A DNA stretch of 31,908 nucleotides, from positions 1 through 31,908 of IMG/VR virus record IMGVR_UViG_3300032073_000133, one strand, 5' to 3'. The stretch's first letter is position 1, and the number at the start of each line of letters is the position of its first letter. Made by a program: the position numbers and the translations under genes. The notes below the pieces were generated by a model that saw nothing but the letters and a program-made list of their open reading frames with translations, searched no databases and was not told where the DNA came from. This document shows, in pieces, positions 1 to 31,908 of this stretch. Origin of the DNA: a virus.

Positions 1-885
1 ACTGGCTTCAATAATTAAATCTCCAGTTCCAGTGTCAGTGATATAGCTATTAGAACCATCATGGTAAATTTCTAAATCATTGCCAGCACCTAGCAGCAAC
101 TTGTCGTTGTCTTGTAAATCAATAGACCCTTGACACGTTAATGTTCCAGTAAGTGCAGTATTTCCGCCAACAGTTAACCCTGAACTAAGCGTAACACTTT
201 GTGAAAAATATCCAGTGCCTACACAATGAAAGGTGTATGCTGGAGCGGAAGTTTTAATACCAACCCGATCATTACTAGCATCAGTTCTAATTAGGTTAGC
301 ATCACCATCACCTTCAACTCTGAAATCAATGTTTTGTCCAAGGTCGTTTACAACAACAGATGATCCGCTCAATGTGACTCTTGTGTCGTTGTTTCTTTTT
401 AACAGAAAATCATGAGCAGAGTTAGTTCCAACAAAACCTTCCGATCCATCACGGTCAGCAGTTAGACGAGTAACCACTGTTCCACTTCGCACTGATTGTG
501 AAAATAACGCAGCGGTATTGGTAGTGTTGCCTGATGTAATGTCACCAGTAAGTGTGACAGTATCTGCGGTTAATGTTCCTGCGGTAGTTAAATTACCAGT
601 AATATACGCCGCTCCATCAACTGCAAGATCCCCATTCGTAAATATATTTCCCGCAGTAGTTATACTTGCACCAGTGTTACCGTATCCTCCACCAAATTCA
701 GCAGTGCCACTAGTAACATTTAGACCAGCAAATATATTAGAATTTAAATGTATAATCGCATCACCCGCAGTGTTGCCGCAATACAACTTTCCATTAGCGG
801 TATTAACTGCAAGTTCACCTGCATCTAAGCTTCCATTACTTGGAATGCCAGAGCTATTGCGTTTAATTTGTAAGGTGTTAGCCAT
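1..885 (-). CDS. Tail fibre protein, 3' end outside window
   Basis: This reading frame is open for 295 codons from the ATG at 885 to the window edge, so its C-terminus is missing. The N-terminus (MANTLQIKRNSSG, then DAGELAVN and KLYCG) resembles the short N-terminal fold seen in phage fibre and major-tropism-determinant proteins, which attaches the fibre to the virion. It is followed by beta-rich, Gly/Thr/Asn-rich sequence, a VGIKTSAPAYTFHCVG stretch, and LEIYHDGSNSYITDTGTGDL near the window edge, which is typical of environmental phage fibres. It starts 3 nt after the stop of the upstream fibre gene and shares its type of N-terminus. The role is probably host recognition. The family call is from motif style only. 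The missing C-terminus may carry a receptor-binding tip or a self-cleaving chaperone. Confidence 0.8.
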   Translation of the reverse strand, partial: MANTLQIKRNSSGIPSNGSLDAGELAVNTANGKLYCGNTAGDAIIHLNSNIFAGLNVTSGTAEFGGGYGNTGASITTAGNIFTNGDLAVDGAAYITGNLTTAGTLTADTVTLTGDITSGNTTNTAALFSQSVRSGTVVTRLTADRDGSEGFVGTNSAHDFLLKRNNDTRVTLSGSSVVVNDLGQNIDFRVEGDGDANLIRTDASNDRVGIKTSAPAYTFHCVGTGYFSQSVTLSSGLTVGGNTALTGTLTCQGSIDLQDNDKLLLGAGNDLEIYHDGSNSYITDTGTGDLIIEAS

Positions 886-888
886 CTA

Positions 889-1938
889 TCAATATGTGCC
901 GCAATCTATTGTCTTGTTTGTTAAAATCTGAGTTGCATTTATAGTGCATACTGAAGTCGTATCTACAGATAACGTAACTGCCGTGCCTGTGCGTGATCCT
1001 GTAATTCCAGATCCACCTATAATGTTTAAATTAGATCCTGACGGTACAGCAGCAGCAGAACCTCCATCTGCTTGGATATTAAAGGCATAGTTGTTAGCGT
1101 CTGTTGCTCCCGTGTAACCGAGGTTTGCTAAAGTTAAAGCTCTAGTTGCTACAGTAGCATTTGCGTCTGTTACATGACCTAAAGTATCTGTAGTAATATT
1201 TAAATCTAAATCAGAAATAACAGTTGCCCCTGTTAAAGCAGTTGTATCAATGTCTATATCATCGCCATCGTGGGTAGGGTGAGAATAGTTATTTGCATTA
1301 CTAGCAATCCCATCTAGTTTAGTTCCATCAGCCGCAACATCTCGTCCGTCAACTGTGCCAGTTGTTGTTATGTTTCCAGTAACTTCAAGTGGTTTACTAG
1401 ATACCCACTTTGTCCCGTTATGCGAATATGTAAACCTTGCAATGTCATCCGTAACGTGTATCCCTGCGCCATCGGCAGCATTTGAATCAGCAGCATCAGC
1501 GGCTAATACAAAAGTTTTATCATCAATAGATACTGTAGTAGAATTTATTGTTGTAGTAGTGCCGTTAACTGTTAAATCCCCTGCAATTGTAACTGTGTCA
1601 GACGTTGCGTTTCCTAAAATACAATTCCCGTTAACCGTTAAATTGTTTCCAACAGTAACATCGTTCGGAAGCCCAACTGTTAAAGTTTCTCCAGCCGCTA
1701 TGTGGTTTACTGCATCTGCCGCTGATGCCGTAACTTCAATTTCGTTACTCGTACCTTGGATAACCGGATTTAACCTTTTTAAATTAAATTGTGTGCCTGT
1801 CGTAGCAATTCGTTTACCTATCCACAACGTGTCTCCTTTATTGTTCCACGCTAATTCTCCTTCGGCCAAAGTTTGGCTACCGGGATTTTCAGATACGTCA
1901 TAATTACTTGCTCTTTTTAATTGTATTAAATTTGCCAT
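889..1938 (-). CDS. Tail fibre / tropism-determinant-like structural protein
   Basis: This is a 349-aa protein. Its N-terminus (MANLIQLKRASNYD, then LAEGELAWNN and LWIGKRI) matches the pattern of the major tropism determinant N-terminal domain found on phage fibres. The rest is low-complexity beta-rich sequence with repeated GNLTVNG, GDLTVNGTTTT and VDGRDVAADGTKLDGI segments. The last of these is a very common phage-fibre motif, and the C-terminus (TQILTNKTID) is another. It lies in a tandem row of fibre genes, 2 nt after the 106-aa gene and 3 nt before a paralogous fibre gene. The likely role is in the receptor-binding or collar fibre of the virion. The exact position in the particle is not visible from the sequence. 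Confidence 0.8.
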   Translation of the reverse strand: MANLIQLKRASNYDVSENPGSQTLAEGELAWNNKGDTLWIGKRIATTGTQFNLKRLNPVIQGTSNEIEVTASAADAVNHIAAGETLTVGLPNDVTVGNNLTVNGNCILGNATSDTVTIAGDLTVNGTTTTINSTTVSIDDKTFVLAADAADSNAADGAGIHVTDDIARFTYSHNGTKWVSSKPLEVTGNITTTGTVDGRDVAADGTKLDGIASNANNYSHPTHDGDDIDIDTTALTGATVISDLDLNITTDTLGHVTDANATVATRALTLANLGYTGATDANNYAFNIQADGGSAAAVPSGSNLNIIGGSGITGSRTGTAVTLSVDTTSVCTINATQILTNKTIDCGTY

Positions 1939-1940
1939 TG

Positions 1941-2261
1941 TTATCCTGTGCTAATAAAAGTTCCTCCATCAATAGAAGAACTTGCTAAAGTTTTGTGAGT
2001 TATTGTTTGTGAATTTTGAGTACCGACTGCATCTCCAATAATTCCTAGTTTGTTTTTAATTTGAGTAGCAGTCATTTCAGTGTTTGTGACTGTAGTAGTT
2101 GTGCCGCTTTCTAAAGTTCCCGCAGCAAATTTACCGTCAGATCCAGCGATTAAAACTTGACCGGGTTTGCCGGGTGCAAGTTTAGAAGGCTTAATCTTTG
2201 CTTGATTACTAATCTTTCCATCAGTAATTGAAAGCGGGTCTATAGTAGTTCTGCTTGGCAT
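1941..2261 (-). CDS. Small fibre-associated structural protein
   Basis: This is a 106-aa protein with the features of a fibre fragment: DPLSITDGKISNQAKIKPSKL near the N-terminus resembles the trimeric fibre shaft repeats of its neighbour (compare VTTTKLADNAV), followed by GKPGQVLIAGSDGKFAAGTL. The C-terminal SQTITHKTLASSSIDGGTF echoes the TQILTNKTID ending of the next fibre gene. Its start codon overlaps the end of the upstream 355-aa fibre gene, so the two are probably translated together. It may be a separately encoded fibre segment or a fibre assembly adaptor. No enzymatic motif is visible. Confidence 0.7.
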   Translation of the reverse strand: MPSRTTIDPLSITDGKISNQAKIKPSKLAPGKPGQVLIAGSDGKFAAGTLESGTTTTVTNTEMTATQIKNKLGIIGDAVGTQNSQTITHKTLASSSIDGGTFISTG

Positions 2262-3328
2262 TACACTTCACTTACTGTAACACAAACTTTCCATTTAGAA
2301 GGAATTATGTACGCCAGATTAGTTGGAGAATTTTGGTAAGCATCCTCTTTTGGATAAAATTTAGGGTTGTATTGTAAAAACACTCCTACGTTGTCTCCTT
2401 CTGCAAAAGCGTATATATCGCGAGAATCGTGGTTTGTTAAGTCATATATCCTATCCCCGGCAACATATCCGTTATCATTGGCTAAACACTCGAAAAATAT
2501 TCCTGTTATTATAGGAGTTCCACTTGCAATTCCGTGAGGAGCGACATGAATTTCGTTTGGGTCTGTGGCTTGTGCCGTAGTCTTAGTGCTGTCTAAAGGA
2601 TTTTTAACATCTATTATTTTATTTGAAACTTTTAAAGCAGTTCCTGTTGACGTAGTTGTTATCGCTTTAGGATCAGTAGTAGTAGTGTCTAAAACAGTAG
2701 GCACTCCGCTATTGTTAAAAGTAACTATACCTGATTTAAGCTCTCCGCCTACTTTGTTAGTCCTTAAAGAAGAAACTGGTAATGATCCATTTTTAACAGT
2801 CAACAAAGCTGAAGCGGGTTCTGTCGCTGGAGAAGTAAAAGTTGCTGGAGCAATCGCAATATGACTTTTTGGAGTGTTCGCTGCAATTGTGTCAGCTTCA
2901 TCTAAGTTGTCTGTTGAACTTGCCAATGATAAAACGTCGCTTCCCGTTCCAAATAAAAGTTTACCACTTCCTGTGCAATCTAAAGATTCTGGAATTACAG
3001 TTCCAGCTTCGGCAGTGTCTCCCATTTTAACAATGTGACCTTTATTGCCGTAATGAGAAAGTTTAGCTAAAGATACTGCGTTGTCTGCTAATTTAGTTGT
3101 AGTCACCGCACCGTCAACAATGTGATGCGCCGTTACAGCGGCTCCAGCCGATCCAGAAGAAGAATCAGATTTTAAAACTGTGCTTGTTACAGCGTTAGCC
3201 GCTAATTCTGTTGCACCTACTGATCCTGTTACCGCTACTGTTGGGGTTGCCCCCGCATTTAACGCAGCCCTCGTTACGTTGCCGCTACTAAAATCGTGTC
3301 CTTTTTGGACTGTTACTGTTAAGCTCAT
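2261..3328 (-). CDS. Tail fibre shaft protein
   Basis: This is a 355-aa protein. The first 110 residues contain shaft-type repeats such as VGATELAANAVTSTVL, HHIVDGAVTTTKLADNAVSL and AKLSHYGNKGHIVKMG, which are typical of trimeric phage fibres. A middle region ends in TDPNEIHVAPHGIASGTPI. The C-terminal 90 residues, beginning near ITGIFFECLANDNGYVAGD, look like a compact globular domain (IYAFAEGDNVGVFLQYNP). The start codon overlaps the 3' end of the 909-aa tail gene and the stop overlaps the start of the 106-aa gene, so it belongs to one tail operon. It probably links the tail nozzle to distal fibres. The functional assignment is by composition and context. Confidence 0.75.
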   Translation of the reverse strand: MSLTVTVQKGHDFSSGNVTRAALNAGATPTVAVTGSVGATELAANAVTSTVLKSDSSSGSAGAAVTAHHIVDGAVTTTKLADNAVSLAKLSHYGNKGHIVKMGDTAEAGTVIPESLDCTGSGKLLFGTGSDVLSLASSTDNLDEADTIAANTPKSHIAIAPATFTSPATEPASALLTVKNGSLPVSSLRTNKVGGELKSGIVTFNNSGVPTVLDTTTTDPKAITTTSTGTALKVSNKIIDVKNPLDSTKTTAQATDPNEIHVAPHGIASGTPIITGIFFECLANDNGYVAGDRIYDLTNHDSRDIYAFAEGDNVGVFLQYNPKFYPKEDAYQNSPTNLAYIIPSKWKVCVTVSEV

Positions 3329-6054
3329 ACTAGTTTTGTTGTTAAATTTTCGCCGGGAGTTGCCCCAACTTTTGCGCCGACTAATTCAGCCCGCCCACTT
3401 ATGTTTGTTATGTTTAATTGAACGTATCTACCACTGCCTCTAAATCTGTATCGGTTAGTAGATTGTTGATGTAAATCTGGATCAAACCCTGCGTCATTAT
3501 AAGTAGTAACTCCATCTGCAACTGTCGCATTTGGAAGTTGAATGTTAGTGTTTAAATCTACAGAGTAGTCTTGTCTAAATTTAGTAAAAAAATCGTTGTT
3601 TGCCATAGACTCTACAAAGTCTGCTTTGTCAAATGGTCTGTCGTATTTTGTACGAGAGAAAGTTTTACTGCCGGGATTTCCATCTGCTCCAGCGGTAAGC
3701 GTTAAGTCATCTTCTTCTGGCCCATCAAAAACAGTTTTTACGGTAAAGTTAGGATTGTTTGTTTCTAACTGAACTTCTGCGCTTTTCCATTTTTTAGGAC
3801 TAATGTCGTTTGCGGTATATCCACGGGTAGTAATTTCGTCACTGACTTGATCAATAGTTAGCTTTCCAAAGTTAGCGTCACTAACGTTTGTTGAGGTAGG
3901 TCGTTCATCGACGAAACCACATTGTGCTAAATCATCGTCGTACAAATTGATAAAACCGTCAGTAGACAAGAAAAATAAACGTCGTTTGCCTTGATATGTT
4001 GCTTCAATAAAACGTTTAACTTTGATGGCTTCTCCTGAGTCGTGTCCAGCCCACGCTTTTGTAAAATAATCGTAAACTAAAATCGCATTGTTGTGTGTTG
4101 AACCGTCTAAAGGCACTGCCATGTATAAACGATTATTGTGATATGCGGCAACTGCGTTTTTTGCATAGTTCCAATTGATGCGTTCTATAAGTGGTTGGAT
4201 TGGTTCAGATAGTGGAACATCTACCGCAGAAATTTGACCACTGCTTGCAATTCCTAAACTAGTTACTCCACGTTTGCTGGATAAAAACACAACGTCATCT
4301 CCAACTTGGACGATTGATCTTTGACCAACGGCTCCATATTCTTGTGTGATTTCATCTAAAGTGATGTCAGACATATCGCCATAGATATTTGACACAACAT
4401 AAATACTATCAGTTTTAAAACAGGCAATAGTAGAACTGTTTACTCTAACTAAAGAAACTAGATCGTCTTCACTCCCTTGATTGATTCGGAAGTTAGACAA
4501 CACTGGTTGATACCGGGTGTAGTTAAGAAAATCAGATGCCGCAACTAAATCTTTAGAATGTGGGATTAACAATCTATTTGAGAAAAACAATCCAGTAGAT
4601 GCGTTTGGGATTTCTTCAGTTCCGTCTGAATCGTTTTCATCTACTGTAGTGTCAGTTGTTTCTGTCGTTATAGATTTAAAACCTTCTCCAATTTGTTCCA
4701 TTACCATTGGTGGCAAAGTTTCTCCACGGAACATGACAACTACGTTAAAACATTGCACAAATTCTACATCAGTAGTGATGCTTGTTATTCCCGGCAATAG
4801 TACAGACGTGCTAGATTCTTTAGTTGCATACACTCCTTCAGCCGTTGCTATTAATAAATTTTCTACTCCAGATGGGTCACGAAATAATCCTACTCCGTAA
4901 ACTGTTCCGTATCCGTAAGTGCGTTGACCTAAATCTTCCCAGTTTGTGCTGTCTAATGTGCTTGAAGCTGGAGTGTTGCCATTAACTGGAGTGTATGTGG
5001 TTATTGGCGGGTTGTTTGTGTTAGAATTTGTTTTAGATTTAAAGTATGGCCCAATTGTACTATTGCTTGCTGGCCCCGCCGCTCTAAAAAAATCAGTGTA
5101 TTGTTCGTAAGTTCCAAGTAAGTCTACTTTATCTGGAAGACTTAATGTAGTAACTGTTACATTGTCTATGCGACCTCTAAAACCTCCACTAGCTTGTATG
5201 TAAAGTCGTTCTGGTTTTAATCCTTTAGGTGTAATTGTGTCTGTAAAAGTTCCAGTTGCGCTGCTTGAAAAAGTTCTTTTTGTTCCAGAATTGCTACCAC
5301 TAATGAAAGATTGAACTGATCCAGCCGTCCAGTTTGAAATAGAATATGTTACTACATACGAACAACCTACAAGAGTTCCTATGTCTTGATATAAGTTAAG
5401 TAATCCTGTCCCGCTGGTCATTTCAGCGTAACCGTTTGAATTATAAACCCAACCAGAGTTAATAGATGCTTCTTCTTGAAAAGCAACATTAGCTACTGAA
5501 ATAGTGCCTTGAAGCGAAGTAGCTCCAACACTTGCATTTGCACTTAACGTAAAAACTCCTCCGTATTGAAAAGTTATAGTGTCGCCAGATGAAAGTGCTG
5601 TAGATAAAGAGTATATGCTGAAAGGACTACTACTATTGTATGTTTGTCCATTGTTTCCTACTTGAGCAGCAACTACAGTAGCTCCAGTAAATACCCAATG
5701 CGCGTTAGATGCAAAAGTACCGTTTTGTAAATTAAGTGAGTTTGCATTTTGTAACTCTAAAGTTCCTGTGGAAATTCCAGCTAGTGTTGTGGCACTAACA
5801 GCAGCGGCAACACCACTGTAAGTAACGATGTCTCCAATTGCGTAACTTTTATTATTATCGTTTGTCCAAGCGTCTGCCGCTTTATTTGTCCACGGCATTT
5901 TTTTAATACCGGGTCTAGTTGCAGCTTTTCCATTTACAAATCTTTTATTTTTAGCAAACGCACAAAACCCCGGTGGTAGTTGGCCGGGATCAACACGCAT
6001 ATTGATTCCAGCGAAACTGGCATCTCCATCAATTATTGGGTCGGGAGTTGGCAT
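3325..6054 (-). CDS. Large tail protein, putative beta-propeller tail nozzle
   Basis: This is a 909-aa protein. The N-terminal 50 residues (FAGINMRVDPGQLPPGFCAFAKN, KAATRPGIKKMPW) are the entry motif common to podovirus tail-nozzle and stabilisation proteins of the P22 gp10 type. Roughly residues 100-320 are a Ser/Thr/Gly-rich beta region that looks like an inserted jelly-roll or carbohydrate-binding module. From about residue 370 to 700 there are regularly spaced beta-propeller-like blades (YGVGLFRDPSGVENLLIAT, FFSNRLLIPHSKD, DDVVFLSSKRGVTSLG, RLYMAVPLDGST, RRLFFLSTDGFINLYDD). The C-terminus (RYRFRGSGRYVQLNITNIS) is typical of the same family. It lies directly upstream of the fibres in the tail operon. 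It is much longer than P22 gp10, consistent with the insertion. Fold assignment is inferred from motif spacing. Confidence 0.7.
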   Translation of the reverse strand: MPTPDPIIDGDASFAGINMRVDPGQLPPGFCAFAKNKRFVNGKAATRPGIKKMPWTNKAADAWTNDNNKSYAIGDIVTYSGVAAAVSATTLAGISTGTLELQNANSLNLQNGTFASNAHWVFTGATVVAAQVGNNGQTYNSSSPFSIYSLSTALSSGDTITFQYGGVFTLSANASVGATSLQGTISVANVAFQEEASINSGWVYNSNGYAEMTSGTGLLNLYQDIGTLVGCSYVVTYSISNWTAGSVQSFISGSNSGTKRTFSSSATGTFTDTITPKGLKPERLYIQASGGFRGRIDNVTVTTLSLPDKVDLLGTYEQYTDFFRAAGPASNSTIGPYFKSKTNSNTNNPPITTYTPVNGNTPASSTLDSTNWEDLGQRTYGYGTVYGVGLFRDPSGVENLLIATAEGVYATKESSTSVLLPGITSITTDVEFVQCFNVVVMFRGETLPPMVMEQIGEGFKSITTETTDTTVDENDSDGTEEIPNASTGLFFSNRLLIPHSKDLVAASDFLNYTRYQPVLSNFRINQGSEDDLVSLVRVNSSTIACFKTDSIYVVSNIYGDMSDITLDEITQEYGAVGQRSIVQVGDDVVFLSSKRGVTSLGIASSGQISAVDVPLSEPIQPLIERINWNYAKNAVAAYHNNRLYMAVPLDGSTHNNAILVYDYFTKAWAGHDSGEAIKVKRFIEATYQGKRRLFFLSTDGFINLYDDDLAQCGFVDERPTSTNVSDANFGKLTIDQVSDEITTRGYTANDISPKKWKSAEVQLETNNPNFTVKTVFDGPEEDDLTLTAGADGNPGSKTFSRTKYDRPFDKADFVESMANNDFFTKFRQDYSVDLNTNIQLPNATVADGVTTYNDAGFDPDLHQQSTNRYRFRGSGRYVQLNITNISGRAELVGAKVGATPGENLTTKLV

Positions 6055-6243
6055 TTACTTTTTTTCTATCTCGTATTCTAATTTAGCTACTGTCTTTAGC
6101 ACTTCCTTCGTCCAATCGGGGCTGGCGTATGCTGCTTTCTTGAACCCCTTCATTTTCGTCAGACGATCCACGTTGCTCAATTGTGGTGTGTTGCACCCGC
6201 ACACCATCAACAAGAGCGTCAATCCGATCAACTTTTGCGTCAT
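6055..6243 (-). CDS. Putative outer-membrane spanin (Rz1-like lipoprotein)
   Basis: This is a short protein (62 aa from the ATG at 6243; an upstream in-frame ATG at 6276 would add 11 residues). Directly after the chosen start is a signal sequence, MTQKLIGLTLLLMVCGC, whose last residues fit a lipobox (V-C-G-C). The predicted mature protein is therefore a lipoprotein beginning at cysteine. The remainder (LTKMKGFKKAAYAS, VLKTVAKLEYEIEKK) is charged and helical. It is encoded in a different frame within and beyond the 89-aa ORF at 6083-6352, which is the overlapping arrangement of Rz/Rz1 spanin pairs. The inferred role is to join inner and outer membranes for host lysis. Its end abuts the tail nozzle gene. 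Confidence 0.6.
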   Translation of the reverse strand: MTQKLIGLTLLLMVCGCNTPQLSNVDRLTKMKGFKKAAYASPDWTKEVLKTVAKLEYEIEKK

Positions 6244-6352
6244 ATCGTTTTTTAGCGTTAGCTTCTCGCACTGCATCTGATATTTGCAAAAAAAGCCGCT
6301 CCAACGAGGGAACGGCCTTGAGCAACGCGACCAATGCGCTGATTAAACCCAT
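6083..6352 (-). CDS. Putative inner-membrane spanin-like protein
   Basis: This is an 89-aa protein with an N-terminal hydrophobic or amphipathic segment (MGLISALVALLKAVPSLERL) followed by a charged, helical stretch (SDAVREANAKKRYDAKVDRID) that could form a coiled coil, and a hydrophilic C-terminus. Its start codon overlaps the stop of the preceding holin-like gene in a TAATG arrangement, which supports this start. The lipoprotein ORF overlaps it in another frame. Position and architecture suggest the inner partner of a spanin pair. The hydrophobic segment is interrupted by K and E and is not a convincing membrane anchor, so a different membrane-associated lysis accessory role remains possible. 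Confidence 0.5.
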   Translation of the reverse strand: MGLISALVALLKAVPSLERLFLQISDAVREANAKKRYDAKVDRIDALVDGVRVQHTTIEQRGSSDENEGVQESSIRQPRLDEGSAKDSS

Positions 6353-6519
6353 TAACCGTTCCCGGTTTCAGTTTTAATTCCGTGTCGAACAAAAATAGCA
6401 AGGACTGAAGTAATCCCTACATTTATTGCCGCACCTATTTCAAGTTCACCAGTTAAGTATCCAGCTAACGCGCCAATTACTCCAGTGACTCCAGTCCAGA
6501 ATGTTTTTGATTTTAACAT
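6352..6519 (-). CDS. Small holin-like membrane protein
   Basis: This 55-aa ORF starts at the ATG at 6519 and ends with TAA at 6352-6354. It reads MLKSKTFWTGVTGVIGALAG, then YLTGELEIGAAINVGITSVLAIFVRHGIK in the same pattern. Two hydrophobic segments (roughly residues 8-22 and 29-45) are separated by a short acidic turn, and the C-terminus is short and charged. This is a frequent layout for small phage membrane proteins annotated as holins. Both junctions are 1-nt TAATG overlaps, with the 54-aa gene upstream and the spanin-like gene downstream, giving strong evidence that it is real and translationally coupled. Lysis-cassette position supports a holin or holin-accessory role; the assignment is not proven. 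Confidence 0.6.
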   Translation of the reverse strand: MLKSKTFWTGVTGVIGALAGYLTGELEIGAAINVGITSVLAIFVRHGIKTETGNG

Positions 6520-6683
6520 TATTTTGAATCGTTTATTAACTTTTTTATTTTTAATAATATATACACTAAGGATGCTAAACTAATTGCTAACTTTAAAAGT
6601 AAGTCTATGTCTACCATCCAGTTTCCAAGTCCAGTTACACTGGCCAAGCATACTTTAATGTCGTCCAGTGTCACTGCGTTCAT
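6519..6683 (-). CDS. Small single-pass membrane protein of the lysis cassette
   Basis: This 54-aa protein begins at the ATG at 6683 (MNAVTLDDIKVCLASVTG), 1 nt after the stop of the 95-aa gene. An earlier in-frame start would overlap that gene. The C-terminal half contains one hydrophobic helix (IDLLLKLAISLASLVYILL) followed by a basic tail (KIKKLINDSK), as expected of a membrane protein with a cytoplasmic C-terminus. It ends in a TAATG overlap with the next small membrane protein. It may be a pinholin, antiholin or holin partner of its neighbour. No family was recognised. Confidence 0.55.
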   Translation of the reverse strand: MNAVTLDDIKVCLASVTGLGNWMVDIDLLLKLAISLASLVYILLKIKKLINDSK

Positions 6684-6684
6684 A

Positions 6685-6972
6685 TTACACAAACTCAACA
6701 TATCGCAGACCATTATTTCCAATAATAGAAATGCTGCCAACGTAATTGTCTAGTTCTAAAGTTTTTTGAACAGCAATTGTGTCGTGATAATTATTAGTAG
6801 TTGCTGTCGCTCCTCCATATAATATTTTAAGTTCCGCAGATCCATCGTTGTTTCGTATGATTATTTTCTTACGATCTGGATTAGCTGCAATTGTAACTGC
6901 GCTAGTTGCATTTACATTTGTTGCGGAATTTGTACCAACTTTAGTTGATGTAATTCTTACATTATTTGTCAT
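6685..6972 (-). CDS. Small beta-rich virion-type protein
   Basis: This 95-aa protein is rich in Thr, Asn and beta-strand residues: MTNNVRITSTKVGTNSATNV, AVTIAANPDRKKIIIRNND, ILYGGATATTNN and ISIIGNNGLRYVEFV. This resembles small head-decoration or tail-associated beta-sandwich proteins of podoviruses (for example, the pattern ANPDRKKIIIRNN is common in them), but no specific family can be named. Its ATG at 6972 overlaps the stop of the upstream 62-aa gene (TAATG), supporting the start. It lies between the head-tail adaptor region and the lysis cassette. Confidence 0.65.
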   Translation of the reverse strand: MTNNVRITSTKVGTNSATNVNATSAVTIAANPDRKKIIIRNNDGSAELKILYGGATATTNNYHDTIAVQKTLELDNYVGSISIIGNNGLRYVEFV

Positions 6973-7160
6973 TATTCGTCTTTCACTACCTCTGGTTCAA
7001 GAACTTCTTGACTACCATTAGGTTGTTCTTCCAGTCCGCATTCTTTCATAATCACACGGGCTGCGTTTGTGACAACTTCGTGTTGTTGTCGGTTCAACTG
7101 AGCGTTACCGGAGGCAACGAACAGTATATCTAGTGCTTCTTTTATTTTGGATTTATCCAT
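6972..7160 (-). CDS. Small acidic protein of unknown function
   Basis: This is a 62-aa protein (MDKSKIKEALDILFVASGNA, then a helical segment and an acidic C-terminal tail ending EPEVVKDE). I chose the ATG at 7160; the frame is open to a TTG at 7166 that would lie against the stop of the previous gene. Small helical proteins with this pattern (LDILFVASGNAQLNRQQHEVV) often follow the head-tail adaptor gene in podoviruses. The stop overlaps the start of the 95-aa gene in a TAATG junction. The function is unknown. Confidence 0.6.
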   Translation of the reverse strand: MDKSKIKEALDILFVASGNAQLNRQQHEVVTNAARVIMKECGLEEQPNGSQEVLEPEVVKDE

Positions 7161-7167
7161 AACCAAA

Positions 7168-7878
7168 TCAATAACCTACGAAGTTTATTTTTTTAACTTG
7201 TCCTTGTTGTCTATACACTTTATCGGCTTCCACAGTTAAAAATGCTTCCGCAGTTCTATCTTCTAAAGATGCAATCTCGATCTGGCCGTTGGCCCGAAGA
7301 TAGTCTGCATAGATTCCACGGATTAAATAGTTTTCAAATATCTTAGGGATACTTGTAACTGCCCAGTTGTTTGTAGTCGTTGGCACTGTTCCAGCCCCGG
7401 CATTTACGATCATGTCGTAAAATTGGCCAGTGGTAGAATAGTACACTTGATCATCAACTGCGTAATCAGTGTTTGCATTGTAAGTGTTGCCTATTAGGTT
7501 GGGTCGGGTAATAGAATATTCCACATACACAGGAGTAGAAGACTCTTGTAAAACAATTTGTTGTGCGGTTCCAGTGTCGTACAAAGAATAAGAAACCGGC
7601 ACAGCATTTGTTGTACTTCTAGGGTCTTTTTGATAAACCTGCAAAATTATTCCCGCAGTGGTTGGGTACGGAGCCGTGTTGATGTCGTTTGCAGTAGTAA
7701 CAGTTGCGCTTGAAACGCGAACTAAATCGGGCCAACGCTCCGATTCCCATGCTACTGAAAGTCTTTGGTTTGCCAAATCTCGCACTTGTTTAAAGAAATG
7801 CGTTGGCAGATTGTCTCTATCTAGTCCAGCGAGTTGCGCTACACCATATAAAACAGAGCTAAATTTAAGCGTTCGCAT
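7168..7878 (-). CDS. Head-tail adaptor / tail tubular protein A-like
   Basis: This is a 236-aa protein downstream of the capsid gene. The N-terminal part (SVLYGVAQLAGLDRDNL, FFKQVRDLANQRLSVAWESE, RWPDLVR) and the C-terminal helical part (IFENYLIRGIYADYLRANGQ, then ASLEDRTAEAFLTVEADKVY) follow the pattern of podovirus adaptor proteins (T7 gp11 and P22 gp4 type), which form the ring under the portal. A Thr/Asn-rich beta segment in between (LIGNTYNANTDYAVDDQVYY) looks like a small inserted carbohydrate-binding-like module. It overlaps the preceding 139-aa gene by 14 nt. The role is inferred from position and motif style. Confidence 0.7.
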   Translation of the reverse strand: MRTLKFSSVLYGVAQLAGLDRDNLPTHFFKQVRDLANQRLSVAWESERWPDLVRVSSATVTTANDINTAPYPTTAGIILQVYQKDPRSTTNAVPVSYSLYDTGTAQQIVLQESSTPVYVEYSITRPNLIGNTYNANTDYAVDDQVYYSTTGQFYDMIVNAGAGTVPTTTNNWAVTSIPKIFENYLIRGIYADYLRANGQIEIASLEDRTAEAFLTVEADKVYRQQGQVKKINFVGY

Positions 7879-8284
7879 CTACCTCAACACGGGGATTTGA
7901 TCCATACACTTTGCGAAAAGTAACTCGTCCAACTGGAGTGTCGTAGTAACCGTGTGGTTTTTTTCCACCGTATCCAGCTTGAGCTTTTTTACTTCCTTTA
8001 CTTTTGATCCTACTTTCTGGGTTGTCTCGTAGATATTCTTTAATGAATTTACGATCACTCCAGCAATCATACCCAAGGCGTTTGCCCCAATAGTGGTATG
8101 ACGTTGCCTCTACTCTTGCTTTGTGTTGTCCAAAGTTAGTAGTGTAAGCTTCTTTTTTCGCCGCTTCAGATACATACCCAGATTGGTTGACCCGCGAGCT
8201 TTGATACTCGCGAGCCAACTGTCTCTGAAGTGCTTGCCCCACAAGGGAAGCCATTTCATCACTTAATCCTTCTGGAGCGTACAT
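7865..8284 (-). CDS. Unknown head-region protein after the capsid gene
   Basis: This 139-aa protein is basic and rich in Tyr and Gly in its second half. The N-terminus is helical (MYAPEGLSDEMASLVGQALQ, RQLAREYQSS). The middle has a YHYWGKRLGYDCWSDRKFIK segment, and the C-terminus has GYGGKKPHGYYDTPVGRVTF. It sits between the major capsid and adaptor genes, where podoviruses often encode head completion or accessory proteins. It starts 6 nt after the capsid stop and overlaps the adaptor gene. I do not recognise the family. Confidence 0.6.
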   Translation of the reverse strand: MYAPEGLSDEMASLVGQALQRQLAREYQSSRVNQSGYVSEAAKKEAYTTNFGQHKARVEATSYHYWGKRLGYDCWSDRKFIKEYLRDNPESRIKSKGSKKAQAGYGGKKPHGYYDTPVGRVTFRKVYGSNPRVEVDANA

Positions 8285-8290
8285 TGTTAA

Positions 8291-9382
8291 TTAAGATGCT
8301 GCTGTGAACATCGCAAAATTGCGAGGATTGTTAACAACAAGTGCTGCAACGGCTTCAACAAGTCTAGCTGGGCCACCGCCGTTATCAGTTAATTCTTTAA
8401 TCTCAGGAAGTTTGCCGTAGCGAATTTCCACTTGATCAAAAGGAATGATATATCCACGGGTTGGAGAAGCAGTTCCGCCTGTTGCAACGTGTGTGCTAGG
8501 GTGTAACCGTAATCGTCCGAAATCACCTTCAAACAAATCAATGCAATTAATATACGCTTTTGCGCTTGCGTCTTGGGTGAATGTTTTAATTGGGCTTGCT
8601 GTTGTGTCAGCAATAGCAGTTGCGCCGCTTCCACTGCCAGCAAGAGTATTAGTAATGCTTTGAGTAAAACCAGTAAAGGCTCGTTTTAACGAAGTGCCGC
8701 AAACCATATCGTAGTCTCGGATAACTCCTGTTTCTTCAAAAAGTGCTTTTAGTACTGTTTGAATGTTATCTTCAGATAAGGCTGTTGTTGCTGTAGCAAT
8801 ATTTTGAGCCGCTGGAGTACGGTATGCTGCGTTTACACGGGCTGGGCAAAGCACAGAAGTGCTAGTTTGACCACCGTTTGTTCCTCCGTGGGAGGCTGTT
8901 GCGTTCAAAAATGAACCAAGAGATTTAGTTAAATATGAAACTGTACCGTTATCAACTCGTGCATCTGCATCGTTGAGAAAAGTTAGTTCCATATCGCGCT
9001 TAATTTCTACTAATTTTTTAGCAATACCATTCGCAAGCTCTGACTTTACGCCAGCAACAATTTGAATTTCATTTGCTAAACTTGAAACACGGAATGAGCG
9101 TCTAAAGATTTGAGCATAGTTACTAGCTAACACACGGTTTTTAGCCGGGTTAATATAGTCGCCACTAACAACATCTGTGCCATCAACCGTTCCAGCTACG
9201 CTGGGGTTTTCGTATTTATCCATTTGCCAAGACATTAATACGTTGCCGGGTTTCTTTCCTTTTTTCGCCAAAGACGTAAAAACGGTAGATTTTGCATCGA
9301 CATTCGCAATAAGGTCTGACAAGTCCTCACGACCACCCGATTGAGTACCGAGTGCGTATCCTTTTTCTAAAAGAAGTGCCAT
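8291..9382 (-). CDS. Major capsid protein (SU10-type, DUF5309-like)
   Basis: This 363-aa protein follows the scaffold gene. Characteristic segments of the SU10-type HK97-fold capsid family are visible: DLSDLIANVDAKSTVFTSLA near the N-terminus, VLMSWQMDKYENP, IFRRSFRVSSLANEI, then KRDMELTFLNDADARVDNGT. Further along are VLKALFEETGVIRDYDMVCG and RGYIIPFDQVEIRYGKLPEI at the C-terminal third. It would form the icosahedral shell. A Shine-Dalgarno-like AGGAAA lies about 8-10 nt before the ATG at 9382. The strong promoter and terminator upstream of the scaffold would set its transcription. The length is normal for the family. Confidence 0.9.
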   Translation of the reverse strand: MALLLEKGYALGTQSGGREDLSDLIANVDAKSTVFTSLAKKGKKPGNVLMSWQMDKYENPSVAGTVDGTDVVSGDYINPAKNRVLASNYAQIFRRSFRVSSLANEIQIVAGVKSELANGIAKKLVEIKRDMELTFLNDADARVDNGTVSYLTKSLGSFLNATASHGGTNGGQTSTSVLCPARVNAAYRTPAAQNIATATTALSEDNIQTVLKALFEETGVIRDYDMVCGTSLKRAFTGFTQSITNTLAGSGSGATAIADTTASPIKTFTQDASAKAYINCIDLFEGDFGRLRLHPSTHVATGGTASPTRGYIIPFDQVEIRYGKLPEIKELTDNGGGPARLVEAVAALVVNNPRNFAMFTAAS

Positions 9383-9408
9383 TTGTAATTATTTCCTATA
9401 TGTATAAA

Positions 9409-10464
9409 CTATTTAAGATAGTCTGATTCTAAAACATGAGCTAAAGTATCTACGCTTCTATCAGAACTAAAATTCTTTCTTGCGGAAACTGAACGGGCCT
9501 TAGTCGCTCCAGTTGTTGCTGGTGCAGCGGCGGGTGCAGCGGGTTGTTCGGGAGCTTTCTTAACTTCCTTTTTCGCTGCTGCTTTTTGTGGCGGGTTGTT
9601 AACCATTTCACGGTACGCTTGTAAGCCTAATTGAAATATGCTTACATCAGCTTTCCACGTTGGATGGTTTCTAATATCTGGACGATTACGAAGGATTTCC
9701 ATTGCCTCTTGATACCCTTCAGAAGCGCGGTCTTTCCAATATGGAAAAACTTGCTCCACTTGATCGGCTACTGAGGATTCTTCTTTTAAGTAATCTAATC
9801 GGTTCGGAAGATGTTTTTTTAATGATCTTCGAGCATTTTTCTTTATGCCCCGTATTTCTTCCGCACTGTACTCAACTTCTTCTCCTTTAGTGTTTTTCAC
9901 TATTGCGCCATCAACATTATCTTCGCACCACTCAAGCACTTCTTCGGCTTGATCCATTTCTCGTTCAACATCTTTAGATGTTTTTAAATGACCGTATGGA
10001 TTTCCATCCACGGGTGGTAACGAAGGTAACTCTTCTTTAGCGTCGAGTTCAGAGCGTAAATTCCGAATTTCGGACTCCAGTTCGTCAACCTTGCCTTCAG
10101 CTTCTCGCCTTTTTGCAGTAAGTTTATCAATCCGTTTAAACAAACCCTTATTGGCTTTGTCTGTTTCAGATGATTCTTCTGCTTCTAAAGCCGGTTCAGC
10201 TTCCGCAGTTTCTTCTTCGTTCTGAGAAAGAGCTTCTTCTTCAGCAGTTACCTCATCCTCTGGCAAGTCACTCGACTCACCTTCATCGGGAGGCAATTCG
10301 CTTTCCGCTTTCTCCTCGTCTGAGGAAGGAGCAGTATCCTTTTTGTCGTCCAACAGCATTTCCAGTTGGGCGGCTAATCCATCGGCATTTAACGCTTCAC
10401 CGATATTTGTTGTGACTTCCGTTTGTGCCGCATCACTGACGGCTTCGATTCCCTTATCGCTCAT
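9409..10464 (-). CDS. Capsid scaffolding protein
   Basis: This is a 351-aa protein located directly before the major capsid gene, the usual place for the scaffold. The N-terminal 110 residues are extremely acidic (DDKKDTAPSSDEEKAESELP, EEEALSQNEEETAEAEPALE). Residues about 105-150 form a predicted coiled coil (LFKRIDKLTAKRREAEGKVD, then ELESEIRNLRSEL). The C-terminal part holds an Ala/Pro/Lys linker (KKEVKKAPEQPAAPAAAPAT) before a short basic segment (KARSVSARKNFSSD), likely to contact the capsid. It would assist procapsid assembly and then leave. This is a function call from composition and position, which are typical. Confidence 0.8.
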   Translation of the reverse strand: MSDKGIEAVSDAAQTEVTTNIGEALNADGLAAQLEMLLDDKKDTAPSSDEEKAESELPPDEGESSDLPEDEVTAEEEALSQNEEETAEAEPALEAEESSETDKANKGLFKRIDKLTAKRREAEGKVDELESEIRNLRSELDAKEELPSLPPVDGNPYGHLKTSKDVEREMDQAEEVLEWCEDNVDGAIVKNTKGEEVEYSAEEIRGIKKNARRSLKKHLPNRLDYLKEESSVADQVEQVFPYWKDRASEGYQEAMEILRNRPDIRNHPTWKADVSIFQLGLQAYREMVNNPPQKAAAKKEVKKAPEQPAAPAAAPATTGATKARSVSARKNFSSDRSVDTLAHVLESDYLK

Positions 10465-10532
10465 GCTGATTGTGTAGCCCGCAAGTTTGGCTGGCAGCGT
10501 TTATAGGTATACGCAGAAAACCTTTGCACTGT

Positions 10533-10561
10533 TCTATACGAACGAAAGCGTGTTTTTGCAA
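10533..10561 (-). promoter_or_regulatory. Sigma70-like promoter driving scaffold and capsid genes
   Basis: On the minus strand, TTGCAA (10556-10561) and TATAGA (10533-10538) are separated by exactly 17 nt, an ideal spacing for a sigma70-type promoter. It lies downstream of the terminator at 10622-10655 and about 69 nt upstream of the scaffold start at 10464. Transcription should start near 10526. The combination would restart transcription of scaffold and capsid at a higher level than terminase and portal. The promoter is a prediction by consensus. Confidence 0.55.
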
Positions 10562-10621
10562 AATGTTTTTACGTTGTAGGGTTAGTTTGGGAAGGTTTGG
10601 ATAAGTTCGGATGGGATTTTG

Positions 10622-10655
10622 AAAAAACCGCCCACCTCACTACAAGATGGACGGC
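10622..10655 (-). terminator. Rho-independent terminator after portal/74-aa gene
   Basis: On the minus strand, GCCGUCCA pairs with UGGGCGG (one G-U wobble) around a 13-nt loop, and the stem is followed by six U residues. The wobble is only a pair in the minus-strand RNA, which fixes the orientation. It sits 26 nt downstream of the 74-aa gene (stop at 10681) and upstream of the scaffold promoter, thus separating the packaging genes from the shell genes. Confidence 0.7.
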
Positions 10656-10680
10656 TAACTATGAGTTCACACTATTTCCC

Positions 10681-10905
10681 TTAATTAAGTTTCAGCATTG
10701 CCGCTTCCCTTAACTCAACCAAGTGATTCTTAAAATCCAGAAGTGCGTCGGCTCGCCCCGCTTGATGTACGCGAGATTCGCCTTGCGTTTCTGGACTGAC
10801 GGCAGTTACTAGTTCTACGTCAATAGACGCATCTAGGTTATCCAGTATAGCGTTCCATAGTGGATTTTCTCCCTGCCATTGGAAAGCTGTTAGGTTTTGG
10901 TTCAT
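10681..10905 (-). CDS. Small conserved-type protein between portal and scaffold
   Basis: This 74-aa protein (MNQNLTAFQWQGENPLWNAI) has a helical C-terminus (AGRADALLDFKNHLVELREA). Small proteins with the GRADALxxFxxxLxxLREA pattern are a frequent occurrence right after the portal gene in environmental podoviruses. The start overlaps the portal stop by 4 nt (ATGA), and the gene is the last before an intrinsic terminator. Function unknown; a portal or packaging accessory is possible. Confidence 0.65.
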   Translation of the reverse strand: MNQNLTAFQWQGENPLWNAILDNLDASIDVELVTAVSPETQGESRVHQAGRADALLDFKNHLVELREAAMLKLN

Positions 10906-12995
10906 GTAACTTGACTAACTCCTACACGTCCTATTTGAGCATTTTGTTGCTGCATCAAGGACATTTGAAGATTCTTAGTATATGCTTCTACAAGTTGCCC
11001 AAACAATTCGTCTCCTTCCAGTGCAGATTGCGCTTTTGGATTTCGACCCATTATCTCTTGTAGATATTGCAGTTTTGTTTGCGCGGCTGGATCGTTTTCA
11101 GTGTAGTTTGCTTCCAGTCCTAGCATCATTTGACCAACTTGACTTTTAACGTCATCGTACATTTTTTGTGAAGCTGGGGCTTGGTCTATAACAAGTTCTT
11201 CTGCAATGTCTGGGCTAATTGCTCTAGTGATCATTGTGATTAGTTTGCTTCGATCCAAAACTCCACTCACATCTTGCGGCACTACAAATTGTGCTATAGA
11301 AGAAAGCTTCTCTTTAACGTAATCTGTGTCCATTTCTCTAACGTCAAACTTTAATATGAAATCAAACTGATACATATCCGATTCTGGAGTTATCTCAGTT
11401 CCAGTAATGCGAGAAATTTCTTCTGGTGAAAGGTATTGCAAACTTAATTGAAACATTTGTTGGTATGCTTCTGTCCACACCGTTAACCAATTATTGACCA
11501 TACGCTGTTGTTTAAGTTGCGTTTGCACTGGCGGCACTCCCGCATTAGCGCGACCAAAATATTCATCAGCTTGACGCTCTACAGTTTCGATAAGATTAAA
11601 CGCAGTAGACGGTTGTCTTGCTGGCGGGCGCATAAATTCATAATCTCCAGATTTCATAACTGGAAGTTGAACCGCAGGGCCAACTTTGTTTGCAAGCCCA
11701 AGTCGTTTGTTCACCATTATTGGTGGAAGCGTTTCAAAACTTGTTGAATCGTAAACTGCGTCACGTTGAGTTTTTATCTCATCTTGCCACGTTCTACAAA
11801 TTTCTGGAACTCCACGACTTTCTGTAATACGACGTTTTAGTCTTTCTCTTCGGTATTCTACAAATGGATACCGACAGTGCATATAGTCTAGTAGTTCGTG
11901 TTTTGCGTGAATATCTGTTCCGCCATCTCCAGTTTGAGCCATTGGGCTAAAGATAGTGTAATAGATGCCCGGTATGTCGTTTTCATCTAATTGACGAGAG
12001 TACGCATATACTACTTCGATTAGATTATCTTGTCTGTCTACATGGCTAGAAGTCATGTCTGAGATTTGTTGACTGAAGTCGTGAAACTCTGTAGATCGTC
12101 CAGCAGTTTTTACTGCGGCTTCTACCCAATCTTCGTTCCATTCTTCATCTACAACTTTAGCTCTTAGCTCTACTTCAGTCATAAACACTCGACGAAAAAT
12201 AACTCTTGCTGATTGTAAGTCTGTTGTTTCTGGTGGAATGCTAATTTCTTCCCAAGGCTTTAGCGCAACAATAGTAGGTTGGTTAGTTGCTAAGTATGCT
12301 TGTGGTATTTTAGTTTCTCCAGTTTCGCGCAGTTCACGCACTGCTTTTTTAGCTTTGCGTTTTCCGAGGCCGGGAGCTTGCGCTTGTAGTATCTCAGCGA
12401 CATTTGTTTCTTGCGCTGGATCAAGTACCATTTCTACTAGTGCAGCTAGTTCTCCTTCAGATTGTTGAGCTATCGCAGCAACTTCTTGCATTGTAATCTT
12501 ACGATTTTTAATCGCGCTTTTTTGTTCCCATCCTACAAATAAACACGACCATCCATATTGCTGGCCATATTGTGCTAACAGTTCGGATTCTCGGTTTAGC
12601 GTGTGGTACATTTTAGTATCTCTTTGCCAACGCATCATGTTGTTTGCAACTCCAGCGGAATCAACATCTCCTATTTCCGTTCCTCCTACTTTTAAAGTAG
12701 CCCGACTAAACGAAGTAGTAAGTACATCTACTGCATCGTTTATAACTTGATCTGCCAACGGGATTCTTGTGTCACTCGCGCCTTCCCACGGAAATGCTTC
12801 TTTTCCATCTGGTAAGTCTGCGCTGTGCTTTCGTCCATCAGTTGTTTGTCCTTCCCAACGGGTGTATCTAACATTATCCACGTCGGAAACTTTATCTAGC
12901 GATTCTCCATCGTGGAGACTGCGGCTATATTCTGCCGCTAGTTCTCGCACATCGGGTGTGTCCGCTGCCCTTGCTAATTTGTCAATTGTTTCCAT
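10902..12995 (-). CDS. Portal protein
   Basis: This is a 697-aa protein, the size expected for podovirus portals. Visible portal-type segments are KEAFPWEGASDTRIPLADQV (entry region), VDVLTTSFSRATLKV, YGQQYGWSCLFVGWEQKSAI, PWEEISIPPETTDLQSARVI with the following FRRVFMTEVEL, and LLDYMHCRYPFVEYRRERLK. The C-terminal part is helical (EAYTKNLQMSLMQQQNAQIG). It would form the dodecameric ring through which DNA enters and leaves. A strong Shine-Dalgarno site (AGGAG, 7 nt before the ATG at 12995) lies inside the 3' end of the upstream HTH gene, with which it overlaps by 14 nt. It is placed directly between TerL/HTH and scaffold, as usual. Confidence 0.88.
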   Translation of the reverse strand: METIDKLARAADTPDVRELAAEYSRSLHDGESLDKVSDVDNVRYTRWEGQTTDGRKHSADLPDGKEAFPWEGASDTRIPLADQVINDAVDVLTTSFSRATLKVGGTEIGDVDSAGVANNMMRWQRDTKMYHTLNRESELLAQYGQQYGWSCLFVGWEQKSAIKNRKITMQEVAAIAQQSEGELAALVEMVLDPAQETNVAEILQAQAPGLGKRKAKKAVRELRETGETKIPQAYLATNQPTIVALKPWEEISIPPETTDLQSARVIFRRVFMTEVELRAKVVDEEWNEDWVEAAVKTAGRSTEFHDFSQQISDMTSSHVDRQDNLIEVVYAYSRQLDENDIPGIYYTIFSPMAQTGDGGTDIHAKHELLDYMHCRYPFVEYRRERLKRRITESRGVPEICRTWQDEIKTQRDAVYDSTSFETLPPIMVNKRLGLANKVGPAVQLPVMKSGDYEFMRPPARQPSTAFNLIETVERQADEYFGRANAGVPPVQTQLKQQRMVNNWLTVWTEAYQQMFQLSLQYLSPEEISRITGTEITPESDMYQFDFILKFDVREMDTDYVKEKLSSIAQFVVPQDVSGVLDRSKLITMITRAISPDIAEELVIDQAPASQKMYDDVKSQVGQMMLGLEANYTENDPAAQTKLQYLQEIMGRNPKAQSALEGDELFGQLVEAYTKNLQMSLMQQQNAQIGRVGVSQVT

Positions 12996-13176
12996 TTTTA
13001 TCTCCTTTTAGATGTTTTATTAAATCATCTCTATAATACCGACGATGGTTTCCCACCGTTCTGTAAAGTCTTAATGCATTCACTTTTGCTAATCTTGCCA
13101 ATTGTTTTTGGCTTAACCCCGTAATCCCTGCCGCTTCTTCTGGGCGAACTAAGATTGGGAGTTCAAATAAGTTCAT
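12982..13176 (-). CDS. Small MerR/excisionase-type HTH protein
   Basis: This is a 64-aa protein beginning at the ATG at 13176, which overlaps the terminase stop codon by one base (TGATG); the frame is open to a TTG just before it. Residues 9-50 fit a winged-helix DNA-binding domain of the MerR/excisionase kind: VRPEEAAGITGLSQKQLARL, followed by RLYRTVGNHRRYYRDDLIKH. The GNHRRYYRDDL motif is the classic wing region. It lies between TerL and portal, where a DNA-binding protein of this kind could act as a packaging specificity factor, an excisionase or a late-gene regulator. The family call is firm; the role is unknown. Confidence 0.75.
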   Translation of the reverse strand: MNLFELPILVRPEEAAGITGLSQKQLARLAKVNALRLYRTVGNHRRYYRDDLIKHLKGDKNGNN

Positions 13177-14807
13177 CAATATGTGCCTCCTCCAGACGCG
13201 GCAAATGTTGAATCCGTCACATGAATTGGTTCCATAACTGCTAAATATCGTAATGTATCCACGGGGTCTTTACTTGCTCCTTTTTCTCCATCTTTGCCTG
13301 TCCATTCTTGCAAACTGTATATGAGGTTGCCGCATTCTTCACTGACATAAAGATTAGGTTCATTGACTGCTGTGACGGGTTCTGACTGGTCATAATTCAA
13401 CCAGTCGTTAATTATTGTTAATCCGTTTGCTATAGATATTCCAGCGGCTTGTTCAAAATACATAGGATCGTCTCCTTCACCTAACAGATCAATAATGCTT
13501 GTGCCGCCCTCGCGACCAGCGGCTTGCGAAGCTCCAGCGCGGGGATCTATATATCTGGCTTCTAGCTTTTCGTCTTTTTCTAGTTCGCCTATTATTTCTT
13601 TCACTTCTGGCAAACCACGACCAGCACCTACACTTTGCGCTGGGCCGGGTGCGCCGTCTATTTTTTCTCCCGGTATTGCCCATTCTCCGAAATCGTTTCT
13701 ATTTGGCCACTCACGGTATATGTATCTACGCCCTTGATCGTCCACGCGCACCCACAGACAAAACCAATTGCGATTCCAAGCTGGATCAACGGCTAAATAG
13801 TTTGTGCCTTCTTTTGGTATTTTATCTGCCTTTAGAATGTGTGCTTCACAAAATTTAGGAAATTGATTTCCAGATAGGTTTTCTGCATACCCATACGCTC
13901 GCAATTTAATCTGAATGCTGTTCTCCCCTTTAAGAGTTTTAGTCATTTCTTCATACGGGTTATATGGGTTCATGTCTGTGAAAAACCACATAACTCTTGC
14001 GTTTGGACGGCGGCATTGTCCCGTATACGGCATTGTTCCCATTGGACATCCCGGTACGTTCACCATTCCAGATAACAATGGACTTGGTTTTGTTTTTAAT
14101 ATTCGCACTCCAGAGACGTATTCTTTTACAGTTGGGGTGTACCCATCTACTGGCGTAAAAGTTATCAACAGCCGTCCCGATCTTTCGTGGCTACTAGCTC
14201 TTGTAACTAACCTAAATCTTAAAGTTTCAATCCATGTGATTGGCACAAGCTCATCACACCAAATCATATCTACTTCTCCACCCTCAATAACGCGCATTTC
14301 TTGGCTATAGTTCATAAACCAACATTGCGATCCGTTTGGTAGAATAAACGTGTTTTCGGTAAAGCCGTTTTTCTGGCTAAAACTAACATTCTGCACCCGG
14401 CCTTTTTTAATGTTCTTCCATTCTGTTGGAATGTACTTATACACCAGTTGTTGCTGATCTCGAATACTAGATTGCGCGGTCATTCCAAGTACCCAAACTT
14501 TCGCGCCTTTTTTAGCCGTCATCATTTGCACGATGCGTTTAGCGGCAAATTCACTTTTTCCAGCGCGGTTGCCTCCTTGAATTAATAGTTCGCCACACCC
14601 TTCCCAAAGTTCGTCTGCATCTTTCCAATGGGGCGGTTCAAATCCGTATCTGTATGGGTCTTCTTTCTCCAGTCGGATAAGTTCTTCTCGTTTTTCTAAT
14701 GCGTTGGCTAGTTCGGTTAAACCTTCTTCTCCACGGGAAGCAAACAATTGCATCCTTTCTTTTGAAGGAGTTACCAGTACTGGATGTGGGGTAGGAGTAA
14801 AAGCCAC
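13176..14807 (-). CDS. terL: Terminase large subunit
   Basis: This 543-aa protein is the packaging motor ATPase and nuclease. Walker A is at residues 78-85 (GGNRAGKS), and Walker B is at 179-186 (VDMIWCDE, with the catalytic Glu at 186). A C-loop-type region follows (LLITFTPVDGYT). The C-terminal RNase H-like nuclease starts at LAVDPAWN (Asp 341) and continues with RYIDPRAGASQAAGREGG and a final KDPVDTLRYLAVM segment. The start is a GTG at 14807, which overlaps the TAG stop of the preceding 73-aa gene (TAGTG). All key residues appear present. It lies directly before the HTH and portal genes. Confidence 0.92.
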   Translation of the reverse strand: MAFTPTPHPVLVTPSKERMQLFASRGEEGLTELANALEKREELIRLEKEDPYRYGFEPPHWKDADELWEGCGELLIQGGNRAGKSEFAAKRIVQMMTAKKGAKVWVLGMTAQSSIRDQQQLVYKYIPTEWKNIKKGRVQNVSFSQKNGFTENTFILPNGSQCWFMNYSQEMRVIEGGEVDMIWCDELVPITWIETLRFRLVTRASSHERSGRLLITFTPVDGYTPTVKEYVSGVRILKTKPSPLLSGMVNVPGCPMGTMPYTGQCRRPNARVMWFFTDMNPYNPYEEMTKTLKGENSIQIKLRAYGYAENLSGNQFPKFCEAHILKADKIPKEGTNYLAVDPAWNRNWFCLWVRVDDQGRRYIYREWPNRNDFGEWAIPGEKIDGAPGPAQSVGAGRGLPEVKEIIGELEKDEKLEARYIDPRAGASQAAGREGGTSIIDLLGEGDDPMYFEQAAGISIANGLTIINDWLNYDQSEPVTAVNEPNLYVSEECGNLIYSLQEWTGKDGEKGASKDPVDTLRYLAVMEPIHVTDSTFAASGGGTY

Positions 14808-15028
14808 TATTCTTCGTCTTCTTCGTCGTCGTGTTCGTTTATGCGCCCTAAAGCTTCTTTTAGTATTGGTAACGTCACAAACTCAGAAGCATCTGCCAGC
14901 ATATCTGATTTAATCACTTCTATTACTCCGAGCATCTGGACATACTCTAAATCAAATTCGTCATAAAACCTTTGTATGACATCAGTTAATGAATCATGGA
15001 ATGCTATAAGTTGGTCTTGTTGATTCAC
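14807..15028 (-). CDS. Small acidic protein upstream of terL
   Basis: This 73-aa protein (MNQQDQLIAFHDSLTDVIQR) is predicted to be all helical and ends in a strongly acidic tail (NEHDDEEDEE). The start is a GTG at 15028, overlapping the stop of the upstream 124-aa gene (GTGA). The stop overlaps the terL GTG. Tight coupling on both sides means it is expressed with the terminase. Similar short helical acidic proteins are found beside terminase genes, but no function can be given. Confidence 0.65.
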   Translation of the reverse strand: MNQQDQLIAFHDSLTDVIQRFYDEFDLEYVQMLGVIEVIKSDMLADASEFVTLPILKEALGRINEHDDEEDEE

Positions 15029-15399
15029 AATTTTCCTCTTTGTCTTGGATGCTTTGCGACTATCCAGCCGTTACCGTTCGGCTTTATGGGAATTTTCATT
15101 TTTGGAACGTACATTTTTGAGTCTTTTACTCGTACTAATATTAATTTTCCGTCGTCCATGCGGGCTTCTATCAAATTACGATTGGGGAAATAGCAGCGTT
15201 CAGTTACGGCAAAAACGTTTTTAGGTTTGTAGTCTTTCGGACGATCCAGTCCCAACTCAATATATAAAGCCGCTTTACCTCCATCTGTCCAATAGATGAT
15301 GCGGTTTTCTTTATATGTGTATTCGGGGTTTTGTTTACGAAACTTAACTAGTTGCGTTTTTGGAACACCTAAATATTCAGCTAAATCTGTCTCCTTCAT
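15025..15399 (-). CDS. Small HTH-like protein in the packaging region
   Basis: This 124-aa protein begins with a short helix-turn-helix-like segment (MKETDLAEYLGVPKTQLVKF, then RKQNPEYTYKEN and IIYWTDGGKAAL). It is followed by a beta-rich domain (NVFAVTERCYFPNRNLIEAR, VRVKDSKMYVPKMKIPIKPN) and a basic C-terminus (KHPRQRGKL). It lies between the putative small terminase gene and terL. It could be a regulatory DNA-binding protein or a second component of the terminase complex. I do not recognise the family beyond the N-terminal HTH pattern. Confidence 0.6.
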   Translation of the reverse strand: MKETDLAEYLGVPKTQLVKFRKQNPEYTYKENRIIYWTDGGKAALYIELGLDRPKDYKPKNVFAVTERCYFPNRNLIEARMDDGKLILVRVKDSKMYVPKMKIPIKPNGNGWIVAKHPRQRGKL

Positions 15400-15444
15400 G
15401 GCCTTTTTGTAAAAAATTTTGTGACACTAAAACCCATTGTAATA

Positions 15445-16026
15445 TCAGCGAGGCTTTTTAACGCCAACCCCCTCCCCCCCTTCTTTGTCATTAGATTTAA
15501 GATCAACAAAAATATTAGAGGTCATAGGGTTTTTAATATTATCAATGTCTACTTTGTCAAGTAAACTGTCTTTTTTATTAGTGTTTAGCTGTTTATTTGC
15601 TGTTTTATTATCAGCTAATAGCACATTTATATCAGAATGATTAATGTGAAGGTGTTTATGCTCAATTGTTTGTTGTCCAGTTTGCAGATTGTCTTTTAGT
15701 TTGTCCGAAATAATCCCGATCGAAATGGATAAACTAGCAAGGCTTTTTGCGCTTGGTTCAAGTTCGTCGACTGAATCCTCTAACTTATCAAGTAATTTTG
15801 TTTGAACGCGCATCATATTCTCAGCGGTTTTTTTGCGCCATTTCGGTAAATCCTCAACGTTTTCATATCGGATTCGCTCAACCGTGGTTTTGCTTACTTT
15901 GGATAGTGCAGCGGTTTCTCGAATACCTTTCCCTTCTTTTAGATGACTCAAAATTTCTTTTTCTTTAATAATTGGAGTTTTATTCTTTGGAGTACCTCGA
16001 TTGCCGCTGTTTTTATTTCCCGCCAT
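15445..16026 (-). CDS. Putative terminase small subunit
   Basis: This is a 193-aa protein and the first gene of the leftward virion block. The N-terminus (MAGNKNSGNRGTPKNK) is typical of many phage terminase small subunits, followed by a HTH (EILSHLKEGKGIRETAALSK, VSKTTVERIRYENVED). The central part is helical (RVQTKLLDKLEDSVDELEPS, SLASLSISIGIISDKLKDN), likely for oligomerisation. The C-terminal 60 residues are hydrophilic, ending in GGEGVGVKKPR. It would recognise the packaging site on phage DNA. The call rests on motif, size, position and operon rather than a direct family match, and an early regulator is the alternative. Confidence 0.6.
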   Translation of the reverse strand: MAGNKNSGNRGTPKNKTPIIKEKEILSHLKEGKGIRETAALSKVSKTTVERIRYENVEDLPKWRKKTAENMMRVQTKLLDKLEDSVDELEPSAKSLASLSISIGIISDKLKDNLQTGQQTIEHKHLHINHSDINVLLADNKTANKQLNTNKKDSLLDKVDIDNIKNPMTSNIFVDLKSNDKEGGEGVGVKKPR

Positions 16027-16179
16027 AGTCCATCTAAATCAACCCAAATCTACCCTTAGGTATTTAAAAAACAAAAAAAATATATGTATTTATTGTGTAA
16101 TGTTTATAGGGCTAAAACATAAATCACAAATAAAATCATAAAAATAATTATTGACGTATTCTGTTTTTTGTAGACACTT
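16027..16179. promoter_or_regulatory. AT-rich divergent control region
   Basis: This 153-nt stretch lies between the leftward TerS-like gene and the rightward island. It is strongly AT-rich with runs of A and T and has no ORF. On the plus strand a TTGACG at 16151-16156 could be a -35 box for the island; no convincing -10 at 17-nt spacing is visible. Promoters for both directions must lie here or close by. The leftward promoter was not identified. Confidence 0.4.
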
Positions 16180-16356
16180 ATGTGCATGGAGACAACTCCA
16201 AACAAAATGAAAAAATTAATTCAAGTGGTTTTGGGTAAAAGACCACTAACTACAATCGGTCTAATAATCGCCACGTCTTTAGTATATGGAGCTATCGCTT
16301 TGATGGTGGCTCTCTATTTTTTATCTCCAACTATTAGTGGTGAAAGACTTTTTTAA
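16180..16356 (+). CDS. Small single-pass membrane protein
   Basis: This 58-aa ORF begins at the ATG at 16180 (other in-frame ATGs at 16186 and 16207). It carries a basic N-terminal region (KMKKLIQVVLGKRPLTT) and a hydrophobic helix (IGLIIATSLVYGAIALMVAL) with a short C-terminus (SPTISGERLF). It precedes the 219-aa gene by 1 nt, supporting its reality, but no Shine-Dalgarno site is clear. Role unknown; the orientation of charges suggests a cytoplasmic N-terminus. Confidence 0.5.
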   Translation: MCMETTPNKMKKLIQVVLGKRPLTTIGLIIATSLVYGAIALMVALYFLSPTISGERLF

Positions 16357-16357
16357 A

Positions 16358-17017
16358 ATGATAAACATTGACGAAAAAAACTACGAGTATTGCACTATTG
16401 ACCGCGAAGCGTGGCTTAAATCCACACTTGGCGAACCGGTGCAACATGACGCCATTGACGAACTGTTGGACAAAATCAACACCAGCAACGAATGGCTGTC
16501 CAATAACGAACCGCGCATTAAAGCGGAAATTGAGATACTGACGGGGCGCGAATACACTACGTCGAAGTTGATAAACACTTACAATGACGAAAACGATTTT
16601 GACGGTGACTTTTTGTTTTGTGTGTTTTCACCGTCGGAAGACACGTCATGTGGTGAATGGTATTACAGCAATGATGTATATGTAGCAGTTCAACGCCATT
16701 TGGGCGGCGATCCACGCGGCAACTACGGCAACGTTGAGCTATTTGGCCCGGTTGACAGTTTAGCAGACGGTTATTTCCTCGACTGGACGCTTGGTTGGTA
16801 TGCTACCGACTTGGCCGGGAAAGCTATTTCAGAAAATGAGGAAACTGGCATTGGCTACGCGCAAAACCCAACGTGCCACTTGGCCGAATTATTTAAAACC
16901 GGGAATCACGATTGGGAAATAATTACGCGCTATTCCCAAAAGTTAAAAGCTTTCATGGCCCGCACAAACGAGGGACGCACGGCCCTTTTGACCCCTTACA
17001 CTAATGCGGAATATTGA
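16358..17017 (+). CDS. Unknown acidic protein of the plus-strand island
   Basis: This 219-aa protein starts at the ATG at 16358 (MINIDEKNYEYC); an upstream GTG would overlap the membrane protein. Its body includes LTGREYTTSKLINTYNDEND, GEWYYSNDVYVAVQRHLGGD and GYFLDWTLGWYATDLAGK. No catalytic motif or membrane segment is seen, and I do not recognise a family. The N-terminal 100 residues are acidic and helical. Its coding sequence looks richer in G and C than the flanking genes (many GCG, CGC and GGC codons), suggesting separate acquisition. It is followed by other small acidic proteins on the same strand. Confidence 0.65.
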   Translation: MINIDEKNYEYCTIDREAWLKSTLGEPVQHDAIDELLDKINTSNEWLSNNEPRIKAEIEILTGREYTTSKLINTYNDENDFDGDFLFCVFSPSEDTSCGEWYYSNDVYVAVQRHLGGDPRGNYGNVELFGPVDSLADGYFLDWTLGWYATDLAGKAISENEETGIGYAQNPTCHLAELFKTGNHDWEIITRYSQKLKAFMARTNEGRTALLTPYTNAEY

Positions 17018-17021
17018 TGAC

Positions 17022-17387
17022 ATGAATAAAAAAGAATGCGCGAAAATGATAAATAGCCTAGATGAGTTCATAGACGCAAGAGGTTTAGGCGAAAAGACTT
17101 TCCAAGATATTGAACGCAACACTTACAAGTACACTAATTGTGGCGCGTGGATACAAGAGGATGTAGCGATAGAAGGGAAAGATTGTGTAGACTTTTTAGG
17201 GTGTGAGCACGAGGTTAAAACATTGCGGAAAGGTTTTATAATCGGATCTATTGTCGAGGGGGCAGAAGATTGTACGCCGGTAACTGTGTTTTACCCATTT
17301 ACATTACCGGATTTTTGGTCTGCTATTCAAAAAATAGAGGATGAGGCTGAAGAAATTTGGGACTACGCGCAGGGGTGCTACGATTAA
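17022..17387 (+). CDS. Unknown small acidic protein
   Basis: This 121-aa protein starts at the ATG at 17022 (MNKKECAKMINSLDEF); an in-frame ATG at 17004 would overlap the upstream stop. It has about 25 acidic residues against about 12 basic, and six cysteines (TNCGAWI, KDCVDFLGCEHEV, EDCTPV, QGCYD). The C-terminal part has VTVFYPFTLPDFWSAIQKIE followed by DEAEEIWD. It has no signal peptide or membrane segment. The function is unknown; the strong negative charge would fit a nucleic-acid mimic or an inhibitor, but that is speculation. Confidence 0.6.
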   Translation: MNKKECAKMINSLDEFIDARGLGEKTFQDIERNTYKYTNCGAWIQEDVAIEGKDCVDFLGCEHEVKTLRKGFIIGSIVEGAEDCTPVTVFYPFTLPDFWSAIQKIEDEAEEIWDYAQGCYD

Positions 17388-17419
17388 CGCTTGCGGCGTG
17401 TGTCCCACGGGATACACGG

Positions 17420-17442
17420 TGCAATTGTTACTAATGCAATTG
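17420..17442. repeat. TGCAATTG direct repeat before the 131-aa gene
   Basis: TGCAATTG occurs at 17420-17427 and again at 17435-17442, with 15 nt between repeat starts, about one and a half helical turns. Both contain the palindrome CAATTG and lie 19-40 nt before the start at 17461, in the only sizeable gap of the plus-strand island (17388-17460). It may be a protein-binding site or promoter element. The same gap holds GTGTGTCCC and GGGATACAC, which can form a small hairpin. Confidence 0.35.
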
Positions 17443-17460
17443 ATTTAATACAGTAGAAAT

Positions 17461-17856
17461 ATGCTAAAAACAATAGAAATAAATGACACACTTCAAGACA
17501 CCGTTGACCAGTGTATAGAAGATACTAAAGAACTATTGCTGGACTGGCTCAAAGACAATCCAGACGTGACAGAAACGCCTTGTTTACATAATGATTTAGA
17601 CTACGACGGACGATTTCACGAAATAATTGACGGAAACACGCCGATTTATTACCACGAAATAGACACCATTTTTTACCTACACGGGCATTTGTGCGAAGAA
17701 GCTTTCGAGAATTGTTTTGGGGCAGAAGCTAAAAAAGACGAGGGCTGGCCGTGTGGCTGGAAAGCGGCTGCTATTTATCAATATTTATCAGACAAAACGT
17801 GTGAGTGGTATCAAGAAAACGCAGAAGATTTTTTTACAAGCATTAATCAAAAATAA
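17461..17856 (+). CDS. Unknown acidic protein with Cys and His residues
   Basis: This 131-aa protein starts at the ATG at 17461. It is rich in acidic residues and has several Cys and His (TPCLHNDLDYDGRFHEIIDG, IFYLHGHLCEEAFENCFGAE and WPCGWKAAAIYQY). The C-terminal helix ends in CEWYQENAEDFFTSINQK. No catalytic signature, signal peptide or membrane helix is visible. It lies 1 nt before the next gene. I do not recognise the family; the Cys/His pattern might bind a metal. Confidence 0.6.
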   Translation: MLKTIEINDTLQDTVDQCIEDTKELLLDWLKDNPDVTETPCLHNDLDYDGRFHEIIDGNTPIYYHEIDTIFYLHGHLCEEAFENCFGAEAKKDEGWPCGWKAAAIYQYLSDKTCEWYQENAEDFFTSINQK

Positions 17857-17857
17857 T

Positions 17858-18364
17858 ATGAAAACAGAATCATTAATAGTAGCAATTCCGCATCAAGGCA
17901 GACCAATTCTTTCCCATGTATTAGATAACGAAGACGAGATTGTTGATAGTCTTTTACAACATTGGGTTGATGATGATTATGATCAAGATAACCAAGATTT
18001 AGGAGATGCAATCGACAGAGCGGGCCGAGATTATAGCAGTTTTGGAGTGTGGACTAAGGAGGAAATAATTAAACACGTTAAAAATAATAACACGCAAGGT
18101 CATCAAGGCATTGAGCTTCTAATTGAATTAAAAAAAGTTATTTACAATCACTGGTACGAAGAGGTTCGTGAAGATTTCATTGACGGGTTTAAAGAAACAT
18201 ACGGCTCAGAAACAAGAGCGGATGCTTTGAATGATTGGGATGCTTGGTCAAACAATATTCAAGGAGGCGCGGACAGCCTTGGTTTTGAAACTGAGCTTCA
18301 AGGATTTGCGAGCGGCAAAGAAGAAGGCGAGTTATGTAAGCAGATGAAGGAGGAAGCAGTATGA
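17858..18364 (+). CDS. Unknown acidic helical protein
   Basis: This 168-aa protein begins at the ATG at 17858, directly after the stop of the preceding gene. It contains LDNEDEIVDSLLQHWVDDDY, DQDNQDLGDAIDRAGRDYSS, FGVWTKEEII and LLIELKKVIYNHWYEEVRED. It has a very acidic central region and is mostly helical, with no transmembrane segment. The stop codon overlaps the start of the 48-aa gene (ATGA). The function is unknown. Its acidity and position with the two similar neighbours suggest a functional set. Confidence 0.6.
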   Translation: MKTESLIVAIPHQGRPILSHVLDNEDEIVDSLLQHWVDDDYDQDNQDLGDAIDRAGRDYSSFGVWTKEEIIKHVKNNNTQGHQGIELLIELKKVIYNHWYEEVREDFIDGFKETYGSETRADALNDWDAWSNNIQGGADSLGFETELQGFASGKEEGELCKQMKEEAV

Positions 18365-18507
18365 AAATAGAAAAGAAAACAGAAGAAGTAGTTTATATCA
18401 CAATCAACGGCAAAACCGTTTATATAGATGACAGCACAGGCGAATTAATAGTTAACGCTTGGGACGCTGAAACAGAGAAACCAATCAAACTAACTTTCGC
18501 AAAATGA
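18361..18507 (+). CDS. Very short unknown protein
   Basis: This 48-aa ORF (MKIEKKTEEVVYITINGKTV, then YIDDSTGELIVNAWDAETEK) is linked by 4-nt ATGA overlaps to the 168-aa gene upstream and to the RlpA-like gene downstream. This coupling strongly supports it being translated. It looks like a small beta-rich protein with a charged N-terminus. Its function is unknown. Confidence 0.6.
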   Translation: MKIEKKTEEVVYITINGKTVYIDDSTGELIVNAWDAETEKPIKLTFAK

Positions 18508-18863
18508 AACCCATATTTGCCGCTTCAATCTTAGCCGTGAGCGCGTTTCTAATTGCGGGGGGTATCAAACCCCCTGCTACATGGAAAAAGGGCGTGTGTA
18601 GCTACTACGGCGAACGCTACCGCAATAAACTTATGGCTAATGGAAAACCATTCAATCCAGATGCACTAACAGTGGCGCATAAATCGTTGCCGTTTGGGAC
18701 TAAAATATTGTTTAAACATGGGCCAAATCAAGTGCGGGTAACAGTTACAGACCGTGGGCCATTTGTGGCTGGGCGAGAATTCGACCTATCAAAACGGGCT
18801 TTTTCAAAACTAGCCCAAGTTGAGGCCGGAGTGATTACTCCAAAATGGAGGATAGTTGAATGA
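18504..18863 (+). CDS. RlpA-like lytic transglycosylase-type protein, candidate endolysin
   Basis: This 119-aa protein has an N-terminal hydrophobic segment (MKPIFAASILAVSAFLIAGG) without an obvious lipobox, followed by a double-psi beta-barrel domain of the RlpA type: GVCSYYGERYRNKLMANGKP, NPDALTVAHKSLPFGTKILF, VRVTVTDRGPFVAGREFDLS. The residues known to be essential in Pseudomonas RlpA (the His in AHxxLPFGT and Asp in xxDRGPF) are present at 59 and 83. RlpA enzymes cleave naked peptidoglycan strands. In a phage this is the best lysin candidate in the window, and the weakly hydrophobic, Ala/Gly-rich N-terminus could be a signal-arrest-release segment. The start overlaps the 48-aa gene, and the stop overlaps the 77-aa gene. 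Confidence 0.8.
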   Translation: MKPIFAASILAVSAFLIAGGIKPPATWKKGVCSYYGERYRNKLMANGKPFNPDALTVAHKSLPFGTKILFKHGPNQVRVTVTDRGPFVAGREFDLSKRAFSKLAQVEAGVITPKWRIVE

Positions 18864-19093
18864 CTGTTTATAAAATCACTTGGTCTGATAAGGAAGCCGG
18901 GACATTAGTTGACTGGGCAAGATCAAAGAAAGACGTGACTAAGGTTAAAGAGTATATTCGCTGGGGATACCGTGACCGGGGAGACTCTGAGCATTTTCAA
19001 GGCGGGTGGAATGTTTCAAAGCACATTGTCCAACCTAATAAGGAGGGACTCATCGTGTTTTTGAGGCGGCACATCCAGACCGACAACGGTTAA
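18860..19093 (+). CDS. Unknown small protein ending the plus-strand island
   Basis: This 77-aa protein (MTVYKITWSDKEAGTLVDWA, KKDVTKVKEYIRWGYRDRGD) starts with an ATGA overlap with the RlpA-like gene. It is mixed alpha/beta and basic toward the C-terminus (GLIVFLRRHIQTDNG). A strong terminator follows 21 nt later. Function unknown. Confidence 0.6.
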   Translation: MTVYKITWSDKEAGTLVDWARSKKDVTKVKEYIRWGYRDRGDSEHFQGGWNVSKHIVQPNKEGLIVFLRRHIQTDNG

Positions 19094-19114
19094 TCTAACT
19101 TTTCGCAACTCCAG

Positions 19115-19145
19115 CCTCGTCCAATCATCTTGGGCGGGGTTTTTT
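19115..19145 (+). terminator. Rho-independent terminator of the plus-strand island
   Basis: CCTCGTCCA (19115-19123) pairs with TGGGCGGGG (19131-19139) over nine positions with two G-U wobbles around a 7-nt loop, followed by six T residues (19140-19145). The wobble pairs only exist in the plus-strand RNA, which shows it works on that strand. It closes the island transcript before the leftward replication genes. Confidence 0.85.
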
Positions 19146-19160
19146 CGTATCCAGTGCCTA

Positions 19161-19263
19161 AAGTGCCTGAAGTGCCTCAATCTGGAACTTCCCCTATATA
19201 AATAACACATATATTACACACATTTCCATGTTTAAGGTATGAGTAGAGGCACTTCAGGCACTT
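19161..19263. repeat. Perfect 18-bp inverted repeat with iteron-like units; candidate origin
   Basis: AAGTGCCTGAAGTGCCTC at 19161-19178 is repeated in reverse complement at 19246-19263 with no mismatch; 67 nt of AT-rich sequence lies between. Each arm holds two 9-bp AAGTGCCT units, and a further AGTGCCT sits just before the left arm at 19153, giving five copies in all. The region is in a 189-nt gene-free gap (19094-19282) between the convergent island and helicase gene. Repeats flanking an AT-rich core are typical of replication origins or of regulator binding sites. The adjacent primase and helicase genes support the first, but nothing else proves it. Confidence 0.55.
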
Positions 19264-19282
19264 TTCAAATTCCTTAAATTTC

Positions 19283-20548
19283 TCAACCACTGGAAATCTG
19301 CCAAAGATGCTGGCCGTTACTCTTGAGAGTCTGGTACGCATCTGGTCTTAACGACTTCAACCTCCGCATATAAGTTTTCAAAGCCGTCGGATGGCTCAAC
19401 AATTTTTCAACCCTACCTCTATAAGTCATGTCATCCAGCAATCTGGTTTCCAATTCTTGTAAAGTACCGCGCCAAACCTTCTTCTTAGGCTGAATAATCA
19501 CCTCAATTAGCTCTGCAAGTCTCGCCTCTGGAGACATATCCCCTAAAATTTCAACAATTTCAGCATGATGATACGCCTTAATGCCAAATCGAGGGTCGGT
19601 TAGCTCTTTAGGGATGCGGTAATTTTCAATCATAAAGATAAATCCCGGCAATTCGTCCATCAACGCTCGCCAAAAAGCATCTCGACCATCTGGAGTATTA
19701 CATTCCATCGGCATTGTGGCGGGCGCAACTTTAAACAGCATGATCTTATCTTCAATCGACGCATCCAGCGGAGGCAGCATGATTAAATTCTCCGCCTCAT
19801 CGTTCACAGAGATTGTGAGTCGCCAACTTGGACTTAACATCAACGCATCTTTGTGTTTACCATGCCATTGCTGGAACTGGTTAACTGTAAAATCCTTAAT
19901 CTTAGTCCCAAATGTGCGTCTTGACGTAATATCAGCGTGGGCAGACTCATCAGCGATCATCAAATGCTCGGCTTGGAACAAATCGCTGTTAAACTCAGTC
20001 TTACCAGTGATGTATCGGTACGGACGAGCCAATCTGCCTCCCAACATTTCCGTAATCAGATCTTGGAACAAATTTTTGCCACAGTTCCGTGGGCCAGCCA
20101 TGACCAATGCTTGTCCCGGCATCGTTTTGCCAGCGTTCATCATTAAACGAGCCATGTGCAACCAACCAAAAACATAGTGCAATTGATCAGTAGTCCCGGC
20201 CATAAACAATTCTTCCAGTATTTGCTGGATCATTGGAAATGGCTTCGCAACACCCTCAATAATCATTGGATTATTCGTGACCAAAATGCGGTTATTCTTA
20301 AACATTTCCAAACCGACAGTGTGACCCGCCAGTGGGCCAGCATACTCACACGACGATTCACGAACCGTGACAGCCATGACGCGCTCAACCTCACTCATTA
20401 TTGAACCCTGTTGTTTTGTCCCGTCGATTCCGTACAATTTTAACTGTCGTTTTGTCTCATCTGGACTGAGCGACTGAAACACTCCGCGATTATCTTTCAT
20501 GTAGAATTTAGCGGAGCCAGCGTGGTAGTGTATTTCAAAAGGGAGCAT
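19283..20548 (-). CDS. SF3-type replicative helicase/ATPase (DUF5906-like)
   Basis: This 421-aa protein contains a P-loop ATPase domain: Walker A at 151-159 (AGPRNCGKN, where N replaces the usual T/S) and Walker B at 195-201 (HLMIADE). A sensor-type segment follows (PSWRLTISVNDEAENLIMLP), with PPLDASIEDKIMLFKV after it. This organisation is that of phage primase-associated SF3 helicases. The C-terminal 90 residues (LIEVIIQPKKKVWRGTLQEL, then RVEKLLSHPTALKTYMRRLK) form a helical, winged-helix-like tail. It overlaps the primase gene by 14 nt and would unwind DNA ahead of the polymerase. The helicase class is inferred. Confidence 0.75.
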   Translation of the reverse strand: MLPFEIHYHAGSAKFYMKDNRGVFQSLSPDETKRQLKLYGIDGTKQQGSIMSEVERVMAVTVRESSCEYAGPLAGHTVGLEMFKNNRILVTNNPMIIEGVAKPFPMIQQILEELFMAGTTDQLHYVFGWLHMARLMMNAGKTMPGQALVMAGPRNCGKNLFQDLITEMLGGRLARPYRYITGKTEFNSDLFQAEHLMIADESAHADITSRRTFGTKIKDFTVNQFQQWHGKHKDALMLSPSWRLTISVNDEAENLIMLPPLDASIEDKIMLFKVAPATMPMECNTPDGRDAFWRALMDELPGFIFMIENYRIPKELTDPRFGIKAYHHAEIVEILGDMSPEARLAELIEVIIQPKKKVWRGTLQELETRLLDDMTYRGRVEKLLSHPTALKTYMRRLKSLRPDAYQTLKSNGQHLWQISSG

Positions 20549-21365
20549 TAGAGGGGTTGAAGTAAATTATTTCTTGGATTTTACCGTTAGAGCGACGGCC
20601 GTTTGGCATACGAACAAATTGGGAGCGCGTCCACGTCGCTGGATCTGCGCCTAATTGACAAGCAACTTGAAAAAAATCTTTTTGAGCATCTTCACTGATG
20701 CCTTGAACATCGAACCAACCATGAATCGACTTGCCACCACTCATCACGGCACAACGTAAAGTCATGTGTTTAGCTAGATGAAATAAAACCCCAGCGTGAG
20801 TGTCGTGCGTCCCATTATCAAACTCCACAACCTGATACATCCTTGGCCCAGTGTTTTGGAGTGTATGTTGAGAACGTTTTCCCGCCTGTGTCTCTCCAAA
20901 TTTTTCAGTCATCGGGCTAGGTACAATAAACTGGAGTTGAGGTAGGTTGTTCCATTCAGATCGTGGCTTTGTAGCAAAATTTCCAGAGTCTAATCCACAA
21001 CATAACAACGGATCGCCTATAAATAATGCTTCCAGTGCTTCATTCGCGCTTGAACATTGTTCTGGTGAACCCTTTTTCAAATCGTCCAGTGTTCCATTCT
21101 CACTAGTCACGGATTCAATGGCATACTCATTTGGTTTCCTCCACATCGGGCGACTAACCAATCCACCTCTACCAATGCTTTTAAGCGCATTGATAACTTC
21201 TCCCGGTTGGAGTGGTCTAGTTGCGTGTTTTGCACAATAGATTTCAATTTCGTCAGGCGGGAAGCCAGCCTCGTTCAGTTTACAACACGCATGGAAGATC
21301 CATTTGTGTACGCCCGTCCCATTTGGTGGGCAGTCTTTGATTTTGGGAATTAGTATTTCGCTCAT
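20535..21365 (-). CDS. Archaeo-eukaryotic-type primase / primase-polymerase-like protein
   Basis: This 276-aa protein has an N-terminal helical domain (HKWIFHACCKLNEAGFPPDE, RPLQPGEVINALKS) similar to the PriCT-type module, and a C-terminal catalytic domain with AEP-like motifs. Motif I is VVEFDNG (E181, D183), motif II is SGGKSIHGWFDV (S213-x-H215, D219), and RSQFVRMPNGRRSNGKIQEI lies near the end. These match the pattern of phage AEP primases. The conserved order of domains is unusual: the PriCT-like module comes first. It is co-transcribed with the helicase and PolA. It would make RNA or DNA primers. Family assignment is from the motifs only. Confidence 0.7.
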   Translation of the reverse strand: MSEILIPKIKDCPPNGTGVHKWIFHACCKLNEAGFPPDEIEIYCAKHATRPLQPGEVINALKSIGRGGLVSRPMWRKPNEYAIESVTSENGTLDDLKKGSPEQCSSANEALEALFIGDPLLCCGLDSGNFATKPRSEWNNLPQLQFIVPSPMTEKFGETQAGKRSQHTLQNTGPRMYQVVEFDNGTHDTHAGVLFHLAKHMTLRCAVMSGGKSIHGWFDVQGISEDAQKDFFQVACQLGADPATWTRSQFVRMPNGRRSNGKIQEIIYFNPSNAPF

Positions 21366-21616
21366 GTTAAAAATATGTCTTGTTCAACTTCGCCCATGTA
21401 GGTTCGTTGGAGTCTTGGGTTTAAATCTTTCTCCGCAGCCCGAATCACTTCCTCAAGCTGTTCGGGAGATGCGTGTCTTGCAAAATACAAGAGTGCTAGT
21501 TTAGGTAGATTAGGGCGCAGCATCATTAGTTTTCCTTTGCCGTTTGCAATTTCTTTGGCCCGACGTTGGAGTCGTGCTTTGGCAACCATTGAGTGTTTTA
21601 TAGGTCGTTCAGCCAT
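21362..21616 (-). CDS. Small basic unknown protein
   Basis: This 84-aa protein is basic in its first half (MAERPIKHSMVAKARLQRRA) and has a helical second half (ALLYFARHASPEQLEEVIRA). The stop overlaps the primase start by 4 nt, and the start lies within the 3' end of the dNMP kinase gene. It may bind DNA. No family was recognised. Confidence 0.55.
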   Translation of the reverse strand: MAERPIKHSMVAKARLQRRAKEIANGKGKLMMLRPNLPKLALLYFARHASPEQLEEVIRAAEKDLNPRLQRTYMGEVEQDIFLT

Positions 21617-22176
21617 TGTCTTAATTTCTCAACTTCATTTTTTAAATCGTCCAGTGTTCCATTGTTATTGATAGTATAGTCCACCTCATACTCGTCCATA
21701 GCAGTCTCACTAGAGTGAGAGTCGATTGTGTCAGTGTCGCGCTGGACACGAACAATGGTTCCTCCAACGTCTTTCAAGAACTGCGCCTCATTTGGAAACC
21801 TAACATCCGTGACAATCGTCCACTGGTTGCCCGCCACTTCTAATTTAAATAGGTCAGCCTCCATAGCTTTAACCCAGTAATCTTCTCCATAAAACTGTCT
21901 CCTAAAATCTGCGCCCCATGCTTGGAGTAGCAACCTCAGAGATTCTTTATTATGTTCAACTTCCGCAACCGAGAGGCCAGTGATTTTTGCAATCTCTCGT
22001 TTTAGGTTGTCCGCGAACGCGGCTCGAACAGTTCCCGGTGTTTCCATCAACTGAAACACTGTGTCTTTACCGCTGCGTTTTTTTCCAGTCAGCCCGACGA
22101 TGCCCATCGTGCCAATTATGTCGCAAACACAGTCTATCAAGTCACATTCGGGACATGGGGTAGTGTGAGTATCCAT
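21598..22176 (-). CDS. Deoxynucleoside monophosphate kinase with N-terminal Cys motif
   Basis: This 192-aa protein (start at the ATG at 22176, in agreement with the leader hairpin upstream; the frame is open to a GTG at 22227) has the P-loop of phage dNMP kinases, GIVGLTGKKRSGKDTVFQLM, and the family segments RAAFADNLKREIAKITGL and LLQAWGADFRRQFYGEDYWV, with the nearby WTIVTDVRFPNEAQFLK. It phosphorylates dNMPs for phage DNA synthesis. Before the kinase domain is CPECDLIDCVC, a CxxC-x4-CxC motif that may bind zinc, not normally part of the enzyme. A later start at M24 would remove it. The stop lies inside the next gene. Confidence 0.8.
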   Translation of the reverse strand: MDTHTTPCPECDLIDCVCDIIGTMGIVGLTGKKRSGKDTVFQLMETPGTVRAAFADNLKREIAKITGLSVAEVEHNKESLRLLLQAWGADFRRQFYGEDYWVKAMEADLFKLEVAGNQWTIVTDVRFPNEAQFLKDVGGTIVRVQRDTDTIDSHSSETAMDEYEVDYTINNNGTLDDLKNEVEKLRQWLNDL

Positions 22177-22194
22177 TTTATTTAGACAAAGAGA

Positions 22195-22258
22195 TAGCCC
22201 CGACGGGTTTGTACCAGAGATGACCACGGGAGATGTGGATTTGAAAACGCCGGGGCTA
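22195..22258 (-). promoter_or_regulatory. Predicted folded leader RNA before the dNMP kinase
   Basis: On the minus strand, UAGCCCCG pairs with CGGGGCUA (22251-22258 with 22195-22202), extended by two further pairs across one mismatch. Within the 46-nt loop, CCAC/GUGG and GGU/ACC can form two smaller hairpins, giving a possible three-way junction. It lies between the 69-aa gene (stop at 22264) and the dNMP kinase ATG (22176). There is no U-tract, so it is not an ordinary terminator. It could be a translational regulator or an RNA-processing site; no known riboswitch class was recognised. Confidence 0.45.
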
Positions 22259-22263
22259 AAGTT

Positions 22264-22473
22264 TTATTTTTGGTTTGCGAGATGTTCCTCTAGCATTCGT
22301 CTCTCTGCGGGTGTTTCAGCGTAGAAACGTCCCGACAAAATGTTCTCCCTCATTTTTTTATTTATTTGCTGGCCCATTTTATGCAGCGATAGCCGCTCAG
22401 AATTTTGATGCCCAACAAGACTTGGCTGAATTGAGTTAGCCCGTGATCCCATAGTTATTAATCTGTCTGTCAT
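22264..22473 (-). CDS. Small unknown protein between polA and dNMP kinase
   Basis: This 69-aa protein (MTDRLITMGSRANSIQPSLV, then NSERLSLHKMGQQINKKMRE) is basic and helical, ending in ETPAERRMLEEHLANQK. It starts 4 nt after the polA stop. No family was recognised. Its position between replication genes suggests a role in nucleotide or DNA metabolism, but nothing in it shows this. Confidence 0.55.
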   Translation of the reverse strand: MTDRLITMGSRANSIQPSLVGHQNSERLSLHKMGQQINKKMRENILSGRFYAETPAERRMLEEHLANQK

Positions 22474-22477
22474 AAAG

Positions 22478-24202
22478 TTATTTCATATATTTATCAGCCT
22501 CATGCGCCTCCGCTGCAATCGGACATCCTTTAAGCCATTCTGGAGTGCGGCTCATCATATCCTCGATGTCTTTAATAGAGTCAGTGTCATTCTGATCAAC
22601 CTCTACTATGAGTTCATCATGCACTGTCCACAACACCTCATATCCCGCTCTAATGATATTGTAATAGCACTCAGCAAACACTTCGCGGGCCGTGGCTTGA
22701 ACAATGTTCTCACAGATTTTTCCACCGTACCAATAGCGAGGATTCTCTCCGCGAGTGATTGAGGCAACCATTTGCCCACGATCTCGGTCTACGTTGAAAT
22801 AGGATATAGTTCGCCCACTAGGTAGCTCTAAAAAATGATGCTCACCGTGGTCATTAGCCATGTCCTTCTCGCAATTCTTCCAGAACCAAACGACTTTCGG
22901 ATTTGTCCTACGATACTCGGAAACAGTGTGTTGTGCCTCACTGGAGGTTAATGGGATGCCCCAACCAGCGGCGATTTCTTTAAACTTTTTGTGACCGCAC
23001 CCATACCCCAGACCCAACACACGGATTTTTGCCAACTGGCGCATTGATTTGCTGACCCGTTTGGCCCCCATAGTTGCCATCGCATGGGCCGTATAAATAT
23101 CTTTGCCGCTTTTTACGATGTCCAATAGTGCAGTGTCATTGACCAACCATGCTAAACAACGGGGTTCAATTTGAGCTAAGTCGCATATTACAAATTTTTT
23201 ACCCGGTCTTGGTACAAATAAACTGCGCGTATCAATGCCAAAACTCTTACCGCGTGGGAGGTTCTGCATATTTAGTCCAGTGTCACCACTCCAACGCCCA
23301 GTTAGGGCTGCGCCGAAATATTTTAATCCAAAAGGCAATGACCCATCTTCTCGTAAACGAGTTTGTACGGTTTCAAATATCCGCAACAGACGGTTTGATT
23401 TGCGCCAGTCTCTCAATGCACCAACGACAGGATACTTTTTCCCATACTGAGACTCCCATTCAGCGCAAGCTGGATCAGTTTGATTTGTTGATGAGGGGGC
23501 TGGAATTCCTTCCTTGGCGCAAAAGATTTTGAGTTGCTTCAGTGAATTCACTGGCTCGTCATCCCCGACCCACGGGACAAGCTTTGCGCTTTTTTCCTTA
23601 ACTTCGTAGAGTTGCTCCAACCCCCTCGTCAATAAATCTTGGTCAATGTGAACACCTTTCTGGCCACTAGTCATTGTGTGCCTAGCAATAACTTGTTCGT
23701 GGTATGGCCAGTGTTTTTCGTAAGTCTCCCACAATTTGTTGCATAAAACAGAATCCATTCGGGCATACTCAATAAGAGACGTTAATTGCGTGTCATCGAG
23801 GTCTTTCGGCAACTTACCCTTCATCTTATCCCGTACTGTTTTGTCAGGCTTAACCCCCAACATTTGTTCAGCGAACCCTTTTAGGTTTCTGGGACACTGG
23901 ATATAAACAGCAAGGTTAGCCGAACAACTCCACACTGGAGCTAAATCGCCGGGTATCATGCCCATTCGTTGTGCGGCTTGAAAACAAACTGAGTCAAATG
24001 CCGCATTATGGGCCACCAACTTAGGTTCTACGGGCAGATCACACCACGGTGCGTCTTGAGTCGGGCCAACATAGTCAAACCCGTCTCCATAAATACTGAC
24101 CATGTACGGATCAAATTGTGGATGTCGTGAATATGCGTCAGGCCCAAGGCCTTTTACGGTGCAATCCGCGTCGTAGTATGTTTCAAAATCTATTGCGATC
24201 AT
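22478..24202 (-). CDS. polA: DNA polymerase, family A with 3'-5' exonuclease
   Basis: This 574-aa protein has an N-terminal 3'-5' exonuclease domain: Exo I AIDFETYYD (D5, E7), Exo II LVAHNAAFD (D70), and Exo III YARMD (Y146, D150). The polymerase domain has motif A ICDLAQIEPRCLAW (D341), motif B RQLAKIRVLGLGYG (R388, K392, Y400) and motif C WTVHDELIVEV (H528, D529, E530). There is no 5'-3' exonuclease domain, as usual for phage. The motif B position equivalent to E. coli Phe762 is Leu396, a form described in viral surveys and linked to temperate or slow replication. It overlaps the small leader ORF by 4 nt (ATGA). It is the replicative polymerase. Confidence 0.95.
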   Translation of the reverse strand: MIAIDFETYYDADCTVKGLGPDAYSRHPQFDPYMVSIYGDGFDYVGPTQDAPWCDLPVEPKLVAHNAAFDSVCFQAAQRMGMIPGDLAPVWSCSANLAVYIQCPRNLKGFAEQMLGVKPDKTVRDKMKGKLPKDLDDTQLTSLIEYARMDSVLCNKLWETYEKHWPYHEQVIARHTMTSGQKGVHIDQDLLTRGLEQLYEVKEKSAKLVPWVGDDEPVNSLKQLKIFCAKEGIPAPSSTNQTDPACAEWESQYGKKYPVVGALRDWRKSNRLLRIFETVQTRLREDGSLPFGLKYFGAALTGRWSGDTGLNMQNLPRGKSFGIDTRSLFVPRPGKKFVICDLAQIEPRCLAWLVNDTALLDIVKSGKDIYTAHAMATMGAKRVSKSMRQLAKIRVLGLGYGCGHKKFKEIAAGWGIPLTSSEAQHTVSEYRRTNPKVVWFWKNCEKDMANDHGEHHFLELPSGRTISYFNVDRDRGQMVASITRGENPRYWYGGKICENIVQATAREVFAECYYNIIRAGYEVLWTVHDELIVEVDQNDTDSIKDIEDMMSRTPEWLKGCPIAAEAHEADKYMK

Positions 24203-24252
24203 TGCCAGTACACATACTCGCCGTCGATTTCTGTAAATAGTTCTAGTTGCAT
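24199..24252 (-). CDS. 17-aa leader ORF coupled to polA
   Basis: A 17-codon ORF (MQLELFTEIDGEYVYWQ) starts at 24252 and ends with TGA at 24199-24201; its last bases overlap the polA ATG by 4 nt (ATGA). There is no strong Shine-Dalgarno site before it. It lies just after a strong hairpin (24272-24310). It is likely to be a small translated leader that controls polA by coupling. Very short ORFs are easily found by chance; support comes from the exact overlap only. Confidence 0.35.
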   Translation of the reverse strand: MQLELFTEIDGEYVYWQ

Positions 24253-24271
24253 TTTATTTTTAAGTTAGGTT

Positions 24272-24310
24272 GGGCGGCGGTGGAGAAATATGTAAATCCC
24301 ACCACCGCCC
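24272..24310 (-). terminator. Strong GC-rich hairpin upstream of polA
   Basis: GGGCGGCGGTGG (24272-24283) and CCACCACCGCCC (24299-24310) form a 12-bp stem around a 15-nt loop. The single C/A mismatch on the plus strand becomes a U-G wobble in the minus-strand RNA, indicating function in the leftward transcript. There is no U-tract on the minus strand after it, so it may be an attenuator, a pause or an RNA-processing site rather than a classical terminator. It lies in the gap 24253-24331 between the 234-aa gene and polA. Confidence 0.45.
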
Positions 24311-24331
24311 TGACCCATTATGTTCCCCAAT

Positions 24332-25036
24332 CTAACGAGTCAATTCTCGCACCCATTTTACGAACGCCTCATCGTTTTTTGGCCCAGTTTTTAAAACCGG
24401 AACAATCCACGACTTATTCGTGTCTTTTTTCAATTTGGTAGTTAACTCCCAACTACCGAATTCCAGTCCAGCCTTTAAATTAAACGCCGCCGCTGTAAGG
24501 ATGGGTTTAGCCGCTGCTGTGTACGCACTAATTGATGCAATCGTCCATTGTGCTGGCGTGTAGTTATCGCCTTCGTACTCAAAGGGAAACAATGCCTCGT
24601 CCTCTCCCTTAATTAACAAAGTACACGTTAACTGTGGGTTCCAACTCGGCCTTTGGTTATTTGGCCCCCAATCCAACGAGCCGCCTTTTTCATACACCTC
24701 GTCCAGTGTTTCTGCGGTTTGCGGCATGGTATCTGAACCATACGGCAAATTTTCGTAGTACGATTTCCTTGCACCAGTGACAGTGATCCAGACAGGCGCA
24801 TCTGTACGTTTTTCTGGTTCGTCTGACCGCGCACCATACAAACAATACTCGTTGTTCAATACCAGTGAACCGGGCATAAATAACTCTCCCAATTCGCCTG
24901 TTTTTTGAGCGATTTTCAAACTTGGAATTACCAAATCCGACTGCTCAATTATTCCTGTTAAACCAGACACCGCTGGTTGCGCCACAGCAACTTCAGTAGT
25001 GCTGTCCTCATTTTTCTTTAGTGATTTTTTACTCAC
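24332..25036 (-). CDS. Replication-region protein, candidate ssDNA-binding
   Basis: This 234-aa protein begins with a GTG at 25036 preceded by an AGGA-type site. It has a charged N-terminus (MSKKSLKKNEDSTTEVAVAQ), then a compact beta-rich domain: SLKIAQKTGELGELFMPGSL, GARSDEPEKRTDAPVWITVT, LTCTLLIKGEDEALFPFEYE, ending in KKDTNKSWIVPVLKTGPKND. It lies between the Cas4-like nuclease and polA. Proteins of this size and content in that place in phages often act in ssDNA binding or annealing, but no motif decides this, so the call is by position and composition. Confidence 0.5.
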   Translation of the reverse strand: MSKKSLKKNEDSTTEVAVAQPAVSGLTGIIEQSDLVIPSLKIAQKTGELGELFMPGSLVLNNEYCLYGARSDEPEKRTDAPVWITVTGARKSYYENLPYGSDTMPQTAETLDEVYEKGGSLDWGPNNQRPSWNPQLTCTLLIKGEDEALFPFEYEGDNYTPAQWTIASISAYTAAAKPILTAAAFNLKAGLEFGSWELTTKLKKDTNKSWIVPVLKTGPKNDEAFVKWVRELTR

Positions 25037-25056
25037 AGTTTTCTATTTCCTATTTT

Positions 25057-25992
25057 CTATTTTCGTGATTTTGACAAATATATTTTGTCACTACCGCGTT
25101 CAACCAGTCCTAGTCCATCTAGAACTTCTAAAGCCGACGCGGTAAATTCTGCCTTCTTGCCTCGCGGTGCTTGAGCTTTCAACGCCTTTTCCAACGCACC
25201 AATTGATATTGAACAAGCCTCTAGAAAATCTTCTTGCCCCATTTCGTTTTTCAACGCACCCCACGTTGAGGTCACGTCCTTGATTTTTCTGTTTCCCCGT
25301 GTTTCCTTTAATTCGTATCCCGGTATTTCCTCACCAGATAGCACACGCTCCAATGCTGCTGACCGCACGTTTTTTGCCCACCTCTCAACAATTGAGGCTA
25401 CGTCTAGCGCACGTTTTATTTGTGCGGGACTCGTTAAATCTGTGGTTTTCGCTGACTCAGGTAGCATCAGCCCGTCGTTATCGTTTGCAATTTGCATGGC
25501 TCGTTTTTGTAATTCGGGACACTGAACTTTATTACCGCAAAACAGACAGTTCTCACTATCTGGTTTAAAAGGTGCGTTGGGGTCGTCTGCATTTTTGACA
25601 ATGCTTTTAAATTCGTCAGTCCACGACAATGCTTCCTCTCTAGTAAAAGTGTGTTTTTGCACCAGTTTTAACCGTGGAGTTAAAAAAATAAATTCACAAG
25701 TTACGCAGTCTGGAAAGGCGTGGAATGCACCCAACACATAAGCGCGAGCTTGATAGTTCTCCGCTGGATCATCCACCTTCCATTTGCCAAATTTGTAATC
25801 AATTAAAATTAATCGTTTACCAAACCGTAAAACCAAGTCACACGTTCCCCATGTGACTTCGGGGATGGTCAATTGCATCTCGACTTGAATTTCGTCAGCT
25901 TGTCGCAAATAGGTTTCATTATGGCCCATGCAAAACCCTAAAAGAGTTTCGTGTTCAAAAGATAAATTATCGGGTATCGCTGGGTTGTTCAT
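25057..25992 (-). CDS. PD-(D/E)XK exonuclease, C-terminal part (Cas4/RecB-like)
   Basis: This is a 311-aa protein with the nuclease core WGTCDLVLRFGKRLILIDYK: D52, then D65-x-K67, and ENYQARAYVLG (Q81, Y85), the Q-x3-Y motif. Three cysteines, CLFCGNKVQC (C149, C152, C158), are typical of the Fe-S region of Cas4 and AddB-type nucleases. The C-terminal third (ERWAKNVRSAALERVLSGEE, GKKAEFTASALEVLDG) is helical. The first part of the family (SPSQLxxxxxC and GTxxH) is missing here and is found in the separate 56-aa ORF upstream, which overlaps by 4 nt. It may act in recombination or replication DNA processing. Confidence 0.75.
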   Translation of the reverse strand: MNNPAIPDNLSFEHETLLGFCMGHNETYLRQADEIQVEMQLTIPEVTWGTCDLVLRFGKRLILIDYKFGKWKVDDPAENYQARAYVLGAFHAFPDCVTCEFIFLTPRLKLVQKHTFTREEALSWTDEFKSIVKNADDPNAPFKPDSENCLFCGNKVQCPELQKRAMQIANDNDGLMLPESAKTTDLTSPAQIKRALDVASIVERWAKNVRSAALERVLSGEEIPGYELKETRGNRKIKDVTSTWGALKNEMGQEDFLEACSISIGALEKALKAQAPRGKKAEFTASALEVLDGLGLVERGSDKIYLSKSRK

Positions 25993-26159
25993 TTATCCTC
26001 GTTTTCCTTTACCATCAATGCCCATTTTTCCATAATAGCGTGTAAAAATGTACCCTCATCAGCGGCTTGAGTTGGCCCACTGTCGTCATTCTTCCATTGA
26101 GAACATTTACTCTTGTATTTTAATTGCGACGGGGAGTGTTTTGCGTGTTCATCTGGCAT
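25989..26159 (-). CDS. Cas4-like nuclease, N-terminal fragment encoded separately
   Basis: This 56-aa ORF starts at the ATG at 26159 (MPDEHAKHSPSQLKYKSKCS) and ends with TGA at 25989-25991, overlapping the next ORF's ATG. It contains SPSQLKYKSKC (C19, the expected first Fe-S ligand) and ADEGTFLHAIMEKW (H40), which are the N-terminal motifs of Cas4/DUF2800-type nucleases. These are exactly the parts lacking in the 311-aa downstream ORF. The two ORFs are in different frames, linked by ATGA; a single extra A in the run before the stop would join them. Either the gene is a true two-subunit form or it is a frameshift. Confidence 0.65.
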   Translation of the reverse strand: MPDEHAKHSPSQLKYKSKCSQWKNDDSGPTQAADEGTFLHAIMEKWALMVKENEDK

Positions 26160-26467
26160 TCTATGAATTCCTTAATTTCTATTAATTTGTCAAATTTGAG
26201 CCAGTACCCCGGCAATCTGAAAACGTGATGTCCGAGGGCCGTTGCAGTGTTATATTTTTCGCAATCCTTGATATACCCAGACGTGGAGGTGTGTCGTGAG
26301 TGTTTTCCAACGCCTCCCTCCAATTCAATTGCTGTTTTCGTCTCCATGTGGACAAAATCGAATCTCCATTTTCTTGTCGGGTGGAATTTATGTTCCTCAA
26401 CAAGAGGCGGGCCTTCCAATTCAGCCCACATGATTTCGAATCGTTTTTCCAAAACGCTCTTTGCCAT
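26120..26467 (-). CDS. Small PD-(D/E)XK nuclease (DUF559/VSR-like)
   Basis: This 115-aa protein has a Vsr/DUF559-type pattern seen in phage recombination regions: MAKSVLEKRFEIMWAELEGP, EEHKFHPTRKWRFDFVHMET, KTAIELEGGVGKHSRHTSTS, GYIKDCEKYNTATALGHHVF. D37 and E48-x-E50 are the likely metal-binding residues. Such enzymes can act as nicking or junction-resolving nucleases. The stop lies 40 nt inside the next ORF. The start at 26467 follows a short gap to the RHH gene. The activity is inferred from motif pattern only. Confidence 0.65.
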   Translation of the reverse strand: MAKSVLEKRFEIMWAELEGPPLVEEHKFHPTRKWRFDFVHMETKTAIELEGGVGKHSRHTSTSGYIKDCEKYNTATALGHHVFRLPGYWLKFDKLIEIKEFIECQMNTQNTPRRN

Positions 26468-26491
26468 TTAATAAGTGGGGAACTCATGTTG

Positions 26492-26665
26492 TTAAACCTC
26501 GTTTAGTTGTTCGATATTCTGCACTTGTTTTAAGTTTTTCAAACCCCGCTGGAGAGCTTGTTTATATACCTCACTGAGTCGCAGTCCCATATCGCGAGCC
26601 TTTTGTTTCGCTTGTTCGCGATCCTCAGTGTCCAGTTTTATTGTTATTGTGTGTTGTTGTGTCAT
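26492..26665 (-). CDS. Ribbon-helix-helix regulator (RHH1)
   Basis: This 57-aa ORF reads MTQQHTITIKLDTEDREQAK, then QKARDMGLRLSEVYKQALQR. The beta strand (TITIKLD) and the two helices that follow fit the Arc/MetJ/CopG fold, and the size is normal for the family. Two copies of GGTGGGGCATCAC lie 15-51 nt upstream of its ATG. Such proteins bind direct repeats as dimers, so autoregulation is likely. It lies between the nuclease gene and the terminator at 26726-26760, and is transcribed leftward toward the nucleases and polA. Confidence 0.65.
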   Translation of the reverse strand: MTQQHTITIKLDTEDREQAKQKARDMGLRLSEVYKQALQRGLKNLKQVQNIEQLNEV

Positions 26666-26680
26666 TTACATGAAATTCAA

Positions 26681-26716
26681 GGTGGGGCATCACCTCGTAG
26701 GAAGGTGGGGCATCAC
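26681..26716. repeat. Two copies of GGTGGGGCATCAC, candidate RHH operator
   Basis: GGTGGGGCATCAC occurs at 26681-26693 and 26704-26716, with 23 nt between starts, about two helical turns. Both lie immediately upstream of RHH1. A third identical copy at 27152-27164 lies upstream of the second RHH gene. Regular spacing and association with two RHH genes suggest an operator. On the minus strand an AT-rich region of the ACATAT type lies 4 nt upstream of the first copy, like a -10 box. Confidence 0.6.
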
Positions 26717-26725
26717 CCGATATGT

Positions 26726-26760
26726 AAAACACACCCATATCATTTCGATAATAGGTGTGT
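26726..26760 (-). terminator. Intrinsic terminator after RHH2/membrane gene
   Basis: On the minus strand, ACACACC (26754-26760) pairs with GGTGTGT (26729-26735) around an 18-nt loop, followed by a short U-run (26726-26729). The stop of the 71-aa gene (26740) lies inside the loop. It would separate the transcript of RHH2 and the membrane protein from the RHH1 promoter region. The U-run is short, so it may be leaky. Confidence 0.5.
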
Positions 26761-26955
26761 CTCAATTATTCGATCGTACTTTTCGGTAGCCTTAATTGCA
26801 AAACATAATGTTCCGAATAAAAAAATAGCACATACAAATAATAAAAATCTATTTTGTCTACTGCATTTAACCGCCATTGCGGCATTTCGGCATAGCTCAT
26901 ATTGAGCTTCCCCCCTTGCTTCTGCTAATGCAGTCAACGCTTCTTGGTCTTCCAT
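26740..26955 (-). CDS. Small single-pass membrane protein
   Basis: This 71-aa protein has an acidic and polar N-terminal half (MEDQEALTALAEARGEAQYE) and one membrane helix (RFLLFVCAIFLFGTLCFAIK) followed by a charged tail (TEKYDRIIETHLLSK). It overlaps the 3' end of RHH2 and is probably co-transcribed with it. Its role is unknown; small membrane proteins in the lysogeny region may take part in superinfection exclusion, but no sequence evidence decides. Confidence 0.55.
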   Translation of the reverse strand: MEDQEALTALAEARGEAQYELCRNAAMAVKCSRQNRFLLFVCAIFLFGTLCFAIKATEKYDRIIETHLLSK

Positions 26956-27131
26956 TTCTGATTCTTCAACCTATTCCGTTCGTTTTCTTCTTTCAGTGTT
27001 TCTGTCAATCTTAAGATTAATTCTGACACTGGAATACCTAATGATTCTGCCTTGCCGCGAATTAAGTCAATGTCATCAACGTGCATCCATGCCCGCAATT
27101 GTTTTTTGTTTGGGTCACGTTGGTTTGCCAT
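26934..27131 (-). CDS. Ribbon-helix-helix regulator (RHH2)
   Basis: This 65-aa protein, read from the ATG at 27131 (MANQRDPNKKQLRAWMHVDD), then IDLIRGKAESLGIPVSELIL and a charged C-terminus ending KNQKWKTKKR. The strand-helix-helix order (KQLRAWMHVDD, then two helices) fits the CopG/RHH fold. An upstream in-frame ATG at 27161 lies within the 13-bp repeat; the same distance (about 20 nt) between repeat and start as at RHH1 supports 27131. It lies downstream of the integrase and overlaps the next gene. It is probably a transcription regulator of lysogeny or early genes. Confidence 0.65.
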   Translation of the reverse strand: MANQRDPNKKQLRAWMHVDDIDLIRGKAESLGIPVSELILRLTETLKEENERNRLKNQKWKTKKR

Positions 27132-27151
27132 CAATTCGGCGTTTTCAAAAG

Positions 27152-27164
27152 GGTGGGGCATCAC
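27152..27164. promoter_or_regulatory. Third GGTGGGGCATCAC repeat, candidate operator of RHH2
   Basis: This is an exact copy of the 13-bp repeat before RHH1, 20 nt upstream of the RHH2 start at 27131. On the minus strand an AT-rich AAATATT precedes it by a few bases, like a -10 element, as at RHH1. It would allow either or both RHH proteins to control this promoter. Confidence 0.55.
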
Positions 27165-27202
27165 TAAATATTTTACAAGTTATTTTTGTGATTTTTTTCA
27201 AA

Positions 27203-28420
27203 TTAATTTAGAGCAAAATTTTCGGGCAGTCTTTTCTCTCCAGCGTAATGACGAATTGTAGTTTGAACGTGTTTGTGTCTAGCAACACGTCGAGCCACCT
27301 CTTCCCCATATTTTTCACGAACCGTATGCAAAGTATGAGCGCGAACTTCATGGAACGTGTGATCAGTACTGAGTCCTCTGGAGCGAAACCAAACATCTAA
27401 AGATTTTAAAGTTTTCCCACACCGATCTACGGGCCAGCCGTTTTCTGGTAAAATATACTCTTTATCTTCAGTAACACTCCACCACCATTGTAATTCTCTA
27501 TATATATCTGGATCAATGGGGATTGTTGTAGCCCGTTTTCCTTTTTGATCTGCGCTCATTTTAAACACAGGCGTTTTTCCTTGCTTAGATTTAATCCAGT
27601 CCCATTTAGCATTTGACATTTCTCCACGTCGCAATGTTGCTTTAGCTAAGAGATACGCAACCCAATGTGTCGGATTGTCATGTTTATTTTTCCGCAAAGC
27701 TTGGTCAATGTCAGCCATCAATTCGTCGTCTACCACTTCATGGTCTTGAGTTATTGGAGACTCCACCCGTTCTTTTAAAAATTCAGAAACGTCGCCAATA
27801 TAAATGCCCGCATCCTCGTACCGCACTTTGAACGAATCTTTAAATATAGCCCTTGCTTGCAATAGCGTAGATTTAATAGACCGCAATCGCCGTTGCCGTT
27901 CATCTTCCCCTTGGCCAATAACCATTTCAATTTCGTAATCAAAAAAATCTCTAATAGTTTTACCGTCTAGTTCACTAACCCTTGTACTAGCAAAGCTTTT
28001 GTTTGTTTTGCGTAACACTCGTTTTAAACACCCAATGTTTCCGTAAATTGTTTTTCGTTTTAACCCATGTTTATTTGCCAAAACGATATATGCTTTTTCC
28101 ACAGTGGCGAGAGTAGCGAACGATGGAGGTTGCAAAGATTCGGGTGCAACACCATATACAAAACCATCAATGAACTCCACGGCCAAACGTACAGCGTGAT
28201 ATGGATCAATAGTTTTAGTTGATACTTGTTTTCTAAACCCAGCACGTTGAACTTTTACACACCACGAACCGTTTAGCTTTCGTTGGAATAGTGTGTAGTG
28301 TTCTCCACGGTGGACAAATCGAATTTTGCCGTTCGCATCTTTAAAATAGTAAGGCGTGTCGTCCTCACGTTCACGAATCCAGTCGGCAGTGTCACGGAGA
28401 TGTTTTGGGGGTATTTGCAT
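27203..28420 (-). CDS. int: Tyrosine integrase
   Basis: This 405-aa protein (ATG at 28420, MQIPPKHLRDTADWI; the frame is open to a GTG at 28450) is a phage tyrosine recombinase. The N-terminal half contains an arm-type domain and a SAM-like core-binding domain (TVEKAYIVLANKHGLKRKTI). The catalytic domain has AKATLRRGEMSNAKWDW with the first Arg (about residue 264), a Lys on the beta hairpin (FKMSADQKGKR), HEVR (H357, R360), ARHKHVQTTIRHY with the second His, and the nucleophile Tyr at about 392. All catalytic residues are visible. The gene lies directly beside the att core, as usual. It would catalyse integration and excision at tRNA-Thr. Confidence 0.92.
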   Translation of the reverse strand: MQIPPKHLRDTADWIREREDDTPYYFKDANGKIRFVHRGEHYTLFQRKLNGSWCVKVQRAGFRKQVSTKTIDPYHAVRLAVEFIDGFVYGVAPESLQPPSFATLATVEKAYIVLANKHGLKRKTIYGNIGCLKRVLRKTNKSFASTRVSELDGKTIRDFFDYEIEMVIGQGEDERQRRLRSIKSTLLQARAIFKDSFKVRYEDAGIYIGDVSEFLKERVESPITQDHEVVDDELMADIDQALRKNKHDNPTHWVAYLLAKATLRRGEMSNAKWDWIKSKQGKTPVFKMSADQKGKRATTIPIDPDIYRELQWWWSVTEDKEYILPENGWPVDRCGKTLKSLDVWFRSRGLSTDHTFHEVRAHTLHTVREKYGEEVARRVARHKHVQTTIRHYAGEKRLPENFALN

Positions 28421-28521
28421 TTTGAGGCTACGAGTGTCTACATTTATCACTTTTAATAAGTGTCTACACGGCCCACAAAATCACAAAAGCTATCAACGTG
28501 TAAAGCGAAAAAAGAAAATTG

Positions 28522-28566
28522 TGGAGCCAGTGGTCGGGATTGAACCGACGACCTGCTGTTTACGAA
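28522..28566 (-). other. attP core: 3' half of a tRNA-Thr(CGU) gene
   Basis: Read on the minus strand from 28566, the sequence gives TTCGTAA (anticodon loop, CGU), ACAGC (3' half of anticodon stem), AGGTC (variable), the T-arm GTCGG-TTCAATC-CCGAC, the acceptor strand CACTGGC, U and CCA. The T-arm pairs perfectly. The 5' half (acceptor 5' strand, D-arm, 5' anticodon stem) is absent. Such a 45-nt tRNA fragment beside an integrase is the identity block that restores the target tRNA after integration. Tail-like phage genes continue beyond it, so this is attP, not a prophage end. The exact crossover position is not known. Confidence 0.75.
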
Positions 28567-28606
28567 ACACTGAAAGCACTAGGCTAAACTGCTAAAATTA
28601 AAAAAC

Positions 28607-29014
28607 TTAGCTGTCTGTTTTTGGAACGTGTCCTTCTTTCAAAATGTGCCACGCTGAAAAATATTTTTCATGTTTTGAATGACCACTACCATCTCCGGTA
28701 AATTTAACGCCTGTTCCGATTTTATGCATCGGCATGATGTAGAATGCAGGGTGGAGTAAACAAACAAATATGCAAAAATCGGCAGCACGACTAGTGAAAT
28801 TGGTAAACCTATATCCAGTCGGTCTGCCGTCAACCAATGCTGGAAGTTTGGAAGTTTTTATTTGAATACGATGATAGTAGTTGTGATCAACTCCAGCTAA
28901 CAAATCGCACCCATCGATATCAATACTTGGACGCGCTACTAAAAAACCTTGTTTTAATAATTCGGCCTCGACTAGTCGTTCCCCGACTGCGCCTATGATC
29001 ATTGAACGATCCAC
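28607..29014 (-). CDS. Small PD-(D/E)XK endonuclease-like protein
   Basis: This 135-aa protein has the pattern of the PDDEXK_5-type endonuclease family: GAVGERLVEAELLKQGFLVA, SIDIDGCDLLAGVDHNYYHR, IQIKTSKL. D37 and K53 of the D...QxK form (Q51 replaces the usual E) are the likely catalytic residues. The start is a GTG at 29014 overlapping the TAG of the large upstream gene (TAGTG), like the TerL start; an ATG at 29002 is possible. It sits between attP and a virion gene. It might have a role in phage competition, homing or defence evasion; nothing decides this. Confidence 0.65.
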   Translation of the reverse strand: MDRSMIIGAVGERLVEAELLKQGFLVARPSIDIDGCDLLAGVDHNYYHRIQIKTSKLPALVDGRPTGYRFTNFTSRAADFCIFVCLLHPAFYIMPMHKIGTGVKFTGDGSGHSKHEKYFSAWHILKEGHVPKTDS

Positions 29015-31908
29015 TATTCATTTTCAGAAAGCATCAAAAAACGTTTTCTAGTAAGCTTCATTAGTTTAATTTTGGCTTCTTTCAATGCTTCAAGTCGTAT
29101 TTCTTTTTCGTCTTCTGACAATTTAGAACTTGCCTCTATCACTTTCATTCTTTGAGTTAAGGTTTTAATTCGTTTATCAGTTTCTTTAATGCGCGGCAAA
29201 ATTCTACGAAGAGGCAATGCTTCTTTCACATAATTTTGTAATTTCTTAACTTCACCGTTAATCCGATATTGCTTTATCTGATCATCTGCTTGGTATGCTT
29301 CACCTCTCAATTTGTAATAGTTTTCTTGATCGTAATAAATAGTTTGTCCACCTACAAAACGATTTAATACCGGAATGCTTTTTGCCCCGTCTTGGGTGAA
29401 AGGTCGAAGCGCGTCTTTACCCATTGATCCAAACAAATGATTCATTACATAGTCAAAAGTTTCTGGACTAACGTCAACCAATCCAGCTTTAACTTCTGTA
29501 CCTCCGGTTAAAGAGTTTAAAGTTGAAGCAACTGTTTTTGATATCTCAGACACATTACCAAAATAGGATTGTGAATCTGGCTTTTTGTATCTGTCGTATG
29601 GGTTTTCATCTGGTCGAATAGGTGCGTCTTTCCAATCCTTATTAGTAACTACCGCAGTGAATGGGTCTAACACATCTGGAGTAGCGGCTCGCAGTATTCC
29701 CGGCCCCGAAAACAAATCGCTTGCACCCCCAATTGGATTGAACGCATTTAAAGTAGAACTTGTTGTGTGTGATAGCGTATCCCAACTAGATATTTCTCCT
29801 CGCAACATTCTTGATAGATTAGTCCCAGCGTAGTGAAAAACGTTAAACCCATACGGCATTGGAATTGTAAGATATTCTTCACCATCAAAAGGACTCATAA
29901 CGATCATGTTGCGTTCTCTAACGTGTTCTGGAATTTTTTTATAAAAAGATTCACCGTCTTCATCTTCGTCAGATATGATGTTGTTTACAAAATCTTGAGC
30001 CACAGCGAAAGCTGCAATTCCCGCTGTAGCTTTCCGTACTTTTTTATTTTCAAGAGCTTGAGCCATACGGTATGTGCCTTGCACCCCAGCGTTAAAAAAC
30101 AAAAACCAACTATTTAATGCACTAGACATTTCACCTTTTCTGGAAAAGTTTACAGTAATGTTTTTTGCTAAACTAGATGCTTGTAGCTTTGTCATGCCAG
30201 CTTTTCTAGCGTTAGCGTACACAGATAACCGCATAGTGTTTTCAACAGAAGCATTAATGTCTCCAGCCTTTTCTCTTAAAAATTTCAAAGCGTTAACTGT
30301 TTTGTTTTTAGATAGTGTAGAGTTAATTTTACCTTTTATTTTTTTAACTTCGTTAAGTCCAAAGAATTCAATTTTTCCACCTATTTCGGTAAACTCTTTG
30401 TAATATTCTCCGTACTCACCTTCGTATGCTTTTTTTCCTTTTGCCCCTACTTCAGCTTTCCACGCGGCTTTAAATGCTGGGCGAATCCCTTTCAACACAT
30501 TCTGTCTTAACCCTTCTGCGTCTGAAGCAGTGAGATTTATTTGCGCTGTTTGCAAATCTCGTAAAAAGTTTGGTATTACAAAACTTGGGGCAAGCTGAGT
30601 GTTGATTAAAGCAAGAAATCTATTTCCAGCCCCCATCCATTGGACTAGCTTGTTTAATGAACCAAAACCAACGTTGTTTAAATTTCTTGCAAGATGTGGA
30701 TTTGTTACACGAAGATATCGCTCTTGCCCAGCAATGAAATACGAAACTAACTCAGGGTCATCTTTCCAACGTGGGTCAACTTGGCTAACCACTTGTCCTT
30801 CGTTATTAAACTGCGGACGCATTTTTGGTTTAGCTGGAGCTACCACATTGTTTTTAAATTTTGTAACTAATTGTTCAAGCGAAGCCATAACGCGGTTACG
30901 TTCAACTTGTTCAATTGTGTTGTAGTGTTGATGGAAAATGTTTGAAAGAATGTCTACTACTTTCTTATCGCTTCCTTTTCGTTTACGATGTCCACGGAAA
31001 ACTCGATTACCACTTTCAAGATGATCAGACCGTGTGCCTTCCCGATTTAATGGAACATAGTTTTTATAAAAAGTAGACAATCTTTCGTGATTAGCTTTGT
31101 CAATTAACCCTCCTTCAAGTTCCATGTCTATTTGTGATTGGAGTAGTTTACGAATGCGAACTTCTAGTTGTTGAAGATTTTTTGTTTTTCCATCGGTTTC
31201 AAATTTCGCCAGAATTCTCCTTGCATTTTCGTTGGTCATACCACTCCCACCATCTGGCATAGCTTCGTTAATGTCAGCGTATCTTTTGTTTGCTTCTGGC
31301 GCATGACGAGCATGAAGATAATCGTGCAAATCTTCATTACTGATTCCAAGACGTTGCATTTCACTTAAAAACGGTTCAAGTTCAGTCTCGTCTAATTCTT
31401 TTTTCAAAAACCCTACACGATCTTGAAGATGTTCCATTCGCAGATACGCATTCATTGTGTCTGGGATCTTTTTTCCAGCCGCAATAGCATCTTGAAGCAT
31501 TTTTAAATCTACAAATCTATCTACTAATTTCCGAATAGCTTTATTTGCGTTTGAGTCTGGGTCTTGAAGGTTGAATTTTGCTCTTGCTGCAAATATTTTT
31601 TCATCAACCAATTGTCCAAATGTTTTTTTAGATTCTGTTTTTCTAGTCTTCTCACTTTCTTTAGCAACTGAATCAATTATGTCTTTAGAAAATTCTGAAG
31701 GAGTGCGAACTATTCCTTTAATAGTGTCATTCCAAATTTCACGAATGCCGTTAGTTAGTTTTACGCCTACTCTTTTTGCAAATTCAAATGCAGATTTAAC
31801 ATTTTGTTTACTCCAGTATGCTGCCATTTTATAAAGACTATAAACGGCTTTTCCAGCAGCGATTGGATCAACTCCAGAACCTACTCGACTACCTAGCTCG
31901 TTCATTAT
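29014..31908 (-). CDS. Large polyvalent virion protein with LPD38-like domain, 5' end outside window
   Basis: This frame has no stop up to the window edge, giving at least 964 codons, and its true start lies beyond. The protein is helical and charged. Segments such as SFVIPNFLRDLQTAQINLTA, SSALNSWFLFFNAGVQGTYR, NMIVMSPFDGEEYLTIPMPY and PYGFNVFHYAGT match the Large Polyvalent Protein-associated Domain 38 pattern found in the C-terminal part of very long podovirus proteins. A C-terminal coiled coil follows (SKLSEDEKEIRLEALKEAKI). Such proteins are packaged in the virion and injected with DNA. The missing part may carry enzymatic modules. It overlaps the next gene by one base. Confidence 0.7.
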   Translation of the reverse strand: MMNELGSRVGSGVDPIAAGKAVYSLYKMAAYWSKQNVKSAFEFAKRVGVKLTNGIREIWNDTIKGIVRTPSEFSKDIIDSVAKESEKTRKTESKKTFGQLVDEKIFAARAKFNLQDPDSNANKAIRKLVDRFVDLKMLQDAIAAGKKIPDTMNAYLRMEHLQDRVGFLKKELDETELEPFLSEMQRLGISNEDLHDYLHARHAPEANKRYADINEAMPDGGSGMTNENARRILAKFETDGKTKNLQQLEVRIRKLLQSQIDMELEGGLIDKANHERLSTFYKNYVPLNREGTRSDHLESGNRVFRGHRKRKGSDKKVVDILSNIFHQHYNTIEQVERNRVMASLEQLVTKFKNNVVAPAKPKMRPQFNNEGQVVSQVDPRWKDDPELVSYFIAGQERYLRVTNPHLARNLNNVGFGSLNKLVQWMGAGNRFLALINTQLAPSFVIPNFLRDLQTAQINLTASDAEGLRQNVLKGIRPAFKAAWKAEVGAKGKKAYEGEYGEYYKEFTEIGGKIEFFGLNEVKKIKGKINSTLSKNKTVNALKFLREKAGDINASVENTMRLSVYANARKAGMTKLQASSLAKNITVNFSRKGEMSSALNSWFLFFNAGVQGTYRMAQALENKKVRKATAGIAAFAVAQDFVNNIISDEDEDGESFYKKIPEHVRERNMIVMSPFDGEEYLTIPMPYGFNVFHYAGTNLSRMLRGEISSWDTLSHTTSSTLNAFNPIGGASDLFSGPGILRAATPDVLDPFTAVVTNKDWKDAPIRPDENPYDRYKKPDSQSYFGNVSEISKTVASTLNSLTGGTEVKAGLVDVSPETFDYVMNHLFGSMGKDALRPFTQDGAKSIPVLNRFVGGQTIYYDQENYYKLRGEAYQADDQIKQYRINGEVKKLQNYVKEALPLRRILPRIKETDKRIKTLTQRMKVIEASSKLSEDEKEIRLEALKEAKIKLMKLTRKRFLMLSENE

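Follow-up and report, generated by a model that had tools for sequence, protein, structure and literature searches.

Sites and genes of the region

The window analyzed here, 31,908 nucleotides of viral DNA from an IMG/VR virus record, contains three copies of a 13-bp word in front of two small genes, RHH1 and RHH2, which raises the question of what this element controls and which protein binds it. In the original prediction, it was taken for a direct repeat recognized by two ribbon-helix-helix (RHH) proteins forming a lysogeny switch without a CI-type repressor. A search of the whole record bore out the predicted three perfect copies of GGTGGGGCATCAC, all on the plus strand (26681-26693, 26704-26716 and 27152-27164), and disclosed no further copy, the next-best match having two mismatches. 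The base composition (G+C 0.416) predicts, by simple arithmetic, about 3e-4 exact copies for the window. One AT-rich 13-mer family of the window likewise occurs three times, and a 13-mer with at least three copies was present in 3 out of 30 shuffles. As AT-rich 13-mers can reach three copies too, the copy number of GGTGGGGCATCAC alone is only moderately unusual, and the case for this word rests on its position and conservation rather than on its number.

Read on the coding (minus) strand, the 13-mer is GTGATGCCCCACC. With one base added, copies 1 and 2 form the 14-bp inverted repeat GGTG-ATGCCC-CACC, while copy 3, located before RHH2, reads aGTG-ATGCCC-CACC with one end base changed. The sequence argues that the functional unit is a 14-bp inverted repeat (GGTG-N6-CACC) and not the direct repeat initially proposed. 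The predicted operators and the surrounding features, with all genes of the region running in the same direction, are:

26492-26665, minus strand: RHH1 (57 aa), the second RHH protein, first gene of the proposed regulated replication operon
26681-26694, minus strand: predicted operator O1 (GGTGATGCCCCACC), upstream of RHH1 and the replication operon, at 15 nt from the start codon (ATG) of RHH1
26704-26717, minus strand: predicted operator O2 (GGTGATGCCCCACC), before RHH1 and the replication operon, 23 bp from O1
26740-26955, minus strand: small membrane protein (71 aa), overlapping the end of RHH2, with one hydrophobic segment and an N-terminal motif
26934-27131, minus strand: RHH2 (65 aa), assigned by family alignment, AlphaFold2 helices, and Arc/CopG profile and fold matches
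27152-27165, minus strand: predicted operator O3 (AGTGATGCCCCACC), before RHH2, 20 nt from the RHH2 ATG
27165-27209, minus strand: segment of the RHH2 promoter region (45 bp), ending where O3 begins
27203-28450, minus strand: tyrosine integrase (PF00589, E 5e-8; phrog_1)
28522-28569, minus strand: attP core; its 48 bp match without a mismatch the 3′ portion of tRNA-Thr(CGT) in four Verrucomicrobiota MAGs
28607-29014, minus strand: nuclease (PDDEXK_5)

The distances to the start codons, which had been described as equal, differ between RHH1 (15 nt, ATG at 26665) and RHH2 (20 nt, ATG at 27131). AT-rich stretches resembling a -10 element (TTTTACATAT and TAAAATATTTA) do exist upstream of the sites, as suggested, but a consensus scan revealed no sigma-70-type site at either of them. 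Downstream of RHH1 there are genes for a nuclease, a DUF2800 exonuclease, a DNA polymerase A and a helicase-like protein. No CI-type or other HTH repressor was found among the scanned proteins of the window; the window, which may be incomplete, and its relatives are metagenomic fragments, and a CI-type gene could lie elsewhere.

The membrane protein did not match any Pfam or PHROGs family, hence no known toxin family adjoins RHH2. Its gene follows RHH2 in most of the phage relatives whose sequence covers that side, and the protein could be an exclusion or signalling partner of RHH2. The motif LAExxGEAxYxLCxNAA at its N-terminus is common to the window and the relative G001. Near the end of the window (29014-31905), a 963-aa piece of a very large protein with matches to PHROG 14770 and DarB-like proteins is encoded, whose open frame runs on to 1419 aa in the relative G002.

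The RHH2 protein

Both neighbors of the sites look like RHH proteins, as had been claimed, RHH1 by sub-threshold matches only (DUF6290 and CcdA). The AlphaFold2 model of RHH2 exhibits two helices (residues 18-31 and 35-64) after an N-terminal stretch, which is unformed in the monomer and would become a beta-strand once the protein is dimeric. RHH2 conforms to the architecture of the ribbon-helix-helix (MetJ/Arc/CopG) proteins, an N-terminal strand followed by two helices. The profile of the RHH2 family matches Arc and CopG chains (pArc 3e-5, CopG 6e-4). The top fold matches were Arc, MazE, CopG and ParG, none of them below E 0.001, weak values as expected for a monomer of 65 residues. RHH2 of the window is below the cut-off in Pfam and NCBIfam; some of its relatives gave weak matches to RHH_1 and RHH_5.

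Predicted operators in related phages

Phage relatives were found by protein search with RHH2 alone. Seven of the first nine RHH2-bearing phage records contain an exact GGTG-N6-CACC 43-64 bp before RHH2, at a shuffle expectation of 0.017 for such a site within 150 bp before the gene; because most of these records are related, they amount to fewer than nine independent cases. In L017, RHH2 is preceded by GGTGGTGTTCCACC and the RHH1 homologue by two sites in tandem, GGTGATGCCACACC and GGTGATGCCCCACC, spaced 24 bp apart. A second branch (L018-L021, L024) harbors GGTGGATAAACACC, GGTGGACAGCCACC, GGTGTATAAGCACC and GGTGGACGGCCACC before RHH2. In front of the RHH1-like gene, the exact site GGTGTACGAACACC followed by GGTGTACATACACt is present in L019, and only GGTGTACATACACa-type sites in L020 and L021. 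L088, identified later and by protein search only, carries the exact site GGTGGTAACCCACC before RHH2 and again before its RHH1-like gene.

Among 17 relatives checked, most have a palindrome that begins 0-3 bp after TTGAC(A/G/T) and lies inside the 17-bp spacer, often accompanied by a TAT-like -10 sequence; in the second branch and in L088 it is situated within the 17-bp spacer of a TTGAC promoter. The spacer between the -35 and -10 regions is a classic position for a repressor. The inner six bases of the element vary freely among the relatives, and the outer inverted repeat stays. Further GGTG-N6-CACC sites, some of them in tandem, were noticed upstream of the integrase gene in the second branch and in L093, suggesting that the integrase promoter may be under the same repressor.

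Some homologues deviate from this picture. G001, whose RHH2 is 66% identical, contains no site before RHH2 and one exact site within the 5′ part of the coding sequence of the following RHH gene. An exact GGTGATGCCCCACC is also present on its reverse strand at 6684 (G001, L011/L012), within a long unrelated coding gene far from RHH2. Altered sites before RHH2 were found in L085 (7-bp centre), L086/87 (GGTGGGAGTAC repeat) and L093 (imperfect site). No recognizable operator was detected at the distant homologues L022, L029, L076 and L077, nor upstream of the clade-B homologue L075, where the gene context differs and the locus borders the end of a contig. Where GGTG-N6-CACC occurs within coding genes of GC-rich loci (e.g., L020 at 4423), it is probably background. 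Searches of the viral contigs with the double-site DNA pattern, of the viral contigs and the phage collection with the integrase protein, and of the phage and plasmid collections with RHH2 gave no match.

A sister phage without the sites, and the attachment site

G002 (locus L006) is 95-99% identical to the window over most of its length. It lacks the segments corresponding to 26666-27164 and 27210-28633, which comprise the three sites, RHH2, the membrane gene, the integrase gene and attP. The only remnant of the deleted region is the 45-bp segment 27165-27209, which now precedes RHH1 and does not contain an operator. RHH1 itself is 98% identical in the two phages, and neither an RHH2-family protein nor a PF00589 integrase was found in the 39 kb of G002. 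Since G002 has kept RHH1 and lost the rest, the sites travel with RHH2 and the integrase and not with RHH1. Thus, the supposed co-conservation of the repeat with both regulators applies to RHH2, whose homologues are accompanied by sites, and fails for RHH1.

An exact match to the 46-bp attP pattern was found in each of four Verrucomicrobiota MAGs, at a tRNA-Thr(cgt) called by ARAGORN. The identity of the attP core with the 3′ part of this tRNA gene indicates that the phage is temperate, and its host is very probably a marine Verrucomicrobiota bacterium. The same four MAGs did not contain an RHH2 match. A stem around 26725-26756, regarded for a time as attP core, was dropped once the tRNA-Thr segment had been found at 28522.

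Homologues in Verrucomicrobiota genomes and in an Akkermansia phage

With the RHH2 profile, matches were obtained in 12 of 384 genomes of the class and 6 of 293 genomes of one order, and with a widened profile (A6) in 23 of 260 genomes of one family. Several weaker matches in Verrucomicrobiota genomes were unconvincing, and those in GC-rich genomes (L030-L032, L038, L039) resemble reading frames arisen by chance. The prophage loci L036, L037 and L040 harbor GGTGGTTAACCACC before RHH2, again within the spacer of the promoter, followed about 300-360 bp downstream by one or two palindromes of similar sequence (GGTGGTGAACCACC or GGTGGTTCACCACC); L033 and L035 have the same layout with GGTTATAGTAACC. 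Operators of further loci are GGTTTRACAAACC (L052-L054), GGTGTACTACACC (L050) and GGTCTAAGACACC (L051). These prophages also carry other HTH-like genes. A strict test for one palindrome upstream and two copies downstream was passed by 6 of 26 loci and in none of 20 shuffles per locus. The window fails this test, as copy 3 is off by one base and the downstream sites tolerate no symmetric centre; its 1+2 layout was recognized by inspection.

A homologue 91.5% identical to the L036 protein is encoded by the Akkermansia phage DTMo-2021a (CP084202.1; listed host, A. muciniphila NBRC 114322), in which an integrase-like gene lies upstream of the RHH2 homologue. The phage possesses the 1+2 set with TTGACT-GGTGGTTAACCACC before the homologue and GGTGGTGAACCACC at +304 and +361. 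In these prophage and Akkermansia-phage forms, a second RHH gene replaces the membrane gene and the 1+2 sites are the same. RHH2 overlaps this second RHH gene in L041, L042 and L102, and both downstream operators are positioned within its 3′ coding part. In L036 and L102, the downstream operators encode GGEPP twice.

Predicted operator sequences and the RHH2 beta-strand

RHH2 proteins with the strands KKQL(R/T)xW and KKQISVW are paired with GGTG..CACC operators, the strand KRSLAVY with GGTTATAGTAACC and KKFVSIL with GGTTTGACAAACC. Operator and strand residues change together, as would be expected if RHH2 is the binding protein. In L082, the integrase and the flanking genes are homologous, but the RHH2-type gene is inverted and divergent (strand KRVYNYW) and GGTA..TACC repeats replace GGTG..CACC, which looks like an immunity swap. 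In this locus (L082:6780-7860), GGTACATACATACC flanks the RHH1 homologue on both sides and GGTGTATACCACC precedes the RHH2-type gene.

A proposed lysogeny switch and its alternatives

Read from the DNA, the palindromic sites and their link with RHH2 and the integrase, together with the 1+2 layout, the promoter overlap in relatives and the att site, suggest that RHH2 is probably the lysogeny repressor of a temperate phage of marine Verrucomicrobiota, acting via O1-O3. As expected for such a repressor, sites exist at its own and at an early promoter, and the gene is linked to the integrase and lost in the integrase-less relative. Binding, repression and the direction of the switch we infer as follows. 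An RHH2 dimer would read the inverted repeat GGTG-N6-CACC with its paired beta-strands. Bound to O3 at its own promoter, it would autoregulate and limit its synthesis; on O1 and O2 it would silence RHH1 and the replication genes (nuclease, DUF2800 exonuclease, DNA polymerase A), most likely by promoter occlusion. Lytic development would be off in this way while the phage is integrated at tRNA-Thr, and loss or displacement of RHH2 would lead to expression of RHH1 and the replication operon. Of the switch originally envisaged, the RHH operators and the tie to lysogeny are supported, and no CI-type gene was found in the window; an equal role of RHH1 is not supported.

With such an equal role, the repeat would be bound by both proteins, and RHH1 and RHH2 would counteract one another in the manner of CI and Cro. 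Both proteins look like RHH proteins, RHH1 adjoins two of the sites, most relatives have a second RHH gene after the sites, and the two-sided GGTACATACATACC at the RHH1 homologue of L082 would also be in line with it. We nevertheless consider it unlikely, as RHH1 is almost unchanged in the siteless G002, and the proteins at the RHH1 position, only 12-33% identical to RHH1, diverge in the strand region with GGTG..CACC unchanged; changes of the operator track the strand of RHH2. RHH2 might alternatively be the antitoxin for the membrane protein in a toxin-antitoxin-like module, the sites autoregulating the pair and RHH1 being a bystander. RHH antitoxins autoregulate via palindromes, and RHH2 and the membrane gene overlap and stay paired in phage relatives. 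Such a module is quite improbable, though, given that two of the three sites lie in front of RHH1 and the replication operon, that the prophage and Akkermansia-phage forms have the same 1+2 sites without the membrane gene, and that RHH2 and the sites were lost together with the integrase and attP in G002.

The proximity of the repeats to the integrase gene, with which they vanish in G002, would also suit arm-type sites for the integrase or an excisionase. As attP (28522-28569) is approximately 1.4-1.9 kb away beyond the integrase gene, so that the repeats do not closely flank it, and as their promoter position is kept in relatives with much diverged integrases (22-24% identity), we give this explanation very little credence. 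Finally, GTGATG CCC CAC is contained in every copy and might serve as the start of a short peptide; the copies are also close to start codons, copy 3 even being in frame with RHH2. An mRNA leader or start-codon element is, however, extremely doubtful in view of the location in the -35/-10 spacer in relatives and of the free inner six bases within a fixed outer inverted repeat.

We see about an even chance that a CI-free switch with an RHH master repressor is widespread in Verrucomicrobiota phages, in which strand and GGT...ACC operators would change together within a fixed 1+2 layout and thereby create immunity groups.

Comparison with known repressors

In phage P22, the CI-like repressor C2 is accompanied by Arc and Mnt, repressors that function in a secondary immunity region. 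Arc and Mnt are RHH proteins of a temperate bacteriophage as well, and Arc chains are among the profile and top fold matches of RHH2; the window differs from P22 in that no HTH repressor was found in it and in that its RHH gene adjoins the integrase gene. CopG of plasmid pMV158, matched by the RHH2 profile (E 6e-4), is a short RHH protein that autoregulates via a pseudosymmetric operator at its own promoter, but it serves plasmid copy-number control and is connected neither with an integrase nor with a lytic operon. The RHH repressor Reg of p576 (pLS20-family clade II plasmids) has operators beside several promoters of the mobile element (PMC8708921); unlike the system proposed here, it controls conjugative establishment genes of Bacillus plasmids.

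In the open-access literature searched, chiefly titles and abstracts, neither a description of this RHH system nor a study of lysogeny control in Verrucomicrobiota phages was found. The system offers a concrete predicted repressor, operator and target promoter together with a natural deletion in a sister phage, and its many co-drifting repressor/operator sets are ready data on how RHH beta-strands choose DNA. Owing to the homologue in the named Akkermansia phage DTMo-2021a, it is testable in culture.

The switch would be a bacterial counterpart of that of the archaeal virus SSV1, whose repressor F55 has a single site at its own promoter and a pair at every early promoter (PMC5569661). An F55-type 1+2 layout is present in the window and in the six other loci that passed the strict test. 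F55, likened to RHH2 in layout and mode of control, is likewise a small RHH lysogeny repressor with sites overlapping promoter elements (PMC5569661). It belongs to an archaeal virus with archaeal promoters, and its sites contain tandem repeats (ATAGATAG), whereas those described here are single GGTG-N6-CACC inverted repeats.
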